This document shows positions 1-64,000 of a DNA stretch of 64,000 bases, piece after piece. This stretch comes from Bacillota bacterium. Its GTDB lineage: Bacteria; Bacillota; Sulfobacillia; JABLXB01. The stretch lies in NCBI GenBank assembly GCA_013178305.1, contig JABLXB010000007.1, forward strand, positions 62,001 through 126,000. Direction: 5' to 3'. The notes beneath the pieces are model-generated. The model ran no database searches, was not told the origin of the DNA, and saw nothing but the letters and a program-made list of their open reading frames with translations. Positions within the stretch are counted from its first letter, which is position 1; each line of letters begins with the position of its first letter. The position numbers were made by a program, and so were the translations under genes.

Positions 1-757
1 GGCCAAGGCAGTCGGCATCCTGGTTGTCGCGGCGATGCTTGCGTGTCTAGCGGCCATGCCCGCCGCGGCTGCCACCGTCACAATCGTCCAGGGGCGCGTA
101 ATCGAGTGCTCCGGCGGGTCGCCGAGCGGATTGTCGGGCGAGTCGCTTACCCGCGCCTCGACAAGCTCATCCGGGTCGTACCGCTACATAGTCATGCGAT
201 ACCGGGACCCGGTCACCGGAAACGCGGTGTACCGCAAGTTCAGGGTGAGGATACCGGTTACGCCGGACCCCAGGCCCGAGCCACCGCCCGCGCAGCCGCC
301 CACCAACCCTGACCCACCGCCCGTGCAGCCGCCTGATCCGAAGCCCGAGCCACCGCCCGCGCCTACCGGTTTGACTGCGGAAGAGAAGCAGATGTATGAC
401 CTCGTCAACAAGGAGCGCGTCGCGGCCGGGCTGAAGCCGCTGGAGATCGACATGAGGCTGGTCGAGCTGGCCAGGCTGAAGAGCCAGGACATGAGCGACA
501 AGGGTTATTTCGACCATCTCTCTCCAACGTACGGTTCCCCGTTCGACATGATGAAGAAGGCGGGCATAACCTACAGGGCCGCGGGTGAGAACCTCGCCGG
601 CGCGCCCACTGTCGAGATGGCGCACAACGGGCTCATGAACAGCCCGGGACACAGGGCGAACATACTCAACACCATGTTCACTCACATCGGTATCGGCGTC
701 GCGAAGAGCAGCAGGTACGGCCTGCTTTTCACCCAGATGTTCATTGCCAAACCCTGA
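1..757 (+). CDS. CAP-domain (SCP/YkwD-like) secreted protein, 5' end outside window
   Basis: The reading frame is open from base 2, so the true start lies upstream. The visible N-terminus (AKAVGILVVAAMLACLAAMP then AAAA) is the hydrophobic core and cleavage region of a signal peptide. A short region and a proline-rich linker with repeated PEPPPA/PPPVQPP units (roughly codons 85-120) follow. The C-terminal 130 residues are a CAP domain: an NKERVAAGLKPL start, HLSP, a GENLAG segment and the hallmark NSPGHRANIL. Bacterial CAP proteins are extracellular and often linked to the cell wall or spore; their biochemistry is mostly unknown. A strong terminator follows, so it ends its transcription unit. 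Family assignment is firm; role is not. Confidence 0.88.
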   Translation, partial: AKAVGILVVAAMLACLAAMPAAAATVTIVQGRVIECSGGSPSGLSGESLTRASTSSSGSYRYIVMRYRDPVTGNAVYRKFRVRIPVTPDPRPEPPPAQPPTNPDPPPVQPPDPKPEPPPAPTGLTAEEKQMYDLVNKERVAAGLKPLEIDMRLVELARLKSQDMSDKGYFDHLSPTYGSPFDMMKKAGITYRAAGENLAGAPTVEMAHNGLMNSPGHRANILNTMFTHIGIGVAKSSRYGLLFTQMFIAKP

Positions 758-843
758 CGGGCGCCGGGCACGAGGGCGTCCGCCAGGCTTTCCGGACCGC
801 CTGAGAATCCTGCTCGCCGGCTTACACGGCGACCGGATGCTGA

Positions 844-876
844 TGGAAGGGCCCTGCTGCAGGGCCCTTCCATTTT
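844..876 (+). terminator. Rho-independent terminator after the CAP gene
   Basis: A perfect 13-bp stem (844-856 with 860-872) with a 3-base loop is followed by TTTT. It ends the CAP-domain gene 87 bases upstream. Confidence 0.85.
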
Positions 877-959
877 CGCCCAATCCTCGTGCTCGTCGTG
901 TTCCGCCAGGACCCTCCTTGGCGGGCAGTATTGCATCGCCTGTGTAGCCTGTCACGCGT

Positions 960-1384
960 TGTCCGGCCGTAGTCGCTAACGGTCAAAGTCCCGGTGTGGG
1001 CGAAGTGCTCGATGGACAACCTGGTCAAGCCCGGCTTTGTCGACGCGGTTGACCAACAGGCCTCACCTGACGGTTACGATTTCGTCGGTGGCAGGACCCC
1101 TATTCTCGTATAGACGTAGCGACTGGAAAACCGAAATTGCCCGGCAACTTGTTACTCAAGATGGAGAAGGGCCTTCCGATAAGCCCGTCCTGCACGGGTC
1201 CGGTCAAACCGATGACCGTGTTGCACGCTGCGTACATTGCCATGATTACGGACAGCTGATTGCGACGGCGCTGGGCGGCTTCCGGCCGCTCACGCCGGGC
1301 GAGGTGGGCGGCAAGGACGAGAAGGGCGAGAAGCACGTGAGCACGAGCGCGTGGCATTACTTCCTCGAGAAGTTCGGAAAATAG
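960..1384 (+). other. Probable decayed coding sequence in the 757-1470 gap
   Basis: No intact gene was recognised in this 700-base stretch. Protein-like pieces occur in different plus-strand frames: one containing VPVWAKCSMDNLVKPGF ends at a stop near 1112, one with KMEKGLPISPSCTGPVKPM ends near 1253, and one ends STSAWHYFLEKFGK at 1384. The open frame 1037-1384 mixes these. The pattern suggests an old gene broken by indels. The family could not be named. Confidence 0.25.
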
Positions 1385-1469
1385 CACGACGGGTTTGCAT
1401 CGTCACTGGAACCCTGGCTGCTTCACTCCGTCAGTACTTGTGTGACAACGTGCCGGGGAGTGTGATGTT

Positions 1470-2426
1470 GTGGACCAGATCATACCGGTTTTCGTGAAGC
1501 CTGTCCGCGGCCGCGGACTCGTACGGCTCGCATTGGCCGCCGGCCTCGTGCTGATGATGCTCGCTCTGGCTGGGTGTGGCGCCCCGGGGATGGGACAGTC
1601 CTCCCGCCCGGCCTCGTCTCCGCCTGGAGCGCAGTCGCCGCAGGCGCCGGCAAAGCCTCCTACCACGGGCAAGGGTGAGGCCGGGCCGGCTGACTCGACG
1701 GTCTACGCCGCCTCGCTGGACCGGAAGATCATCAAGAACGCCGACCTGTCCATCGACGTGGAGAACCTCGCCGACGCGCTCCGCCAGATCGAATTGAAGA
1801 CCGAGCAGGCGGGCGGGTACGTGCAGGACTCGTCCTCCGGTTCACGCAGCGGAGACGAGCGGTTCGCCAAGATAACGGCCAGGGTCCCCTCGGAGCGGTT
1901 CCTCGACGTGCTCCAGGCTGTGGAGTCGCTGGGGAAGATCACCAACCGCAGGGTGTTTACCGAGGACGTGACCGAGCAGTACATCGACCTCGAGTCGCGG
2001 ATCGCCAACCTCAAGGAGCAGCAGAAGAGGCTTCGCGAGATCCTCTCCCAGGCCAAGAAGGTCGAGGAAATCCTGCAGATCGAGAAGGAACTGGAGAGGG
2101 TCGGCCAGGAGTGCGACTCGCTGTCGGGGAGGCTCCGGTTCCTCAAGAACAGGGTGGAGATATCCACGATCACGGTCGCCTTGCGTGAGACGCCGGCTGC
2201 CAGTCAAAACGTCTCTACCAGGCCACTCGGGTCAGCCTGGTCGCGCGGCGCTTCGGCGTTCGTCTCCACCGTTAACCACCTCGTTGCAGCGGGGGCCGGA
2301 CTCGTTGTGTTTCTAATGGGCACCGCGCCGGTGCTGGTCATACTCGGAGCCGTGACCTGGATAGCGCTCAATATTCGCAAGAGGATCTTCAGAAGGGGCG
2401 GCCCCACGAGTCCCCCGGCCGGCTGA
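1470..2426 (+). CDS. DUF4349 domain lipoprotein
   Basis: This is a predicted lipoprotein of 318 residues. A charged N-terminus, a hydrophobic stretch and a lipobox (LAGC, Cys about residue 36) are followed by a Pro/Ser/Ala-rich linker. The DUF4349 region (about 85-240) contains the typical RKIIKNADLSIDV opening, VTEQYIDLESRIANLK and a long coiled-coil (EEILQIEKELERV). One C-terminal membrane helix (about 270-300) and a short basic tail complete it. DUF4349 proteins are membrane-anchored and of unknown function. The start is GTG with GGGGAG about 10 bases upstream. A terminator follows the stop, so it appears monocistronic. Confidence 0.85.
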   Translation: MDQIIPVFVKPVRGRGLVRLALAAGLVLMMLALAGCGAPGMGQSSRPASSPPGAQSPQAPAKPPTTGKGEAGPADSTVYAASLDRKIIKNADLSIDVENLADALRQIELKTEQAGGYVQDSSSGSRSGDERFAKITARVPSERFLDVLQAVESLGKITNRRVFTEDVTEQYIDLESRIANLKEQQKRLREILSQAKKVEEILQIEKELERVGQECDSLSGRLRFLKNRVEISTITVALRETPAASQNVSTRPLGSAWSRGASAFVSTVNHLVAAGAGLVVFLMGTAPVLVILGAVTWIALNIRKRIFRRGGPTSPPAG

Positions 2427-2450
2427 AAGGTGCCGGAGCGTGGTCCGGCT

Positions 2451-2483
2451 CGCCACCCCGTGCCACAGGGGTGGCGGTTCTTT
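2451..2483 (+). terminator. Rho-independent terminator
   Basis: A 9-bp stem (2451-2459 with 2468-2476), an 8-base loop and a T-rich tail (GTTCTTT). It separates the DUF4349 gene from the two-component operon and argues against a response-regulator start upstream of it. Confidence 0.75.
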
Positions 2484-2541
2484 ATGCCCCGGCTGCGCTG
2501 TGCTAGGATGGACTGGGAGGAGACTCCGGGAGGGACTCGAT

Positions 2542-3225
2542 TTGCCTGCGAAAGTGCTGGTTGTGGACGACGAAGCCAATATCCGCGAACTCGTGAGGCT
2601 GTACCTCGAGAAGGACGGCTACCAGGTACACGAGGCCGAGGACGGCGAGAAGGCCGTGGCCCTGGCGGACGAGCTCAGGCCGGACCTGGTTGTCCTCGAC
2701 GTCATGCTGCCGGGAATCGATGGGATACAGGTGTGCTCGCGCCTGAAGTCGCTGGGTGACGCCCCCGTGATCATGCTCTCGGCAAAGAGCGAAGAGGGCG
2801 ACAAAATCCAGGGACTGGACACGGGCGCCGACGATTATGTCACCAAACCTTTCAGCCCGAGGGAGTTGCTCGCCAGGGTCAGGTCGGTGCTGCGGCGGAG
2901 TCGCGCAGCCGCCGAAGACGTGCTTGAGTTCCCCGACTTCACCGTCAACAGGACTGCCCGCGAGGTAACCGTGAGGGGCGAGCCGGTCCAGTGCACAGCG
3001 AAGGAGTTCGACCTCCTGTGGCTCCTCGCGTCGAGGCCCAATCAGGTTTTCACGAGAGAGAACCTCCTCGAGCAGGTTTGGGACTATGCCTATTACGGCG
3101 ACCTCCGGACCGTCGACGTCCACGTCCGGAGGCTGCGCGAGAAGATAGAGCCCGACCCGGACGAGCCATGCTACATAATCACCGTGTGGGGGGTCGGGTA
3201 CAAGTTCCGCGGGGTGCGACGCTGA
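2542..3225 (+). CDS. OmpR/PhoB-family response regulator
   Basis: This is a DNA-binding response regulator of 227 residues. The receiver domain (1-115) has the acidic pair DD (9-10), phospho-acceptor Asp53 in [10 protein letters not shown], and Lys102 in TKPF. The C-terminal winged helix (about 130-225) has the [13 protein letters not shown] and [15 protein letters not shown] signatures of the PhoB/WalR type. A TTG start at 2542 is chosen because GGGAGG lies 8 bases upstream and the frame further up crosses a terminator. The stop overlaps the kinase start by one base (TGATG), so the two are co-translated. Its closest relatives by look are PhoP, WalR and ResD; targets cannot be told from sequence. 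Confidence 0.92.
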
Positions 3226-5000
3226 TGTTCAGGTCGATCCGGTCACGCCTCCTGGCGACGTACATCCTCGTGGCGCTGGTGGCGCTGCTTGCGCTGACAC
3301 TGTCGCTGCAGCAACTCACCCGCAGGTACGCCGTCAGGGTAGCCGAGGAGACGCTCATATCGCAGGGCAAGGAGATCGCGCGAGTCGCGCGCGAATCGAA
3401 CTTCAGGGAGCGGTTCATCAAACTGGCCGCCAACCTCGCCGACGCGTCGGTCCTCGTCCTCTCCAACGACGGGACCGTGCTGGCCTCGTCAAGGGACGCC
3501 GGCCAGGGCCTTCGCGATGCCACGGGCGCACTCGGTTCGAGGCAGGTAATGAACCTGATCAAGGGCGCGGTCCAGGACGGCAAGCCACGCGGGGCTGCGA
3601 TACCGCTGTTCGGCGAAACCTCGGTCGTCGTCGCCTATCCAATCAAGGAATCGGGCGCGGTGGAAGGCGTCGTGCTGCTCGCACGACCGCTGGGGGCCGT
3701 CCAGTACGCCAGCCGACGGCTTCTGCCGCTGTTGGGGTGGGCGGGCGCTGTGGCGGCGATAATCGCCGCCGCGATCGCGTATGGCGTTTCGGGGACGATC
3801 TGTGGTCCGCTGAACCGGCTGTCCTCAGCCGCACGACGCCTGGCATCGGGTGACCTGACGCAGAGGGTCAGGGTCTCGGGGGTCGACGAGGTGGCTTCGC
3901 TCGGGAACGCCTTCAACAGCATGGCAGCCGAAATCGGTTCGCTGGTCTCGAGCCTTTCCGCCGAGAAATCCAGGATGCACGCAGTGCTGTCGTCCATGAA
4001 GGACGGCCTTATCGCGTTCGATCCTTCGGGTTCACTTGCCCTTGTTAACCCAGCCGCGGAGGCAATTCTGGGGGTCTCGGCCGCGGGTGTGGTCGGACAA
4101 CCGTTCGGGGTGTGCGTAGGAAACCCGCAGCTGTCGGACATGCTCGCCCGCGCCGTCGCCGGAGAGCAGGAGCTCGCCGCGGAATACTCGGCCGGCAAGG
4201 CCACGTACGACGTCCGGTCGGTCCAATACTCGACCGGGCCGGGCAGACCAGGCGTCCTCGTGATTTTCCGCGACGTCACGGAGCAGAGTGAACTCGAGAA
4301 GATGAAGAGCGATTTCGTGTCAAGCATATCCCACGAACTCAGGACGCCTGTGACGTCGGTGCAGGGTTTCATCGAGGCGCTCCTTGACGGCGTGGTTGAG
4401 GGAGAGGAGCGGTCGCGGCACTACCTTGAAATCGCTTACGAGGAAGTCAGGCGGCTAAACCGCCTCATAAACGATTTGTTCGACTACACCAGGCTGGAGT
4501 CCGGGCGGCTCGGACTGCAGGTTGTGCTCGACGACTTTGGCCGCGTGGCCCGCGAAGCGGCGGAGAGCGTGCAGATAGCGACCGGCAAGGCGGGCGTCGA
4601 ATTGCAGACAGACATACCGGACGCCCGGATGGTAACAAAGATCGACCCCGACCGTATCGGTCAGGCGCTCACAAACCTGCTCAACAACGCCATCCAGTTT
4701 ACCCCCAAGGGTGGGATCGTGAGGCTCGCCGTCCTCGACGCCGGGACGGAGTACGTGACTACCGTTGAGGACACCGGGATGGGAATCGATCCCGCGGACC
4801 TGCCGCACGTATTCGAGAGGTTCTACCGGGCGTCGGCCGCGCGCACGGCGAGGCCCCGAGGCACCGGACTCGGGCTTGCGATAGCGAAACACCTGGTCGA
4901 GGTGCACGGTGGGCGTATCTGGGTCGAAAGCGAGCCCGGAAAAGGCTCCAGGTTCTCGATCGCGCTGCCAAAGGCGCTTCCCGCGACTACAGGCGCATAG
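3225..5000 (+). CDS. Sensor histidine kinase, PhoR/WalK-like (HAMP-PAS-HisKA-HATPase)
   Basis: This membrane sensor kinase of 591 residues partners the response regulator immediately upstream. An N-terminal membrane helix (about 10-30) and a second near 165-190 enclose an extracytoplasmic sensor region. HAMP (about 190-245) and a PAS domain (about 250-350, [14 protein letters not shown]) follow. The H-box is [14 protein letters not shown] with phospho-acceptor His370. The ATPase domain has N-box [12 protein letters not shown]1 EDTGMGI and G2 [11 protein letters not shown]. This architecture matches PhoR, WalK and ResE sensors. The one-base overlap with the regulator supports an operon. The ligand is unknown. 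Confidence 0.92.
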
Positions 5001-5133
5001 TCCGCGGCGGCGAAGCTATGGGAACTCGAGAAGGCGTGGCCGCACGCACAACCCGGGTTCCCGGACGTTCGAAACCCCGATTCGCCGTGGAGGCTCGCCA
5101 CGGTAGGACGCTCAATAGTAGGAGGGCTCCTGC

Positions 5134-5538
5134 ATGCACTTCAACCTGAACAACGACGGGTCCCGTGCGCTGTACCTGCAGGTTGCCGACCGGATGAGGT
5201 CGATGATACAGGGGGGTATGGACCGCTGCGCAGGTACATCGCAGGGCAGATTGCCACCCGCGGGGCCGGAGGCCTGCCGAGAGGTCATCCTCACGTCGGG
5301 CGCGCAGCAGGGTGTGAGTCTGGTCGCCGAGACGCTTGTGGACCCCGGTGACGTGGTGATGCCGGAGGGTATCGCCCTCGATTCAGTGGGCCGACTGCTG
5401 CGCCAGCACCGGCCCAAGATCATCTTCGTGATCCCCATGCACCACAACCCCACCGGGAGCATCATGCCCATCGAGAACAGGCAAGAACTCGAGGCCGAGG
5501 AGCTACTGCGGCCTGAAGGGTGGACACACTTGTGTTGA
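5134..5538 (+). pseudogene. Remnant of a MocR/PdxR-type GntR-aminotransferase regulator
   Basis: The 134-residue open frame joins widely separated pieces of a MocR protein, which normally has about 450-500 residues. The N-terminus (ALYLQVADRMRSMIQ) is the start of a GntR winged helix. It jumps directly to the aminotransferase-fold signature EVILTSGAQQGVSLVAETLV, then to IIFVIPMHHNPTGSIMP, which normally lies some 100 residues further on. The rest of the DNA-binding domain, linker and PLP-lysine region are missing. Internal deletions have kept the frame open, but the product could not be functional. An intact RBS-like AGGAGG lies before the ATG. Confidence 0.75.
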
Positions 5539-5624
5539 AGTCGCTGCTCCGCGACGCGGGTTTCGAAGGCGCGACGGAATGGACGTACTGCTGGGAGGAG
5601 AGTGTGCCTCAAGCCGGTGACACT

Positions 5625-5653
5625 TTGACGACGACCTCGCGGTATTGTATACT
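5625..5653 (+). promoter_or_regulatory. Sigma-A-type promoter of tRNA-Val(TAC)
   Basis: TTGACG (5625-5630), a 17-base spacer and TATACT (5648-5653), 14 bases before the tRNA. Near-consensus housekeeping promoter. Confidence 0.85.
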
Positions 5654-5667
5654 AGGTCGTGCAGCAT

Positions 5668-5743
5668 GGGCGAATAGCTCAGCGGTTAGAGCACCTGCCT
5701 TACACGCAGGGGGCCACAGGTTCAAATCCTGTTTCGCCCACCA
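5668..5743 (+). tRNA. tRNA-Val (TAC)
   Basis: Cloverleaf is complete: acceptor GGGCGAA with TTCGCCC, anticodon arm CCTGC-CTTACAC-GCAGG with anticodon TAC, T-loop TTCAAAT, and an encoded CCA end. It has its own strong promoter upstream and a hairpin downstream. Confidence 0.95.
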
Positions 5744-5793
5744 TTTCAGACAACAATACCTATTAGTTGGTGTATTCTATGTAGTCGTAGACA

Positions 5794-5833
5794 GGGTGGC
5801 GGCTCTTCGGTGGAGGAACGCCACCCGTCCTTT
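5794..5833 (+). terminator. Likely terminator after tRNA-Val
   Basis: An 8-bp stem GGGTGGCG (5794-5801) with CGCCACCC (5819-5826), loop of 17 bases, then GTCCTTTTG. It lies between the tRNA and the acetyltransferase gene. Confidence 0.6.
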
Positions 5834-5865
5834 TGACAGGATCGCGCATCACTGGAGGCGCCCCT

Positions 5866-6420
5866 ATGCAGAGCGTCTATGAAACGGATAGGCTGATCCT
5901 AAAGATGCTGGGCGTGGAACACGCTGGGCTGGTGCTGGACTATCACTTGCGAAACATGGAATTCCTGAGACCCTGGGAGGCGCTAAGGGACGAAACCTAC
6001 TTCACCGTGGAATTCCACGAGAAGATCCTGGAGAATGACCTCGCTGGCTTCCTGAACGGGACGTCATTGAGGCTGTGGGTTTTCAAGAAAGGTTGCGCCG
6101 AGAGGGTAATAGGACTGGTCGCGTTCAATGAGCTGGTGAGGGGTTCGTTTCAGTCGTGCTTCCTCGGGTATAAGCTTGACAAGGACGAGATAAACAAGGG
6201 GTACATGACGGAGGCCGTCAGGAAAGGGATCGACGTCATGTTCAACGATTATCGCCTTCACAGGATCGAGGCGAACATCATGCCCTCGAACAGGCCTTCC
6301 CTGCGAGTGGTACAGAAGCTGGGTTTTCACAACGAAGGCCTGGCGAGCAAGTACCTCAAGATAAACGGCAGGTGGGAGGACCACCTGCATTGGGTGCTGC
6401 TCAATGACGCCCTTGAGTAG
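5866..6420 (+). CDS. GNAT-family N-acetyltransferase, RimJ/RimL-like
   Basis: A 184-residue acetyl-CoA-dependent N-acyltransferase of the Acetyltransf_3 type. It opens with ETDRLILKML, has the central GLVAFNELVRG and LGYKLDKDEINKGYMTEAV segments, and ends with the conserved HRIEANIMPSNRPSLRVVQKLGF, which forms the CoA-binding and C-terminal part of RimJ-like enzymes. The ATG at 5866 is chosen because GGAGG lies 7 bases upstream; an in-frame ATG at 5833 has no such site. Relatives acetylate ribosomal protein N-termini or small amines. Substrate unknown. Confidence 0.88.
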   Translation: MQSVYETDRLILKMLGVEHAGLVLDYHLRNMEFLRPWEALRDETYFTVEFHEKILENDLAGFLNGTSLRLWVFKKGCAERVIGLVAFNELVRGSFQSCFLGYKLDKDEINKGYMTEAVRKGIDVMFNDYRLHRIEANIMPSNRPSLRVVQKLGFHNEGLASKYLKINGRWEDHLHWVLLNDALE

Positions 6421-6516
6421 GGCGCGCGGACGAGCCCGACGGCGTGACGCTCAGGCTTCCCAGCGCCCGTCCGCCCCGCGCCCCCACGCGGTAAAATGAA
6501 GTATGCAGGTTACTGC

Positions 6517-6545
6517 TTGATATGCATTCCCCTTTGTTGTATACT
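6517..6545 (+). promoter_or_regulatory. Sigma-A-type promoter of tRNA-Asp
   Basis: TTGATA (6517-6522), 17-base spacer, TATACT (6540-6545), about 58 bases before the tRNA. The rest of the 6421-6600 spacer shows no gene. Confidence 0.8.
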
Positions 6546-6603
6546 AAGGTTCGCGGAGTCTGCCGCCTCGCACGCTGGGGTTAGGCGTTCGCAGTAAAAG
6601 CGC

Positions 6604-6681
6604 GGAGGCGTGGTGTAGCCGGTCAAACATACATGCCTGTCACGCATGAGACCGCGGGTTCGAATCCCGTCGCCTCCGCCA
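6604..6681 (+). tRNA. tRNA-Asp (GTC)
   Basis: Acceptor GGAGGCG with CGCCTCC, anticodon arm CATGC-CTGTCAC-GCATG with anticodon GTC, T-loop TTCGAAT, discriminator G and encoded CCA. Confidence 0.95.
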
Positions 6682-6692
6682 TAGAAATCCAG

Positions 6693-6724
6693 CCCGGCCA
6701 GGTAAACGGCCGGGATTCTGTTTT
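6693..6724 (+). terminator. Terminator after tRNA-Asp
   Basis: Stem CCCGGCC (6693-6699) with GGCCGGG (6708-6714), then ATTCTGTTTT. It separates tRNA-Asp from the four-tRNA cluster downstream. Confidence 0.7.
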
Positions 6725-6745
6725 CCCGGGCCTTTGTCCGCTTCC

Positions 6746-6774
6746 TTGACGACGCATGCGGCGTATGCTATCAT
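6746..6774 (+). promoter_or_regulatory. Promoter of the tRNA Phe-Gly-Cys-Val cluster
   Basis: TTGACG (6746-6751), 17-base spacer, TATCAT (6769-6774), about 70 bases before tRNA-Phe. A TTGACA at 6821 is too close to the tRNA to act as its -35. Confidence 0.65.
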
Positions 6775-6843
6775 ATCTTTTGCACAGCAGCGGTTATGGA
6801 GCGACACGCAGGCTGTGTGCTTGACAACCGGGCAGCACATAGT

Positions 6844-6919
<76 letters not shown>

Positions 6920-6926
6920 TTATCGA

Positions 6927-7001
6927 GCGGAAGTGGCTCAGCGGTGGAGCATCGCCTTGCCAAGGCGAGGGTCGCGGGTTCGAATCCCGTCTTCCGCTCC
7001 A
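6927..7001 (+). tRNA. tRNA-Gly (GCC)
   Basis: Acceptor GCGGAAG with CTTCCGC, anticodon arm TCGCC-TTGCCAA-GGCGA with anticodon GCC, encoded CCA. Lies 7 bases after tRNA-Phe. Confidence 0.95.
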
Positions 7002-7010
7002 GTAATTTGT

Positions 7011-7084
7011 GGCGACATAGCCAAGAGGCAAGGCAGGGGTCTGCAAAACCCTTATCCCCGGTTCGAATCCGGGTGTCGCCTCCA
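7011..7084 (+). tRNA. tRNA-Cys (GCA)
   Basis: Acceptor GGCGACA with TGTCGCC, anticodon loop CTGCAAA with anticodon GCA, T-loop TTCGAAT, encoded CCA. Confidence 0.95.
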
Positions 7085-7091
7085 GATATGA

Positions 7092-7168
7092 GGGCGGTTA
7101 GCTCAGTTGGTTAGAGCGCATGCTTGACATGCATGAGGTCAGAGGTTCAACTCCTCTACCGCCCACCA
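7092..7168 (+). tRNA. tRNA-Val (GAC)
   Basis: Acceptor GGGCGGT with ACCGCCC, anticodon arm CATGC-TTGACAT-GCATG with anticodon GAC, T-loop TTCAACT, encoded CCA. Second valine isoacceptor in the region; last gene of the cluster. Confidence 0.95.
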
Positions 7169-7182
7169 TAGTGAAAGCGCAG

Positions 7183-7207
7183 CCCCGCGATGCTTCGCGG
7201 GGTTTTT
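7183..7207 (+). terminator. Terminator of the tRNA cluster
   Basis: Stem CCCCGCGA (7183-7190) with TCGCGGGG (7195-7202), 4-base loop, then five T residues. The transposase remnant on the other strand begins exactly at its T-run. Confidence 0.9.
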
Positions 7208-7436
7208 CATTTGGTGGATGATGGAAGGTCGTCCATTTCACCCTGGCGCGTCTTGAGAGTCTTTCTGCTGTACCCGTTGCGACTGTTCCCCGAGTTGTCT
7301 CCCTCAGGACTGTGCTTTGCATAGCCAAGGTGATCCGCCATCTCGGCCTCTAGGACCTCTTCGAAACTTCGAGGTCAATTAGCGCCTGGGCCAGCACCTG
7401 TACCGACTCCCTGAGGAAATCGGCGTTCTTCTCCAT
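7207..7436 (-). pseudogene. IS256-family (mutator-type) transposase, N-terminal remnant
   Basis: On the minus strand the frame starting at 7436 gives MEKNADFLRESVQVLAQAL, then after a frame change EMADHLGYAKHSPEG, SGNSRNGYSRKTLKT. This is the typical N-terminal region of IS256 transposases, which normally have about 400 residues. The frame shifts near 7355, and the sequence stops after about 75 residues at the tRNA terminator. The DDE catalytic region is absent. It is a dead fragment of a former insertion. Confidence 0.8.
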
Positions 7437-7836
7437 GCCCGTCTTGCGTAGCCAGTCCAAAAGTGAGAAGCCTATTGGTGACGCTGGCCAGCGCACTGTC
7501 GATGGCTAAGCGGGAGAAGTGGGCAGACCTCAGGCGGATAGTGCAGATGGCTGCGGCGTAAAGGACCTGAAAAATCAGAGAAACAGCCTGAAGGAGAGAA
7601 CCAAGGGCGACGTGTCGGCTAATCTGGACAAGGGCTCGGGGAGCAGGTGAATCTGAGCCTCTAATGGTCGGATTAGCGCCGTACTCGACACAGGACCGTG
7701 AACCGAGACGGTCTTGCCGACGCCCAAAAGGGCCCAAAGAGCCTTTATCGCAAGACCCTCAAGTGGATTGACATTGCGCCGCATTCGGGTGCCGGTTATA
7801 CTGGTGATGACGACAGTGTAACAGGGAGGCTTCCCG
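7437..7836. other. Intergenic stretch without recognisable gene
   Basis: Open frames exist on both strands but show no family signature. TTGCGC (7774-7779) and TATACT (7797-7802), 17 bases apart, could be a weak promoter for the toxin-antitoxin pair. Confidence 0.35.
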
Positions 7837-8094
7837 ATGAAAACACAGATGTCCAATGATCCGGATACCCGCCGCGTGTCAGAAAAGGGCTGGGTCGTGA
7901 TCCCGCAGGAGTTGCGGAACAAGTACGGGCTGGCGAAGGGAGCCGCAGTCCGCTTCGTGGACTACGGCGGAGTCATGGGGATTGTGCCTGTTTCAAGGGA
8001 CCCCATCAAGCAGGGATTTGGGATGCTCAAGGGCCGCAGGCTCACCCAGAGCCTATTGGAGGAGCGCAAAAGGGACAGAGAGATCGAACCATGA
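7837..8094 (+). CDS. AbrB/MazE-fold antitoxin (VapB-like)
   Basis: An 85-residue protein with a SpoVT-AbrB-type swapped-hairpin DNA-binding domain at the N-terminus (RRVSEKGWVVIPQELRNKYGLAKG). This fold is used by VapB and MazE antitoxins for operator binding. The basic C-terminal tail (EERKRDREIEP) would be the toxin-binding segment. AGGGAGG precedes the ATG. The stop overlaps the PIN-toxin start by four bases (ATGA), the standard arrangement for translationally coupled antitoxin-toxin pairs. It likely represses its own promoter. Confidence 0.85.
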   Translation: MKTQMSNDPDTRRVSEKGWVVIPQELRNKYGLAKGAAVRFVDYGGVMGIVPVSRDPIKQGFGMLKGRRLTQSLLEERKRDREIEP

Positions 8095-8507
8095 ACGGCA
8101 AGACCAAGCCCCGATATGTCCTTGACAGTTATGCTATTCTGGCATGGCTGCAGGGCGAGGCCGGCGGTGCAGTCGTGGCGGATCTTCTTGAACGGGCGAG
8201 GCGTGGAGACACTCTGCTCAGTGTGTGTATGGTCAATCTGGGCGAGGTTCTCTACATCATCGAACGGGAGGAATCAGTTCAGGCCGCTCAGATAGCGCTG
8301 GCGACCATTGACGGCCTTCCGGTCAGGCAGGTGAACGCCTCCCGTGAGGTGACTCTCCAGGCGGCGCACTACAAAGCGGCATACCGGATGTCCTACGCTG
8401 ATTGCTTTGGTGTGGCCCTCGCGAGGCAACTGGGCGCGGCCCTGGTGACAGGAGACCCCGAACTCCGAGCGCAAGATGAAGTCGAACTCCTCTGGATAGG
8501 ACCGTGA
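8091..8507 (+). CDS. PIN-domain ribonuclease toxin (VapC-like)
   Basis: A 138-residue PIN domain with all the expected acidic residues: Asp12 (LDSYAILAW), Glu52 (NLGEVLY), Asp104 (SYADCFGVALA) and Asp122 (TGDPEL). These bind Mg2+/Mn2+ in VapC endoribonucleases, which cut tRNA or rRNA and stop growth when unrestrained. It is coupled by a 4-base overlap to the AbrB-type antitoxin. Its location between a transposase remnant and a truncated tRNA fits horizontal arrival. The RNA target cannot be predicted. The active site looks intact. Confidence 0.88.
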   Translation: MNGKTKPRYVLDSYAILAWLQGEAGGAVVADLLERARRGDTLLSVCMVNLGEVLYIIEREESVQAAQIALATIDGLPVRQVNASREVTLQAAHYKAAYRMSYADCFGVALARQLGAALVTGDPELRAQDEVELLWIGP

Positions 8508-8727
8508 TACACCCCGGCTGTAATTGCAGTAGAGCGTCTCCACTGCACGGGCTTGTTGCTTCGGATGACCACGTATCGTTGCCAATGTGAGTCGCTGCGT
8601 CTGCAAACATTTTGCTAACGCACCGCCCGGAAAGTGATGGATCTGGGTGACACTTTGCGAATTGCGTGTGGAATCGCCCCAGGCAGACGGCATTATGGGA
8701 CACTCCACAATACATCGATTTGAGACC

Positions 8728-8781
8728 GCGCATGGTTCGGGACCATGAAACCGTTGGTTCAAGTCCACTTGCCCCGGACTA
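8728..8781 (+). pseudogene. 3' part of a tRNA-Pro (CGG): truncated tRNA
   Basis: The sequence contains a perfect anticodon arm CATGG-TTCGGGA-CCATG (anticodon CGG), a T-arm with loop TTCAAGT and an acceptor-like TGCCCCG. The first 25-30 bases of a tRNA (5' acceptor strand and D-arm) are missing, and the encoded end reads ACTA instead of ACCA. Such 3' tRNA pieces are typical attachment-site scars left by integrative elements. Nothing else is seen in the 8508-8849 spacer. Confidence 0.6.
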
Positions 8782-8849
8782 TTGTTTTGCCTGCCGGGCC
8801 TTACCTGCAGTATGGGTGGACGCCCCTCTTTTTCCCTGCAGCTCCCTGG

Positions 8850-10415
8850 CTAACCATGGGCGAGGTCCACTGTCACAGTGCGGCTGGCGCCGTCCCAGTC
8901 TACGGAAGCGCCCAGGAACTCACCCACATAACGCAGTGGCACCATGGTGCGGTTCTGCCGAATGACAGGAACCGTGTCCATGGACTTCCGCAGGCCGTTC
9001 ACCTCGGCGGTCCTGCTGCCGATGGTCAACTTGACCGTCAACTCACCCTTGACGATCGTGACCAGCCGGCGGTCACCATCCCAGTGCACCAGCGCACCGA
9101 GGCTCTCCGCGATTGCACGCAGCGGAACCATGGTGCGGTTGCTTCCGTCGATGTAGGGCTCTGAGTCGAAGAAAACCGGGACGTTGTTGACGATGACACC
9201 GATCTGCCCTGGCTTACCCGCATACCCGTAGATCAGGTATTGCTGGCGCTGCTCCTTGAACGCCGCCAGCTCGGCTGCGTAGCGACTCTCCATCTCCTGT
9301 GGTGAGAGTCTCTGCTCCAGCCATTCTCCCACCCGGTTGGTGCCCATGATCTTGTCGAACATGACCACGCTGGCAGGGGTCGAGCCGCTCCTGGGCACGG
9401 TGAAGTTGTTCAACTGCTTGGCGTAGGCCAGCGCATAGAGGCCTGTCCTGGCCGGGTTAAACTTGCGGTAGTCGGTAATCTGCAACCTGACGCCGCCGTC
9501 CGTTCCGATCACCTCGGGAATGAAGTTCACGCCGGGCAGATTTGCGGCTTTAAGCAACTCGGCGAAGCGTTCGGCATCGATGCCCTTGCCGCCGATCCAC
9601 TTGAACCTGTCTGCCTGATGGATGCCGGTCCCTTCACCCAGGCCGGTCGCCATGTAACCGAACACTGAATCGATGTCCGGTATATTGGGCGACGTGGCCA
9701 CCCACGGAAGCCCCGTGTCCTGGTAGATCACGTCGCGGGTATAGCCTTCCATCGGCACGACTGTCAGATTGGCGCCGATTTCGCGGTTGAAGAAGCGAGC
9801 CAACTCTCCAACGGTCATCCCGTGCGCCATCGGCAGGTTATCGACGCCAACAAAAGTCTCGAAGGCGTCTTCCAGCACGGGCGCCTCGACAGTCTCGCCG
9901 CCAAGCGGGTTGGGGCGATCGAGCACGATGACCGGCTTGCCGTACTGCTTGGCCGCTTTCATGGCGTAATTAAGCGTGGAAATATACGTATAGGTGCGGG
10001 CCCCGATGTCCTGCACATCGTACAGGAGTACATCTATGTCCTTCAGCATAGCCTCGGTGGGCATACGCGTTGCGCCAAAGAGACTGTAAACCGGGATGTT
10101 CAAGGTAGGGTGCATATAGGACTCCACCGAAGCGCCCGCGCTCGCCTTGCCATCGATGCCGTGCTCGGGCCCGTAGAGGGCCGTGAGCTGCAACGATGGG
10201 TCGCTGGCCAGGACGTCGATGGTGCTGCGCCCCTGGCTGTTCACTCCACTCTGATTGGTGATCAGTCCGACCCGCTTGCCTTTAATCAAATGATGGTAGC
10301 GACTGTACAGCACCTCATTGCCCAGTTTGAAGGGGGGGACTGCTGCTCTGGCTGGTGAGCTGAGAGGGAGTAGTACGATCGCTGTTGTGACCAGTAGTGC
10401 AAGTGCTTTGCGCAT
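8850..10415 (-). CDS. NamZ-like exo-beta-N-acetylmuramidase (DUF1343) with C-terminal stalk domain
   Basis: A 521-residue exported protein. The signal peptide (MRKALALLVTTAIVLL...ARAA) is followed by a DUF1343 domain (about 35-400) with GLITNQSGV, LYGPEHGI, VLLYDVQDIGARTYTY and VLDRPNPLGG. Bacillus subtilis NamZ (YbbC) of this family removes terminal N-acetylmuramic acid from peptidoglycan fragments. The last 110 residues are a copper-amine-oxidase-like stalk domain with two MVPLR repeats (NRTMVPLRAIAESLG and NRTMVPLRYVGEFLG), a common wall-associated module. The start is ATG at 10415 with AAGGAG upstream. Likely role: peptidoglycan recycling outside the membrane. Confidence 0.88.
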   Translation of the reverse strand: MRKALALLVTTAIVLLPLSSPARAAVPPFKLGNEVLYSRYHHLIKGKRVGLITNQSGVNSQGRSTIDVLASDPSLQLTALYGPEHGIDGKASAGASVESYMHPTLNIPVYSLFGATRMPTEAMLKDIDVLLYDVQDIGARTYTYISTLNYAMKAAKQYGKPVIVLDRPNPLGGETVEAPVLEDAFETFVGVDNLPMAHGMTVGELARFFNREIGANLTVVPMEGYTRDVIYQDTGLPWVATSPNIPDIDSVFGYMATGLGEGTGIHQADRFKWIGGKGIDAERFAELLKAANLPGVNFIPEVIGTDGGVRLQITDYRKFNPARTGLYALAYAKQLNNFTVPRSGSTPASVVMFDKIMGTNRVGEWLEQRLSPQEMESRYAAELAAFKEQRQQYLIYGYAGKPGQIGVIVNNVPVFFDSEPYIDGSNRTMVPLRAIAESLGALVHWDGDRRLVTIVKGELTVKLTIGSRTAEVNGLRKSMDTVPVIRQNRTMVPLRYVGEFLGASVDWDGASRTVTVDLAHG

Positions 10416-10515
10416 CTGTTGTCTCCTTCTGTCGAATTCTCTGCTGTTTGGACGACAGGAATCGCCGCCGGGTTCCAACGGACAGTATCCAAGCGGCGTG
10501 ATGCAAATCGCCCGT

Positions 10516-10674
10516 TCACCCTGTACCACGCCATTCCCGTGGAACCTTCGGGCCGGTCACAAAGCTTCTGAGCCTGGACATGGTCGCCTCGTCGACTTCA
10601 CGCGCCTCATAGCTTCGTGTGGACCTGCGGGTGTTTGTGGCGTCTTCCCAGGGGATATTCTCCACCCAAATCAC
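10516..10674 (-). pseudogene. Nitroreductase-family N-terminal fragment
   Basis: On the minus strand a 52-codon frame ending at 10516 contains NTRRSTRSYEAREVDEATMS. This matches the N-terminal FMN-binding opening of nitroreductase-family proteins (RRSxRxY...V). The remaining roughly 150 residues are absent. It appears to be a stub left by deletion. Confidence 0.45.
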
Positions 10675-10768
10675 CTCATCTCGCGCCTGGCCCTATGTCC
10701 GCGTCTCCGAACCCCCATTGCCAAGTCCTTCATAGTGAAGGACACCGAACAAACATACAAAGGGGCCG

Positions 10769-10975
10769 TACGCGTTCCTCCCTTACCTCGGGTTCGTGGC
10801 TCTTGTCAGTCTCGTGAAGCCGGGCACGGTCAAGCCGGACTACCTGGCCGTGCATGCGGCGATCAACGTGGCCCCCCCGTTCCTGGGATGGCTGTACCCG
10901 ATGGGAGCCTTCATGGCGGGAACCACGACGGCGAACGCTCAGTACATGGCCTGTTCCCAGGGCCTTGCCACATGA
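10769..10975 (+). pseudogene. C-terminal fragment of a membrane transporter
   Basis: A 68-codon open frame without a start encodes hydrophobic segments: YAFLPYLGFVALVSLV, then INVAPPFLGWLYPMGAFMAG and TTTANAQYMA. The pattern GAFMAGTTTANAQ resembles the C-terminal GS-T-N region of lactate-permease-type transporters, but this link is only a suggestion. It has no N-terminal part nearby, so it is a gene remnant. Confidence 0.4.
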
Positions 10976-11012
10976 ATCTCCTGCTACCGGTCCGGCAGTC
11001 GTCACCTCATGC

Positions 11013-11764
11013 CTACACCTCGAATTCTCGCCCGTCGCAGGCCCATTCACAGTCAACCTCGTCGAGCGCTCCGAGCATGTCTTGACTCATGTGCGTCAGG
11101 ACCAGTCTCTTGGCCCCGAGCTCGCCAGAATGCTCCATGAGCGTTTCATAATCCAGGTGATACTTCACTTTCTTGTGATGAAAGTAGCACTCGGCAATCA
11201 GCAGGTCTGCCCCCCGTCCTGCTGGAATCAGGTTGTCCGTCCACTGCGTGTCCCCGGTGTAGGCAATGACCTTGCCCCCGCACTCAACGCGAACGGCCAG
11301 GGCGGGCGCTCCAGACGCATGATCTGCCAGGAATGAAGTCACTCTCACGCCGTGTTGCTCAAACGGCCTGCCCGGTTCGAGTTCTGCGAAGTGTAGTGTG
11401 AACCTTCTGTCGGCACCCGAGGAACCCGGGAACAATACCTCCATGGCTTGATACACCCTCTGCTCAGTGCCACTGGGACCCACGACAGTGAGGGGCACCG
11501 TGCGCCGGCTGATCAGCTTGGCGTCCAAAATGAGAAACGGCAGACCGCCGAAGTGATCGCCATGAAGGTGGGTCAGAACGACCATCTCGACCTGGTTGGG
11601 ATCGATGTTGGACAGGCGCATTGCAGGCAGACACGACGGTCCGCAGTCGAGCAGGAACTGGACTCCCCCCGACTCGATGTGGATGCAGGTGGCAGGCGCC
11701 CTCCGCTGCCGAACGCATCCCCACTGCCGAGAAACCTGACTCTGACAGGGTTCACGGGTCCCAT
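11013..11764 (-). pseudogene. Metallo-beta-lactamase-fold hydrolase (RNase Z-like) with frameshift
   Basis: The gene opens at ATG 11764 (RBS GGGAGAGGG upstream) with VRVRFLGSGDAFGSGGRL. Near 11697 the frame shifts by one base and continues with CIHIESGGVQFLLDCGPS. From there to 11013 it encodes a complete MBL fold: the zinc motif THLHGDHFGG, FLADHASGAPALAVRV, AYTGDTQWTD and a final LTHMSQ. The frames do not overlap with an in-frame start that would save the first strand, although ATG 11621 gives a truncated frame. Family members include RNase Z, arylsulfatases and PhnP-like phosphodiesterases. A sequencing error could mimic the shift. Confidence 0.75.
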
Positions 11765-11926
11765 TTCAACACCCTCTCCCCACAGCATTTCGCTTCATGC
11801 GCTGTCGAGTCTCTTCTCCTGGCCATGAATTCCAAAGGCCCGTTGCCGGGCTCGCGCAAGCCGTATTCGACGCCGGCCCCCCAGAATCTTGCCCGCCGAG
11901 CGGCCTTGGTCCAAATCGGTCACCAC

Positions 11927-11963
11927 TTTCCTACGCTGGCATTATCCAGATCAGGTTCAAGGG
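11927..11963 (-). promoter_or_regulatory. Truncated TPP riboswitch (3' half only)
   Basis: The minus strand reads CTTGAACCTGATCTGGATAA followed by TGCCAGCGTAGGAAAG. This is the highly conserved pyrophosphate-helix half of the thi-box. The 5' half (GGGGTGC and CTGAGA) is absent; about 40 bases upstream lies the boundary of an IS256 transposase fragment. It cannot bind TPP in this form. Confidence 0.75.
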
Positions 11964-12002
11964 CCAAGGGAGGTTTAACGGTGGCCGGTAGACCAGGCCT
12001 CG

Positions 12003-12235
12003 TCAGACGAGCCTCAGCCGCCCATGTAGTTCTCCCTGCAGTGACTTGGGGCAGGCATCCAGGATGTTCCGCACAAAGTGCGTCTGGCAGCGCTGCCAGG
12101 TTGCGCTCTGAAAGTGCGTCGTAATGGCCTTGACCAGGCCCTTGTGGTCGTCCGAGACCACCAGGTCCACCCCTCTGAGTCCCCTGCCCTTAAGCCACCA
12201 CACCTCCGGTGATGGGTTTTCGTCAACCGTTCATC
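12003..12235 (-). pseudogene. IS256-family transposase, central fragment
   Basis: The minus-strand frame contains EVWWLKGRGLRGVDLVVSDD, HKGLVKAI, WQRCQTHFVRNILDACPKS and LQGELHGRLR. This is the conserved centre of mutator-type transposases, including the second catalytic Asp of the DDE triad (SDD). It lacks the N-terminal DNA-binding part and the C-terminal Glu region. The flank up to about 12,300 (TATACTGGTGTAAAAATGGG on the minus strand) may be an old terminal inverted repeat. It is not the missing part of the 7.2 kb copy, because order and strand do not fit. Confidence 0.8.
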
Positions 12236-12404
12236 TACCAGAGGGAGGGCGGCCTTTCCTGCTGCTACCATCGCCTACCCATTTTTACACCAGTATACGG
12301 ACTTTACTTCGATAAAAACGAATGAAGCCGCCCTTTTGCCTATGAAGGAAGAAGAAGGATCTCAGGGGAATTACGGCCAGAGACTGTGTGTGGGAGGGGT
12401 CTGA

Positions 12405-13793
12405 GTGTATCGCAAGGCTGCCCTAGTCGGCCTGGCAGTTGCCATACTATTCGGTTGCGTACCAGCAGCTCATGCATCTCCACGGCACTATAAAGGTTTT
12501 CCGACGGTTGAGCTGTATGTCAATGGGCGGTATATACAGAGCGAAGTTCCTCCGCTGATTATCGACGGTCGTACGATGGTCCCACTGCGAGTGGTCTCTG
12601 AAGCGCTTGGCGAGAAGGTCTGGTGGAATCCGAATCTCCGTTCGGTTGTGATTGGGAAAGCTCCGGTGATTGCCGGTTATGATGTAGCCGATGAGGTAAT
12701 CAAGGTAGTTCAAGAAATTGCACTTGAGCAGTGGCAGAAGGTATGCGGATTTCTTGGTTTCAAGGTGGACATGCCCTTCATCTGGGCTTTTGGCAACAGG
12801 GGAACTTGGCTACAACAGATGATCGATCTGGGAACTCCTGGTGGGGAACAGGCCGAAAAAGCGGCGCGAAGCCTTGTCGGCTTGGCCGGAAAACAGACAT
12901 CTATTCTGGTTGAGGAAAGGGATCCTTATCAAATCTCCCATACTGTAGCACACGAGCTCGCCCACGTTCTATTTCGCGAAACTGGGCTAGCGAAGTCCAT
13001 GCCTGCATGGTTAAACGAGGGACTTGCAGAGTACGCAGCCAATGCGGTCACAGGTCTGAAGGTTGGTTCACCGCGGGGAAACAGTTACTGGCATCAAGTT
13101 CGGAAACAGGTGCTCTCTAGAGTCGCAGATGGTACGGTGCAGCCCTTGGTTGAGGATTACAGGACAGTCTACGAACAGATAGATGCGTATCCCAATCACG
13201 CGCAATCGTATCTTGCAGTAGACCTGCTGGTAAAATGGTATGGACCATCTGGCGTTACCAAGTATCTGGCTTTCCTAAAGGAAAACGGCAATCATGAGGA
13301 GTCTTTCCGTACTGCTTTTGGGGTGGGCAGCGCCGATTTCAGGGAGTCTTTTATGTTGCATCTGGCAGAGCAAGCGAAGCGAAAGACAGGTAGCCTGGTT
13401 GTCGAGTTCAGTGTTCCCCAGAGCGTTTCTGGTATCATGAGTGTGTTCCCTGCTGCTGCAACCGAGAGCAGGGGCTGGCGGTTGGACGGCAGATCGACGG
13501 TGAAGGTGATCGTGAAAGAGGACGGATCGTTTCAGATCGATGCGCCGCCCGAAGCCACGGCACGTTACAGCCTTTCTAAGGAACCGGCTCTGCTTGGGAT
13601 CTACGTCGATTACAAGACAGGCGTCACCCTGATGAACAAAGTCGCCAAACAACAGGCGTTCTTCCTGTCATCAGACCAGTTCGGCTGGTACTGGCGGGGA
13701 ACAACCGTTTTCTGGGATGATAGCTCAAAGGAAGTCTTTGACGACAATCTACCAGGTGCGGTCTTGGCGTCAAAGATTGAGGAAGTGCCTTAA
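12405..13793 (+). CDS. Exported gluzincin metalloprotease with N-terminal stalk domain
   Basis: A 462-residue exported protein. The signal peptide ends near AAHASP, with a possible lipobox at LFGC. A short copper-amine-oxidase-like stalk (about 34-85, DGRTMVPLRVVSEALGE) is followed by a peptidase-MA-like domain. The zinc motif HELAH is at 183-187 and the downstream ligand motif NEGLAEY at 204-210. A beta-rich C-terminus (about 340-462) has no recognised family. The start is GTG with GGGAGGGG 7 bases upstream. Base composition is clearly less G+C-rich than its neighbours, which suggests recent acquisition. Substrate unknown. Confidence 0.8.
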   Translation: MYRKAALVGLAVAILFGCVPAAHASPRHYKGFPTVELYVNGRYIQSEVPPLIIDGRTMVPLRVVSEALGEKVWWNPNLRSVVIGKAPVIAGYDVADEVIKVVQEIALEQWQKVCGFLGFKVDMPFIWAFGNRGTWLQQMIDLGTPGGEQAEKAARSLVGLAGKQTSILVEERDPYQISHTVAHELAHVLFRETGLAKSMPAWLNEGLAEYAANAVTGLKVGSPRGNSYWHQVRKQVLSRVADGTVQPLVEDYRTVYEQIDAYPNHAQSYLAVDLLVKWYGPSGVTKYLAFLKENGNHEESFRTAFGVGSADFRESFMLHLAEQAKRKTGSLVVEFSVPQSVSGIMSVFPAAATESRGWRLDGRSTVKVIVKEDGSFQIDAPPEATARYSLSKEPALLGIYVDYKTGVTLMNKVAKQQAFFLSSDQFGWYWRGTTVFWDDSSKEVFDDNLPGAVLASKIEEVP

Positions 13794-13913
13794 ACGAGGC
13801 TTTTGCGTAGAAAAGCTAGGACCGTGAATAACCACGCCTTGGCGTTTTCGGCCTGTCTCAGAATCTGGCCCGCTAATCACTTGCAACCTTGAATGCAGCC
13901 GCCGAGATGAGGC

Positions 13914-15041
13914 TTAGAACCAGTAAGGCTCCTCCCACAACGTCAATTCCTGGCCGATGCCCTGTCTCAGGGCTTCCTGATAGACAGCGTAGCCCCAGGC
14001 GACATCCTCTACAGGCATTCCTCCCATCATACACACCGTGCTCTCTTTGTCATTAACCCGACCCGGTTTCTCTCCGATGGCCACCTGGCCGAGACTCACG
14101 ATGTCCCTCTCATATATCTTCCCGTCCTCAATCAACTTGAACAGGTAGGAAGTGCCGAGGACTATTTTGGTCTTCGAGCTGCCCTTCTCATATTCCTCGA
14201 GCTCGTCACGCCAGGCCGCGTGCATCTTCCAGTTATCCACCACGACTTTTGAGGTAAGCAACAGTTCTTCGTCGAGTTTGATACCGGCGGGGAGAGACAG
14301 CATCGATCCCTCTTTCAACCATTCGGTCTTTACGTACGGCATTGCCTCGCCGGCAGTAGCGACGTTGACGACATCGCAGTCCACGACAGCCTGCTCCATA
14401 CTGTCCACGGGATGTACGTCCACCTTCAGTTGCTCACTCATCTGCTTCGAGAATTCCTCGGCCTTACTCCTGACTATGTCATACACCCTGACCTCCCTGG
14501 CGTTCTCGAGCACGTCAACCAGCGCCATCAGGCAGGCCTTACTTATCACTCCGCCGCCGATGATGCCGATCACCTCGGAGTTCTTCCGCGCCAGGTACCT
14601 GGCGGCCACACCCGGAATGGCTCCGGTCCTCATGGCACTGATGAGGTTCGCCGACATGATGGCCAGCGGCTCTGACGTTGCTGGGTCGTTCAGGACCACC
14701 AGGAGGATGGATCTCGGCAACCCCCAGGTGGGATTCTCCACGTTTGAACCGTACCACTTCTCGCCGCAGACATTGAACCTCCCGCCCAGATATGCGACCA
14801 TCGCCATGAAGCGCCTGTCCGGCCCGGCTACGGGCATATTGGGGAACCGCCGCTCCTTTGGGAAATAGATCATCATCCCGTGATGGTTCTCGCCGGGGCC
14901 GCCCATGAGATAGTCGCCTTTCCCCACGAGCTCGAATGTTTCCACCATCGTTTCCACGCATTTGTGCATGTCCAGCACGCCAGCCTTGATCATGTCCGGT
15001 TCGGACAGGTACAGGAACTTAACCCTCTTCCCCTTCACCAT
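13914..15041 (-). CDS. Ornithine cyclodeaminase/mu-crystallin family protein (tyramine oxidase subunit B-like)
   Basis: A 375-residue NAD(P)-binding enzyme of the ornithine cyclodeaminase/alanine dehydrogenase superfamily. Seen are the YLSEPDMIKAGV opening, the MSANLISAMRTGAIPGVAARYLA substrate loop, and a Rossmann fold with GIIGGGVISKACLMAL. The late segment MGGMPVEDVAWGYAVY matches a clostridial subgroup that databases call tyramine oxidase subunit B. The chemistry of that subgroup is unproven; imine reduction or amino-acid dehydrogenation is possible. It lies 42 bases after the GltS-like transporter with GGGAGG before ATG, so the two form an operon driven by a sigma-54 promoter. Confidence 0.85.
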   Translation of the reverse strand: MVKGKRVKFLYLSEPDMIKAGVLDMHKCVETMVETFELVGKGDYLMGGPGENHHGMMIYFPKERRFPNMPVAGPDRRFMAMVAYLGGRFNVCGEKWYGSNVENPTWGLPRSILLVVLNDPATSEPLAIMSANLISAMRTGAIPGVAARYLARKNSEVIGIIGGGVISKACLMALVDVLENAREVRVYDIVRSKAEEFSKQMSEQLKVDVHPVDSMEQAVVDCDVVNVATAGEAMPYVKTEWLKEGSMLSLPAGIKLDEELLLTSKVVVDNWKMHAAWRDELEEYEKGSSKTKIVLGTSYLFKLIEDGKIYERDIVSLGQVAIGEKPGRVNDKESTVCMMGGMPVEDVAWGYAVYQEALRQGIGQELTLWEEPYWF

Positions 15042-15083
15042 TCTTACCTCCCATTTCTAGATACACCCGCATCCAGTTTCGCC

Positions 15084-16454
15084 TCAATCCCGGGGCGGAT
15101 CGTGCCTTGCCAGGGGCAACTTGGCGTACCACCAGCCCATTATCCGCGGCAGGAGCAAGAAGAATGCCAGGTAGGCAAACGCCGGACCCACCATCGTCCA
15201 GAATCTTCCGGTGGAGAGTAGTATCGGAGCAGTGGATATGACCAGCAGGTCAACGGGGACGAAAAACGGAGACAGGATCGCTGTGTCATCGAGGGTCCTG
15301 GACCTCATGTCGGGGTCGACGATCCTCAGGAGTATGAACCCAATGGCGTAAACCCCTGTGGCGTAGCCGTACACGAAGATCCCCCGTTCGAACCAGTCTT
15401 TCCTTACCAGGCGGGGTGCGAAGTACAGGAATACTCCCACTACGAGCAATATGCCCAGTGCGATCAGTAATCCGAACGGTGCTGCATATTTGACCACAAC
15501 GGGGAGTCTTATGGCTGCGATTCCGAAGAACACCAGGAAGTCGGTCGCCGAGCTTCCTATCCTGGAAATGACCTTGTCATCTACGTACTTGTTGGCTCCG
15601 ATCAGGCTAAGCATGTAGTACATCAGGACTGCTACCAGGAAACCCACCGAGAAGGACGGCACGTTCAGGCCCCACTGTTTTGCGATGAATCCCGCCAGCA
15701 GATACCCTATGCCCGAGGGGACCAGCACCAGCGCGAAATGCCAGACTAGGGGGTCGATCGACAGAGGAGAAACGGTCTCTTTTCCAATATCGCCCCTTAT
15801 CCCTGCGGGTATCAATCCGGTGCGCAATTCGTCAGGCAGGTTCCCGTAATCCTTGATGTATCTGGTTATGCCGTTTCTGGCTGCCCACCTTATGAGTATT
15901 ACGCCGCCGAAAACGCCTGTCAGGATACCGATAGTAGCCGACGTCATGGCCAGGTCGGTCGCATCCGCCCAGCCGTATTTGGCGAACGTATTCCCGATAG
16001 CCGCGGCGGTCCCGTGCCCTCCAATAAATCCCGCCCCCAGCGTCATTCCGAAACCAGGATGAAGTCCACTAAACACGGGACTCAGGATATAGTAGGCAAA
16101 AACCATTGGCAGGGTGTACTGGCTCATGTATGCGATTTCTCTGAAGCACATGTAGCTTCCGATTCGCTCGATGTCCTGCCTCCATCGCCTCACGGAGAAG
16201 TCGAACCCGCGAAGTCCCACAGAAACAAATACGAGTATTATCAGTAGTCCTGAGTAGGCGCCCATTTCGCGTGAGAACTGCACCAGGTTGAATCCGTTTG
16301 GACCCAGGATTAGCCCCAGGAAACCGGCGATGAGGCTGGACGGCACGAAGAACTCCTGGAAGAACCTGACCCTTGTGCGCAGGAATTTGCCCACCAGTAG
16401 AAAGGCGGATGCGTAGGCGAAATCCACCAGCAGGGTCGCGGAACTGTAACTCAT
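15084..16454 (-). CDS. GltS-like sodium:amino acid/carboxylate symporter
   Basis: A 456-residue polytopic membrane protein with about 11-12 hydrophobic segments. It has the GltS-fold hallmarks: a glycine-rich GGHGTAAAIGNTFAKYGW loop followed by ATDLAMTSATIGILTGVFGG, and FFVPSSLIAGFLGLILGP near the N-terminus. GltS proteins take up glutamate with Na+; this divergent member may carry another amino acid or carboxylate. ATG at 16454 is chosen because AGGAGGAG lies 10 bases upstream, and a sigma-54 promoter sits 47 bases before it. It is the first gene of an operon with the ornithine-cyclodeaminase-family gene, suggesting uptake of that enzyme's substrate. Confidence 0.85.
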   Translation of the reverse strand: MSYSSATLLVDFAYASAFLLVGKFLRTRVRFFQEFFVPSSLIAGFLGLILGPNGFNLVQFSREMGAYSGLLIILVFVSVGLRGFDFSVRRWRQDIERIGSYMCFREIAYMSQYTLPMVFAYYILSPVFSGLHPGFGMTLGAGFIGGHGTAAAIGNTFAKYGWADATDLAMTSATIGILTGVFGGVILIRWAARNGITRYIKDYGNLPDELRTGLIPAGIRGDIGKETVSPLSIDPLVWHFALVLVPSGIGYLLAGFIAKQWGLNVPSFSVGFLVAVLMYYMLSLIGANKYVDDKVISRIGSSATDFLVFFGIAAIRLPVVVKYAAPFGLLIALGILLVVGVFLYFAPRLVRKDWFERGIFVYGYATGVYAIGFILLRIVDPDMRSRTLDDTAILSPFFVPVDLLVISTAPILLSTGRFWTMVGPAFAYLAFFLLLPRIMGWWYAKLPLARHDPPRD

Positions 16455-16500
16455 CGCTTGCTCTCCTCCTTCCGAAGAGTGATGACTCCAATTCACAGAT

Positions 16501-16515
16501 GCAAGAATGGTTCCA
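16501..16515 (-). promoter_or_regulatory. Sigma-54 (-24/-12) promoter
   Basis: The minus strand reads TGGAAC-CATTC-TTGC, with GG and GC exactly 10 bases apart, as in the sigma-54 consensus TGGCAC-N5-TTGC. It lies 47 bases before the transporter ATG and directly downstream of a sigma-54 activator gene. Confidence 0.85.
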
Positions 16516-16568
16516 TAAGAGAAATGCCCCCGGGACTGCGAAAATCCGCGGGGGTCGGAACCGTGCGT

Positions 16569-16581
16569 TCTCAATGTGAGA
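16569..16581 (-). promoter_or_regulatory. Candidate upstream activator site
   Basis: Perfect inverted repeat TCTCA-ATG-TGAGA, 55-80 bases upstream of the -24/-12 elements. Position and symmetry fit a binding site for the Fis-type helix-turn-helix of the adjacent activator. A second G/C-rich imperfect hairpin lies at 16528-16556. Confidence 0.5.
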
Positions 16582-16637
16582 CCCTATGAACCGAAAGGGC
16601 TGCTAGGCACTATTCTCGAAATGACACCTGACGGGCG

Positions 16638-18392
16638 TCATCTTAAGATGGTTTTCTGAGAGGGTTTGAGCCCGTATCTCTTGAGCCACCTGTAGATGGT
16701 AGCCAGGCTCACGCCCAGGGCATCAGCCGTTTGAATCTTGCCTTTCTTATCCCAGCCGAACTGCTCGAGATAACGCGTGAGGATATCCGATTTAATGTCT
16801 ACCAGCTTGCTCGTCGGGGTTGTTGGAGACCTCACAGATCTCAAAGATGCAGGCAGATTGTCCAGTGTCAGGCAGGTAGTGTCCTCCATGTTCACGGCGA
16901 ACTCAATTACATTTGACAGTTCCCTGACGTTTCCAGGCCAATCGTACGATTTGAGCGTTGTGAGGACGGGTTCATCGATTCCGTCAATCTGTTTGCCGAA
17001 CCTGTCAGCGTATTGATGAACGAAGTAATCGGCAAGCAATGGTATGTCCCCCCTTCTCTGGCGTAAGGGGGGTATGTGGAGGGGAATCACCTTGATCCGG
17101 AAGTAAAGGTCATCGCGAAACCTGCCCTCTTTGACCCTCGCTTCAAGGTCGTCGTTTGTTGCGGCGATGATCCTCACGTCGGTGGAAGTGGCAAGAGTGC
17201 CTCCCAGGCGCTCCACTTTGCGGTCTTCGATCACCCGCAGCAGATTTACCTGGAGATGCAGCGGCATTGTTCCGATTTCGTCCAGGAATAGCGTGCCTCC
17301 GTCGGCCAGCTCGAATTTCCCCGGCTTCCCGTCTTTTCTTGCGCCGGTGAAAGCCCCGGGTTCATAGCCGAATAGCTCGCTCTCGAGCAACGACTCGGGA
17401 ATCGCGCCGCAATTGATGGGGATGAACGGGCCATTCCTCCTGCGACTCTGGGAATGTATGGCTCGCGCAAGGAGCTCCTTTCCCGTCCCGCTTTCACCGC
17501 TAATCAATACTGTCGAGTCCGACTGTGCGACCTTCCTGGCGATAGATAGTAGCTTCAGCATATCGTCGTCGACTGTAAGGATACTGTCGAACGAGACGCT
17601 GTTGTCGGATAGCGCAATAGCGCTGGCCGATTTTCGGACGGCAGCGTAGTCCCTGCATATCAACAGCCACAGCTTCTGGCCCAGAATCGGAATGGGCTCG
17701 AGGTCGATCTGGATGCGCCGGGTGCCTATGGCTGTTTGCCTGGACATTCGACTGAGGCGCCTGGTTTCACGATCGAGGATCCCTTTTATTGCTTGTTCCA
17801 TCTCGATGGTGGTCTTGACGCACAGGAGCGGCAAAGCGGCGTTGTTATGATGCAGCACCTGGCCCTGATCGTCGAAGGCTACGATCCCTTCACTGGACGC
17901 GTTCAGGATAGCTGTCAGCTCGGCCGTGGTCTCCTGCAGGGAGGCCAGCAGGCGCTGCTCCCTGGCTTTACTTGCTAGCAGATCGGCCATTTTCTGGATG
18001 AATCCCGTGAGTTCGGGCAGGCTTTCCTTCAGGCGGATTCTCTTCTTCTCTTCGAAAGCAGCTATTCCTATTGCACCTATCGATTCTCCCTCGAGCACGA
18101 TGGGGGCGGCAATACCGATCTTGTAATAGCATCTACCCTTCAAATCGCACGGTTCGCATATCAAATGCAGCCCGGGCTCATCCATCACGAGGAGCCGCTT
18201 GTGGTTCAGGATGAAGGAATAGCCGTGCCCATGGCGGAGCGGTCGTCCTTGCGTACTCTTTACGGAGCCGGTCGCAGCTATCCTGATCAGGCTCGAATCG
18301 ATCACTTCGACATCGCAACCAACGGCAAGGCTGATGGCTTCAGCCACCTGATTTACGTCGTCGGCGATCGTGCTAAGAAGAGAACCTCGCAT
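16638..18392 (-). CDS. Sigma-54-dependent transcriptional activator (GAF/PAS-AAA+-Fis)
   Basis: A 584-residue enhancer-binding protein. The N-terminal sensor region (1-150) is GAF-like and contains a Cys cluster [10 protein letters not shown] (79-88). A PAS-like region (about 155-250, [19 protein letters not shown]) follows. The AAA+ domain has Walker A GESGTGKE (299-306), the sigma-54-contacting GAFTGA (346-351), DEIG (371-374) and the arginine-finger region. A C-terminal Fis-type helix-turn-helix (about 545-575, [19 protein letters not shown]) ends it. It is the likely regulator of the transporter/enzyme operon just downstream, which has a matching -24/-12 promoter. The sensed ligand is unknown. 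Confidence 0.93.
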
Positions 18393-18626
18393 CGCTGAGA
18401 ACCACCCCGTCTTCTGCGCGCTGTTCTCCGGGTGAATGGACTGGTCCTATAGAGCCTGCTTGCAAGTGGTCATGTTCTATTGAATTGCGCCCGGTTCCTT
18501 TCTTGCGGGGACGATTCACTTGTCGTGGGGAGCTACCGTACGGGGGAGTCCCGCAGCGCGACGTAGAACCAGGAGGGAAGACTCAGCATTGGAGGAGGAA
18601 TTGGCGGTGGCAGGCGTGTCAGCCGC

Positions 18627-18812
18627 GTGTCATACTGCCCCCTGGCGGCCACGTGGAAAGCGCTCGGAGCGGAAGACCTCGGCAGGTTGTACTGTGAAGT
18701 CGACCCCGCGCTGGTGAGGGGTTTCAATCCCGAGATGGGGTTCCGCCACGACCGCAACGTGCTGAAGGGCGATGACGATTGTGTGCTGGTCTACGAAGAA
18801 CCCTCTAAGTAG
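18627..18812 (+). pseudogene. C-terminal remnant of an L-2-amino-thiazoline-4-carboxylic acid hydrolase-like protein
   Basis: About 60 codons encode YCPLAATWKALGAEDLGRLY, then CEVDPALVRGFNP and FRHDRNVLKGDDDCVLVYEE. This matches the C-terminal part of the ATC-hydrolase-like family (about 200 residues), including CP..W..LG, CEVD and the KGDD-C block. The first two thirds are missing. It lies in the 489-base gap between the activator and the ThiN fusion; the rest of that gap holds no gene. Confidence 0.6.
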
Positions 18813-18828
18813 GGAAGCGGCGGAGGCA

Positions 18829-18870
18829 AAGCGGGGACGCGCTGCCGGCGCAGACGTCCCCGCTGCTTGT
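18829..18870 (+). terminator. Strong hairpin terminator between convergent units
   Basis: A 10-bp stem (18829-18838 with 18854-18863), 15-base loop, then GCTTGTTT. It can also end transcription of the ThiN fusion on the minus strand. Confidence 0.75.
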
Positions 18871-18880
18871 TTCAATCGGC

Positions 18881-20461
18881 CTAGCCCAGCCGTTCCGCAA
18901 TCGCCTTGACCTTCCGGAGCAGGTCATCCAGCCCAGTCGCAAACACCAGGATCAGCCTCTCCAGGTTTATCCGATCGGGCACGTCCACGACGTCGGGAAG
19001 CGTCGACCGCGCGGCCAGCACGGCCCTCAGGTCGCGGGAGTAGTCGTCGTCACTCTGGCGGTAATCGGGGGGAGCCGGCATCGCGGCTACCACCAGGCCC
19101 GCCTTTGCGCATGCCCCCAGTACCCGTGGGTTGTTCCGGAGGTTCATCACGCAGCGTGTGTCGGGGAAGAACTCACGCGCGATGAGTAGCGTCCCCGCCA
19201 TGTAGATCGAAGCGCCCATCTCGGGCTGGCCGGTCGGCACCACACGGTCTTTGACCCTGACGAGGCGGCCCGGGATCGCCGCAACGTCCCTGGTCTCACG
19301 CGCCTCCAGTGATGCGTAGGCGATGTTGGCCCCAATTTCGGGGATGAGCGGAAGGATGCCCGCCCTCTCCAGCGCTTTCACCGCCTCAGCAAGTTCCTCA
19401 CAGAGCGTCCTCTCGGCCGGGGTGCGCGTGTCCGACTTGAGTGCCAGCGCGTTAAAGAAGACCTCCCAGAACCGGTCGACTGGAGGGGGGGTAAGCGGTT
19501 CGCGACGCCCGTCGTCGCCTATCCACCATCGCCCGGAGCCGGCGGGCACGACTCGCCCGCACACGGCCGCCTCGATTCCGTGACTCCGGAACGCCTCTAG
19601 CAGGTTTTCCGCCCGGGCGGGGTCGCACGTGAGCACGAGAGTACCTTCACTGATGACCTCGTACGGGTCGAGCCCAAAATGGTCACACACTGCGGCTACG
19701 TCCGCGGGCACCGGCACCTTCGCGCGATCGATCTCAAGACCGGCCCCCGACGCCTCGGCTACTTCCCAGAGGCCGCGGGCCACTCCGCCTTCGGTGGCGT
19801 CGTGCATCGCGTGAACGCCGCCCGCCCTGGTAGCGACCTCGGCGTCCGCAACTACCGACATCTCCTTGAAGCGTAGACGGGCGCGGTCCACTAGGTCCGG
19901 CCCGACACCGGCTGCCAACAGCCTTTCGCCCAGTTCAGAGGCGAGTATTCCCGCGGCCTCTATCGCCGCGCCCTTCGTGAGCACCACCACGTCACCCTCG
20001 CGGGCGCCGCCGGGAGTGATTACCTCACGGCCGGTCCCCCACACCGTTATCCCGCCGATTGTCGGAACGACCACCGCCCCGTAGAATCCGGTGTGGCCAC
20101 CGACGACGGCAATCCCGAGTTCACGCGCGCAATCGCTGATGCTCCTCACCAGCCGCTCCGTATAGTCGTCCAGGGTTCCGGGAGGGAGGAGGAGTGTATA
20201 CGTCATGAACCCGGGTTTCACGCCCAGCACCGCCACGTCGCTTGCGCCGATGTGAACGGTGATCCAACCGTAGTCCTCAGGGGAAGTCGTCGGACCCGGG
20301 AATATGGGGTCCTCGGCCACCACCAGGTATTCCTCTCCGAATTTGAGTACCGCGGCGTCAACACCCATCTTAGGGCCCACGACTACGTGTGGGGAATGCG
20401 CCCCTGTGTGGGGCAGGATTGCGCGACGGAAGAAGTCGTCGTTTACCTTACCTATCACCAT
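18881..20461 (-). CDS. AIR-synthase-like (HypE/ThiL superfamily) – ThiN fusion protein
   Basis: A 526-residue two-domain cytoplasmic protein. Residues 1-335 form an AIR-synthase-type ATP-binding fold: MGVDAAVLKFGEEYLVVAED at the start, GASDVAVLGVKP, GGHTGFYG, and a HypE/SelD-like MHDATEGGVARGLWEVAE (219-236). Residues 350-526 are a ThiN domain: IGANIAYA, DVAAIPGRLVRVKD, MGASIY, MNLRNNPRVL and VVDVPDRINLE. ThiN makes thiamine monophosphate and is usually fused to ThiD in archaea. ThiL, a thiamine-phosphate kinase, belongs to the same superfamily as the N-terminal domain. AGGAGGG precedes ATG. A TPP riboswitch with terminator lies upstream, so a thiamine role is strongly indicated. The exact reaction of the N-terminal domain is inference. 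Confidence 0.85.
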   Translation of the reverse strand: MVIGKVNDDFFRRAILPHTGAHSPHVVVGPKMGVDAAVLKFGEEYLVVAEDPIFPGPTTSPEDYGWITVHIGASDVAVLGVKPGFMTYTLLLPPGTLDDYTERLVRSISDCARELGIAVVGGHTGFYGAVVVPTIGGITVWGTGREVITPGGAREGDVVVLTKGAAIEAAGILASELGERLLAAGVGPDLVDRARLRFKEMSVVADAEVATRAGGVHAMHDATEGGVARGLWEVAEASGAGLEIDRAKVPVPADVAAVCDHFGLDPYEVISEGTLVLTCDPARAENLLEAFRSHGIEAAVCGRVVPAGSGRWWIGDDGRREPLTPPPVDRFWEVFFNALALKSDTRTPAERTLCEELAEAVKALERAGILPLIPEIGANIAYASLEARETRDVAAIPGRLVRVKDRVVPTGQPEMGASIYMAGTLLIAREFFPDTRCVMNLRNNPRVLGACAKAGLVVAAMPAPPDYRQSDDDYSRDLRAVLAARSTLPDVVDVPDRINLERLILVFATGLDDLLRKVKAIAERLG

Positions 20462-20497
20462 TCGACCCTCCTGGCTGTGGATTTCAGGGGCTCCGGA

Positions 20498-20530
20498 AAA
20501 CGGAAAGCCACCCCGGGTCGGGAGTGGCTT
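20498..20530 (-). terminator. Riboswitch-controlled intrinsic terminator
   Basis: On the minus strand AAGCCAC (20530-20524) pairs with GTGGCTT (20511-20505), followed by TCCGTTTTCC. It sits between the TPP aptamer and the coding start and is the likely expression platform. Confidence 0.75.
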
Positions 20531-20561
20531 GGGTACAGGCCAGATCTTGACACCATACTTG

Positions 20562-20648
20562 ATCGTCCCTGCGCAGGCATTACCCTGATCAGGTTCCTCG
20601 GGTCAGGCGCAAGCCGCCTTTCTCAGCCCTCCAGAGCTCCCCGTCAGT
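20562..20648 (-). promoter_or_regulatory. TPP riboswitch (thi-box)
   Basis: The minus strand carries all conserved parts in order: ACGGGGAGC, GGGCTGAGAAAGGCGGCTT, GACCC, GAACCTGATCAGGGTAATGC, then CTGCGCAGGGA. A terminator hairpin follows, so TPP should shut off transcription of the AIRS-ThiN gene. A possible -10 (TATTAT) lies just upstream near 20651-20656. Confidence 0.93.
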
Positions 20649-21026
20649 CAAATAATACCACAATCCAGGATTCCAATAAATGGTCAAACGATTTGCTGCA
20701 TAAAGGCGCGCGCCCGCGAGAACAATGATAAACGGCAGCACCGAGACGGGCCGCGAGCTCCTCACGGAGCCCTTCCTGAAACGCCTTCGGGCTCAATACA
20801 TGGAAGCGCATGCCCGCCCCGGCGCTGCCTCGCTTTTGACCCGGGCGCTAGACCGCGCAGCCCGAAAGGCGGATCACATCACGTCGGCCTGGCGATTGAG
20901 CGCGCTGTCCGGGCACGCGTGGTCGGTGTCCTCATCCTCGTTGGGATCCCAGTACACCTTAGGTCGGGGTATCGTCGACGGCTCTGGGCATAATAGGCAC
21001 ACACGCCAATCGGAGGGTGATCTCAG

Positions 21027-21998
21027 ATGAGACGACTGTTGGGGAAGAAACCGGTCACGCGCGCCGCCTTGCGCCTCGCGACGATTGCGGTAATCGTAAC
21101 CGCCGTTCTCGCATCGGCGACGGGGTGCAGCCTGCGCTTGTTCCGGAGACCGGCGCCCGCGGGCCAGGAACCCACCCTCACGTTGTTCTCGCACAAAGAC
21201 AACACCACGAAGCAGATCAAACTCGAGGAGTACATCCAGGGAGTGGTGGCCGCGGAGATACAGCCCGACTGGCCCATGGAGGCGCTGAAAGCGCAGGCTA
21301 TCGTGGCGAGGACCTTTACTCTCCAGAAAAGGGACGAGGGCACGGTCAGGCCGATTCACGGCACCGACGCCTGTGACAGCAAGGACCACTTCCAGGCATA
21401 CGATCCGTCGAGGATCAACGAGAACGTCAAGCGCGCCGTGCAGGAGACCCGGGGGATGGTCATACTGTTCGGAGGGAAGCCGATACGCGCGTGGTTCCAC
21501 TCCAACTCGGGTGGCAAGACCGCCACTGCGCAGGAAGGCTTGAACTTCACGCAGGAATCCGCACCGTACGCTGTACCGGTGGATGACCCCATGTCACTCC
21601 AGAACGCGCCCGCGGACCAGAAGTCATGGACCGCCACGTTCAGCGCCGGCGACCTGAGCGGGGCTGCCGCGAAACTTGGCAAGAGCGTGAGCGGGGTCAA
21701 GTCCGCCTCCATCGGGAAGAAGGGGCCCTCAGGCCGCGCGCTGACCATCGTAATCAACGGACAGGAGTTTCCCGCAGCCGAACTGCGGACCAGCCTTGGG
21801 CCTGAGAGGATGAAATCGACGCTCCTGGATTCCGTGAGTGTGTCTGGTGGCAAGGTCGTCATGAAGGGGCGCGGCTGGGGTCACGGTGTAGGCATGTCCC
21901 AGTGGGGCGCCGAGGCGATGGCCAAAGCGGGGAAGAAGGCGGAGGACATCATCAAGTTCTACTTCAAGGGTGTCGATCTGACGAAGATGTGGCAATAG
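21027..21998 (+). CDS. spoIID: SpoIID/LytB-domain sporulation lipoprotein
   Basis: A 323-residue membrane-anchored protein with a hydrophobic N-terminus and lipobox-like ATGCS (Cys34). The SpoIID domain has LEEYIQGVVAAEIQPDWP, ALKAQAIVARTFTL, a HSNSGGKTA block, and the C-terminal signature GRGWGHGVGMSQWGA. SpoIID is a lytic transglycosylase that cuts glycan strands lacking stem peptides during forespore engulfment, together with SpoIIP and SpoIIM. GGAGGG precedes the ATG. It is a single gene bounded by a terminator. The catalytic Glu region (VVAAEI) is present. SpoIID-like paralogues exist in spore formers, so strict orthology is not certain. Confidence 0.88.
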   Translation: MRRLLGKKPVTRAALRLATIAVIVTAVLASATGCSLRLFRRPAPAGQEPTLTLFSHKDNTTKQIKLEEYIQGVVAAEIQPDWPMEALKAQAIVARTFTLQKRDEGTVRPIHGTDACDSKDHFQAYDPSRINENVKRAVQETRGMVILFGGKPIRAWFHSNSGGKTATAQEGLNFTQESAPYAVPVDDPMSLQNAPADQKSWTATFSAGDLSGAAAKLGKSVSGVKSASIGKKGPSGRALTIVINGQEFPAAELRTSLGPERMKSTLLDSVSVSGGKVVMKGRGWGHGVGMSQWGAEAMAKAGKKAEDIIKFYFKGVDLTKMWQ

Positions 21999-22071
21999 CA
22001 GCAGCGCGCGAGCGCCGGCGGGGAAAACAACCGCCCCCAGGAGAGGGGAACTGCCTGGGGGCTCCCGCGAT

Positions 22072-22107
22072 GCCCGAGGAAGGGGAGGCGACCTCGGGCT
22101 CTTTTTA
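22072..22107 (+). terminator. Terminator after spoIID
   Basis: Stem GCCCGAGG (22072-22079) with CCTCGGGC (22092-22099), then TCTTTTT. A second G/C-rich hairpin without T-run precedes it (22034-22062). Confidence 0.85.
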
Positions 22108-22171
22108 TCCTGTCAACGTGTACCTTGTGTCGCGACGCCCGCTCAGCGCGCCGGCGGCGCCCGCACCACAA

Positions 22172-22204
22172 ACAAACAGGACCCAGGAGGCTACTCCCGG
22201 GTCC
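22172..22204 (-). terminator. Terminator of the c-di-AMP riboswitch unit
   Basis: On the minus strand an 11-bp stem with one mismatch (22204-22194 with 22189-22179) is followed by TGTTTGTTTG. It lies about 30 bases after the aptamer and is the probable expression platform. Confidence 0.7.
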
Positions 22205-22230
22205 CTCGATTGGGCCCCCGAAATGTTCCT

Positions 22231-22352
22231 CCTTCCACGCTTACGAGGTTAGCTGACGGATTCGGGTTGAAGAAGTAACCCTACCCTGCTCTCGCAGGGA
22301 TTCACCCCGGTGTACTGGGTCCCCCGTTCCCTCTGAAGGGATTCAGCGTTCA
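22231..22352 (-). promoter_or_regulatory. c-di-AMP riboswitch (ydaO/yuaA type)
   Basis: The minus strand shows the ydaO motif in order: AACGCTGAATCCC, GAACGGGGGACCCA, GGGGTGAATCC, AGGGTTACTTCTTC, and the invariant CCGTCAGCTAACCTCGTAAG followed by CGT. These riboswitches bind cyclic di-AMP and usually turn off potassium-uptake or cell-wall genes. Here it has a strong promoter and a terminator but no open reading frame follows on this strand; the next gene, spoIID, faces it tail to tail. Confidence 0.92.
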
Positions 22353-22375
22353 ACGACACCCGTACTGTTGTTATC

Positions 22376-22404
22376 ATTATAATCCTGCCACCGTGCACGG
22401 TCAA
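22376..22404 (-). promoter_or_regulatory. Sigma-A promoter of the c-di-AMP riboswitch transcript
   Basis: On the minus strand TTGACC (22404-22399), spacer of 17 bases, TATAAT (22381-22376), about 25 bases before the aptamer. Confidence 0.85.
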
Positions 22405-22641
22405 CGAGGAAACGCCTGCCAGGCGCTTGTCGTCGCGAAGCGCGGCGCGGGTGCGCGGCGCGGGTTTCACCTGTTGACGACGATTCAGGTGGCCACCTTG
22501 TTCCCGGGCGTGGGAAGGAGGCGGGGTCCGAACGGCGAAGTAACACGGGTGGCCGATCATGGTCGCCTATGCGGCTCCATGAGCCCCCAGCCGGGTAACG
22601 CCGCTTGAGGCCATTCGACGGGGAGAAAGGAAGGGACGCGT

Positions 22642-23847
22642 ATGGTGGATTTCGAGCTGACGGAAGAGCAGCGCATGGTCGAGAAGATGGTACGCGACTT
22701 CGCGAATCAGGAATGCGCGCCGAAGATACAGGACCTCGACCGCGAGCACAAGTTCGACAAGACAGTCCTCAGCCAGATGGCCGAACTGGGGATCCTCGGG
22801 ATCTCGGTTCCTGAGAAGTACGGCGGGGGCGGGATGGATTACATCAGCCTCGGACTGGCCTGCGAGGAACTCGAGTACGTCGATACCTCGCTCAGGGTCA
22901 TCATGTCCGTCCATGCGGGCCTCAACTGCTGCACCCTCATGGCGTGGGCCAACGAGGAACAGAAGCAAAAATACCTCGTGCCGCAGGCCAAGGGTGAGAA
23001 GATAGCTACCTACGCCCTTACCGAACCCAACGCGGGAAGCGATGCCGTGGGGATCCAGACCGTCGCCGACAAGAAGGATGACATGTACGTCCTCAACGGC
23101 GAGAAGATGTGGATCTCGCTGGCCGACGTCGCCGACAACTTCCTCACGTTCGCCTGGACCGACAGGGAGAAGCAGCGCAAGCGTGACCACACCGGTATCT
23201 CCGCCTTCATAGTAGAGAGGGGTATGAAGGGCCTCACGACCGCCACGATACACGGCAAGCTCGGTATCAGGGCCGGCAACACGGGGTCCATATCGTTCCA
23301 GGATGTCGAGGTCCCCAGGGAAAACTTGCTCGGCCGCGAGGGAGAGGGCTTCAAGATAGCCATGTTTGCTATCGACCAGGGCCGCTACACGGTGGCGGCC
23401 GGCGCGACCGGCCTTGTCCGTGCGTCCCTGGACGCGAGCGTGAAGTACGCGCACGAAAGGCAGACCTTCGGAGTTGAGATCGGGCGGCACCAGCTCATCA
23501 AGGAAATGATCGCCCAGATGGCGCGGGATTACGACGCCGCGAGGCTTCTCTGGATGAGGGCGGGCTGGCTCAAGAACAAGGGCCTTCGCAACAGCCGTGA
23601 GACTGCGCTCGCCAAGTGGTTCGCCTGCGACGCCTCGGAGAGGGCGGCGTCGGACGCAGTGCAGATCCACGGCGCGTACGGCTACTCCGACGAGTACCCC
23701 GTCGAGAGGTTCTACCGCAACTGCAAGGGCGCCGTCATTTACGAGGGCGCGCGCGAGATACAGAAGCTCCTGCACGGCGACTACGCGCTGGGCTACAGGA
23801 AGGACAAGCCGCTGAGGTGCAGCCTTCCAGCCTGGCCGTTTGAGTGA
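22642..23847 (+). CDS. Acyl-CoA dehydrogenase
   Basis: A 401-residue FAD flavoenzyme that introduces a trans-2,3 double bond into acyl-CoA. It has the ACAD N-terminus (ELTEEQRMVEKMVRDFA), PEKYGGGGMDYISLGLACEE, the FAD/substrate signature YALTEPNAGSDAVG, and the C-terminal DAVQIHGAYGYSDEYPVERFYR. The catalytic base is the Glu of IYEGAREIQK. The last 15 residues (after HGDYALGYRK) are unusual. AAGGAAGG lies before ATG. It sits 30 bases upstream of a ferredoxin-linked 2-oxoacid oxidoreductase operon, which suggests oxidative breakdown of amino or organic acids through CoA esters. Acyl specificity cannot be read. Confidence 0.92.
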   Translation: MVDFELTEEQRMVEKMVRDFANQECAPKIQDLDREHKFDKTVLSQMAELGILGISVPEKYGGGGMDYISLGLACEELEYVDTSLRVIMSVHAGLNCCTLMAWANEEQKQKYLVPQAKGEKIATYALTEPNAGSDAVGIQTVADKKDDMYVLNGEKMWISLADVADNFLTFAWTDREKQRKRDHTGISAFIVERGMKGLTTATIHGKLGIRAGNTGSISFQDVEVPRENLLGREGEGFKIAMFAIDQGRYTVAAGATGLVRASLDASVKYAHERQTFGVEIGRHQLIKEMIAQMARDYDAARLLWMRAGWLKNKGLRNSRETALAKWFACDASERAASDAVQIHGAYGYSDEYPVERFYRNCKGAVIYEGAREIQKLLHGDYALGYRKDKPLRCSLPAWPFE

Positions 23848-23876
23848 AATAGCCGGCGCCCCAGGGCCGGCGGATA

Positions 23877-24113
23877 GTGAGGGGATGGGTCGAGTTGGGC
23901 GGGAAAGCAGCGTTGATCAAAGTCGACCGGAGGCTCTGTAAGCGCTGCGGCATCTGCATCGAGTTCTGCCCGCAAGACGTACTGGCCCCGGGGGCCGACG
24001 GCATTCCTGCCGTTCAGTCCCCGGGCGCCTGCACAATATGCAGGCTCTGCGAACTCAGGTGCCCCGATTTTGCCATCGAGGTGGAGGAGGGGGAAGATGA
24101 CGCAGGTTCGTGA
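23877..24113 (+). CDS. 2-oxoacid:ferredoxin oxidoreductase delta subunit (2x[4Fe-4S] ferredoxin)
   Basis: A 70-78-residue ferredoxin with two complete cluster motifs, CKRCGICIEFCP and CTICRLCELRCP. It would carry electrons from the alpha-beta core to external ferredoxin. The start is uncertain: GTG at 23877 opens the frame, but TTG at 23895 has GAGGGG at a better distance. It overlaps the alpha-subunit start by 17 bases, so the genes are translationally coupled. The order delta-alpha-beta-gamma is the one common for KorDABC/VorDABC-type complexes. Confidence 0.88.
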   Translation: MRGWVELGGKAALIKVDRRLCKRCGICIEFCPQDVLAPGADGIPAVQSPGACTICRLCELRCPDFAIEVEEGEDDAGS

Positions 24114-25236
24114 CACACGATACATGCAGGGGAACGAGGCGATCGCCGAAGGGGCATTCGCGGCGGGGGCACGTTTCTTCGCCGGATACCCGATAACCCC
24201 GTCCTCCGAAATCGCCGAGATATGCTCGCGCCGTCTCCTCGAACTGGGCGGCGTGTACATGCAGATGGAGGACGAGATCGCCAGCATGGGGGCAATCATC
24301 GGGGCGTCGTTCGCCGGGGTCAAGGCGTTCACCGCGACCAGCGGCCCCGGGTTCTCCCTGATGCAGGAGAACATCGGCCTGGCGATAATGACCGAGATGC
24401 CCTGCGTGATAGTGAACATCCAGCGGTCGGGGCCCAGCACCGGGCTCGCCACCAAACCAGCGCAAGCCGACGTCATGCAGGCGCGCTGGGGTACTCACGG
24501 GGACCACGCGATCATCGCGCTATGCCCCACTTCGGTCCAGGACTGCTACGACCTCACCATCACGGCGTTCGACTACGCCGAGCGGTTCAGGTCGCCGGTA
24601 GTACTGCTGGCGGACGAGATCGTGGGGCACATGCGAGAGAGGGTCGTCCTGGGCGCGCCGACTGCGCAGGCCGCGACACGGAGGAAGCCCTACGACGGCG
24701 AGCCAGGCAAGTACATGCCGTACCTCGCGGGCGACGACGGCGTTCCCTCGTTTGCGCCGCCCGGCCTGGCCGACCTCGGCCGCGCCAACAGTTCGATGCA
24801 CGACGAGACGGGGTTTGCGAACAACACGCCCGACAACGCGACCCGGGTGATACGGCGCCTGTACGACAAGGTCTACAGGGCGGCCGGCGAAATATGCCTC
24901 ACCAGGGAATACATGACCGGCGATTGCGACGTTGCGGTGGTATCGTTCGGCGCTACGGCCCGGGCCGCGCGCGCCGCCGCCATGGCGGCGCGTGAGGAGG
25001 GGATCAAGGCCGGATGTCTCACCATCGTCACGATGTGGCCGTTCCCCGACGTGGCTGTCACCCGCGTGTGCGGGCGTGCGAAGGCCATTGTGGTGCCCGA
25101 AATGAACCTGGGGCAGGTTGCCGGCGAGGTCAGGCGCGTTTCGTGCGGACCGCGAATTGTTGGAGTGAACAAGGTGAACGGCGAGGGCATTAGGCCCGTG
25201 GAGATACTCGAGGCGATCAGGGGGACCCTGTCATGA
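24097..25236 (+). CDS. korA: 2-oxoacid:ferredoxin oxidoreductase alpha subunit (KorA/VorB-like)
   Basis: A 379-residue alpha subunit of a CoA-acylating 2-oxoacid:ferredoxin oxidoreductase. Seen are MQGNEAIAEGAFAAGARFFAGYPITPSSEI, the ATSGPGFSLMQENIG segment, and IQRSGPSTGLATKPAQADV, typical for 2-oxoglutarate/2-oxoisovalerate enzymes. The C-terminal domain contains MWPFPD and VPEMNLGQ. The start ATG 24097 has GGAGGAGGGGG before it and is inside the ferredoxin gene. The stop overlaps the beta subunit by four bases. The substrate is probably 2-oxoglutarate, but branched-chain 2-oxoacids cannot be excluded. Confidence 0.9.
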   Translation: MTQVRDTRYMQGNEAIAEGAFAAGARFFAGYPITPSSEIAEICSRRLLELGGVYMQMEDEIASMGAIIGASFAGVKAFTATSGPGFSLMQENIGLAIMTEMPCVIVNIQRSGPSTGLATKPAQADVMQARWGTHGDHAIIALCPTSVQDCYDLTITAFDYAERFRSPVVLLADEIVGHMRERVVLGAPTAQAATRRKPYDGEPGKYMPYLAGDDGVPSFAPPGLADLGRANSSMHDETGFANNTPDNATRVIRRLYDKVYRAAGEICLTREYMTGDCDVAVVSFGATARAARAAAMAAREEGIKAGCLTIVTMWPFPDVAVTRVCGRAKAIVVPEMNLGQVAGEVRRVSCGPRIVGVNKVNGEGIRPVEILEAIRGTLS

Positions 25237-26108
25237 CTGAGTCGAAGGCGCCGCGCGGCGCAAACAGGGCGTACAAGCGGTTCTTACTTCAACGGGCTCT
25301 GCCGCATTTCTGGTGCCCGGGCTGCGGGAACGGCGTGGTGCTGGGCGCGATAGTGAGGGCGCTGGCGTCGCTGGGCCTGTCGCCCTCCCAGGTAGTGGTC
25401 GTCACCGGCATTGGCTGCTGGGGCAAGGCCGACGACTACCTGAACGTCAACGCGCTTCACGGCACGCACGGGCGCGCGCTGCCGCTTGCCACGGGCGTCA
25501 AGGTTAACAGGCCGGATTTGACCGTCCTGGCGCTGATGGGCGACGGAGACTGCGCGACGATAGGCGGCAATCACCTGCTGCACTCGGCGCGGAGGAACAT
25601 CGGCGTCAAGGCCATTGTGGTGAATAACCTGAACTACGGCATGACCGGCGGCCAGTACTCGTCAACGACGCCGGGCGACAAGATAACCAGCACCTCGCCG
25701 TTCGGAGACCCCGAGAGGGGACTCGACATCGCGGGGGTCGCGGCCGTGGCAGGCGCGAACTACGTCGCGCGGTCGACGGTGTACCATGCGGCGCAGACCG
25801 AGACGTACATCAAGGAAGCGATCACCGCGCCGGGCTTCGGCCTCGTCGAGGTGTTGTCCACCTGTCCCACGTACTTTGGTCGCCTAAACTCCATGCGCAC
25901 GGCGGTGGAGTCGATGAACTGGCTCAAGTCGGCAGCCGTCACCGCGAAGGCGGCTGGGGGAATGAGTCCGGACGACCTGCGGGAGCGCATCGTCATCGGC
26001 CGCTTCTGTTCGAGGACCGACCCCGACTTCAACCAGAGATACGAGGAAATACGGCAGAGGGCGCGCGACCGCGGCTTCAGGACTCGCGAGGTCGTTAGCG
26101 GCAGGTAG
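25233..26108 (+). CDS. korB: 2-oxoacid:ferredoxin oxidoreductase beta subunit (KorB-like)
   Basis: A 291-residue thiamine-pyrophosphate-binding subunit. It has FWCPGCGNGVVLGAIVRAL (cluster/TPP region), TGIGCWGKADDYLNVNALHG, and the TPP motif GDGDCATIGGNHLLHSARRN with NNLNYGMTGGQ. CPTYFGRLN resembles the segment in 2-oxoglutarate enzymes. It is coupled to the alpha subunit by an ATGA overlap. The C-terminal 60 residues are slightly longer than in minimal KorB proteins. With the delta, alpha and gamma subunits it forms a complete enzyme linking 2-oxoacid oxidation to ferredoxin reduction. Confidence 0.92.
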   Translation: MTESKAPRGANRAYKRFLLQRALPHFWCPGCGNGVVLGAIVRALASLGLSPSQVVVVTGIGCWGKADDYLNVNALHGTHGRALPLATGVKVNRPDLTVLALMGDGDCATIGGNHLLHSARRNIGVKAIVVNNLNYGMTGGQYSSTTPGDKITSTSPFGDPERGLDIAGVAAVAGANYVARSTVYHAAQTETYIKEAITAPGFGLVEVLSTCPTYFGRLNSMRTAVESMNWLKSAAVTAKAAGGMSPDDLRERIVIGRFCSRTDPDFNQRYEEIRQRARDRGFRTREVVSGR

Positions 26109-26158
26109 AGTCGGGAAAGGACAGTAGGGAAACGCGCGGCTTCAGGGGGGCACGGCAT

Positions 26159-26713
26159 ATGACTGATACATGGCAGGTCGTACTCGGAGGAGTCGGCGGC
26201 CAGGGGTTGATATTCGCCGGGTTGCTGCTCGGCGAAGCGGCGGTGTATGACGGGAAGAACGCATCCCAGACCCAGTCATACGGGATCGAAACGCGGGGCG
26301 GCTTCTCGAAGTCGGAGCTCGTCATCTCCGAGGGCGAGATCGTTTATCCCGGCATGACAGAGCCCAACCTGGCGATCATCCTCGCGAAACTCGCTTTCGA
26401 CAGGCTGGCGCCGGCACTGCCCGAAGGATGCCTGGTCGTGTACGATTCGGCGATACGGCCGGCCGGCGGTTGCGAGACCGCGGCGGGCAATCGCCTCGAT
26501 TTCCGCGCATTTCCGTTGAGCGCCGAGGCGAAGAGCTGCGGAGCCCCGCAGGCAACCAACATCGTGGCAATAGGCGCGACCGCCGGGTTGACGGGGCTGA
26601 TTAGCGCCGGGTCGATCGAGAAGGCGCTGCGGGAACATTTTTCCGGAGATGATCTCGAGAACTCGCTAAAGGCATTCCGCGCGGGCTACGCGCTCGCTCA
26701 AAAAGGAGGCTAG
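26159..26713 (+). CDS. korC: 2-oxoacid:ferredoxin oxidoreductase gamma subunit (KorC-like)
   Basis: A 184-residue gamma subunit (POR_N-type). It has the characteristic GGVGGQGLIFAGLLLGEAAV, the QTQSYGIETRGGFSKSELVIS segment, and the late GAPQATNIVAIGATAGLTGL. It follows the beta subunit by 50 bases. With this subunit the operon contains all four parts of the enzyme. No regulator or CoA ligase is attached on this side. Confidence 0.92.
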   Translation: MTDTWQVVLGGVGGQGLIFAGLLLGEAAVYDGKNASQTQSYGIETRGGFSKSELVISEGEIVYPGMTEPNLAIILAKLAFDRLAPALPEGCLVVYDSAIRPAGGCETAAGNRLDFRAFPLSAEAKSCGAPQATNIVAIGATAGLTGLISAGSIEKALREHFSGDDLENSLKAFRAGYALAQKGG

Positions 26714-26810
26714 ACCGCCGGGTTCGACAACTGGAACGGCCTTCCATCTGGATACAAATCCCGGCCACCACATATAATATTGACACAATAGCAGGGGAGA
26801 TGAACGCCAG

Positions 26811-27725
26811 ATGCAGGTCGTCTCCATCGGCACCGCAAGACATGCCGACCAGATCCTGGAGAGACTGAACTACGAATTCCAGACCCTCCAGGAGGAAGGC
26901 ATCGACATAGACGTTCAGCAGACCAACCGAGGAAACCTGACGTTCCTCGGTTGCAAACTTGTGAGGGGGAACAAGGACAGGTTTTCCTCCGATGACACGG
27001 CCACCATACTGCGGCACTTTATCGCGAACGCCCTATCCGACGTTATCGTCAATGACTGGGAGAGCGGCCTCATCAAGAAGATAATCCACGACAACTACCG
27101 GGACTTCTCCAGGGACGAGAGAGAGGGAGTGCTGGAATTCGTCAGGAAGAGTCTCGAAGGACAGGTTACCGGCGAAAGGGACCTGTTTCACAAGATGGAC
27201 CGCAAGAGCCGCGTGCTCTCGCGGCTGGTCGAATACCTGAACAAACACAGCGAACTGGTGCTCGAGGGGTTCGTCACGTTCAGGCTCAGGGACTACGTCG
27301 AGGAGATCGAGGAATGCGTAAACAAGGCCGTAGACGATTACCTGATGGAGAAGGAATACAAGGAATTCATACGGCTGCTTCGCTATTTCGTCGAGGCCCA
27401 GGAACCGAAGTTCGATGAGATACACGCGGTGATACTGCAGGAGGGGTCGTTCAGGCTGAGCGATCGCGAGGGGAAGCCGGTAGCGCGCGAATACCTCGAC
27501 GACCTCGTCATGGAGATAAGGCAAAGCGAGGGAGACTGCGAAGACCTGCTGATATCGTCACTCATCACACTCGCCCCCAGGTCGATAACACTCCACTTGC
27601 CCCCGGGGAAGGACGAGACCACGGGGATACAGACGATACGCAAGATATTCGGCGACAAGGTCAGGGTATGCCGTGACTGTGACAGGTGCAGGGCTTCCCA
27701 CAACGCCAAGGACACGCGAACTTGA
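26811..27725 (+). CDS. ytxC: Putative sporulation protein YtxC
   Basis: A 304-residue protein matching the YtxC family: MQVVSIGTARHADQILERLN at the start, a central helical EFVRKSL/LVEYLNKHSELVLEGFVTFRLRDYVEEIEECVNKAV region split over residues 100-180, and a Cys-rich end (CRDCDRC). The gene lies directly upstream of thrS, as ytxC does in Bacillus subtilis. The function of YtxC is unknown; it is conserved in spore formers. GGGGAG precedes ATG. A TATAAT near 26,774 could be its -10. Confidence 0.82.
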   Translation: MQVVSIGTARHADQILERLNYEFQTLQEEGIDIDVQQTNRGNLTFLGCKLVRGNKDRFSSDDTATILRHFIANALSDVIVNDWESGLIKKIIHDNYRDFSRDEREGVLEFVRKSLEGQVTGERDLFHKMDRKSRVLSRLVEYLNKHSELVLEGFVTFRLRDYVEEIEECVNKAVDDYLMEKEYKEFIRLLRYFVEAQEPKFDEIHAVILQEGSFRLSDREGKPVAREYLDDLVMEIRQSEGDCEDLLISSLITLAPRSITLHLPPGKDETTGIQTIRKIFGDKVRVCRDCDRCRASHNAKDTRT

Positions 27726-27786
27726 CGCTTTTTCTTCCACAGGGATATACTTGATGAAAAGGCAAACGACGCGCGACACGCCCTTT

Positions 27787-27815
27787 CCTCCCGTCGCTTG
27801 AGGGCGGGAGGTTTT
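27787..27815 (+). terminator. Terminator/attenuator between ytxC and thrS
   Basis: Stem CCTCCCG (27787-27793) with CGGGAGG (27805-27811) and TTTT, 31 bases before the thrS start. No T-box sequence (GGTGG with GCG) is visible here, so it is probably a simple terminator. Confidence 0.7.
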
Positions 27816-27845
27816 GCGTTGCCGACCGAATTGGGGGGAGTGTTA

Positions 27846-29789
27846 GTGGAGAGTGTGAGCCTGAGGCTTCCGGACGGTGGGGTAGTCCAGTACCCGAAGG
27901 GCACCACCGCCGGCAGGGTGGCCAAGGAGGCGGGCGGCAAGGACGCCGCCAGGGCCGTTGCCGCGCGACTCGATGGGAAACTGATCGAACTCCGGAAGGC
28001 CATTGAGACCGACGGCTCGATAGAATTCGTCACATTCGACTCCGCCGACGGGCAGGACGTGTACAGGCACACCACGTCGCACATCCTCGCCCATGCGGCG
28101 AAACGCCTGTTCCCCAACGCGCGCCTCGCTATCGGGCCGGCCATACAGGACGGCTTTTACTATGATTTCGACGTGGACAGGCCGTTTACGCCAGAGGACC
28201 TCGAGAGGATCGAGGCCGAGATGCGCAATATCGTCGAGGCGGACTATGCCGTCGAGCGTCACGAGACCCCGAGGGAAGAGGCGGTTCGCCTTTTCAAGGA
28301 CAAGGGCGAGAACTACAAGGTGGAGTTGATAAACGACCTGCCGGAGGGCGAGCAGATCTCGTACTACACGCAGGGGGAATTCGTCGACCTCTGCGCCGGC
28401 CCGCATCTGCCTTCGACCGGAATGGTGAAGGCGTTCAAGATACTCAGCGTGGCTGGGGCGTACTGGCGCGGGGACGAGAAAAACCCCATGCTGCAGAGGA
28501 TATACGGTACCTCGTTCGAGGACCAGGCCACGCTCGACAAGTACGTCGCGCGCCTCGAAGAGGCCAAGCGGCGAGACCACCGCAGGCTCGGGAAGGAGCT
28601 CGACCTGTTCTCCATGCACGAGGAGGGTGGACCCGGGCTCATCTACTGGCATCCCAAGGGCGGCCTGGTGCGCCAGCTCATCGAGGACTTCTGGCGCCAT
28701 GAGCACCGGCGACGCGGCTACGACATCGTGTACAGCCCTCACATCGCCAAACTGGACCTGTGGAAGACGAGCGGCCACTGGGACTGGTACCGCGAGAACA
28801 TGTACTCCCCTATGAAGATCGACGAGGTGGAATACCTGCTCAAGCCGATGAATTGCCCGTTCCACATCCTGATGTACAAGTCGGCGACGCGGAGCTATCG
28901 TGACCTGCCGATGAGGTGGGCGGAACTCGGTACTGTATACCGCTACGAACGCTCCGGTGTGCTTCACGGCCTGCTGCGCGTCAGGGGATTCACCCAGGAC
29001 GACGCGCACATATTCTGCAGGCCCGACCAGCTCGAGGACGAGATTGTCGGGGTCATCGATCTCGCGCAGTTCATGATGAGGGCGTTCGGGTACGAGAACT
29101 ACGAGATGATGTTGTCGGTCAGAGACCCCAGCAATAAGGCCAAGTACGCCGGCACCGACGAGATATGGGAGATCTCCGAAGCCGCATTGAAGAACGCTCT
29201 GCAGAGGAAGGGTCTCCCGTACGTTATTGGCGAGGGAGAGGCGAAGTTCTACGGGCCGGCGATCGATATTACGCTGAAGGACGCGCTGAACCGCGGCTGG
29301 CAGGGACCGACGATACAGGCCGACTTCAACCTCCCCGAGAGGTTCGACATGACGTATGTCGGTGAGGACGGCCAGATGCACCGGCCGGTCATGGTGCACC
29401 GCACGGTGCTCGGCTCGATGGAGCGGTTCTTCGGCGGGCTGATCGAGCACTATGCCGGCGCGTTCCCGCTGTGGCTGGCGCCGGTGCAGGTGAAGGTTCT
29501 GCCTATCGCGGAGCGGCATCACGGCTACGCCATGGCGGTACAGACAAGGCTCATGGCGGCCGGCCTGAGGTCCGAGGTGGACACCAGGAACGAGAAGGTC
29601 AATTACAAGATACGCCAGGCTGAGATGGAGAAAGTGCCGTTCATGCTGATCGTCGGCGACAAAGAGGCCACCATGGACGAGGTTTCTGTGCGTAAGCGCG
29701 GTGAGGGCGACCTCGGGAAGAGGCCGCTCGAGCAGTTCGTGGCGGAGGCCGCGCGCGAGGCGGACCCGCGCAGGGCGGGGCGCTCCTGA
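27846..29789 (+). CDS. thrS: Threonyl-tRNA synthetase
   Basis: A 647-residue class II synthetase that charges tRNA-Thr. Domains in order: TGS (1-60), the second-additional editing domain with HILAHAAKRLFP and its HxxxH and C...H elements (about 60-225), the class II core (about 240-535) with motif 2 YRYERSGVLHGLLRVRGF and motif 3 TVLGSMERFFGGLIEHY, and the anticodon-binding domain (about 540-640). The GTG at 27846 is selected because GGGGGAG lies 6 bases upstream and an earlier in-frame codon overlaps the terminator. Zn ligands Cys (NCPFH), His and His are present. Start could also be GTG 27840. Confidence 0.96.
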   Translation: MESVSLRLPDGGVVQYPKGTTAGRVAKEAGGKDAARAVAARLDGKLIELRKAIETDGSIEFVTFDSADGQDVYRHTTSHILAHAAKRLFPNARLAIGPAIQDGFYYDFDVDRPFTPEDLERIEAEMRNIVEADYAVERHETPREEAVRLFKDKGENYKVELINDLPEGEQISYYTQGEFVDLCAGPHLPSTGMVKAFKILSVAGAYWRGDEKNPMLQRIYGTSFEDQATLDKYVARLEEAKRRDHRRLGKELDLFSMHEEGGPGLIYWHPKGGLVRQLIEDFWRHEHRRRGYDIVYSPHIAKLDLWKTSGHWDWYRENMYSPMKIDEVEYLLKPMNCPFHILMYKSATRSYRDLPMRWAELGTVYRYERSGVLHGLLRVRGFTQDDAHIFCRPDQLEDEIVGVIDLAQFMMRAFGYENYEMMLSVRDPSNKAKYAGTDEIWEISEAALKNALQRKGLPYVIGEGEAKFYGPAIDITLKDALNRGWQGPTIQADFNLPERFDMTYVGEDGQMHRPVMVHRTVLGSMERFFGGLIEHYAGAFPLWLAPVQVKVLPIAERHHGYAMAVQTRLMAAGLRSEVDTRNEKVNYKIRQAEMEKVPFMLIVGDKEATMDEVSVRKRGEGDLGKRPLEQFVAEAAREADPRRAGRS

Positions 29790-29958
29790 GAACTTAGTCT
29801 GCCAGGCCCGGGACGAAGCTCGTGATCGCAGACGAGACGGGGAAGCATGTTCGGGCTACGCAGGAGAAAGAACCACTCGTCGGGCGATTCTTCAAGAACA
29901 GGGGGAAGCCGGTGTTGCCGCCCGGCGACCTGGTGAAGGATCCCGGCGGGGGCGTCTG

Positions 29959-30291
29959 TCAGTGAGTGTAGTCTATCAGTCTCACCGTGTCACCTAGTCT
30001 CTTCTGGATCGCCTCTCTCATTCTGTCTGCGTGCGGGCAGGGGAAGCCGATTGGGTTACCCTTCGTTATGCAGGATGCCAGGGCAATCGCGTCTGCTCCG
30101 CGCTTGACCATCTCGATGGCTCTGGTTATCGCTTTCTTGCCTGGGCATCCACCGCAGGTGCTGACACCGATTACCTCGATGTCCCCCTCCACACCCTCAA
30201 ATGCCTGCTTTTTCTCTCTCATCACCTTGAAGTCGGTTGTAGCGGGGCACATATCCTCTGTCTGCATACACCTGATCAAGCCGATTCGCAT
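29959..30291 (-). CDS. Small CGGC-domain protein
   Basis: A 110-residue cytoplasmic protein with conserved cysteines: RCMQTEDMCPATTDF at the N-terminus, the family motif VSTCGGCPGKKA in the middle, and ASCITKGNPIGFPCPHADRM. The motif suggests binding of a metal or an Fe-S cluster, but no function is established for the CGGC family. ATG at 30291 with GGAGG 10 bases upstream is chosen over an earlier in-frame ATG at 30369. It is a single minus-strand gene between thrS and the germination operon. Confidence 0.8.
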   Translation of the reverse strand: MRIGLIRCMQTEDMCPATTDFKVMREKKQAFEGVEGDIEVIGVSTCGGCPGKKAITRAIEMVKRGADAIALASCITKGNPIGFPCPHADRMREAIQKRLGDTVRLIDYTH

Positions 30292-30519
30292 TGCCGGGTC
30301 CGCCTCCCCTAAGAGCCGTGTCTGAGTCCACAGTGCCTTGCTAGTTGACATAGTAGAGCGCACGCCCACATTCAGTCAAGGCCCTCCGACTCCCTCTCCC
30401 CCGTTGCTTCTCAGGTATAACGAAGCCATAACTGGCAGATAATGCACAGCAAACCACGTTGTGGAATGCAGTTGCCGTGATACTCATTGGCACGGCGTTA
30501 CGAGAAAAGAGGAGGGCAA

Positions 30520-32124
30520 ATGTTCGGTTTCCGCAAGGCGACCAGAGCCGTGCTGCCAGATCGAGGCAGGAAGAAGGGCCAGGACATTGCCCTTTCCAGC
30601 ACATCTTCAGAGGAACCCCTGAGCCCGGACCTGGAAACCAACCTCCGGTCAATCAAGGCCATCCTCGACAGGTGCAGCGACGTGGTCTACCGGGAGTTCG
30701 TTTTTGCCCAGAACGAACGGGTGAGGCTTGCCCTGATCTATACGGACGGGCTGGCGGACAAAGCGCAGGTCAGCGACCAGATCATGAGGGCGCTGGCCCT
30801 GGAAGTGGCGATGGTCGTACCAGGCCGGACGATCTCCAGGGCAAAGGCCCTTGAATTCATCAAGCAACGCGGCCTGTGCATACACCAGGTCAGGGAAACC
30901 GGCAGGCTACAGGATGTCATCCAGGCCATCCTGTCCGGCGATACCGCTTTGCTCGTGGACGGACACGCCACCGCCATCATCAACGGGGCCAGGGGGTGGG
31001 AAGCGCGTCCCATCGCCGACCCGGAAGCAGAACCGACGGTTCGAGGGTCACGGGAGTCCTTTGTCGAAACCTTGCGGACCAATACGTCGCTGATCCGGCG
31101 GAGGATCAAGAGCCCCAACCTGAAAATCGAGTTCTTCAGGCTAGGTGAGGTTACCGACACCGATGTAGCCATAGCTTATGTCGAGAGCATTGTCAACGAC
31201 AAGCTGGTGGCAGAAGTAAAGAACCGGCTGGGAAGGATAAAAGTCGACGCCGTCCTGGAAAGCGGTTACATCGAGGAATTGATCGAAGATAACCCCTGGA
31301 GCGTTTTCCCCACAGTCAACCATACCGAGAAGCCCGACCGTGTGGCGGCAATGCTACTCGAGGGAAGAGTGGCCATCCTGGTTGACGGGACCCCCTTCGT
31401 ATTGACCGTGCCCAACCTGTACATAGAGTATCTTCACGCCTCGGAGGACTACTACGAACGCTTTCTTTACGCCACGGCAGTACGGATAGTCCGTTTCATT
31501 TCCATGACCATTTCGCTCGTCCTGCCTGCGCTGTATATTGCCGTGGTAAGCTTCCACCACGAGCTGCTCCCGACCACGCTTCTTCTGAGCATCGCCGCGC
31601 AGAGAGAAGCGGTTCCCTACCCGGTTCTCATCGAGGTGCTCATCATGGAGCTGAGTTTTGAAGTCCTGAGGGAGGCAGGGATCCGCCTCCCACGGCCGAT
31701 TGGCCAGGCGGTGAGCATTGTCGGCGCCCTGGTTATCGGGGAGGCTGCTGTGCGGGCGGGATTGGTTGCCGCCTCGACTGTCATCGTGGTGGCCCTTACC
31801 GGCATCGGCTCGTTCGTCCTGATGTACAGCGCAAGTATTGCGTTTCGCCTGTTGAGGTTCGTCTTAATAGTCCTGGCGGCCACACTGGGCCTGCTCGGGG
31901 TGATCGGCGGGATAGCTGTAATCGGCATTCACCTGTGCGCGCTGCGCTCCTTTGGGGTTCCGTACCTGTCCCCGATGGTCCCCACCGCTGACCTCAAGGA
32001 CACTGTGTTCAGAGCGCCCTGGTGGGCCATGCTCACCCGGCCCAGGTCGATCGTAAGGCAGAACCGGGTCAGGGAGGCGCAGGGATTGAGGCCGTCGCCT
32101 CCGCCGACGCGAACGGAAGACTGA
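30520..32124 (+). CDS. Spore germination receptor A subunit (GerA family)
   Basis: A 534-residue GerA-type subunit of a germinant receptor in the spore inner membrane. It has a large hydrophilic N-terminal region (1-260), then about 5-6 membrane helices (VRFISMTISLVLPALYIAVV onward) and a hydrophilic tail. Family segments include EGRVAILVDGTPFVLTVPN, FLYATAVRIVRF, AAQREAVPYPVLIEVLIMEL, and GQAVSIVGALVIGEAAVRAG. The ATG at 30520 has GAGGAGGG upstream, in preference to 30487. It is the first gene of an A-B-C-D-B operon. Germinant unknown. Confidence 0.94.
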   Translation: MFGFRKATRAVLPDRGRKKGQDIALSSTSSEEPLSPDLETNLRSIKAILDRCSDVVYREFVFAQNERVRLALIYTDGLADKAQVSDQIMRALALEVAMVVPGRTISRAKALEFIKQRGLCIHQVRETGRLQDVIQAILSGDTALLVDGHATAIINGARGWEARPIADPEAEPTVRGSRESFVETLRTNTSLIRRRIKSPNLKIEFFRLGEVTDTDVAIAYVESIVNDKLVAEVKNRLGRIKVDAVLESGYIEELIEDNPWSVFPTVNHTEKPDRVAAMLLEGRVAILVDGTPFVLTVPNLYIEYLHASEDYYERFLYATAVRIVRFISMTISLVLPALYIAVVSFHHELLPTTLLLSIAAQREAVPYPVLIEVLIMELSFEVLREAGIRLPRPIGQAVSIVGALVIGEAAVRAGLVAASTVIVVALTGIGSFVLMYSASIAFRLLRFVLIVLAATLGLLGVIGGIAVIGIHLCALRSFGVPYLSPMVPTADLKDTVFRAPWWAMLTRPRSIVRQNRVREAQGLRPSPPPTRTED

Positions 32125-32136
32125 AGGGCTGGTCAG

Positions 32137-33234
32137 ATGCTGGAACGGGGGAAAATCGACTCCGGTCAGGCTATACTGTTGATGATAAGCACGATTCTGC
32201 CTACGGCAATCCTTACTATCCCGTCCGTAGTGGCGAGGTCCGCGAGACAGGATGCCTGGCTGTCGGTTATCCTCGCCACCGCGGTGGGCCTGGTGATCGC
32301 CCGGCTGGTAGTCACCCTGAGCCTCCGTTTCCCGGGCAAAACCCTTTTTCAGTACGCTGAGGAGATCCTGGGCAAAGTGCCTGGGAAGATCGTCGGCCTT
32401 CTGTACATCTGGTGGCTTCTGCATACGAATGGCCTGATAATAGACGTATTTGCGTCCTTCCTGTGCGTCGCCATGATGCCCGACACCCCCTTCATGATCT
32501 TCTTCCTCGTGGGGATCGCCGTGGCAGCCTACGCGGTGCGCAATGGCCTGGAGGTCTTGAGCCGGTTTAACCAGATGTTCCTGCCTCATGTCATGACCTT
32601 GCTGCTAGCTGTCTTCATTTTGACCGTGAAAGACATGAAATTGGCCAGGCTCCTGCCCGTGCTGGACAGCGGCCTTTCGTCCGTTGTGAAAGGGGCCGCC
32701 ACGCCCGCAAGCTGGCTGGGAGAGATCGTGATCTTCTCCATGTTCATTCCCTATCTCAGGAAGCCATCCGACGCACACAGGGTCGCCATGCTGGCCATAT
32801 TGGGAACCAGTCTGTTCATGGCGGTGAGCATACTGGTGACGCTGCTCACTTTTGGCCCGAACATGACGAGCCACTGGACCTTTCCTGTCTTCAGCGCGGT
32901 ACGGGCGGTTTCCGTCGCCGGCTTCCTGGAGCGGCTTGAGTCCGTAACCGTGGCGGTGTGGATATTCGGCGGGATCGCGAAAATCGGGGTGTTCTACTAT
33001 GCCGCCGTGCTGGGCAGCGCACAGTGGCTGGGACTCAAGGATTACCGCCCGCTCGTGGCGCCGGTAGGAGTGGTCCTGATGGGACTTGCATCCCTTTGCC
33101 CGAGCATCGTGGATCTGTTCGACTTCATCGCCGGAGGCTGGCCTCCTTACGCGTTGATCGTCTTTGAAGCGGGAATCCCGCTGGCATTGCTCATCGTCGC
33201 CTTCATCAGGGGGAGGGGAGGGGAAAACCGTTGA
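32137..33234 (+). CDS. Spore germination receptor B subunit (GerB family), first copy
   Basis: A 365-residue polytopic protein (about 10 helices) of the GerB amino-acid-permease superfamily. It has the family opening (KIDSGQAILLMISTILPTAI), RFPGKTLFQYAEEILGKVPG, RNGLEVLSRFNQMFLPHVM and LGSAQWLGLKDYRPLVAP. GerB subunits bind the germinant amino acid or sugar. It starts 12 bases after the A gene and its stop overlaps the C gene. A second B paralogue lies later in the same operon. Confidence 0.93.
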   Translation: MLERGKIDSGQAILLMISTILPTAILTIPSVVARSARQDAWLSVILATAVGLVIARLVVTLSLRFPGKTLFQYAEEILGKVPGKIVGLLYIWWLLHTNGLIIDVFASFLCVAMMPDTPFMIFFLVGIAVAAYAVRNGLEVLSRFNQMFLPHVMTLLLAVFILTVKDMKLARLLPVLDSGLSSVVKGAATPASWLGEIVIFSMFIPYLRKPSDAHRVAMLAILGTSLFMAVSILVTLLTFGPNMTSHWTFPVFSAVRAVSVAGFLERLESVTVAVWIFGGIAKIGVFYYAAVLGSAQWLGLKDYRPLVAPVGVVLMGLASLCPSIVDLFDFIAGGWPPYALIVFEAGIPLALLIVAFIRGRGGENR

Positions 33235-34424
33235 TCAGGAAGACCGCCGTGTTCCTCTTGCTGGTATCCCTGGCCGGCTGCCTTGGAGGCTGCTGGAGCC
33301 GAAAGGAAATCACCGAAATTGCCATTGTCCTGGGCACAGGGGTTGACCTGGCCCCGGACGGGCGGATCCGGTTGACGGTGCAAATCGCCAGGCCCGGCGG
33401 TTTCTACGGTGGCGGCGAAGGGGGCGCCAGGGGGCGGGAACCCGCATGCTGGGTGGTTTCCGCGGAGGGCAAGACCGTCGAGGAAGCTGCCAGGCGCCTC
33501 GCCATGATGGTCCCTCGCGAAATCTACTGGGGTCATTGCGTTATCCTGGTAATCGGAGAGGCAATGGCCCTGGAGGGAACCGATACGATCATGGATTTCT
33601 TCAACCGGGACAGGCAACCCCGCGAGACGATGGGGGTAATGGTGTCCGAGGGAGAAGCGAGGCATTTCCTCGAAACCTGTTCTTACCTGGAGAAGACCTC
33701 GGCGCAGGCCGCCGGGCTCCTCGCCAGGATGAAGATTGGGTTCACCGTCCAGCTCAGGGAGTTCACGGAAATGCTGGCCAGTAAAGGGGTGCAGCCCGTG
33801 GCGACCCGCGTTGTGGCAAGAGAAGCGGGCATTGCCGCTGGGCCGACCGAGGAGAAGGAACCGGAGCCGCACAGGCAGGTTGAGATCTCTGGCGTGGCGG
33901 TGTTCAAGGAGCACAGGCTCGTGGGGTGGCTGGATGATAGCGAAACCAGGGGCCTCCTCTGGGTAAAGGGTGAGATCCGCAGGGGCATGATCACCGTTCC
34001 GAGCCCGGGCGAGCCCGACAAGGAGATATCCATCCGGATCAGGCAGGGAAGCACAAGCGTTGTGCCGAGATACGACGGGGTGCGCCCGCGGTTCGAGGTG
34101 AAAGTCAGACTGGAGGGCGACATGGTGGAACAGCAGAGCCGCGAGGACCTGTCCAAACCGGAGAAGATCAAGGCGTTGGAAAACGCGATAGCGGAGGATG
34201 TAAGGAGAAGGATAGCCGCCGTCCTGGAGAAAGCGCAGAAGGAATACGGCGTGGACATATTCGGCTTCGGCGATGCTTTTCACCGGAGGTACAAAAAGGA
34301 GTGGCGGCATCTGAAAGACCGGTGGGACGAGGAATTCGCCAGGGCGGACGTCAGTATTGCCGCCGAAGCGCACGTGCGCGAGATCGGTCTCTCGACCAGG
34401 CGCGCCGATACCATGGAAGAATAG
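33231..34424 (+). CDS. Spore germination receptor C subunit (GerC family) lipoprotein
   Basis: A 397-residue Ger(x)C lipoprotein. The signal peptide ends at a lipobox (LGGC, Cys21; an alternative LAGC lies at 14-17) followed by WSRKEITEIAIVLGTGVD, the typical GerC mature start. Further marks are EGKTVEEAARRLAMMVPREIYWGHC and DFFNRDRQPRETMGVMVS, with the C-terminal domain ending VDIFGFGDAFHRRYKKEW. The TTG start overlaps the B gene stop and follows a GGGAGGGGAGG site. Diacylglycerol addition by Lgt anchors it to the outer face of the inner spore membrane. Confidence 0.93.
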   Translation: MIRKTAVFLLLVSLAGCLGGCWSRKEITEIAIVLGTGVDLAPDGRIRLTVQIARPGGFYGGGEGGARGREPACWVVSAEGKTVEEAARRLAMMVPREIYWGHCVILVIGEAMALEGTDTIMDFFNRDRQPRETMGVMVSEGEARHFLETCSYLEKTSAQAAGLLARMKIGFTVQLREFTEMLASKGVQPVATRVVAREAGIAAGPTEEKEPEPHRQVEISGVAVFKEHRLVGWLDDSETRGLLWVKGEIRRGMITVPSPGEPDKEISIRIRQGSTSVVPRYDGVRPRFEVKVRLEGDMVEQQSREDLSKPEKIKALENAIAEDVRRRIAAVLEKAQKEYGVDIFGFGDAFHRRYKKEWRHLKDRWDEEFARADVSIAAEAHVREIGLSTRRADTMEE

Positions 34425-34460
34425 GCTTGCTCAGAAGCCGGCATATAAGGGGGATGAGAC

Positions 34461-34676
34461 GTGGTCGGCTTGCTCATCGCGTTGTTCGCCGGTATCGTCC
34501 TGTTTGAGGTGCCCGGCCTGGTAAAGAAGAAGATGTGGCGGGAACTGGCGGCCTTTTCGATATACCTGTTGATCGGCATGGCCTTGAGCATCCCGCAGGC
34601 GCTGGGGGTAAGGCTGCCTAACCCCACCAAGGCCATTGAGGCGCTGTTCAGGCCGCTGTCGGAATTACTGAAATAG
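34461..34676 (+). CDS. Small two-helix membrane protein, D-subunit-like
   Basis: A 71-residue protein with two hydrophobic segments (VGLLIALFAGIVLFEVPGLV and LAAFSIYLLIGMALSIPQAL), joined by a short KKKMW basic turn, and a short hydrophilic tail. Small two-helix 'D' proteins next to gerA operons have been described in Bacillus species and modulate receptor output. Position, length and topology fit that group; sequence identity to a named member is not claimed. The start is GTG with GGGGG upstream. It lies between the C gene and the second B gene. Confidence 0.7.
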   Translation: MVGLLIALFAGIVLFEVPGLVKKKMWRELAAFSIYLLIGMALSIPQALGVRLPNPTKAIEALFRPLSELLK

Positions 34677-34693
34677 GCGGAGCGACGCAGTTC

Positions 34694-35806
34694 ATGAAAG
34701 GCACGAACGCACGGGACGAAATCAGGATATCTTACAGGCAGGAGCTGCTCCTGATGTTGAATTTCCTCCTGGCGAACGCCTTCATCATCATCCCCTCCGC
34801 GGCGGTGAAGGGCGCCAAGCAGGACGGGTGGATGACTATCGCCCTGGCGACCGTAACGGGGATAGGGCTCACCATGCTTCATACCACCCTGGGCATGAGG
34901 TACCCCCGGCAAACGCTGGTTCAGTATGCCCAGGTCATCCTCGCGAGGGTTCCTGGCAAGATGGTGGGGCTGCTTTTCATGTGGTTCGCTCTGCACCTGG
35001 GAGCCCTGGTTGTTCGGAATTTCGGCGATTTCATGGTCATTACGCTGATGCCCGAAACCCCTCGCATTGTGTTTCACGCCGTAATCATGCTGGTCGTTGT
35101 CCTGGCATTGTACGGGGGTCTCGAGGTCCTGTGCAGATTCAACGAGGGTTTGACGTTCCTGGTGGTTGTATCGATAATATTCGTCCTGGTCCTGTCGTTG
35201 AGTATCGAGGGCTTCGATCTGAAGAAACTCCTTCCACCTTTCGAAAATGGATTGCTACCGGTTCTGAAGACTTCCCTGATCCCCATCACCTTTCCTTTCG
35301 GTGAAACGGTCCTTTTTACGATGATCATCCCGTACCTGGACGAACAGGAAAAGGCCAGGCGAGCCCATATCGTTGCCATGGCCGGCGCAGGAACCCTGCT
35401 GACCCTGATCACGGTGGCAGTGGTGGCGGTCTTCGGCGTCACAGCGCTTGACTACCTGTACCCCACCCATTCTTTAACCAGATGCATAAGTATTGTTGCT
35501 GCTCCCGAGCGGATCGATGCTATTTCGATATCGGTCTGGATACTGTCGGGGCTGATCAAGATAGCGGTATGCCTGTTTGTTTTCGTTACCGGCAGCGCTC
35601 AAATGCTCAATCTAAAAGATTACAGGCCCCTCCTCCTCCCTTCGGGGGTAATAATGACCGCGCTATCCGTTCTGGTCTATGAGAACATCATGGAGCAAAT
35701 CGATTTTGCCGTGAAAGTCTGGCCGGTGTACAGCCTCCCCTTCGAAGTGGGTATCCCCCTGCTGCTTCTCGCGGTATCTTTGGTCGGACCTGATCGGGCT
35801 GCGTAA
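34694..35806 (+). CDS. Spore germination receptor B subunit (GerB family), second copy
   Basis: A 370-residue GerB-type permease with the same landmarks as the first copy: SYRQELLLMLNFLLANAFII, RYPRQTLVQYAQVILARVPG, GGLEVLCRFNEGLTFLVVV, and GSAQMLNLKDYRPLLLPSG. It differs in most positions from the other B protein, so it is not a recent duplicate. It closes the operon 17 bases after the D-like gene. Two B subunits could give the receptor two ligand specificities, or alternative assemblies with the same A and C. Confidence 0.92.
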   Translation: MKGTNARDEIRISYRQELLLMLNFLLANAFIIIPSAAVKGAKQDGWMTIALATVTGIGLTMLHTTLGMRYPRQTLVQYAQVILARVPGKMVGLLFMWFALHLGALVVRNFGDFMVITLMPETPRIVFHAVIMLVVVLALYGGLEVLCRFNEGLTFLVVVSIIFVLVLSLSIEGFDLKKLLPPFENGLLPVLKTSLIPITFPFGETVLFTMIIPYLDEQEKARRAHIVAMAGAGTLLTLITVAVVAVFGVTALDYLYPTHSLTRCISIVAAPERIDAISISVWILSGLIKIAVCLFVFVTGSAQMLNLKDYRPLLLPSGVIMTALSVLVYENIMEQIDFAVKVWPVYSLPFEVGIPLLLLAVSLVGPDRAA

Positions 35807-35906
35807 CCGGGGTGCAGGTAGCCTTGACTCTCGCTGTCATCGGAGCAGGATTCAGCGTAATATGAGGGGGCAACAGGCTCACCCTTGAATGAAGGGAGTC
35901 AGGCAG

Positions 35907-36368
35907 ATGCTCATCACCCCCACCACGTTCAGTCTCACCGCCGGGCGCGCCGAGGGAGGCACGCCGCTCACCGCTTTTGACGCTGCCCTCCTGGACGCCG
36001 GTCTCGGAAATCTCAATCTGCTCAAGGTTTCCAGCATAGTCCCGCCGGGGGCCAGGCTGGTGGAAACACCGGCCGTGCCGCCGGGGTCTCTGGTCCCGGT
36101 TGCCTACGGGACAATCACGAGCCAGGATCCGGGCCAGGTCATTTCGGCAGGGGTCGCCGTCGGGCTGACGGGCCACACGTTCGGGATGATAATGGAGTAT
36201 TCGGGCAGGCGCCCGAAAGAGGAAGTAGAGGCCCTGCTCGAACGGATGGTGCACGAATCTCTCGAGCGCCGTGGGTTGAAAGCCACGGAGTATTACGTGC
36301 GGGCCGTCGAGCACACGGTCGCCCGGTGCGGGTCCGTGTTCGCCGCCGTGCTGCTGTGGTACGATTAA
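35907..36368 (+). CDS. Pyruvoyl-dependent arginine decarboxylase
   Basis: A 153-residue proenzyme of the PvlArgDC family, which decarboxylates arginine to agmatine. The self-cleavage site is VSSIVPPGA: cleavage between Ser42 and Ser43 converts Ser43 to the pyruvoyl cofactor. Other family parts are LTAFDAALLDAGLGNLNLLK, the PPGSLVPVAYG segment, and the alpha-chain GLTGHTFGMIMEYSG followed by a conserved acid-rich helix. ATG 35907 has AAGGGAG 8 bases upstream; an ATG at 35889 lacks it. The last four bases overlap the end of the convergent amidase gene. It likely starts polyamine synthesis. Confidence 0.93.
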   Translation: MLITPTTFSLTAGRAEGGTPLTAFDAALLDAGLGNLNLLKVSSIVPPGARLVETPAVPPGSLVPVAYGTITSQDPGQVISAGVAVGLTGHTFGMIMEYSGRRPKEEVEALLERMVHESLERRGLKATEYYVRAVEHTVARCGSVFAAVLLWYD

Positions 36369-37285
36369 CCCGCCGGCTCCGCTTCCCAGTAGAAGTTCTT
36401 GATCCCGTTGAGGACGGCCTGGGCGACACGGTCCATGAACACGTAGCTCCTGACCAGGCCCTCGTCAACGGGGTTGGTAATTGTCACGAACTCTACCACG
36501 GCCGCGGGCACAGGGGGCGCTGAGGCCAACGAGGACGGCCGTATGCCTCTGGACGGGAGGTGGAGCCTCTTCGTGAGTTCGCCCAGCACGAGCCGTGCCA
36601 GGCCTTCACCGCGCGGGCCGGCGTAAGCCACTCCCGCCCCACGCACGGCGGACTCCGAGGCCCCACCGGTATGAAGCGAAACGAACGCCGCTGCGCCATG
36701 GCGGTTGACGAGCTCGAGCCTCGCTTCCCACGACAGGAACACGTCACCGTTTCTTGTCATGATGCAGCGCATACCCGCCCGTTCGATCGCCGATTTGAGC
36801 CGCCTGGCGAGGTCCAGCACGACGTGCTTCTCGACCAGATCCACGGGGCCGCACCTGCCCGGGTCCATGCCGCCGTGACCGGCGTCCACGACCAGCGTCC
36901 TGCCTGCCAGCACACGGTAGATGGGCTTCATGTCGAAGCGGATCTCCAGCCTGTGCGGCACGCCGGCCACGGAGTCCACGGAGTACGGGACGTCGTGCTC
37001 GAGGTACGCCTCAAGGACCGAACCCGCCGGCGCCGTCCAGGCAACGAGGTGGTCGATGAGGCCGTCGTACACCGGGATAGAGCAATCCGGCATGTTAAGC
37101 CGCACCCCACCAAATTCCAGGACCAGCACGCTGCCTCGCCCGGACTTCCGCGAGGAGATCCCGGGCTCCAGCGCCACGGTCGATTCCACCAGGATCCGGG
37201 TCGAGAGGTCTGCCGGCCCAGCGTGCGCGGTCGCGCTTTTGGGCGGCCCCGCCTGTATGTTGGTCACCAGCCTGTCCGTAGACAA
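36365..37285 (-). CDS. N-acetylmuramoyl-L-alanine amidase (Amidase_3)
   Basis: A 306-residue protein with an AMIN-like beta domain (about 30-122) and a C-terminal Amidase_3 zinc domain (about 128-300). Zn ligands are His137 (DAGHGG), Glu152 (VEKHVV) and His205 (SLHTGG), with catalytic Glu265 (VEFVTITN). Such enzymes cut the MurNAc-L-Ala bond in peptidoglycan. No signal peptide is visible with the TTG start at 37285, and no better upstream start was found. Either export is unusual or the start is misread. It converges on the arginine decarboxylase gene with a 4-base overlap. Confidence 0.87.
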   Translation of the reverse strand: MSTDRLVTNIQAGPPKSATAHAGPADLSTRILVESTVALEPGISSRKSGRGSVLVLEFGGVRLNMPDCSIPVYDGLIDHLVAWTAPAGSVLEAYLEHDVPYSVDSVAGVPHRLEIRFDMKPIYRVLAGRTLVVDAGHGGMDPGRCGPVDLVEKHVVLDLARRLKSAIERAGMRCIMTRNGDVFLSWEARLELVNRHGAAAFVSLHTGGASESAVRGAGVAYAGPRGEGLARLVLGELTKRLHLPSRGIRPSSLASAPPVPAAVVEFVTITNPVDEGLVRSYVFMDRVAQAVLNGIKNFYWEAEPAG

Positions 37286-37370
37286 TCACACTCCGCGCTT
37301 CCCACGAATAGGGCTATGTTGTAGCACGCCCGGCTAGACGCAAATCCCCGAGCGTGATGGGAGGGTGAGC

Positions 37371-38033
37371 ATGACTGACTCATACGCCCTGATACCGCTC
37401 AGGACGCACCTCATCTCCGCGGGCGAGGACATTGTGGACGTGGTGTGCCAGTACGTCCGCGGGGTGGCCACGTCCGGTGACGTGGTGGCGATCTCCGAGA
37501 GCGCCGTGGCCGTCAGCCAGGGTAGGGCGGTGCTCTCGCGGGGCGTGAAGCCCGGGTTTCTTGCGAGGTTCCTGTGCCGGTTTCCGCAGAAGCACGGGAG
37601 CCTCGCGACCCCTCAGGCCATGCAGTTGGCGATAAGCGAGGCGGGAGTCCCGAGAGTCCTGGCAGCGGCTGTCGTCGGAGGTCTCGCGAAGGCCGTTGGC
37701 ATAAGAGGGCTATTCTACAGGATCGCCGGCAGGGGGCTCGCAGCCATCGACGACATTGCGGGGACCCTGTACCCGTTTGATGAGCACATCGTACTTGCGC
37801 CCAGGGACGGTCAGGCCGTGGTGGACGCCATTCGCGACCGCACGGGGCTCGAAGCCGCCATCGTGGATGTGAACGACATCCGCTGCGTGGACTTCATGGC
37901 TGCTACGAGGAACCTCGACCGCGCGGCCGTGGCAAGGGCGCTCGAAAGGAACCCGATGGGAAATGACGACGAGCAGACGCCCATAGTCGTGCTGAAGAGG
38001 TTGTCCACCGATCCCGTGCAGAACGCCGGATAG
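37371..38033 (+). CDS. CofE-like protein (coenzyme F420-0:L-glutamate ligase family)
   Basis: A 220-residue member of the F420_ligase family. It has ALIPLRTHLISAGEDIVDVV, GDVVAISESAVAVSQGR, the GLFYRIAGRGLAAIDDI block and a C-terminal VDVNDIRCVDF. True CofE adds glutamate residues to F420-0 in methanogens and actinobacteria. Stand-alone relatives occur in spore formers without F420 synthesis, and their role is unknown. No other F420 gene is in this window. ATG 37371 with GGAGGG 9 bases upstream is preferred to GTG 37365. It is transcribed away from the amidase gene. Confidence 0.82.
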   Translation: MTDSYALIPLRTHLISAGEDIVDVVCQYVRGVATSGDVVAISESAVAVSQGRAVLSRGVKPGFLARFLCRFPQKHGSLATPQAMQLAISEAGVPRVLAAAVVGGLAKAVGIRGLFYRIAGRGLAAIDDIAGTLYPFDEHIVLAPRDGQAVVDAIRDRTGLEAAIVDVNDIRCVDFMAATRNLDRAAVARALERNPMGNDDEQTPIVVLKRLSTDPVQNAG

Positions 38034-38093
38034 AACCCGCACGCTGGTGACACGATAATATCCGGCAACCAGCACGGGAAAGGAGAGAGCGCT

Positions 38094-38984
38094 ATTTCGA
38101 CTCGGAGACTGATCGCGGCTGGACTGGTGGCGGTGGTCGCTCTGGCCGCGATCGCTTATTTCGGAACGAGGATTCCCAGGCTGAGGAGGCCCGCGCCGCC
38201 ATACGGGCAGAAGGGCGCAGGGCCCGACTGGCAGCCGCTGAGGCAGTCGATCCAGTCGTATATTGGCAGCCAGAGGGGCAAGTTCGCCGTCTACATCTAT
38301 GATTTCGAGAGCGGCTCCGAACTGGGGATCGACTCCGAGACCCCGATGTACGCCGCGAGTTCGATCAAGGTGCCGATCGTGCTCTACCTGTACACGCTGG
38401 CTGCCCGCGGCGAGGTGTCGCTGGAGGAGATGGTCTCATACCGACCGGATTCCGACTACGCCACGGGGTCCGGGGTCATCCAGTATACGGCCGCGCCAGG
38501 CAACCGGTACTCCCTGAGGACTCTCGGAAACCTGGCGATAACCATAAGCGACAACGCGGCCACGAAGATGCTCATCAGGAGGCTCGGCCTCGATAATATC
38601 CGGTCGTTCATGGCGAGTCTCGGTGGCACGGTCCTGTTCCCGGATAACAGGTACGTTTCAACCGCGAGGGACCTCGGCCTCTATGTGAGGGCGACGCGGC
38701 AATTCGCCGAGGCCAACCCGGGCCTCGGTGGGACCTTCATCTACGACCTCAGCCACACCATAACCAACGAGGGTATCCCCCAGGACCTTCCGGATGGGGT
38801 GAAGGTCGCCCACAAGGTCGGAGCCGCCGGCACTGTAGCCACCGACGCGGGGATAGTGTTCCTCGACAGGCGGCCGTATGTGCTCAGCGTGCTTACAGAG
38901 GACGTCGGCGACACCGAGGTGCCCGGCTTCAATGCGATAGGGCGGATCTCGCGGATCGTCTACGACTACCTCAGCAGCCAGTAG
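38094..38984 (+). CDS. Class A beta-lactamase-like serine hydrolase, membrane-anchored
   Basis: A protein of about 296 residues with an N-terminal membrane anchor and a beta-lactamase-type (SxxK) serine hydrolase domain. Motifs are SSIK (ASSIKVPIVLYLY, nucleophile Ser89), SDN (ISDNAATK) and HKVG in place of KTG. The first ATG/GTG (38127) lies inside the hydrophobic segment with no ribosome-binding site; AGGAGAG at 38081-38087 points instead to an ATT at 38094 (ISTRRLIAAG), which would give a proper basic N-terminus. Related proteins include YbxI-like and wall-processing hydrolases. Antibiotic hydrolysis is not implied. The next gene is a paralogue. Confidence 0.82.
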   Translation: MSTRRLIAAGLVAVVALAAIAYFGTRIPRLRRPAPPYGQKGAGPDWQPLRQSIQSYIGSQRGKFAVYIYDFESGSELGIDSETPMYAASSIKVPIVLYLYTLAARGEVSLEEMVSYRPDSDYATGSGVIQYTAAPGNRYSLRTLGNLAITISDNAATKMLIRRLGLDNIRSFMASLGGTVLFPDNRYVSTARDLGLYVRATRQFAEANPGLGGTFIYDLSHTITNEGIPQDLPDGVKVAHKVGAAGTVATDAGIVFLDRRPYVLSVLTEDVGDTEVPGFNAIGRISRIVYDYLSSQ

Positions 38985-39134
38985 GTGCCGGCGCCACACC
39001 GCCGGCACCCGCCCGCGCAACCGGAAGCGCAGTTGCCGAAAACCCTTCTACCAGCAGTTATCATCTTCCCCGCCACCCTCACTTTATGTTAAGCTCTGGT
39101 CGTCGCGCTGGATCGCGGCGGGTCAAACAATCAG

Positions 39135-40049
39135 GTGAGGATGCGGGGTGGACCATTGAGAAGGCACAGGACCGTCGTTGCAATCACCGTTCTTGCCGTC
39201 CTGACGCTTGCGATGGCTGTGGCTCAGGCGGCGTCTGTGAACCCCGCGGTGGCTCCGGCCGGCGCTGAGGCTTCCGGGCATCCTGGATACGCACCCCTTG
39301 AATCCAGGATAAGGGCGTACCTTTCGCGGGATCCCGCCACGTGGGGGATATACTTCATCGATCTCGACTCGGGCAAGACGTTCGGTGTCAACCCGGACAC
39401 CCCCATACCCCAGGCGAGCCTGGTCAAGGTGCCGCTGGTTCTGTACATAAACCACCTCGTCTCGCGGGGGGAAATGACCTGGGACGACCAGGTGGCCTAC
39501 CGGCCGGACACCGACTACCGTGGCGGCGCGGGCGCGATGCAGTTCTTCGCGCAGCCCGGGTGGACCTATTCGGTGAGGGTCCTGGCCAACCTGGCGATAA
39601 CCCTCAGCGATAACGTCACGAAGGCCATGCTCGTCAGGTACGTTGGGGCGGGAAACCTGGTCAAGTACATGTCATCGCTCGGCGCCTCGCAGCCTCACGT
39701 GAACGGCGAGGACTCGACGACCGCGCGGGATATGGCCGTTTACCTGCAGGCCATACTGAGTCTATCGCGCGAGAGACCGGATCTCGGTCAGAGGCTCCTC
39801 GACGACCTGTCGCACAGCATCTGGCACGTGGGTCTTCCGGGGCGCCTGCCCAAAGGGGTGCGGGTGGCTCACAAGGAGGGCGATATCACGGGGGTCTCCA
39901 ATGATGCCGGCGTAGTGTTCTCGAGGCATCCGTACGTCATCTGCATCTTGTCGAAGGGCCAGCCCGACGCCGAGGCGGGATTCAGCAAGATAGCGGACAT
40001 TTCCAGGATGGTGTACGATTATCAGGAGCAGGTATACGGCGGCAATTGA
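39135..40049 (+). CDS. Class A beta-lactamase-like serine hydrolase, secreted paralogue
   Basis: A 304-residue paralogue of the preceding gene. The signal peptide (RRHRTVVAITVLAVLTLAMA...AQAA) is followed by the SxxK domain: SLVK (Ser95, Lys98), LSDN and HKEG. The blocks YRPDTDYRGGAGAMQF and ITLSDNVTKAMLVRYVG line up with the first copy, which shows a tandem duplication. The start may be GTG 39135, ATG 39141 or TTG 39156; AGGTGAGG and GGGGTGG support different choices. It ends 14 bases before the infC promoter. Substrate unknown; cell-wall peptides are the likeliest class. Confidence 0.83.
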   Translation: MRMRGGPLRRHRTVVAITVLAVLTLAMAVAQAASVNPAVAPAGAEASGHPGYAPLESRIRAYLSRDPATWGIYFIDLDSGKTFGVNPDTPIPQASLVKVPLVLYINHLVSRGEMTWDDQVAYRPDTDYRGGAGAMQFFAQPGWTYSVRVLANLAITLSDNVTKAMLVRYVGAGNLVKYMSSLGASQPHVNGEDSTTARDMAVYLQAILSLSRERPDLGQRLLDDLSHSIWHVGLPGRLPKGVRVAHKEGDITGVSNDAGVVFSRHPYVICILSKGQPDAEAGFSKIADISRMVYDYQEQVYGGN

Positions 40050-40062
40050 CGAGGCCGCGCAT

Positions 40063-40092
40063 TTGACGCCTGCGAAGACCCCATGGTATACT
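40063..40092 (+). promoter_or_regulatory. Sigma-A promoter of the infC operon
   Basis: TTGACG (40063-40068), 18-base spacer, TATACT (40087-40092). Confidence 0.8.
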
Positions 40093-40098
40093 TGGAAA

Positions 40099-40250
40099 GT
40101 CCCAGCGAAGTAGAAGCCATCCGCTTCTCACCTTACGGCCGGTTGCCTGTAAGGTCACCACAAGCCTGGTAGACGGTTCGCCCTCCGGGGCGGGTTGGAT
40201 GACGGCTGAGAGCGGGTGGGGGCCCGCTTTTTTGTTGTCCATCATAGGCA
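40099..40250 (+). promoter_or_regulatory. infC leader (probable L20-type autoregulatory leader)
   Basis: A leader of about 180 bases between promoter and infC, rich in paired segments (for example CTTACGGCC/GGTTGCCTGTAAGG and CCCTCCGGGG), ends in a terminator. In Bacillota, L20 binds such leaders and causes premature termination of infC-rpmI-rplT. The assignment rests on position, length and terminator, not on a matched covariance model. Confidence 0.55.
40212..40234 (+). terminator. Attenuator terminator before infC
   Basis: Stem GCGGG (40212-40216) with CCCGC (40223-40227), followed by six T residues. It lies inside the infC leader and not after a gene, which supports attenuation. Confidence 0.75.
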
Positions 40251-40279
40251 AGTGATCAGAGACAGGGGGTGGCTGAACT

Positions 40280-40795
40280 ATATCTAAGGACCTTCGGATT
40301 AATGAAGCAATCCGGGCCCGAGAAGTCAGGTTGGTATCCGATACAGGCGAGCAGCTGGGGATAGTCCAGTTCCGGGACGCCCTCAAGCTGGCGTCGGAGA
40401 AGGGAGTGGACCTCGTCGAGGTCGCTCCGACGGCGCGTCCTCCAGTGTGCCGCATCATGGACTACGGCAGGTTCAAGTACGAGCAGTCTAAGAGGGCCAA
40501 GGAAGCGCGCAAGAAGCAGCGGGTGTTCGACGTCAAGGAAGTCAAGATGAGGCCCACCATCGAGGAGCATGACTTCAGTGTCAAGGCGAAAAACACCGCC
40601 AGGTTCCTGCAAGAGGGGGACAAGGTCAAGGTTACGATCACGTTTCGCGGGCGTGAAATCGTCCATTCCGAACTGGGGCGGCAGGTTCTGGAAAGGCTCG
40701 CGCAGGAAGTAGCGCAGGTAGGCCTGATCGAGCGGGCGCCCAGGATCGAGGGAAGGAATATGATAATGATTCTTACGCCCAAGCAGGCCGGCTAA
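40280..40795 (+). CDS. infC: Translation initiation factor IF-3 (ATA start)
   Basis: IF-3 of about 171 residues, which prevents premature 50S joining and checks start codons. The conserved N-terminus ISKDLRINEAIRAREVRLVS is encoded from 40280 and is preceded by an in-frame TGA at 40274. The only possible initiation codon that keeps this N-terminus is ATA (first codon), placed 7 bases after AGGGGGTGG. Non-canonical starts (ATT in Escherichia coli and Bacillus subtilis) let IF-3 repress its own translation, so ATA fits. N-domain, basic linker (KYEQSKRAKEARKKQ) and C-domain are complete. The first gene of the operon with rpmI and rplT. Confidence 0.95.
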   Translation: MSKDLRINEAIRAREVRLVSDTGEQLGIVQFRDALKLASEKGVDLVEVAPTARPPVCRIMDYGRFKYEQSKRAKEARKKQRVFDVKEVKMRPTIEEHDFSVKAKNTARFLQEGDKVKVTITFRGREIVHSELGRQVLERLAQEVAQVGLIERAPRIEGRNMIMILTPKQAG

Positions 40796-40813
40796 TTAGG
40801 AGGGCACTTTTCC

Positions 40814-41011
40814 ATGCCAAAGATGAAAACGCATCGTGGAGCAGCCAAGAGAATGCGGTTCACTGGGTCCGGCAAGGTACGCCGGATGAAGGCGGGCAAG
40901 ACCCACAAGCTCGAGGTCAAGGCCGCCAAGCGCAGGCGCTGGCTGCGTAAAGCGACGGTCGCCAGCGGGGCTGACTCCGCCAGGGCGCGGAGGCTGTTGC
41001 CTTACAGATAG
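40814..41011 (+). CDS. rpmI: 50S ribosomal protein L35
   Basis: A 65-residue, very basic protein of the large subunit. It has the family start [20 protein letters not shown] and the segment [16 protein letters not shown]. It lies 18 bases after infC with AGGAGG before ATG, in the conserved infC-rpmI-rplT order. Confidence 0.97.
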
Positions 41012-41032
41012 TTCACGGGAGGTCGGGTTTTC

Positions 41033-41392
41033 ATGGCACGCGTTAAGACCGGCGTCACCACCCGGAGACGCCACAAGAAGCTTCTAAAGCTCGCAAAAGG
41101 ATACTGGGGCAGGAAGTCCAAGGTTTTCCGGATGGCGAACGAGACGGTCATGAAGGCGCTCTCGTACGCTCTGAGGGACAGGAGAGCCAAGAAGAGGGAG
41201 TTCAGGAGGCTCTGGATAGCGAGGATCAACGCCGCCGCGAGGAACGAGGGTATGTCGTATAGTCGCATGATGAACGGTCTTCGCAAGGCCGGCGTAGCGG
41301 TGAACCGGAAGATGCTCGCGGACCTGGCCGTAAGAGACTCCGATGCGTTCGTCAGGATGGTCGAGGTTGCGAGGCAGGGCCTGAAGGCCTGA
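41033..41392 (+). CDS. rplT: 50S ribosomal protein L20
   Basis: A 119-residue 50S assembly protein that binds 23S rRNA and, in Bacillota, the infC leader. Seen are the basic N-terminal arm ([20 protein letters not shown]), [20 protein letters not shown] and the globular end [20 protein letters not shown]. It begins 21 bases after rpmI. It ends the translation operon; a potassium-uptake gene follows 20 bases later, so readthrough is likely. Confidence 0.97.
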
Positions 41393-41411
41393 CTGAGGGA
41401 GGCCCCGGCTT

Positions 41412-42062
41412 GTGAAGCAGTATGTCGTGATCGGTCTCGGGCGCTTCGGCGGTGAGGTCGCCAGGGCGCTCGAGGCGAGCGGGAACGAAGTGCTCGGCAT
41501 CGACAACGACCCGGCCAGGGTGCAGGCCCTGGGCGAATCCCTTACTCACGCGATCGTGGCCGACGGCGCCGACATAGAGGTGCTGAACCGGTTGGGGCTG
41601 AGAAACTTCGACTGCGCTGTCGTAAGCGTCGGCGCCAACCTGGAATCGAGCGTGCTGATCACGCTCAACCTCAAGGAACTCGGGATCAAGAAGGTCGTTG
41701 CGAAGGCGCACGGCGATCTCCATGGCAAGATCCTGGCCAAGGTGGGAGCGGACACCGTCGTGTTCCCCGAGAGGGAAATGGCCGCGAAGCTCGCCGAGAA
41801 CCTTGTGGCTGACAACGTGCTCGACCTGATGGAACTGGGTTCCGAATGCGCCGTTGTCGAGATGATGGCCAGTGGCGACATGGTGGGCAAGACCCTCGAG
41901 CAGCTACGCCTTCGCCAGCGGTACGGGGTCAACGTGGTAGCGATCAAGCGGGATAACCAGGTTGACCTGGCCCCTCAGCCCGACAGGGTCATAGGCGAAA
42001 ACGACGTCCTCGTAATCATAGGGCGTAACGCAAGTATCAGGAGTCTCGAGCACAGAGCGTAG
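41412..42062 (+). CDS. Ktr/Trk potassium-uptake regulatory subunit (KtrA-like), first copy
   Basis: A 216-residue cytoplasmic RCK protein. The N-terminal Rossmann domain binds ATP/ADP or NAD: YVVIGLGRFGGEVARALEAS followed by GIDNDPARV. The C-terminal RCK_C domain (about 138-216, LMELGSECAVVEMMASGDMVG) is the site where KtrA-type proteins bind c-di-AMP. An octameric ring of such proteins gates KtrB. The start is GTG. It precedes the channel gene by 34 bases, and a second KtrA-like gene follows the channel. Confidence 0.92.
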   Translation: MKQYVVIGLGRFGGEVARALEASGNEVLGIDNDPARVQALGESLTHAIVADGADIEVLNRLGLRNFDCAVVSVGANLESSVLITLNLKELGIKKVVAKAHGDLHGKILAKVGADTVVFPEREMAAKLAENLVADNVLDLMELGSECAVVEMMASGDMVGKTLEQLRLRQRYGVNVVAIKRDNQVDLAPQPDRVIGENDVLVIIGRNASIRSLEHRA

Positions 42063-42095
42063 GCTCAGGATATCGCACCGTGCGGAAGTGGGATA

Positions 42096-43439
42096 GTGAT
42101 AAACCATTCGCAATGGAAGATGAGGCTGACACCCGCGCAGGTGCTGGCGCTCGGCTTCGCCGCGGTCATTCTCACCGGCAGCGTGCTGCTCATGTTGCCC
42201 TGGACGAGGGCCCCCGGCAAAATCACGCCGTATATCGACGCCCTGTTTACCTCGACGTCGGCGGTGTGCGTGACGGGCCTCGTCACCGTGGATACGGGGA
42301 GTCACTGGAGCGTGCCGGGACAGCTCATCATCCTGCTCTTGATCCAGGTGGGCGGGCTCGGTATCATGACGGTCTCCACGGCGTTCGCGTTCCTGATGGG
42401 GAAGCGGATTTCGCTTAGGGAGAGACTGTTGATCCAGGAGGCCACCGGGCTCACGCAGATAGCGGGCCTCGTCAGGCTGACGAGGGCGATACTGATCGCG
42501 ACCCTCATAATAGAAGGCGCCGGCGCCGTGCTATTGGCGTCACGGTTCACGTTTGACATGGCGCCGGGCAGGGCCGTCTACTTCGGTATCTTCCACGCGA
42601 TATCCGCGTTCTGCAACGCGGGGTTCGACCTTTTCGGGAGGAGCTTCATGACCTACGTGGGCGACTGGTTCGTCAACCTGGTCGTGACATCGCTCATCCT
42701 CATCGGCGGGATAGGGTTCAGCGTGGTCACCGAACTGTACTCGACCAAATTGGGACGGCGGGGCAGGCTGTCCCTGCACTCGCGGCTCGCGCTTAAGGTC
42801 ACAGCGGCGTTGCTCGTCCTTGGCACCGTCCTGATATTCGCGTTCGAGTACCGTAACCCCGCCACGCTATCGCCGCTACCGCCTCACGCCAAGTTCCTCG
42901 CCTCCTATTTCCACTCGGTGACCCCGAGGACGGCGGGTTTCAACACGCTGCCAACGGGTAAGATGACCATCCCCGGGCTCCTCCTGACCATTGTGCTGAT
43001 GTTTATCGGGGCATCTCCCGGTGGGACGGGCGGCGGGATAAAGACGACTACCTTTGCCACCATACTTGCCACGGTATGGGCGATAATGTCGGGAAAGCAG
43101 GACGTCGAGATCGGCGACAGGCGACTGACCCGGGACGTCGTGGACCGCAGCCTGGCAATAACGTTCATATCGCTGGGACTCGTGGTCCTGGTCACCACAC
43201 TGTTGACGATCACGGAAAACGCCCTCTTTATTGAAATCCTGTTCGAGGCGACGTCCGCCTTCGGGACGGTGGGCCTCTCCACTGGCCTCACACCGTCACT
43301 ATCTACTCTGGGGAAGGCCTTCGTCATTATCATGATGTTCGCGGGAAGGGTCGGCCCCCTCACGCTAGCGGTGGCCATCGCGCAGCGCGTGCACGCCGGC
43401 CAGGTCAGGCTGCCGGAGGACAAGGTGCTCGTTGGCTAG
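42096..43439 (+). CDS. TrkH/KtrB-family potassium transporter membrane subunit
   Basis: A 447-residue K+-translocating subunit with four pore repeats. Selectivity-filter-like segments are TSTSAVCVTGLVTVD, SAFCNAGFDLFG, TPRTAGFNTLP and EATSAFGTVGLSTGL, and the gating loop GASPGGTGGGIKTTTFA is present. GTG at 42096 follows GGAAGTGGGA; ATG at 42120 is an alternative. It lies between two RCK-subunit genes, which suggests that either or both regulate it. Na+-coupled K+ uptake is expected from the family. Confidence 0.93.
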   Translation: MINHSQWKMRLTPAQVLALGFAAVILTGSVLLMLPWTRAPGKITPYIDALFTSTSAVCVTGLVTVDTGSHWSVPGQLIILLLIQVGGLGIMTVSTAFAFLMGKRISLRERLLIQEATGLTQIAGLVRLTRAILIATLIIEGAGAVLLASRFTFDMAPGRAVYFGIFHAISAFCNAGFDLFGRSFMTYVGDWFVNLVVTSLILIGGIGFSVVTELYSTKLGRRGRLSLHSRLALKVTAALLVLGTVLIFAFEYRNPATLSPLPPHAKFLASYFHSVTPRTAGFNTLPTGKMTIPGLLLTIVLMFIGASPGGTGGGIKTTTFATILATVWAIMSGKQDVEIGDRRLTRDVVDRSLAITFISLGLVVLVTTLLTITENALFIEILFEATSAFGTVGLSTGLTPSLSTLGKAFVIIMMFAGRVGPLTLAVAIAQRVHAGQVRLPEDKVLVG

Positions 43440-43495
43440 AAGTAGGGTAGAAGACCGCGTGCGGTGACGCAGGACGGCGCATGAATGGAGGGGTG

Positions 43496-44149
43496 ATGGT
43501 GAAAGACTTCGCCGTGATAGGCCTGGGCAGGTTTGGGTCGTCCGTTGCGCGCAGCCTCCATTCACTGGGCCGCAGCGTGCTCGGGGTCGACAAGGACGAG
43601 GCGATCGTAAACGCCGCGTCCGAGTTCACTACCAAAGCAGTGCAGTGCGACGCCACCGACGAACAGAGCTTGAGGGCGCTCGGCCTGAGGAATGTGGACG
43701 TGGTCGTAGTGGCACTCGGCGACCTGCAGGCGAGCATCCTGGTAACCCTGTTCCTGAAGGAGATCGGCGTGCATAACGTTATTGCCAAGGCCGCCAACGA
43801 ACACCACGGCAAGGTCCTCACGAAGATAGGCGCGGACCGGGTGGTGTTCCCGGAGCAGGAGATGGGAAAGCGAGTCGCTCACAACCTGGCGTCGAGCACC
43901 ATACTCGACCTGATAGAACTGTCTCCGCAGTACAGCATCGTGGAACTCGCGGCCGGGAAGAGGCTCGTCGGCCGGAACCTCCAGGAGCTGGACCTCAGGA
44001 ACCGGTATGGAATCAACGTGATAGGCATACGCCGCGGCAAAGACGTGAACCTCATGCCGAAGCGGGACGACGTAATCCTTCACGGCGACGTGCTGATCAT
44101 CGTCGGCGAGAACGGCGCCATCAAGAACCTGGAAGACGAGAGTAGATGA
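43496..44149 (+). CDS. Ktr/Trk potassium-uptake regulatory subunit (KtrA-like), second copy
   Basis: A 217-residue RCK protein paralogous to the one before the channel: DFAVIGLGRFGSSVARSLHS followed by GVDKDEAIV. The C-terminal RCK_C domain starts near LIELSPQYSIVELAAGKRLVG. Both copies keep the GRFG dinucleotide-binding loop. ATG 43496 is chosen because GGAGGGG ends 4 bases before it. Its stop overlaps the methyltransferase start (ATGA), so transcription continues into the translation genes. Confidence 0.92.
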   Translation: MVKDFAVIGLGRFGSSVARSLHSLGRSVLGVDKDEAIVNAASEFTTKAVQCDATDEQSLRALGLRNVDVVVVALGDLQASILVTLFLKEIGVHNVIAKAANEHHGKVLTKIGADRVVFPEQEMGKRVAHNLASSTILDLIELSPQYSIVELAAGKRLVGRNLQELDLRNRYGINVIGIRRGKDVNLMPKRDDVILHGDVLIIVGENGAIKNLEDESR

Positions 44150-44970
44150 TCACGAGCGCGCGCAACGAGCGGGTGAAGTTCATCCGCGGCCTGTCGGAAC
44201 CGCAGGTGAGGCGGCGCACGGCTTGCACGGTCGTAGAGGGCATACGGCTTGTGGAAGAAGCCCTGAAGTCGGGGGCCGGTTTTGTACTGGCTGCGTACGA
44301 CGAGCGTATGCGGCGCTCGGAGCGGGGCGGCGCATTGCTCGACGCTCTCGGCGGGGCCGGCGTCGAGTTGCTGGAGGTTTCGGCGGACGTGCTGAAGAGC
44401 GTCGCCATGACCGAATCCCCGCAGGGGATCGTGGCGGCGATTAAAGTGCCTTTCGCGGACGCGGTCGCCGAGGTCCGGCGTTTGCCCGGCGCCCCGGGGG
44501 GCGCGGGCGAGGAGCCCATCACAGTGCTGTTGGACGGGGTGCAGGACCCCGGTAACGTGGGGACCATCATCCGGTCGGCCGACGCGTTCGGCGCCGCGCT
44601 GGTCGTGCTGGTCAACGACTGCGCCGACCCATACAACCCCAAGGCGCTCAGGGCGAGCATGGGATCGGTCTTCCACTTGAGTTGCCCCGTCGAGGAGCAC
44701 GCCGGCCCGGCGCTCGACGCGCTGGCGGAAACGGGGTTCTCGCTGTACTACGGGGACGCCTCGTCGGCCGTCGCGGTCTATTCGGCGCGTCTCACCGGGC
44801 GAGCCGCACTGGCCGTGGGAAGCGAGGCCGCGGGGGTGTCCGGCGAGGTGCGAAGCCGGGGTACACCGGTATCAGTGCCAATTTACGGCAGGGCGGAGTC
44901 GCTCAACGCCGCAATGGCAATGACGGCAATGCTTTACGAGGCCCGCAGGCAGCGGGCTGTCGCCTTGTAA
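44146..44970 (+). CDS. TrmH/SpoU-family RNA 2'-O-methyltransferase
   Basis: A 274-residue SPOUT-class enzyme that methylates ribose 2'-OH of tRNA or rRNA with S-adenosylmethionine. It has an N-terminal substrate-binding domain (RRRTACTVVEGIRLVEEALK) and the SPOUT knot signatures LLDGVQDPGNVGTIIRSADAFG, VGSEAAGVSGEV and VSVPIYGRAESLNAAMAM. The gene lies just before pheS, as ysgA (a member of this family) does in Bacillus subtilis. The target nucleotide is unknown. The promoter of the pheST unit begins at its last codons. Confidence 0.92.
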   Translation: MITSARNERVKFIRGLSEPQVRRRTACTVVEGIRLVEEALKSGAGFVLAAYDERMRRSERGGALLDALGGAGVELLEVSADVLKSVAMTESPQGIVAAIKVPFADAVAEVRRLPGAPGGAGEEPITVLLDGVQDPGNVGTIIRSADAFGAALVVLVNDCADPYNPKALRASMGSVFHLSCPVEEHAGPALDALAETGFSLYYGDASSAVAVYSARLTGRAALAVGSEAAGVSGEVRSRGTPVSVPIYGRAESLNAAMAMTAMLYEARRQRAVAL

Positions 44971-44993
44971 CGCATTTTTCACTATGCTATAAT
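44965..44993 (+). promoter_or_regulatory. Sigma-A promoter of the yqzL-like/pheST unit
   Basis: TTGTAA (44965-44970, overlapping the methyltransferase stop), 17-base spacer, TATAAT (44988-44993). Confidence 0.8.
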
Positions 44994-45038
44994 CCTTTTT
45001 AGCACAAGCGTCTTGAGGCCTTCGAAAGGGCGTGCAAG

Positions 45039-45131
45039 ATGATCATGAGCGCAGAGGTGTTCTGGAGGATCTTCGAGCTGACGGGCTGGGTTGAAGCGTA
45101 CTTGATTTATCGCAGGTTGAACCTGAATTAG
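45039..45131 (+). CDS. YqzL-family small protein
   Basis: A 30-residue open frame: MSAEVFWRIFELTGWVEAYL followed by IYRRLNLN (after a leading MI). It resembles YqzL-family peptides (W-x2-F-x2-TG-x2-x-AYL-Y pattern). GAAAGGG lies 8 bases before the ATG at 45039, and another ATG is at 45045. It has its own promoter and precedes the T-box leader of pheST. The function of YqzL is unknown. Missed by length filters. Confidence 0.7.
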   Translation: MIMSAEVFWRIFELTGWVEAYLIYRRLNLN

Positions 45132-45139
45132 GCGGAGAG

Positions 45140-45420
45140 GCTAGGAAGGAGAGGAGTAGGCCGGAGGAGCCACCAAGGGAGGGGAATGCCGGGACTGGAA
45201 GCATCCCCGTGGCGGGACCGGTCGAAGTTCGCTCCGGAGCCGCAGGCTGAAGCAGAGTAGGCCGAGCCGGCGCCCACCGTTAAAAGGGCAGGGCACGAAC
45301 CCGGGACGTGGCTCAGATCAAGACGGGGTGTGCCCGCGGAGTGGGGTGACAGGAGTCACCCAACCGGAGGTGGTACCACGGAGGCAAGGCTTTCGCCCTT
45401 GAGGCGAAAGCCTCTTTTTA
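45140..45420 (+). promoter_or_regulatory. T-box leader of pheST (tRNA-Phe sensing)
   Basis: A long structured leader ends with the T-box core GGAGGTGGTACCACGG (45366-45381) and a strong terminator. Uncharged tRNA pairs with the T-box to form the antiterminator. The specifier codon should be a Phe codon; a TTC at 45228-45230 (GAAGTTCGCTCC) is the candidate. The gene downstream encodes phenylalanyl-tRNA synthetase, which agrees. Confidence 0.88.
45387..45419 (+). terminator. T-box-controlled terminator
   Basis: An 11-bp stem AGGCTTTCGCC (45387-45397) with GGCGAAAGCCT (45403-45413), then CTTTTT. Confidence 0.92.
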
Positions 45421-45437
45421 CTGAAGAGGGGGGTCCG

Positions 45438-46478
45438 GTGTTGGCTGGAGGACTCAAGCAGGAACTCCTGCGGATGGGGGAGGAGGCGCGCATCTCCATC
45501 CTGGAGGCTCAGACGCTCGAGGCCGTCGAGAGCCTGCGCATCAAGTATCTCGGGCGCAAGGGCGAGCTCACGCAGGCACTTCGCGGTATGGGGTCGGTGC
45601 CCGAGGCCGAGAGGCCGGAGGTTGGGCGCATCGCCAACGAGCTCCGGGACTCGATCGAGGAGAATCTGTCGGGGGCGAAGGCCGCCCTCGAGGCGGCCCA
45701 GATGGAGAAACGCCTTCGCGCGGAGGCCGTCGACGTGACGCTGCCCGGCATCCCGAGGACCATAGGGACCAAGCACGTGATTCAGCAGGTGATCGAGGAG
45801 ATCGAGGCGATATTCGCGGGCCTTGGATTCGAGATCGAGGACGGCCCCGAGGTCGAGACCGACTGGTACAACTTCGTCGCGCTCAACTTCCCGAAGGACC
45901 ACCCCGCGCGCGACATGCAGGCGACTTTCCACATCACCCCGGATATACTGCTCAGGACGCATACCTCGCCGGTGCAGGTCAGGGGCATGCTGAAGAGGAA
46001 GCCGCGACTCCCCCTCCGGCTTATAGTGCCGGGCCGCGTGTACCGGCGCGACCCGGCCGACGCGTCCCATTCCCCGGTGTTCACGCAGGTCGAGGGGCTG
46101 GCCGTCGACGAGGGCGTCAGCCTGGGCGACTTGAAGGGCACGCTGGCCGAGTTCGCGAGGCAGTTCTACGGCCCGGAGGCGAGGACGAGGTTCAGGCCGA
46201 GCTACTTCCCGTTCACCGAGCCCAGCGCGGAGGTGGACGTCTCGTGCACCGTCTGCCACGGCTCGGGCTGCAGGCTGTGCGGGGGGACGGGGTGGCTCGA
46301 GATACTCGGATCCGGCATGGTGCACCCGCGCGTCCTGGAGAACGGCGGATACGACCCCGAAAAGGTGACAGGGTTCGCGTTCGGCATGGGAGTCGAGAGG
46401 ATCGCGCTGCTCAAGTACGGGATCGACGACATCCGCCTGTTCTACAGTGGGGACCTCAGGTTCCTCAAGCAATTCTAA
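45438..46478 (+). CDS. pheS: Phenylalanyl-tRNA synthetase alpha subunit
   Basis: A 346-residue class II catalytic subunit; the active enzyme is an alpha2-beta2 tetramer. The N-terminal coiled-coil (1-85) that grips tRNA is followed by the catalytic core: HVIQQVIEEIEAIFAGLGF, RTHTSPVQVRGM, motif 2 GRVYRRDPADASHSPVFTQVEG and motif 3 GFAFGMGVERIALLKYGI. A Cys-rich insert CTVCHGSGCRLCGGTG is common in Gram-positive PheS. The GTG start at 45438 lies 8 bases after GAGGGGGG and beyond the T-box terminator; an earlier in-frame codon would be inside the leader. Confidence 0.96.
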   Translation: MLAGGLKQELLRMGEEARISILEAQTLEAVESLRIKYLGRKGELTQALRGMGSVPEAERPEVGRIANELRDSIEENLSGAKAALEAAQMEKRLRAEAVDVTLPGIPRTIGTKHVIQQVIEEIEAIFAGLGFEIEDGPEVETDWYNFVALNFPKDHPARDMQATFHITPDILLRTHTSPVQVRGMLKRKPRLPLRLIVPGRVYRRDPADASHSPVFTQVEGLAVDEGVSLGDLKGTLAEFARQFYGPEARTRFRPSYFPFTEPSAEVDVSCTVCHGSGCRLCGGTGWLEILGSGMVHPRVLENGGYDPEKVTGFAFGMGVERIALLKYGIDDIRLFYSGDLRFLKQF

Positions 46479-46504
46479 GGCGGTACACGGGGAGGCTTTG
46501 AGAC

Positions 46505-48943
46505 ATGAGGGTATCTTTGATCTGGCTTCGGGAATACGTTGACATACCCTGGGACGCTCTCGAGCTCGCCGACCGCCTCACGATGGTTGGGGTCAAGGTG
46601 GAGAACGTCGACCGGCCGTGGGCCGGCGTCGCCGGCCTCGTGGCTGGGGTCATCGAGTCCGTCGAGCCCCATCCGGGCGCGGCCGGCTTGTTCGTTTGCC
46701 GCGTGAACGCCGGCAAGCGCGTCCTGGCGATAGTGAGCGGCGCCACCGGCCTCGCTCGCGGGCAGACCGTGGCCGTGGCTGCGCCCGGGGCTACCCTGCT
46801 GGAGGGGCTCCACATCGGAAAGGCGCAGTTCAAGGGGGTCGAGTCGGAGGGCATGCTCTGCTCGGCGACCGAGATACTGCTGGGCGCGCCGCACCTCGAG
46901 GGCGAGGGAATCCTCGGGCTGGAGGGCATATCCGCGGGCACGGACCTCGTCCGGGCGCTCGACCTCGATGACTACGTCCTCGAACTGGACCTGACACCGA
47001 ATTACTCGCCGAGCCTCTCGATGCTGGGGGTCGCGCGCGAGGTCGCGGCGCTCGCGGGAGGACAGGTCAGAGTTCCACCCGCGGGGTACGCTTCAACCCA
47101 CGCGGGGTCGTCCGCCCGCGACATCACGATAACGATCGTGGACCCCGACCTGTGCGGTCGGTACGCCGGCAAATTGGTATACGACGTGAAGATTGCGCAT
47201 TCGCCGTTCTGGATGCAGCGCAGGCTAATCGCTGCCGGGCTGCGGCCGATCAACAACGTGGTGGACGTGACTAACTACGTGATGATGGAGTCCGGCCAGC
47301 CGCTTCACGCGTTCGATTACGACACCCTGAAGGGTTCGCGGATAGTCGTCAGGCGCGCAGGCGCGGGGGAGTCAATCGTCACGCTGGACGGGGCTACGCG
47401 CGAACTGACGGACAGGATGCTCGTGATCGCCGACGCCGAGCGGGCTGTGGGTATCGCGGGGGTCATGGGTGGACTGGACACCGAGGTAACACCGGCCACC
47501 CGGAAGGTGCTGCTCGAATCGGCGTACTTCCAGCCGCTCAACGTGCGCCGTACCGCCGCTGCGCTGGCGCTGCGGTCAGAGGCATCGCTGAGGTTTGAGA
47601 AGCAAGTCGACCCTGACGGACAGGTTTACGCCGCGGAGCGGGCCGCAAGGCTCCTGGAGGAGACCGGGGCGGGCATCCCGTCCCCCGACATCGTGGACTG
47701 CCACCCGGTCAAGGTGGAGCCAAAGACCGTGCGCGTGCGCACTGACAGGATCAGGACGATAGTCGGCGCACCCGTCACCGACGACCAGATCGCCGCGCTC
47801 CTGCGACGGTACGGGTTCGAGGTGGCTGCCCCCGGCGCGGGCGCTCTCCGGGTCACGGTGCCTACGCGGCGCGTCGACATATCCGAGGAGGTCGACATCA
47901 GCGAGGAAGTAGCGCGCCTGTATGGCTACGATAACATCGAGCCCACCATGCTGCGCGGGTCGCCGGCGGGCACGTCGCGGCCGGCCGCGCGGGCTTTCGC
48001 GGCCGTCGTGCGCGAAGCGATGCTCGGCTGCGGCCTCGACGAGGTGGCGACGTATTCGATCATCGACCCGCGGTCATTCGACCGCGTCAGACTACCGCAG
48101 TCCAGCCGGCTGCGCGTTGCCGCGCCGCTGGCCAAGCCACTCGTCGAGGAGCAGAGCATCATGAGGACGACTCTCCTCCCGGGCCTGCTCGAGGCGTTGA
48201 GGACCAACGCCTCACACCGGGTTCTCGACGCGAGGCTGTTCGAGATAGGCAGGGTGTTCCATCCGAAGACCGTGCCCCTTCAGGAACTCCCCGACGAGAA
48301 CGAGCACCTCGGCGTGGCCGTCATGGGCCACTCGGGTCCGCCTCACTGGAGTGAGAGGCCGGCGGAGGTGGGATTCTTCTTTATCAAGGGCCTCCTGGAG
48401 GCGATGTTCGAGCGGGCCGGCGTTCGCGCCCGGTTCGAGCCTCTGAATGATGGGGCGCCTCCGGTGGCGGACATCGCGCACGCGATGCACCCGTACCGGC
48501 ACGCGGCCATCGTGACGGAAGGCGGGATCGCCGGCATACTGGGCGAGGTCCACCCGGCGGTTGCCCAGGAATACGACCTGCCCCGCAGGGCGGCATTCGC
48601 CGAGGTCGACCTGACGCTCATCCTGTCGCTCGGGCGCGAGGAGAAGGTGTTCACGCCGCTCCCCAGGTTCCCGGCTATCGAGCGTGACGTCGCGGTGGTG
48701 GCCCCGGAGGTCATGCCTGTCGCCGAAATCCTGGACACCATCAGGCAGGCGGGCGGAGTCCTGCTCAAGGGTGTGACCCTGTTCGACCTGTACACCGGGG
48801 GCCAGATACCCGAAGGAAAGCGCAGCCTGGCGTTTTCGATCGTGTATCGCGCGGAGGACCGCACACTGACGGACGAGGAGGTCGACCGCGCCCAGGGCGA
48901 TGTGCGTGAAGCGCTCGAATCGAAGGGACTCGTCCTGAGGTAG
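46505..48943 (+). CDS. pheT: Phenylalanyl-tRNA synthetase beta subunit
   Basis: An 812-residue beta subunit, usual length for bacteria. It has the EMAP/OB-fold tRNA-binding domain (about 40-155), the B3/B4 editing region (LDGATRELTDRMLVIAD, about 200-400), B5 (about 405-480), the catalytic-like core, and the C-terminal ferredoxin-fold anticodon-binding domain (about 715-812, FPAIERDVAVVAPE). It follows pheS by 26 bases with GGGGAGG before ATG and is co-transcribed. Confidence 0.96.
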   Translation: MRVSLIWLREYVDIPWDALELADRLTMVGVKVENVDRPWAGVAGLVAGVIESVEPHPGAAGLFVCRVNAGKRVLAIVSGATGLARGQTVAVAAPGATLLEGLHIGKAQFKGVESEGMLCSATEILLGAPHLEGEGILGLEGISAGTDLVRALDLDDYVLELDLTPNYSPSLSMLGVAREVAALAGGQVRVPPAGYASTHAGSSARDITITIVDPDLCGRYAGKLVYDVKIAHSPFWMQRRLIAAGLRPINNVVDVTNYVMMESGQPLHAFDYDTLKGSRIVVRRAGAGESIVTLDGATRELTDRMLVIADAERAVGIAGVMGGLDTEVTPATRKVLLESAYFQPLNVRRTAAALALRSEASLRFEKQVDPDGQVYAAERAARLLEETGAGIPSPDIVDCHPVKVEPKTVRVRTDRIRTIVGAPVTDDQIAALLRRYGFEVAAPGAGALRVTVPTRRVDISEEVDISEEVARLYGYDNIEPTMLRGSPAGTSRPAARAFAAVVREAMLGCGLDEVATYSIIDPRSFDRVRLPQSSRLRVAAPLAKPLVEEQSIMRTTLLPGLLEALRTNASHRVLDARLFEIGRVFHPKTVPLQELPDENEHLGVAVMGHSGPPHWSERPAEVGFFFIKGLLEAMFERAGVRARFEPLNDGAPPVADIAHAMHPYRHAAIVTEGGIAGILGEVHPAVAQEYDLPRRAAFAEVDLTLILSLGREEKVFTPLPRFPAIERDVAVVAPEVMPVAEILDTIRQAGGVLLKGVTLFDLYTGGQIPEGKRSLAFSIVYRAEDRTLTDEEVDRAQGDVREALESKGLVLR

Positions 48944-48976
48944 ACACCGCGGTAGGCGGTCGCGGAGGTGACGCGG

Positions 48977-50686
48977 GTGAAGAACTTCGAGGTATCGCGT
49001 GTGCTCAACGAGATAGCGGACCTCACCGAGATCATCGGCGAGGAGGCGTTCAAGGCGAGGGCATACCGGCGCGCCTCGGAGTCCATCGCCAAGCTCCCGG
49101 GGGACATCCGCGACTTTGCCCGCGATGGGCGCCTCATGGAAATCCCCGGAGTCGGGAAGAACATCGCGGCCAAGATCGAGGAGTACCTGGCGACGGGGAC
49201 CGTGCGCCACCTCGAGAAGCTTCGCGAGAAGGCGCCTCACACGATCCTCGAACTCCTCGAGGTGCCGGGCCTCGGGCCGAGGACGGCGTCGGTCCTGTTG
49301 AAGGATCTCAACATACGGGACCTGGCCGGGCTCGAAGCGGCGCTCTCGCAGGGGCGGCTCAAGGGTCTCACCGGGATAGGCGAGAAGAAGGAACAGGCCC
49401 TCAAGAAAGGCGTCGAGCAGGTCAGGCGCCGCGGAACGCGCAAACCGCTCGGCTTCATGTGGCCGGTTTCCGAGCAGATCGCGGACGCGCTGAGGGGCGT
49501 GGGCGGGGTTGAGCGCGTTGATGTGGCCGGGAGTATCAGGCGGCGCTGCGAGACGATCGGCGACATAGACCTGGTTGCCTCCACAACCGACCCCGCCGGG
49601 CTAATCGAATTGTTTACATCGCTTCCGGGCGTGACGGAGATCGTGGCCAGCGGGGACACGAAGGCGTCCGTCAAGATGGAGGACATCGGCCAGGTAGACC
49701 TGCTCGCCGTCGCTCCCGCGCAGTTCGTAACGGCGCTGCATCACTTCACGGGCTCGAAGGAGCACAATGTACGGATGCGGGGTATGGCGAAGGACAGGGG
49801 CCTCAAGATAAACGAATACGGTATCTTCGATGAAGAGGAACGCCCCCGCGGGGTCTCATCGGAAGCGGACATATACAGGATCTTCGATATGGACTACATC
49901 CCTCCGGAACTCAGGGAGGACACGGGCGAGGCCGAGGCCGCCCTGGAGCACCGGCTACCGGACCTGGTGGAGGCCGGCGACATCAAGGGAGACCTCCACG
50001 TGCACACGAGGTGGACCGACGGGACTGCGAGCATCATGGAGATGGCGCAGGCGGCGCGCGGACTCGGCCACGAGTACGTGGCGATATCCGATCACTCGAA
50101 GTCCCTGGGCGTGGCCGGGGGGCTCGATGAGGAGGAGCTCGCGCGGCAGGCTGAGGAGATAAGCGAGGTCAACGCGCGGCTCGACGGATTCAGGGTACTG
50201 GCGGGCATAGAGGTGGACATCGCCAGGAGCGGCGATCTCGACCTCGACGATAAGACGCTCTCCGGCCTCGACATCGTCACCGCCTCGGTTCACAGCGCGT
50301 TCCACATGGACGAGGAAGCGATGACCGCGCGAATAGAGAAGGCGATGAAGAGCCCCCACGTCGATGTCATCGGGCACCCCACGGGGAGGTTGATCGGCAG
50401 GCGCGAGCCGTACCAGGTAAACGTGGGGCGTCTCATCGACATGGCCGCGAAGACGGGAACGTTCCTCGAGATAAACGCGTCACCCGACAGGCTGGACCTT
50501 TCGGATTACTGGGCCAGGCAGGCGATAAAGGCGGGGTGCAGGCTGGTGATCAACACCGACGCCCACGCCACCACCTGCCTGCACGACACCAGGTATGGGG
50601 TAGCGGTGGCGCGCCGCGCCTGGGCCACGCGCCACGACATCCTGAACACCCTGCCTGTGGACGACCTGCTCGAGGCCATCCGCTGA
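48977..50686 (+). CDS. polX: PolX family DNA polymerase / 3'-5' exonuclease
   Basis: A 569-residue repair polymerase. The 8-kDa-like helix-hairpin-helix region (1-155; LMEIPGVGKNIAAKIEEYL, LEVPGLGPRTASVLL, LTGIGEKK) is followed by the nucleotidyltransferase palm with GSIRRRCETIGDIDLV and VDLLAV, keeping the metal-binding aspartates. The C-terminal PHP domain (about 335-569; DLHVHTRWTDG, ISDHSKS, TDAHAT) is the 3'-5' exonuclease/phosphodiesterase. The GTG at 48977 has GGAGGTG 7 bases upstream. In Bacillus subtilis polX also lies between pheST and mutS2, with zapA and cvpA in between; these are absent here. Confidence 0.95.
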   Translation: MKNFEVSRVLNEIADLTEIIGEEAFKARAYRRASESIAKLPGDIRDFARDGRLMEIPGVGKNIAAKIEEYLATGTVRHLEKLREKAPHTILELLEVPGLGPRTASVLLKDLNIRDLAGLEAALSQGRLKGLTGIGEKKEQALKKGVEQVRRRGTRKPLGFMWPVSEQIADALRGVGGVERVDVAGSIRRRCETIGDIDLVASTTDPAGLIELFTSLPGVTEIVASGDTKASVKMEDIGQVDLLAVAPAQFVTALHHFTGSKEHNVRMRGMAKDRGLKINEYGIFDEEERPRGVSSEADIYRIFDMDYIPPELREDTGEAEAALEHRLPDLVEAGDIKGDLHVHTRWTDGTASIMEMAQAARGLGHEYVAISDHSKSLGVAGGLDEEELARQAEEISEVNARLDGFRVLAGIEVDIARSGDLDLDDKTLSGLDIVTASVHSAFHMDEEAMTARIEKAMKSPHVDVIGHPTGRLIGRREPYQVNVGRLIDMAAKTGTFLEINASPDRLDLSDYWARQAIKAGCRLVINTDAHATTCLHDTRYGVAVARRAWATRHDILNTLPVDDLLEAIR

Positions 50687-50802
50687 GCCGGCGCCGTCAG
50701 CCGCTCCAGCCGGTCATTTAGGCTTGCGGCGCCCGCGGCATACTAGAGCAAGGCGCCCCGCGCTGGTGTTGCGCGGGGCCACTCCAGCGCCGGGGGGATC
50801 AC

Positions 50803-51429
50803 GTGGAGGGCGAACAACTGCCGCTGTGGCTCGATCTTCTGATAGTCAGCTACAGGACCATAATCCTGTACATCGTCTCGCTCACGGTGGTGAGACTCGT
50901 CGGCAAACGGTCGATAGGGCAGATGGCCCCGTTCGACCTGGTTGTGATAATCATCATCGGGTCAGTGGCCGCGATTCCGATCGAGGAGAAGCGCATCAGG
51001 GTACTTGATGCCGCGTTGTCCATCGCGATCCTGGGGGCGCTCGAGTACACGGTGGCGACGCTCAACATGCGTTTCAGGAAACTCGAGAAGATCACGCAGG
51101 GCCAGTCCACCGTCCTGGTGCAGGACGGGCAGATACTGGAGGAGAACCTCAGGCGAGAAAAGATCACCCTCGCCGACCTCTACATCGGGCTCAGGCAGAA
51201 GGACACCGATGACATCCAGGACGTGCAGCTCGCGGTGCTGGAGCCCGACGGCAAGGTAAGCGTGATCAAAAAGAAGGAGAAGCAACCCGTTACCCCCGAA
51301 ACAATCCAGGTGTTGACGTTGAACAGGCTGGACGCGCTCATGGTGCAGGGCATACACAGGGCGCGTGCCAGGGCGGACGACCTGTTTGAGGAGGTAGGGC
51401 GGCGGTCCAGGCTCAGGATGCCCCCGTAG
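50803..51429 (+). CDS. DUF421 (YetF/YdfS-like) membrane protein
   Basis: A 208-residue protein with three N-terminal membrane helices (about 15-85) and a cytoplasmic DUF421 domain. Marks are RLVGKRSIGQMAPFDLVVII, the QGQSTVLVQDGQILEENLRR segment, KITLADLYIGLRQKDTDDI and VQLAVLEPDGKVSVIKK. Some spore-former members affect spore germination or stability (YetF/YdfS relatives), others have no known role. The start is GTG with GGGGGGATC upstream. A G/C-rich hairpin without T-run lies at 50753-50782. Confidence 0.88.
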   Translation: MEGEQLPLWLDLLIVSYRTIILYIVSLTVVRLVGKRSIGQMAPFDLVVIIIIGSVAAIPIEEKRIRVLDAALSIAILGALEYTVATLNMRFRKLEKITQGQSTVLVQDGQILEENLRREKITLADLYIGLRQKDTDDIQDVQLAVLEPDGKVSVIKKKEKQPVTPETIQVLTLNRLDALMVQGIHRARARADDLFEEVGRRSRLRMPP

Positions 51430-51445
51430 GACCCCACCGGAATCC

Positions 51446-52387
51446 ATGAAGGTTCTCCTGATATTCGTTGACGGCATGGGGATTGGCCCCGAGGACCCTT
51501 CGGTCAATCCCTTTCTTACTGCCGGCATCCCGTTTCTGCGCGGAATCTTCGGCCGCCGCGGGGGGCCGCCCGCGGGGGCGGCCGTGGTGTCGGGCGAGGT
51601 GGCGGCGGTCCCGCTCGACGCCACACTTGGCGTGCCGGGCCTGCCCCAGAGCGCTACCGGCCAGACCACGATCCTGACGGGGGAAAACGCCGCGGCCCTG
51701 GCGGGGCGCCACGTCAACGCGCACCCGACGCCCGAACTCGTCGCTGTGCTGGAGCGGTCCAGCATATACCGGCGCGTGCTCGCGGCGGGGAAGTCGGTCA
51801 CGTTCATCAATGCCTACCGCGACGAGGCGTTCGACATGATGAAGGACGGCACTTACCCGGCATCGGTCAGCACGATGGCGGCGCTCCGGGCGGGCGTCAA
51901 GCTCAGGACGATAAAGGACCTGCTCGAAGGTCAGGCAGTCTACCACGACGTCACGTCCGGCATCCTGCGAGAACACGGTTACGACGTCCCGGAGGTGTCG
52001 CCGGAGGAGGCGGGCATACGCGCCGCGAGGATCGCGCTGGCGCACGACTTCTCGATGTTCGAGTTCTTCCTCACCGACATAACGGGCCACCGTGGCGAGA
52101 TGCAGCGGGCGCGGCGCGTGCTCGAGAGGCTCGACGCGTTTCTCGGCGCGGCGCTGGGGGTCGCTGCAGCGAGACACCCGCGCGATCTTTGTGTTATTAT
52201 CACGAGCGACCACGGTAATATCGAGGACCTGTCGACTCCGTCCCACACATGTAACCCCGTTCCGGGGATGTTCTTCGGGGCGCCACCGGGGGGCGGACTG
52301 TTCCGCATATTCGGTTTGAGGAGTATCTGCGACATCGCCGGCGCGGTAATGAGGCTGCTCGGTGTGCGGGAGGGGGCTGGCGTATGA
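51446..52387 (+). CDS. Alkaline-phosphatase-superfamily metalloenzyme (phosphoglyceromutase-like)
   Basis: A 313-residue protein with the metal-binding frame of the alkaline phosphatase/phosphopentomutase superfamily. Asp9 (FVDGMGIG) and a Ser/Thr-rich loop GLPQSATGQTTILTGEN supply the first metal site, and TSDHGNIEDLS gives the Asp-His pair and the second. A conserved His (PSHTCNPVP) is typical of cofactor-independent phosphoglycerate mutase relatives. The protein lacks the large insert of true iPGM. Its stop overlaps the methyltransferase gene start by four bases. Substrate not known. Confidence 0.8.
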   Translation: MKVLLIFVDGMGIGPEDPSVNPFLTAGIPFLRGIFGRRGGPPAGAAVVSGEVAAVPLDATLGVPGLPQSATGQTTILTGENAAALAGRHVNAHPTPELVAVLERSSIYRRVLAAGKSVTFINAYRDEAFDMMKDGTYPASVSTMAALRAGVKLRTIKDLLEGQAVYHDVTSGILREHGYDVPEVSPEEAGIRAARIALAHDFSMFEFFLTDITGHRGEMQRARRVLERLDAFLGAALGVAAARHPRDLCVIITSDHGNIEDLSTPSHTCNPVPGMFFGAPPGGGLFRIFGLRSICDIAGAVMRLLGVREGAGV

Positions 52388-52908
52388 GTCTGCAAGCGAC
52401 GGTTTTCGAGACAGGCGCCGGATGGTGCGGCTTCGCGTGGTCCGCGGGAGGGCTGACCGCGTTCGGCTTGCCGATGCCTTCTGAGGCGGTATTGATTGAG
52501 GAAATGGCGCGGGCCGCGTTGAGGCCGGAGGACGGCATTCCCGCCCCGTGGAGGGGGCTGGTCACGGACGTCCGGAGGTACTTTGAGGGCAAGGAGCGGG
52601 TCGAGTTCTATTCGTACCCCGTGGACCTGACGGGGACAGGCCCGTTCGCCCGCAGGGTGTACGCCGTGATGCGCGGCATACCCTGGGGAGAGGTCCGCAC
52701 CTACGGCGAGGTTGCCGCAGGGGCGGGGAACCCCCGCGCCGCGAGGGCCGCGGGGCAGGCCTGCGCGGACAATCCCGTCCCGCTGATCATTCCCTGCCAC
52801 CGGGTGGTCGCGGCGGGCGGGATAGGTGGTTTCGGGGGGCGTCTCGAACTCAAACGCCTGCTGCTGGGCATTGAGGGCGTCAAGAGCTACGGGGAACGGA
52901 AGTGTTGA
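52384..52908 (+). CDS. ogt: Methylated-DNA--protein-cysteine methyltransferase (Ogt/MGMT)
   Basis: A 174-residue suicide repair protein that removes O6-methylguanine. The N-terminal domain is weakly conserved. The C-terminal active-site domain has the helix-turn-helix FARRVYAVMRGIPWGEVRTY, GEVAAGAGNPRAARAAGQA and the active-site motif IIPCHRVVAAGG with the acceptor Cys. The end GGFGGRLELKRLLLGIEG is complete. It overlaps the upstream gene by four bases (ATGA) and ends 6 bases before mutS2, so it is probably part of a DNA-repair transcript. Confidence 0.93.
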   Translation: MSLQATVFETGAGWCGFAWSAGGLTAFGLPMPSEAVLIEEMARAALRPEDGIPAPWRGLVTDVRRYFEGKERVEFYSYPVDLTGTGPFARRVYAVMRGIPWGEVRTYGEVAAGAGNPRAARAAGQACADNPVPLIIPCHRVVAAGGIGGFGGRLELKRLLLGIEGVKSYGERKC

Positions 52909-52913
52909 CTTAG

Positions 52914-55337
52914 TTGGTTGATGAGAGGACTCTGAGAGTACTCGAATTCGATAAGATAGTCGCCATGCTGGCCGAGCGTGCGATCACGGATCGCGGCAGG
53001 CGGAAAGCGATGGACGTGGCGCCTTGCACAGAGCGCGGACAGGCGAGCCGCGCGCTGGCCGAGACTACGGAGGCGGCCGCGATACTCGAGACGAAATCGC
53101 CCCCACTACGCGGGATACGGGACATCGCGGCGGTTGTGAAGCGCTGCGAACTCGGCGGTACTGCCGGTCCTGGTGAGCTTGTGGACGTAGCTGCCACAGC
53201 TTCTGTCACATCCGATCTCAAGCGATTCCTGTCGCAGGTCACCCAGCCCGGGTCCCCGCTTCATTCGCGCGCGGCGCGGCTCTGCAACCTGAGAGACCTC
53301 TCGCTTTCGATAATGGAGTGCCTGACCGACGAGGCCGAGGTCAGGGACGACGCCTCGCCCGAACTCAAGCGCATACGCTCGCAGATGCGGAACCTCGCGG
53401 CGAAGGTGCGCGAGAGGCTCGATTCAATGACCAGGTCACCCGATATGGTGCGGCTCCTGCAGGAGCCCATAGTGACCCTCCGCGCGGGGCGGTACGTGAT
53501 CCCCGTGAGGCAGGAGCACAAGGCGCTCGTCCCCGGCGTGGTCCACGACCAGTCCGCCAGCGGCGCGACGCTGTTCGTCGAGCCCATGGCCGTCGTGGAG
53601 ATGAACAACGACATACGCCGGCTGGAGATGGCCGAGCGGGACGAGATCGAGCGGATCCTGCGCGACCTGTCGGCGAGGGTCTCCGAGCGCGCGGACGAAC
53701 TGCTCGAGACGATCGAAGCGGCGGCGTGGATAGACTTCGCCTTCGCGAAAGGCCGCCTGAGCATCGACATGGAGGCCTCCGAGCCGGTGCTCGGGTCGGG
53801 GTGGGTGATCGACCTCAAGCGGGCAAGACACCCGCTCCTGCACGGGGATGTCGTGCCGGTGGACGTCCATCTGGGCAGGTCTTTCGACACCCTGGTGATC
53901 ACGGGGCCGAACACCGGCGGCAAGACGGTTACCCTCAAGACGGTGGGGCTGCTGACCCTCATGGCTCATGCGGGGCTCCACCTGCCGGCCGGTTACGGGT
54001 CGGTGATATCGCTGTTCAACGGGGTTTTCTGCGACGTGGGCGACGAGCAGTCGATCGAGCAGAGCCTGAGCACGTTCAGTTCGCACATGTCGCACATCGT
54101 GGAGATCATCCGCAAGGCGGGGGAGGGGAGCCTGGTTCTCCTCGACGAGCTTGGGGCGGGTACCGACCCGGCTGAGGGCTCGGCCCTTGCTATGGCCATC
54201 CTCGAGCACCTTCACTCGGCCGGGGCGAGGACTATCGCCACCACACACTACAGTGAACTGAAGTCGTTCGCGTTCACCCGGGACAGGGTCGAGAACGCCT
54301 CGGTCGAGTTCGACGTGGAGACGCTGAGGCCGACGTACAGGTTGACGATCGGTCTGCCGGGACGCAGCAACGCGTTCGAGATAGCCGCGAGGCTCGGCTT
54401 GGACGGGTCGATCATCGACAAGGCCCGCGGTTTCGTCGGGCGCGAGGGCCTCCGGGTGGAGGACATGATCGCCGAGATCGAGCGCGTCAAGCGGGCGGCC
54501 GAGGAGGACCAGCGCGCGGCGGAGGCGGCGAGGCGCGCGGTCGTGAAGCTCAAAGAAGAGTACTCGCGCAGGCTGCAGGACCTGCGAACGCGGGAGAACG
54601 CCATACTACAGAAGGCCCAGGCCGACGCGCTCGCCGTGGTGCAGAAGGCCAAGGCGCGCGCTCGCGAGGCTATGGACCGGTTGAAGGAGGCGGAGCGGAT
54701 CTCCTCCCGCGAGAGAGAGGCGCTCGTGCAGCAGGCGCGCGACGCGCTGAGGGAGGCTGCCCAGGAGGCCAGGGCCCCGGGCGGCCTCGATGACGCCCTC
54801 GACGGCGCGCCGGGTACCGGGACCACCGCGCCGTACGACGGTCCGTCACTCGATTCGGTCAAGCCGGGAGACAGCGTGTTTGTCAGGAGCATCGGACAGG
54901 TTGGCCGTGTTCTGGACAAACCGGGACCATCTGGGGACGTGCTGGTACAGATCGGTATCTTAAAGATTCAGGTAAATGTCCACGACCTGGTTGCGGCGCC
55001 CGGCGCGGAGCCCGGCGCCGCGCCCGGGGAAACGCTCCCCGCTCAGCGCAGCGCCGATGGAATCGTGCGGGTAATGAGCGACAAGGCCAGGGAGGTGTCC
55101 CCGGAGATAGACCTCCGCGGGATGACGGTTGACGAGGCGCTCATGGCGGTAGACAAGTATCTCGATGACGCGCTCCTCGGCGGGGTCCCGCAGGTGAGGA
55201 TAATTCACGGCAAGGGCACCGGAGCGTTGAGGAGCGCCGTGCGGGAGTTTCTCCGGCACCATCCCCACGTGGCGTCTTTTCGTTTCGGCGCGCAGGGGGA
55301 GGGCGGTGACGGGGTAAGCGTGGCTTCGCTGAAGTAG
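52914..55337 (+). CDS. mutS2: Endonuclease MutS2
   Basis: An 807-residue MutS2 protein. The N-terminal clamp/lever region (1-300), ATPase domain with Walker A GPNTGGKTVTLKTVGL and Walker B LVLLDELGAGTDP, a long coiled-coil (about 510-640, KRAAEEDQRAAEAARRAV), a KOW-like segment and a C-terminal Smr nuclease domain (about 720-807, EIDLRGMTVDEALMAVDKYL and IIHGKGTGALR) are all present. MutS2 processes recombination intermediates and acts in rescue of collided ribosomes in Bacillus. The start is TTG. It ends with a terminator. Confidence 0.96.
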   Translation: MVDERTLRVLEFDKIVAMLAERAITDRGRRKAMDVAPCTERGQASRALAETTEAAAILETKSPPLRGIRDIAAVVKRCELGGTAGPGELVDVAATASVTSDLKRFLSQVTQPGSPLHSRAARLCNLRDLSLSIMECLTDEAEVRDDASPELKRIRSQMRNLAAKVRERLDSMTRSPDMVRLLQEPIVTLRAGRYVIPVRQEHKALVPGVVHDQSASGATLFVEPMAVVEMNNDIRRLEMAERDEIERILRDLSARVSERADELLETIEAAAWIDFAFAKGRLSIDMEASEPVLGSGWVIDLKRARHPLLHGDVVPVDVHLGRSFDTLVITGPNTGGKTVTLKTVGLLTLMAHAGLHLPAGYGSVISLFNGVFCDVGDEQSIEQSLSTFSSHMSHIVEIIRKAGEGSLVLLDELGAGTDPAEGSALAMAILEHLHSAGARTIATTHYSELKSFAFTRDRVENASVEFDVETLRPTYRLTIGLPGRSNAFEIAARLGLDGSIIDKARGFVGREGLRVEDMIAEIERVKRAAEEDQRAAEAARRAVVKLKEEYSRRLQDLRTRENAILQKAQADALAVVQKAKARAREAMDRLKEAERISSREREALVQQARDALREAAQEARAPGGLDDALDGAPGTGTTAPYDGPSLDSVKPGDSVFVRSIGQVGRVLDKPGPSGDVLVQIGILKIQVNVHDLVAAPGAEPGAAPGETLPAQRSADGIVRVMSDKAREVSPEIDLRGMTVDEALMAVDKYLDDALLGGVPQVRIIHGKGTGALRSAVREFLRHHPHVASFRFGAQGEGGDGVSVASLK

Positions 55338-55352
55338 GCTCCGAGGGGCTGG

Positions 55353-55390
55353 ACGGGGAGGCGCCAGGCAAATGTGCCCTCCCCGTTTCA
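55353..55390 (+). terminator. Terminator after mutS2
   Basis: Stem ACGGGGAGG (55353-55361) with CCTCCCCGT (55378-55386), 16-base loop, then TTCATT. The T-run is weak. Confidence 0.6.
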
Positions 55391-55723
55391 TTCGGGCACT
55401 CTGGATACCACGTTCTGCGCGGAGAACAATACCTGGCAGCAAGACGGCCAGACCTGGTTCTGCGAGGCTGAACCTCGTTTACCGGGAGTGGTGACAGTGA
55501 AGGCGCCCTGGGGGTCAGGTCCAAGAGATCGAAGGCCGCGGAAGGGGCTTTGCCCGCCGGTCATCCTTGCGACGAGTGGGAGGATCTCAGACGGTAGAAT
55601 AACGGGACCCGCCAGCCAATACGAATTATCTCGGTCGCCCACCCGCGTTCCACAGGTCCGGGTTAAACGTGGTATGGGTCGCCTCCGCATACGCCGCCTC
55701 ACGAAAGGAGAAACCGGTGCCCC
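55391..55723. other. Spacer upstream of the P-type ATPase, no gene recognised
   Basis: 333 bases with an open plus-strand frame that has no family likeness. The leader-like position before a cation ATPase invites a metal-responsive riboswitch, but the conserved yybP-ykoY or M-box sequences were not found. Confidence 0.3.
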
Positions 55724-58372
55724 GTGAACACGTCGACGGCGCCGCTACAGGCCGGTCTTTCCGGGGCCGGTGGTCTGACGGATCGCGAAGCCCGCAGGCG
55801 GCTCGAGAGATTCGGGCCGAATGAGATCGAGAAGCCCCCCGGCCCGGGTATCCCGCGGATGTTCCTGGAGCAGGTCGGGGACATCCTGGTGCTGTTCCTC
55901 ATAGGTGCCACCCTGGTGTCCGTCCTGGCGGGCGAATTGCTCGATGCCTCCGTTATCCTGGCAATTGTCGCGGTGAACTCCGTGATAGGCGTAGTTCAGC
56001 AGTACCAGGCGCAGCGGGCGCTGGAAGCCCTTGACGAACTGGCCGCGCCGACCGCCAGGGTCAGAAGGCGGGGCGGGTGGAGGGTGATCCCGTCGAGGGA
56101 GCTGGTGCCCGGCGACATCGTCGCCGTCGAGGCCGGAGACAGGGTCCCTGCTGACATGGATGCAATCGAGTCCGCCAACCTCAGGGTCGACGAGTCAATT
56201 CTGACGGGCGAATCCGTACCGGTCGAGAAGGACGCCCGCGCGGGAAATCACCACCTGTTCGCGGGGACCACTGTAGCGTACGGCAGGGCCACCGGGGTCG
56301 TGACGGCGACGGGTATGCGGACCCGCGTGGGCCGCCTGGCGCGGACCATCGCGCGCTCGCCCAACGAGGACCCGCCGCTGAAGAAGAAGTTGAACGCCGT
56401 GGGGGAGGCCCTGGCCGCGGCGTGCCTGTTGCTCGTGGGGGCGACACTTGCCGCCGGCCTGCTCAGGAGGGAGCCCCTGCTCGAGATGTTCCTGACGTCG
56501 GTGAGCCTGGGTGTGGCCGCCGTACCAGAAGGTCTGCCCGCGGTGGTGACGGTCGTGCTCGCCCTCGGGACGCGGCGAATGAGCGCCAGGAACGCGATCG
56601 TCCGCAACCTGGCGTCGGTGGAAACGCTGGGGTCGGTGACAGTTATCTGCTCCGACAAAACCGGGACGCTCACCATGAACGAGATGAGCGTCACCGAGAT
56701 GTTTTGTGGTGGAGAGCGGTTCGCGGTAAGCGGGAGCGGGTATGCTCCCGAAGGGCAATTCCAGCCCCTGGGCCGGCACAGCGGCGACGCCCCAACCCCC
56801 GCCCACGAACCCCTGCGCACGATGCTATTGGGAGGGCTTCTCTGTAGCGACGCTCTCCTCCAGAAGGAGAAAAGAGGATGGAGAGTCATCGGCGACCCCA
56901 CGGAGGGTGCCCTGGTGGTCGCGGCGGCCAAGGCCGGTCTGCGTCGCGCCGAATGCGAGAGCGTGTATCGGCGGGTCTTCGAGATCCCTTTCGACTCCAC
57001 CCGCAAGATGATGACCACGATTCACAGGACGCCGGAAATGCAGAACGGGGCCCCGCGCTACGTCTCCTTCACCAAGGGTTCCCCGGACGTGGTGCTCGGC
57101 AGGTGTACGAGCGTGATGCTCCAGGACTCGCGAGTCAGGATCGACCCCGTCATCCGCCGGCAACTGGAATCCACGGTCAGGTCGATGGCATCCCGGGCGC
57201 TCCGGGTTCTGGCGCTCGCCACCAGGGAATGGGACGGCGAGGGCTGGAGGTCCGGGGCAGTCGAGGACGGCCTGATGCTCGTCGGCTACTTCGGAATGAT
57301 AGACCCGCCGCGGCCCGAGGCTGGCCCCGCTGTGGCGAAATGCAGGGCCGCGGGCATTACTCCCGTCATGATCACCGGTGACCTGGTGCCGACGGCGATG
57401 GCGGTGGCGAGATCGATCGGCATCTGCGCCGAGGGAGAGAAGGCCGTTCTCGGTTCCGACGTGGGCCGTTTGAGCGACACCGCCCTCCTCAAGGTAGCCA
57501 GGGACGCCAGGGTCTACGCCGAGGTTTCCCCCGAACACAAGTCGCGGATCGTCCAGGCGCTCAAGCAGGACGGGCACATCGTCGCCATGACGGGGGACGG
57601 GGTCAACGACGCTCCCGCGCTGAAGTGGGCCGATATCGGGATCGCAATGGGGGTCAAGGGGACAGACGTCGCCCGAGAGGCCTCGGACATGGTCCTTACC
57701 GACGACAACTTCGCGACCATCGTCACGGCGATCGAGGAGGGCCGCACGATATACGCCAACGTCCGCAAGTGCATCCGGTACCTCCTGTCGTGCAACTCAG
57801 GGGAACTGATTACCGTGGTCGGCGCGGTGTTAGCCGGGATGGGGAGGCCCCTCGTCGCCGCCCAGATCCTGTGGGTAAACCTCGTGACCGACGCCGCTCC
57901 GGCGATTGCGCTGGGTATGGAAAAGCCCGAGCAGGACACCCTCAACGCGCGGCCGCCTGATCCCGGCCAGGGCATATTCACCCTGGGCATGGTTGTGAGG
58001 CTGCTGGCGGAGGGTCTGTGGATAGGCGCCCTGAGCCTCGGCACATATGCGTTTGACCTGTACAGCGGGGGTTCAATCGCGCACGCCAGGTCAATGTGCT
58101 TCGGCGTGCTGGTGTTCATGCAGCTGTTCCACGCCAACAACTGCCGGTCGGAGCGCCGGTCCGTATTCGAATCAGGCCCGTTCAGTAGCATTCCAATGGT
58201 CCTGGCGCTGGCGGTTTCCGCCCTCGCCCAGCTGTTCGTGATGGCGGGCCCGCTTGCCCCCGTGTTCGGGGTCGAGCAACTGGCTGCCGCGGAGTGGCTA
58301 TTCGTGGCAGTTGTATCCGCGACGATAGTGCCCGTGTCGGAGACGATCAAGACGGTGGTCCCGGTGGAGTGA
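55724..58372 (+). CDS. Calcium-type (P2A) cation-translocating P-type ATPase
   Basis: An 882-residue ATPase with N-terminal cation-ATPase domain (1-60), ten predicted membrane helices, actuator TGES (DESILTGESVPVEKD), helix 4 PEGLP, phosphorylation motif DKTGTLTMNE, nucleotide-binding domain with KGSPD, hinge TGDGVNDAPALKWADIGIAMG and the C-terminal four-helix block. This is the SERCA/PMR1-like P2A group, probably exporting Ca2+ or Mn2+. The start is GTG with AAAGGAG upstream. The next gene, convergent, is a MntP/YtaF-like membrane protein. Confidence 0.93.
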   Translation: MNTSTAPLQAGLSGAGGLTDREARRRLERFGPNEIEKPPGPGIPRMFLEQVGDILVLFLIGATLVSVLAGELLDASVILAIVAVNSVIGVVQQYQAQRALEALDELAAPTARVRRRGGWRVIPSRELVPGDIVAVEAGDRVPADMDAIESANLRVDESILTGESVPVEKDARAGNHHLFAGTTVAYGRATGVVTATGMRTRVGRLARTIARSPNEDPPLKKKLNAVGEALAAACLLLVGATLAAGLLRREPLLEMFLTSVSLGVAAVPEGLPAVVTVVLALGTRRMSARNAIVRNLASVETLGSVTVICSDKTGTLTMNEMSVTEMFCGGERFAVSGSGYAPEGQFQPLGRHSGDAPTPAHEPLRTMLLGGLLCSDALLQKEKRGWRVIGDPTEGALVVAAAKAGLRRAECESVYRRVFEIPFDSTRKMMTTIHRTPEMQNGAPRYVSFTKGSPDVVLGRCTSVMLQDSRVRIDPVIRRQLESTVRSMASRALRVLALATREWDGEGWRSGAVEDGLMLVGYFGMIDPPRPEAGPAVAKCRAAGITPVMITGDLVPTAMAVARSIGICAEGEKAVLGSDVGRLSDTALLKVARDARVYAEVSPEHKSRIVQALKQDGHIVAMTGDGVNDAPALKWADIGIAMGVKGTDVAREASDMVLTDDNFATIVTAIEEGRTIYANVRKCIRYLLSCNSGELITVVGAVLAGMGRPLVAAQILWVNLVTDAAPAIALGMEKPEQDTLNARPPDPGQGIFTLGMVVRLLAEGLWIGALSLGTYAFDLYSGGSIAHARSMCFGVLVFMQLFHANNCRSERRSVFESGPFSSIPMVLALAVSALAQLFVMAGPLAPVFGVEQLAAAEWLFVAVVSATIVPVSETIKTVVPVE

Positions 58373-58423
58373 CGCTCGCGACGGCGCCCCCGCTCCAGGC
58401 CGGCGTGTCACTCAGCGTGTCGC

Positions 58424-59065
58424 TCAGATGAACAGCTCGAAGATTCCGGTCGTCAGCAATAGTACCCCGGCCAGGGGACCGGCGGCGTCGCGGAGCCAAA
58501 CCGAGGCGAACCTGCGGCCCAGGTACATCCCGAGGGATAGCGTAAGCATGCTGAACACGACGAGTGTCGCCGCCAGCACGATGGGGTTGGTCCCGGCCAG
58601 GCCGGCCGCCAGGCCGGTCGGCAGGTTGTTGAGTGTCAGCGCCAGGCCGAGCAGGGCGCCTTCTTTGCGGGTGAGGACCCCGGACACCGACATGGCGCCG
58701 ATGACGGGGTTTTCGAGGACGCAGATGAGCCTGTTCATGGGCTCAATCTTCTCCACGTGGAGCAACCTGACGGGCCCCAGGGTGTCGCCGTCCTGAAGCC
58801 ACCGGGCGGCCTCCTGCAAGACGATCCACGCGCCGACGAGCATGATGGCGACCGAGCCCAGCGCGTGCGCGAACGACGGCCTCACGAGGGCAAACACGAC
58901 CCTGCCCGACAGCAGTGAAAGGAGCGTGCCGGAGGCGGTGATCACCGCGATGAACAGGTTGGAACTGAACGGGACGCGGATCTGTCTGGAACCGTAGGCG
59001 ATGCCAACCACGATATTGTCAAGGTTACATGCGGCGGCCAAGAGTAGCAGACTGGCAGGGTTCAA
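58424..59065 (-). CDS. YtaF-like sporulation membrane protein (MntP superfamily)
   Basis: A 213-residue protein of six membrane helices in two repeats. Each repeat has the NLDN-type motif: AAACNLDNIVVGIAYG near the start and LTLNNLPTGLAAGLAG in the second half. These motifs characterise MntP manganese exporters and the YtaF subgroup, which in spore formers is annotated as sporulation-related, without a proven function. A hydrophilic loop (LHVEKIEPMNRLICVLENP) separates the repeats. It converges on the P-type ATPase gene. Confidence 0.83.
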   Translation of the reverse strand: MNPASLLLLAAACNLDNIVVGIAYGSRQIRVPFSSNLFIAVITASGTLLSLLSGRVVFALVRPSFAHALGSVAIMLVGAWIVLQEAARWLQDGDTLGPVRLLHVEKIEPMNRLICVLENPVIGAMSVSGVLTRKEGALLGLALTLNNLPTGLAAGLAGTNPIVLAATLVVFSMLTLSLGMYLGRRFASVWLRDAAGPLAGVLLLTTGIFELFI

Positions 59066-59180
59066 CAGGCTCTCCTCCCGGAGTCACGTCACCCTGCATC
59101 GTATGTAGCGGCGCGGATAGCGGTCACTCCCGCGAGGAAAACCGTGGCGAGGGGCGAAATGTGATTCTGTTGGGTGGGGG

Positions 59181-60098
59181 GTGCTCCATAAGTCGATGTG
59201 TAAGGAGATTCGAGCGTTTCAACGGAAACCGGCCGCGTTCGCCGCGCGCGTGCGCGCCGCCCGAGTTTTCATCCTACTCCTGGCGCTTCCGGCAATGATT
59301 CCGGCGGTCGCGCCGGGTGTCGCCGTAGCCGCCCCGCAACCTGCCGCCTCGCTCTCCGGAAGGCCGCAGGGTCTCCACCGGCCGGTGCGCGTCCCTGTAC
59401 TGATGTACCATGAGTTCGGCGATTCAACCCACGACCTCTTCTTGAAGAAGGAGCAATTCAAGGCGCAAATCCAGTATCTCAAGGCCAGCGGTTACCATGC
59501 GGTGGCGTTAGGCGACCTCTACGCCGCGCTGAAAGGCAAGGCCGCTCTGCCTCAGAAGCCCGTTGTGCTCACCTTTGACGACGGGTACCTCAGCCACTAT
59601 GAGTTCGTGTACCCCGTCATGAAAGAGAACGGGATGAGGGGGGTTTTCTTCGTAATGCCCGGCTTCGTGGGCAAGGACGGATACGCGTCGTGGGAGCAGC
59701 TCGCTGAGATGGCCGCGGGCGGGATGGAGATAGAAAGCCACTCGTTCTCCCATCCCGACATGAGGCTCGTCGCCGCTGGCCCGCGCCTGACGCTGGAAAC
59801 GCTGGGCGCGAGGGAGGAGATCGAGCGCAGGCTTTCGAGGGAGGTGCGCTTCTTCTGCTATCCGGCCGGCCGCTACGACAGGAAGACCGTCCGGGCCCTG
59901 CAGCGCGCGGGGTATCTCGCCGCGTTTACCACGGCCAACCGGTGGCTCGAGGGGTCCCAGGGGCTGTTCGCACTGCCGCGGCTCCGCATGCGGCGGTCCG
60001 ACACCCTCGAATCTTTCGCTGAGAGACTGAAACCGCCCGCCGCGGCGAGCGCCACGGCGAGCGGCGGTTCTGTCTTCCACAGGCTGCGCCAGGACTGA
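59181..60098 (+). CDS. Exported polysaccharide deacetylase (NodB fold)
   Basis: A 305-residue protein with an N-terminal hydrophobic segment (about 28-50) and a polysaccharide-deacetylase domain. The catalytic motifs are visible: VLTFDDGYLSHYEF (base and metal Asp), IESHSFSHPDM (metal-binding His pair) and FCYPAGRYD. The preceding VPVLMYHEFG opening is typical of the PgaB/YxkH type. Substrate: peptidoglycan, chitin-like or exopolysaccharide amino sugars. The TTG/ATG start is not sure; the frame opens at 59181 after TGGGGGG. Confidence 0.88.
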   Translation: MLHKSMCKEIRAFQRKPAAFAARVRAARVFILLLALPAMIPAVAPGVAVAAPQPAASLSGRPQGLHRPVRVPVLMYHEFGDSTHDLFLKKEQFKAQIQYLKASGYHAVALGDLYAALKGKAALPQKPVVLTFDDGYLSHYEFVYPVMKENGMRGVFFVMPGFVGKDGYASWEQLAEMAAGGMEIESHSFSHPDMRLVAAGPRLTLETLGAREEIERRLSREVRFFCYPAGRYDRKTVRALQRAGYLAAFTTANRWLEGSQGLFALPRLRMRRSDTLESFAERLKPPAAASATASGGSVFHRLRQD

Positions 60099-60151
60099 GG
60101 CGGGCACACACCGGTCGCAGTTTCGACCAGGCATTGCAGCCGCCATCATCC

Positions 60152-62362
60152 CTATTGCCACACCGGGTTGTGCAGCGCACAGATCTTCTGCGGTACTTCC
60201 TGTTCCGCGTCCGCGGGCTTGCGGCCGTCCTCGAGCGCCAGGTACGGCTCCACCCGCCGGATGAAGGACTTCGTCACCCTGTTGGGGCAGAATGGCCCCG
60301 CGAGCTCGGCCGGATTATCCGCGCACACCTCGACCAGTACGTGGATGTCGCAGATGTCGGGGGGCTCCGTGCCCTTGATGAACACCTCGGACCTCAACGT
60401 TTCCGCGGGGCACGCCGGCGACGGAAGCTTGCCCGACTTCGTACAGATGGTCGCCTGGACGATGTCCTTCGGCACCGGGAAGTCCTTGGACGGTATCGTC
60501 CTGTGGGCCTCCACCATGAGATCTTTCCAGATGGCGGCCGGGTACGTGCCACCCGTCACCTTCCATTTCTCCATGGTCTTGTCCTTGTCGAAGCCCATCC
60601 ACACGACGCCCACGAGGTCCGGCGTGTATCCGCAGAACCAGGCGTCTTTCCAGTCGCTCGTCGTGCCCGTCTTACCGGCGGCGGGCCGGCCGATGTTGGC
60701 CCTCGTGCCAGTACCCCAGGGCACGCCGATCGTGCCTTTCAACATGTCAGTCATGAGCCAGGCTGTCTGGGGTTTCAGCACGCGCGTTCCCTTCGGCCTG
60801 TGCTCCTCGAGCACGTTCCCGTTCCTGTCAACGACCTTGAGAATGGAGATGGGCTCCTGCTTCATCCCACCGCTGGCGAACACACCGAACGCCACCGTCA
60901 TGTCGAGGGGCGTCACCCCATCCGTCACGCCGCCGAGGCCCGCCGACAGGTTCAGATCGTTCTTGCCCTGCCGCATCACCCTGACCAGGGTGGTTATCCC
61001 CAGGTTCTCCGCGTAGTCGGCGCCCGTCTTGACGCCTATCCTGTCCAGCACCTTGACGGCCACGACGTTTCGCGAGCGCTCCAGCGCCTCGCGCAGCGTC
61101 ATCAGGCCGAGAAACTTGCGGTCGTAGTTCTCCGGGATCCAGTCCTCGCCGCTGGTCTGCGGCCACTTGACGGGGGCGTCGTCGATGACGCTCGCCGGCG
61201 TGAACGCCCCCCTGTCTATCGCGGCGGTGTACACCATTATGGGTTTGAACGCCGAGCCAGGCTGGCGCTTCGACTGAACCGCCCGGTTGTGCTGCAGCCA
61301 CCTGTCGTGCTTCCGTCCACCGACTATCGCCTTGATGTAACCGGTTTTCGGGTCCATCACTATCGCCGCGGCCTCGGGGTACTCGCCTTCCTGCTTTATG
61401 GGGAAGACGGGGTCGAGCACCTTGGCGATCGCCTTTTCGGCTGCCTTCTGGATGTTGGGGTCGACCGTCGTGTAGACCTGGAGCCCGGATTCGTACACCA
61501 TCTCGGGAGTGTATCTCGAGAGTAGCTGCTGGAGTACGTAGTCGGCGAAGAAACCGCCGGTCTCGACGACGTTCTTCTTCAATGGCTTGAATATGAGCGG
61601 CTGCGCGGCGGCCTTGTCGGCCTCCTCCTGCGAGATGAAGCCATGCTTTGCCATCGCCTGCAGTACCGTGGCCTGGCGCGCTCGCGATGCCTGCGGCTTG
61701 GTATACGGGTCATAGTTGGACGGTGACTGTACCATTCCGGCGAGCAATGCCGCCTCCGCCACCGTCAGGTCCTCCACGTTCTTGCCGAAATACAGCTGCG
61801 AAGCCGCCTGGATTCCGTACGTTCCGTTTCCGAATAGTATCTGATTCAGGTACATCCCCAGGATCTCGTCCTTGGTATACCTTCGCTCGAGCTCGATGGA
61901 CAGGAAGGCCTCCTGGATCTTCCGGTCGAGACTCCGGATCGGCGTGAGGAACGCGTTCTTCACGAGCTGCTGCGTTATCGTGCTCCCACCCTGCAACTGC
62001 TTGCCGGTGAGGGTGTTGATGGCCGCCCGGGTGAAGCCCCTGATGTCGATACCGTGGTGATCGTAGAAGTTGGCGTCCTCGATCGCAATGAACGCCTGCC
62101 GGACGTGCTCGGGGACCCGTTTTATGCTGATAGGGATGCGGTTCTCCTCAGCGTGAAGCGGCGCGAACACCTTGCCGTTCGCGTCGTAAATGAACGACGT
62201 GGCGCTGGGCCTGGGCTCGAGCCGGCTTATGGCAGGCAGGTCTTTCAGCACTCTGGAAACGTGAACGAACCCCGCCGTGCCGGCCACGATCACCACGAAC
62301 AGCATCACGGTGAGGAATACTCTCAGGGCGCTGACTCTCTTCCTCGGGGTCTTCTTCGCCAT
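60152..62362 (-). CDS. Class A penicillin-binding protein (PBP1A-like)
   Basis: A 736-residue bifunctional peptidoglycan synthase. It has a basic N-terminus and single membrane anchor (about 14-36), a GT51 transglycosylase domain with AIEDANFYDHHGIDIRG and GGSTITQQLVKNAFLTP, and a transpeptidase domain with SAFK (RQPGSAFKPIMVY), SRN (LERSRNVVAVKV) and KTG (AGKTGTTSDWKD). A C-terminal extension of about 80 residues includes several Cys. ATG 62362 has GGGAGAGG upstream; an earlier in-frame start (62419) would add an implausible leader. It converges on the deacetylase gene. Confidence 0.94.
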   Translation of the reverse strand: MAKKTPRKRVSALRVFLTVMLFVVIVAGTAGFVHVSRVLKDLPAISRLEPRPSATSFIYDANGKVFAPLHAEENRIPISIKRVPEHVRQAFIAIEDANFYDHHGIDIRGFTRAAINTLTGKQLQGGSTITQQLVKNAFLTPIRSLDRKIQEAFLSIELERRYTKDEILGMYLNQILFGNGTYGIQAASQLYFGKNVEDLTVAEAALLAGMVQSPSNYDPYTKPQASRARQATVLQAMAKHGFISQEEADKAAAQPLIFKPLKKNVVETGGFFADYVLQQLLSRYTPEMVYESGLQVYTTVDPNIQKAAEKAIAKVLDPVFPIKQEGEYPEAAAIVMDPKTGYIKAIVGGRKHDRWLQHNRAVQSKRQPGSAFKPIMVYTAAIDRGAFTPASVIDDAPVKWPQTSGEDWIPENYDRKFLGLMTLREALERSRNVVAVKVLDRIGVKTGADYAENLGITTLVRVMRQGKNDLNLSAGLGGVTDGVTPLDMTVAFGVFASGGMKQEPISILKVVDRNGNVLEEHRPKGTRVLKPQTAWLMTDMLKGTIGVPWGTGTRANIGRPAAGKTGTTSDWKDAWFCGYTPDLVGVVWMGFDKDKTMEKWKVTGGTYPAAIWKDLMVEAHRTIPSKDFPVPKDIVQATICTKSGKLPSPACPAETLRSEVFIKGTEPPDICDIHVLVEVCADNPAELAGPFCPNRVTKSFIRRVEPYLALEDGRKPADAEQEVPQKICALHNPVWQ

Positions 62363-62522
62363 CGGTCCTCTCCCACGGTCAAGTTCGTTAGGTATTATAT
62401 CATAGTTGTTCGAGCGCACCGTCGCGATTAAAGGCGCATGCCGGAGGCCGGACTCCGGCCGGCGGGGTTTGCCGGCGAGAAGCCCTACTCCTCCGACGAT
62501 GCCGGTCCGGCGGGTGTTCCGT

Positions 62523-62552
62523 TTGTCCGGCCCGCGCCGCGCGTGCTATAAT
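62523..62552 (+). promoter_or_regulatory. Promoter of tyrS
   Basis: TTGTCC (62523-62528), 18-base spacer, TATAAT (62547-62552). No T-box lies between it and the gene. Confidence 0.6.
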
Positions 62553-62577
62553 CATTTGGAATCGACACAGGCGGGGG

Positions 62578-63846
62578 ATGACACGATTGGACGACAGGAC
62601 CGCAACCAACGCCAGAGCACACCGCTGGCTGCCGGTGGACGAGCAGATGGACGCCATCCGGAGGGGCGCGGCTGAGATAGTCTCCGAGAAGGAACTCGAG
62701 GAAAAGCTCGCGCGGTCGATCAAGGAGAACAGGCCGCTGAAGATAAAGTACGGCGCCGACCCGAGCGCGCCCGACATACACCTCGGCCACACCGTGTGCA
62801 TCAGGAAGCTCAAGCAATTCCAGGACCTCGGCCACGAGGTGATATTCCTCATCGGCGATTTCACTGGCCGGATAGGTGACCCGTCGGGGAAATCCGAAAC
62901 CAGGAAACAGCTGAGCGAGGAAGAGGTGCTCGCGAACGCGCGCACATACGAAAGCCAGATGTTCAAGATCCTCGATCCCGCCGTGACACGCATCGAGTTC
63001 AACTCGAGATGGCACGGGAAGATGAGCTTTGCCGATGTTATCCGCCTCGGTGCGAAGTACACCGTCGCCCGCATGCTCGAACGGGACGATTTTCACAAGA
63101 GGTTCAAGGAAGAGAAACCGATCGGTGTCCACGAGCTCCTCTACCCGCTGGCTCAGGCGTACGATTCCGTGGCGCTGGAAGCGGACGTGGAACTGGGCGG
63201 GACCGACCAGACGTTCAACCTCCTCGTGGGGCGGGACATCCAGCGCGAATACGGGTTGGAACCGCAGGTTATCCTCACCATGCCGCTGCTCGTGGGGCTC
63301 GACGGGGTCCAGAAGATGTCCAAGAGTCTGGGCAATTACATCGGCATCAATGAGCCCGCTCCCGAGATGTACGGGAAGACCATGTCGATCCCGGATGAAC
63401 TCATCGTGCCCTACCTCGAACTCGTCACTGAGACGCCGATCGCCGAGGTCCGGCGGATCGACGCAGGACTGCGAGACGGCAGCGTTCACCCGCGCGACGC
63501 CAAGATGCGCCTTGGGCGCGAGATAGTCGCGCTTTACCACGGACCCGAGGCGGCTGTCGAGGCGGAGTCCAACTTCGTCAGGGTGTTCCAGCAGAAGATG
63601 CGGCCCGACGAGATCGAGGAGGTCGTGGTGCCCGCGTCCGAGATTTCGTGTGGGACCATATCCGCGGCGAGGCTGGTATTCCTCGCGGGGCTCGCACCCT
63701 CGGCGAGCGAGGCGAGGAGGCTCGTGCAGCAGGGCGGGGTCTACGCGGGTGACGAGCGCGTGGCGGAGGGTGCGGTGATCCCCGCCATCGACGGCACTGT
63801 GCTGAAAGTCGGGAAGAGGCGTTTCGCGCGCGTGGTATTCAGGTAA
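62578..63846 (+). CDS. tyrS: Tyrosyl-tRNA synthetase
   Basis: A 422-residue class I synthetase of the TyrZ-like branch. It has [17 protein letters not shown] (HIGH signature HLGH), [29 protein letters not shown], and [11 protein letters not shown] (KMSKS loop). The C-terminal S4 RNA-binding domain (about 355-422; [19 protein letters not shown]) grips tRNA-Tyr. ATG 62578 has GGCGGGGG upstream. Only about 25 bases separate it from the -10 box, so the transcript has little leader and tRNA-sensing control is not seen. Confidence 0.96.
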
Positions 63847-63924
63847 AGCGGCACGCCGTCGTTTCAACCCTCGGGCTGCGCTCATATAATTCAACTGAAG
63901 AACGAGAAGCGGGGGCTGGTACCG

Positions 63925-64000
63925 GTGATTCGCTTCCGGAGGCGCCGACGCGCCGCCCCCGCTTTGACTTTCCCGCTGGTGGTGGCGGTCATTTTCGCGC
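63925..64000 (+). CDS. Start of a membrane or exported protein, cut by window end
   Basis: GTG at 63925 begins a frame with a cluster of Arg (IRFRRRRRRAAPALTF) followed by a hydrophobic stretch (PLVVAVIFA), as at the N-terminus of a single-pass or exported protein. The frame is open to the last base. TATAAT near 63884 could be its -10. Arg-rich starts of this kind occur in YunB-like sporulation proteins, but too little is visible to name it. Confidence 0.4.
   Translation, partial: MIRFRRRRRAAPALTFPLVVAVIFA

Follow-up and report, generated by a model that had tools for sequence, protein, structure and literature searches.

An AIRS-ThiN fusion gene behind a TPP riboswitch in a Bacillota bacterium: a candidate thiamine or thiamine monophosphate kinase

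The fusion gene, its leader and its genome

The window analysed here is the whole stretch of 64,000 nucleotides from contig JABLXB010000007.1. Its minus strand carries, at 18881..20461, an apparently monocistronic ORF (ATG at 20461) for an AIRS-ThiN fusion protein of 526 amino acids. By direct reading, a ribosome-binding site, AGGAGGG (20466..20472, minus strand), stands four bases 5′ of the ATG. Farther upstream a TPP riboswitch aptamer (RF00059; 20549..20653, minus strand) was identified by cmscan (65.2 bits, E 1.5e-10; gathering score 54.3), in agreement with the initial annotation. The terminator that had been proposed between the aptamer and the gene is plausible: a possible intrinsic terminator or expression-platform hairpin with a 10-bp stem is present (20505..20530, minus strand); however, its U-tract is weak, such a hairpin is expected by chance 0.5 times per region (about once in two regions of this size) and the fold has a z-score of −0.65.

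The next gene on the minus strand starts 488 bp downstream of the fusion gene, and the window ORFs that were read in its surroundings (12–28 kb) include no further thiamine genes. The window also contains a c-di-AMP riboswitch (22223-22358, minus strand; 110 bits), which is not closely followed by a convincing gene on its own strand; a plus-strand SpoIID-like gene (21027-21998) lies downstream of this riboswitch.

The N-terminal AIRS domain (about residues 1–335; 19457..20461, minus strand) is recognized by Pfam AIRS (67 bits) and AIRS_C (87 bits), by its likeness to HypE and ThiL folds and by a family signature. It is followed by a ThiN domain with an altered set of motifs (residues 356–519; 18905..19396, minus strand), which matches PF10120 with 119 bits (above the cut-off of 25). 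The AlphaFold model of the fusion (pLDDT 92, pTM 0.74) is confident across nearly the whole length. The same two-domain gene recurs in Moorella, Megasphaera, Fibrobacter, a Truepera MAG and others; thus the joining of the two domains in one gene, as annotated initially, is not an accident of assembly or frame.

The source genome (G000; G codes denote genomes and L codes loci) is 97.7% complete. On contig 8 it has an operon ThiD-ThiM-ThiE-ThiL headed by a riboswitch. Its ThiL is canonical (profile score 308 bits), ThiE, ThiM and thiamine pyrophosphokinase (TPK) score 175, 299 and 148 bits, and ThiC is present as well. There is no gap in the known thiamine steps of this genome from HMP and HET onward, and the fusion is therefore an addition with its own switch. 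It would work beside the canonical ThiE, ThiL and TPK and offer a second route to TPP under riboswitch control, instead of being the sole route.

Sequence features of the two domains

Judged by its sequence, the AIRS domain is an unnamed branch of the PurM/ThiL/HypE/SelD superfamily, whose members are listed in the literature as PurM, PurL, SelD, ThiL and HypE (PMC4210487). The window protein stays below the cut-off of every named NCBIfam equivalog, scoring 111.4 bits with HypE (TIGR02124, cut-off 251.6), 89.7 bits with ThiL (TIGR01379, cut-off 184) and 75.3 bits with SelD (TIGR00476, cut-off 125). None of the named families searched covers this branch, and we found no paper in the openly available literature that describes one of its proteins in thiamine metabolism. 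Superposition of the AIRS part on known structures gave a TM-score of 0.83 for the HypE target and 0.75 for ThiL, so the comparison with ThiL that had been suggested yields a match in fold, but HypE is closer.

Of the acidic positions of the superfamily metal/ATP site, D35, D51, D75, D221 and E272 are kept in the window protein, whereas the Asp of the ThiL GGDT motif is replaced by His123 (GGHT) and the Asp of ISDGL by Glu224. W332, near the AIRS C-terminus, aligns with the terminal aromatic residue of ThiL. The VEGVHF loop of ThiL, whose His is substrate-binding, is absent from the family profile alignment; a shorter loop, DPIFPGP, stands there and has no His. HypE gives both the best NCBIfam score and the closest structure, and the earlier description of the N-terminal domain as HypE-like and not ThiL-like is borne out. 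A SelD-type N-terminal catalytic Cys/Sec was looked for, and there is no Cys within residues 1–100. The HypE-type C-terminal Cys is absent too: the AIRS part continues into ThiN, and the protein ends in AERLG.

A survey with one genome per species gave 80 loci. The family occurs in Bacillota, Chloroflexota, Thermodesulfobacteriota, Spirochaetota and archaea. An alignment of 33 members shows 44 invariant positions, among them G33-x-D35, D51-P52, HI-x-AS-D75, GHT (122–124), TKG, HAMHDATE-x-G and E272-G273; F331-W332 is nearly invariant, and HAMHDATEGG serves as an invariant signature of the branch. Long frames in G277 and G008 were inspected for extra domains; Pfam found only AIRS in them, and the excess probably comes from reading the frame through ahead of the true start. 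Among 239 genomes sampled from the phylum, members score above 310 bits with the family profile (13 genomes), and a sister AIRS family, the nearest relatives outside, mostly 200–280 bits (∼65 of the 239 genomes). The source genome has a paralogue from the sister family (L002; G000:C7:44994-45974), which adjoins an ECF S component (PF07155).

By their motifs the aligned ThiN domains separate cleanly into two sets. ThiDN, the stand-alone ThiN proteins beside AIRS genes (Dehalococcoidia, archaea) and the structures 2pb9 and 2php have GxSxH, DRxxEP and GKEP-type motifs in common, while the window protein and every close fusion have GxSx[H/Y], MPxPxxxRQ and PDRxNLE instead (MPxPxxYRQ and PDRINLE in the window sequence). 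By the pattern used, the DRxxEP type is found in all other aligned ThiN domains and the GKEP type in all but one. In the window ThiN the fold is kept, as is the Arg (PGR), and the position of the catalytic His is a Tyr; these two positions correspond to the catalytic Arg320 and His341 of Pyrobaculum calidifontis ThiDN. A more distant fusion, L026, is intermediate, with the DRxxEP-type motif and LEP kept and a Tyr at the His position. This gene (L026:439-2838), which has a TPP riboswitch at 375-489, is a triple fusion of AIRS, ThiN and an isochorismatase domain.

Since three catalytic-type motifs are replaced by a new conserved set and ThiE is present in all fusion genomes checked, ThiN of the window type has probably been repurposed; conservation of the new set implies that the site is probably changed and not lost. 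A role as the TMP synthase of the cell was rejected, as every fusion genome tested has ThiE. Stand-alone ThiN of the catalytic type was found in genomes with no ThiE over the cut-off (G092, G093 and G103).

These data bear directly on the original proposal that ThiN makes TMP and the AIRS domain phosphorylates it to TPP, with substrate transfer inside a single protein. Two domains of fitting families do stand behind a TPP riboswitch, analogous ThiD-ThiN and ThiD-ThiE fusions are known, and ThiN of L026 is near the catalytic motif type. However, in the window protein and the close fusions other motifs stand in place of DRxxEP and G.GKEP, and the active-site His is either kept or exchanged for Tyr. 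Normal thiE and thiL genes were both found in the source genome; with enzymes for both of the last two steps already in place the proposal is not supported, and a bifunctional enzyme is, in our estimate, quite unlikely. Among genomes with the same domain pair, all those tested for ThiE have it, and ThiL is present for 13 of 16 fused genes.

A sensor or regulator, in which ThiN would sense TMP or thiamine as it does in archaeal ThiR and the AIRS domain would give the output, fits the conservation of the altered motifs in their new form and a canonical pathway that is complete and leaves no enzymatic gap. It agrees poorly with the AIRS active site, where conservation within the family is among the highest, and no DNA-binding domain was found; such a function seems improbable.

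Family loci and the distribution of ThiL and TPK

Besides the window, a TPP riboswitch lies directly upstream of the gene or at the operon head at more than 20 loci with fused and unfused members (L009, L010, L013-L016, L020-L026, L028, L029, L031, L033-L035, L039 and L066, plus G171; the scan left out L027). L009 is the Moorella thermoacetica homologue, and L066 is unfused and comes from Desulfotruncus arcticus. None was found at the gathering score at L011, L012 and L017-L019, and the sister AIRS family has none at 16 loci. The 99 immediate neighbours of family genes that were scanned include ThiN (22), thiamine-binding protein PF01910 (12), ThiE (9), ThiD (7) and ThiC (2). The general link to thiamine metabolism drawn at the outset is supported by riboswitches and by ThiE, ThiD, ThiN and ThiC neighbours.

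The operon order ThiE-ThiC-ThiL is found in G064, G066, G094 and G096. The corresponding operons are ThiE-ThiM-ThiC-[AIRS-ThiN] in G004 and ThiE-ThiC-[AIRS] in G072, both genomes without ThiL, so that the AIRS protein takes the usual slot of ThiL. G171, also without ThiL, has a riboswitch-headed cluster of AIRS, ThiG, a ThiH-like radical-SAM protein, ThiF, ThiE, ThiC, a thiamine-binding protein, ThiD, a permease (PF02133), ThiM, ThiE, a HAD phosphatase and TPK. This cluster (L140) carries nearly the whole thiamine pathway, and the HAD protein in it may be a TMP phosphatase. The HAD phosphatase of several family operons, together with TPK, could replace TMP kinase.

Two further features of family loci were seen. 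Downstream of the AIRS-ThiN gene in Moorella and relatives (L009, L010, L011 and L013) come an IF-2B family gene (probably MtnA) and genes of phosphorylase-like and AhcY-like type, and in L009 a class II aldolase-like gene as well. This set resembles one for salvage of 5′-deoxyadenosine, a by-product of ThiC and ThiH. In a Desulfoscipio MAG, CRISPR repeats (L024:112-737) lie close upstream of a riboswitch-AIRS-ThiD-ThiE operon.

The operons also allow other substrates to be considered. The AIRS domain might phosphorylate the thiazole alcohol, as a ThiM substitute, or another precursor, with the ThiN fusion placed beside the condensation step as in yeast THI6. Five riboswitch operons (L024, L025, L035, L039 and L066) hold AIRS, ThiE and ThiD without ThiM, and the search for ThiM at E 1e-15 gave no match in 29 of 48 family genomes; yet ThiM shares an operon with the fusion in L015 and L016, is part of the G171 cluster and occurs in 19 of the 48 genomes, our source genome among them. 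We consider this substrate unlikely, and replacement of ThiM was rejected. An extra AIR synthase that supplies ThiC, whose substrate is AIR, would fit the position of ThiC directly upstream of the gene in L015 and L020; however, 13 of 48 family genomes (some of them incomplete) have no ThiC match, and those genomes that were inspected for PurM showed a frame of its type. AIR supply was accordingly rejected as well and is very improbable.

ThiL was found over the cut-off in 30 of 50 family genomes, and those without it mostly have TPK. In a comparison covering the clade of the window and two spirochaetes, all 15 unfused close relatives are in genomes with TPK and without ThiL; among the 16 fused relatives, 13 are in genomes with ThiL and 13 in genomes without TPK. 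On supported branches there were at least three changes in the fusion state of ThiN, and all three independent contrasts with support point the same way (p = 0.25), too few for significance.

This pattern would be expected if the partner set the acceptor, that is, if AIRS alone phosphorylated TMP (replacing ThiL in TPK genomes) and AIRS with the altered ThiN converted thiamine to TMP (salvage in genomes with ThiL and without TPK). It is in line with PF01910 thiamine-binding proteins encoded next to AIRS in those Desulfobacterota and Methanolobus that have ThiL and no TPK. Against it, the window genome and L016 combine the fusion with both ThiL and TPK, G218 has the fusion with TPK and without ThiL, L011 and L015 have neither enzyme, the ThiN partner in Dehalococcoidia is of the catalytic type, and the independent contrasts are just the three mentioned. 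We regard such a division as doubtful.

Across the phylum sample ThiE was found in all 13 family genomes. ThiL is present in 8 of these 13 versus 62 of 153 other genomes with ThiE (p = 0.16), so there is no anti-correlation between the family and ThiL in this sample, and 90 of 94 genomes with ThiE and TPK but without ThiL lack the AIRS family. Simple replacement of ThiL as a general rule across the phylum was rejected for want of enrichment where ThiL is missing. Two MAGs, G063 (99% complete; identical gene coordinates indicate that it is the same genome as G160) and G004 (94%), have the fusion and ThiE and neither ThiL nor TPK. The other AIRS proteins of both appear, by frame length, to be of PurL, PurM and HypE/SelD type, with no ThiL among them.

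Possible function and relation to known systems

Taken together, the sequence comparisons lead us to favour, tentatively and with somewhat less than even confidence, a thiamine or TMP kinase with a repurposed ThiN domain, encoded by a gene that TPP represses. TPP would repress the fusion gene via the riboswitch. The AIRS domain would use ATP to phosphorylate a thiamine compound, most likely TMP (giving TPP, as ThiL does) or thiamine. ThiN, no longer making TMP, would bind TMP or thiamine, either presenting the substrate to the kinase or acting as a regulatory site. TMP is favoured as the acceptor because of the two genomes without ThiL and TPK and the replacement in the operon slot; free thiamine is also possible given the association of fused genes with absence of TPK. 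Points against the kinase reading are that the source genome already has both ThiL and TPK, that ThiL is present in 30 of 50 family genomes, with no anti-correlation in the phylum sample, that the VEGVHF loop and the Asp of GGDT are missing, that a HAD phosphatase with TPK could take the place of TMP kinase, and that the pattern of fused genes and ThiL has just three supported independent contrasts behind it.

The initial suggestion of a new ThiL substitute thus survives in part. Two fusion genomes without ThiL and TPK, unfused relatives without ThiL and the operon slot in two genomes agree with it; the phylum-wide distribution does not. Its members may form a second type of thiamine-phosphate kinase, in a family that is widespread. 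A broader statement, that this superfamily branch is a second thiamine-phosphate kinase family, that ThiL has been displaced in many anaerobes and that fusion to a repurposed ThiN tunes the choice between TMP and thiamine, is possible but not probable.

If the protein is a thiamine or TMP kinase, it would close the gap in TPP synthesis in genomes that have ThiE without ThiL, in a few cases also without TPK, and predictions of pathways and auxotrophy would be corrected. In its altered form, ThiN would clearly exemplify the conversion of a biosynthetic enzyme domain into a module for ligand binding.

Among known relatives, the sister AIRS family differs from the present family in its signature (GEDxxx...SxDPITGA); fusions to ThiN were not seen in it, and the 16 loci scanned carry no TPP riboswitch. 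HypE (TIGR02124; PDB 3vys) is closest in structure and NCBIfam score and has a similar D.T.GG motif; unlike HypE, the window protein misses the family cut-off, has no C-terminal Cys tail and belongs with a TPP riboswitch and thiamine operons, not a hyp context. With ThiL (TIGR01379; PDB 3c9t, 5dd7), whose mechanism and active site have been described (PMC6416309), it shares the AIRS fold, some of the acidic metal-site positions, the C-terminal aromatic residue, the pathway and sometimes the operon slot. It differs from ThiL in lacking the VEGVHF loop and its His, in having GGHT for GGDT and HDATEGG for IDISDGL, in the fusion to ThiN and in a score below the cut-off. The second domain is of the same family as the ThiN thiamine-phosphate synthases (PF10120; PDB 2pb9, 2php; ThiDN) and keeps the GR arginine, but has Tyr at the active-site His and MPxPxxYRQ/PDRINLE in place of DRxxEP/GKEP. 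Archaeal ThiR, an HTH-ThiN repressor, is a precedent for a non-catalytic ThiN in thiamine control; in contrast to ThiR, the window ThiN is joined to an ATP-dependent enzyme domain and not to a helix-turn-helix, and control would lie with a riboswitch.

Follow-up and report, generated by a model that had tools for sequence, protein, structure and literature searches.

A conserved c-di-AMP riboswitch unit without a gene of its own faces the 3' end of a SpoIID/LytB-domain gene and probably makes a regulatory RNA

The window analysed here, a stretch of 64,000 nucleotides from a Bacillota bacterium, carries on its minus strand a c-di-AMP (ydaO/yuaA) riboswitch aptamer at 22223-22358, which cmscan matched to RF00379 over the whole length of the model (positions 1-134 of 134) with 110.1 bits, above the gathering score of 38. 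The strongly conserved consensus letters of the family are matched, and ligand binding is predicted. The 3' edge of a promoter, TTGACC-17-TATAAT (22376-22404, minus strand), lies 17 bases upstream of the aptamer and agrees with the consensus boxes at 11 of 12 positions; a scan of 21000-23000 gave 2 promoter-like sites, where shuffled sequence gave 0.3 on average. Judging from the -10 box, transcription would start near 22369. On the other side of the aptamer is the intrinsic terminator of the switch, T1 (22178-22205, minus strand), with a 12-pair stem, a hairpin energy of approximately -21 kcal/mol and the tail GTTTGTTTGT (6 T in a 9-base tail). Such reading frames as the minus strand offers from the aptamer to the next gene lack a Shine-Dalgarno match in the window, and the relatives described below show no counterpart of them. 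The unit that a sequence-only reading of this DNA had described, namely a promoter, a full ydaO-type aptamer and a terminator with no open reading frame, is thus borne out.

The gene that converges on the unit (21027-21998, plus strand) encodes a SpoIID/LytB-domain protein, with 85 bits for PF08486 and 218.2 bits, above cut-off, for TIGR02669 (SpoIID/LytB domain). It had been read as spoIID itself, and a tie between c-di-AMP and engulfment had been offered as one possibility. The convergent arrangement stands, but canonical spoIID is a different gene: the convergent copy reaches 197.8 bits with the spoIID equivalog model TIGR02870, under the cut-off of 234.75, and the canonical copy lies on another contig (G000:C1:767093-767941), where it scored 331 bits versus 194.5 bits for the 21027-21998 copy in one search. 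We therefore refer to the convergent gene as a SpoIID/LytB paralogue and, because the neighbour is a paralogue, regard the link to engulfment as unsupported. Elsewhere in the window, a TPP riboswitch (20549-20653, minus strand, 65.2 bits) is found directly upstream of a minus-strand gene (18881-20461) in which AIR-synthase domains are fused to a ThiN thiamine-phosphate synthase, a sensible sense-acting TPP target.

Two further hairpins lie between T1 and the paralogue. A transcript that passed T1 would reach, ahead of the SpoIID/LytB stop codon, a second terminator-like hairpin, T2 (22033-22062, minus strand; -20.4 kcal/mol, 6 T in a 10-base tail). Interleaved with it is T3 (22072-22099, plus strand; -17.2 kcal/mol, 7 T in a 10-base tail), the terminator of the SpoIID/LytB gene.

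We compared the locus among three genomes of the family, the window's own (G000) and two relatives (G001 and G002), each of its own genus, with G011 as outgroup. All three family genomes have the orphan switch behind a SpoIID/LytB orthologue with no intervening gene, the identities of the orthologues in the two relatives being 71% and 73% in one search, and 72% and 75% to the window copy in an alignment. A downstream gene regulated in cis, as is characteristic of RF00379, is absent, no sense gene preceding the convergent gene in any of the three. Both promoter boxes are kept in G001 and G002, with spacers of 17 and 18, and T1 is found in all three genomes with an invariant 3' arm and weaker tails in G001 and G002. 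T2 also has equivalents in both relatives, and in each genome none of 60 mononucleotide shuffles equalled its score. Read in the plus direction from the stop codon, the order is T2, T3, T1 in all three, with T2 and T3 approximately 10-12 nt apart; the distance from the stop codon to the end of the aptamer is 225 nt in the window, 148 nt in G001 and 204 nt in G002. The upstream neighbour of the switch, on the other hand, is different in every genome: an acyl-CoA dehydrogenase gene in the window, a sigma-54 activator followed by the dehydrogenase in G002, and in G001 a frame without assignment followed by ytxC and thrS orthologues. In the outgroup, the SpoIID/LytB orthologue is followed after 76 nt by ytxC, with no switch and no other gene at the site and, by eye, no pair resembling T2 and T3; none of the three c-di-AMP switches of G011 is on the contig of this orthologue. 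A YtxC neighbourhood was seen in the flanks of 2 of 30 SpoIID-like loci. Among the matches listed, a c-di-AMP switch near a gene with a SpoIID domain was seen in the three family genomes and, apart from these, only at G050:C84, where the SpoIID homologue is weak and a sense gene separates it from the switch.

A small unannotated protein, encoded between T1 and T2 and placed under control of the switch, would be one way to account for the missing target. G001, and G001 alone, does have a 34-aa minus-strand frame with a Shine-Dalgarno sequence downstream of the switch. The frame has no counterpart in G000 or G002, however, and the stretch between T1 and T2 is unconserved, so that we consider such a protein very improbable.

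The lack of a gene is abnormal for the class. We analysed 101 switches out of 127 RF00379-class matches, with gene calls made by codon scoring and not by a gene finder, and in 90 of the 101 a sense gene lies no more than 500 nt away; for 4 the sense gene is more than 500 nt away, and in 1 case the contig ends. Codon scoring called 6 of the 101 convergent, including the family trio, and only the trio was counted as clear. Of the other three, G056:C92 and G058:C2 each have, beyond a doubtful frame, a sense gene of one look-alike kind at a distance of about 960-980 nt, and for G022:C77 the longest-frame pass gave a sense frame.

Such an exception might be expected of a deletion scar, in which a switch is left to decay after the loss of the gene that it once regulated, as the sequence-only reading had allowed. 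A gene directly after the switch in related genomes would have marked the unit as such a scar; it was found in none of the three family genomes, nor at the outgroup site. Moreover, the orphan aptamers are intact in three genera, with pairwise identities of 0.88, 0.82 and 0.83, while the fourfold sites of the SpoIID/LytB gene, at 0.34, 0.34 and 0.32 for the same pairs, indicate saturated synonymous divergence. An orthologous switch ahead of a GNAT-acetyltransferase gene gives 0.79, 0.77 and 0.79 in these genome pairs; at 82-88% versus 77-79%, the orphan has therefore been kept at least as well as a gene-bearing switch, in a comparison of three genomes from one family and with one origin. Outside the unit, identity falls to 14-35% upstream of the promoter and 14-43% in the 80 bases past T1, and the stretch from T1 to T3 is not conserved. 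Since the unit has been kept without a gene in three genera, the outgroup has no gene that could have been deleted, and the upstream neighbour varies, we regard the scar as very unlikely. The unit is probably not a leftover, and its retention in three related genera suggests that it makes a regulatory RNA. The orphan aptamers group in a single clade (support 0.845) apart from the switches of the outgroup. We also considered an origin from an opuC-type switch and rejected it: the orphan aptamers stand in their own clade, and the search with OpuCA returned, among the matches listed, generic ABC matches. DNA similarity to plasmids was confined to pieces covering 8-17% of the query.

How T1 might respond to c-di-AMP was addressed by folding. 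Pairing between the 3' purine strand of the aptamer and the 3' arm of T1 is possible in all three family genomes. Across the 54 of the 101 class switches for which a terminator was called, however, this antiterminator was no better than mismatched pairs (median rank 0.43); the ranks of the three orphans were 0.11, 0.15 and 0.26. In the unliganded equilibrium fold, T1 forms with probabilities of 0.79, 1.00 and 1.00 in the three genomes, and T1 may therefore be constitutive. Equilibrium and truncated folds did not separate the orphans from gene-bearing switches, and the folding of the complete 221-nt leader is little better than that of shuffled sequence (z -1.09). Because the antiterminator does not rise above its control and T1 folds without ligand, we infer ligand control of T1 from the riboswitch family. 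With this qualification, the c-di-AMP-regulated small RNA is the best supported of the three alternatives in the sequence-only reading, to which the comparison adds a conserved, gene-less unit.

The folding results would also suit a stand-alone c-di-AMP-binding RNA of about 200 nt that always ends at T1 and acts in trans or by binding the ligand, its position next to the SpoIID/LytB gene being incidental. Conservation of the promoter, aptamer and T1, with the unconserved stretch beyond, is in keeping with this. Against it, the unit is fixed at the 3' end of one gene in all three genera although the other flank varies, and two of the three genomes have weak T1 tails, which makes leakage past T1 plausible. 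The conserved T2 likewise suggests that transcription beyond T1 occurs. We therefore think a purely stand-alone RNA rather unlikely, though a serious candidate.

With the anatomy, conservation, gene absence and terminator order given by computation, we infer that the unit is transcribed, that the ligand controls T1 and that the SpoIID/LytB neighbour may be affected. The unit would be an autonomous, selected non-coding element that makes an aptamer RNA and likely ties the 3' end of the SpoIID/LytB gene to c-di-AMP, a reading to which we give about an even chance. In its specific form, which we put forward tentatively, c-di-AMP would set the length of an opposing RNA that overlaps the 3' UTR of the SpoIID/LytB gene and has its own 3' end interleaved with that gene's terminator. 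Transcription from the unit's own promoter would end at T1, giving a short RNA of about 200 nt, or, when T1 is passed, at T2, giving a longer one of about 340 nt; the longer RNA would overlap the 3' UTR of the SpoIID/LytB mRNA tail to tail by about 75-85 nt. The likely purpose would be to place this 3' end under the influence of c-di-AMP, either through the stability of the mRNA or through colliding transcription. ydaO switches usually behave as OFF switches. With that sign, low c-di-AMP would lengthen the opposing RNA and lower the SpoIID/LytB gene, and high c-di-AMP would spare it.

The sequence-only reading had the transcript run antisense into the gene itself when T1 is open. A strict version of this, in which RNA made without c-di-AMP passes both T1 and T2 and represses the SpoIID/LytB gene by running into its coding sequence (compare SAM/ubiG and B12/pocR), agrees with the orientation of the unit and with its distance of 225 nt, which falls within the antisense definition of a published survey (opposite strand, at most 500 nt from the 3' end; PMC9943018); that survey's counts per class include 27 antisense ydaO switches versus 2,799 sense ones. 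T2 is in the way in all three genomes, however, so that read-through RNA would overlap the 3' UTR and probably not the coding sequence. The weaker form of the claim thus survives as the overlap proposed above, and we consider the strict form improbable.

Like gene-bearing ydaO/yuaA (RF00379) switches before wall-hydrolase or transporter genes, the unit has an aptamer, a promoter and a terminator-type platform; unlike them, it is followed by no gene and faces the 3' end of one. In this respect it resembles the B12-riboswitch antisense RNA aspocR/Rli39 of Listeria monocytogenes, as described in PMC4179725, where the riboswitch also lies 3' of and opposite a gene and short terminated and longer read-through forms occur, as proposed here; aspocR overlaps the pocR gene, whereas T2 would end the present RNA in the 3' UTR, and the ligands differ. 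The SAM-riboswitch antisense RNA of ubiG-mccBA in Clostridium acetobutylicum, as recounted in PMC9943018, is likewise driven from a riboswitch at a 3' end on the opposite strand, but it enters the operon and responds to another ligand. According to this 2023 survey, experiments had until then described only two antisense-acting riboswitches. Its 27 antisense ydaO-yuaA cases share class, orientation and the limit of 500 nt with the orphan unit, which is thus another case of a known kind. SpoIID, sporulation and cell wall have no occurrence in the survey's main text, and among the papers and abstracts consulted we met no conserved example with interleaved terminators next to a SpoIID/LytB gene. 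A c-di-AMP case selected across genera beside a cell-wall gene would provide a concrete connection, open to testing and made by RNA alone, between c-di-AMP and the remodelling of the wall; it also illustrates how a selected gene-less riboswitch can be told apart from a scar.

In line with the proposed coupling, a c-di-AMP synthase domain (PF02457, 153.3 bits) is encoded in the genome of the window. Wall hydrolases are ordinary targets of c-di-AMP switches, and in this genome one switch (L034, G000:C5:190982-191116) precedes, in the sense direction, a gene with Amidase_3 and peptidoglycan-binding domains, which places a wall hydrolase in the putative c-di-AMP regulon. Lastly, a GNAT-like acetyltransferase gene, an unusual c-di-AMP target, follows a c-di-AMP switch in the three family genomes and the outgroup G011 (L033 on G000:C2, L036, L038 and L040). 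Pfam confirmed GNAT for the G000 and G002 copies, the two that were submitted, and in the family genomes the gene is followed by a phosphate-transport-like operon, named by eye. At a contig end of G001 (L035:3-569, minus strand), we also observed a low-complexity Gly-Gly-Pro-Ser repeat protein.
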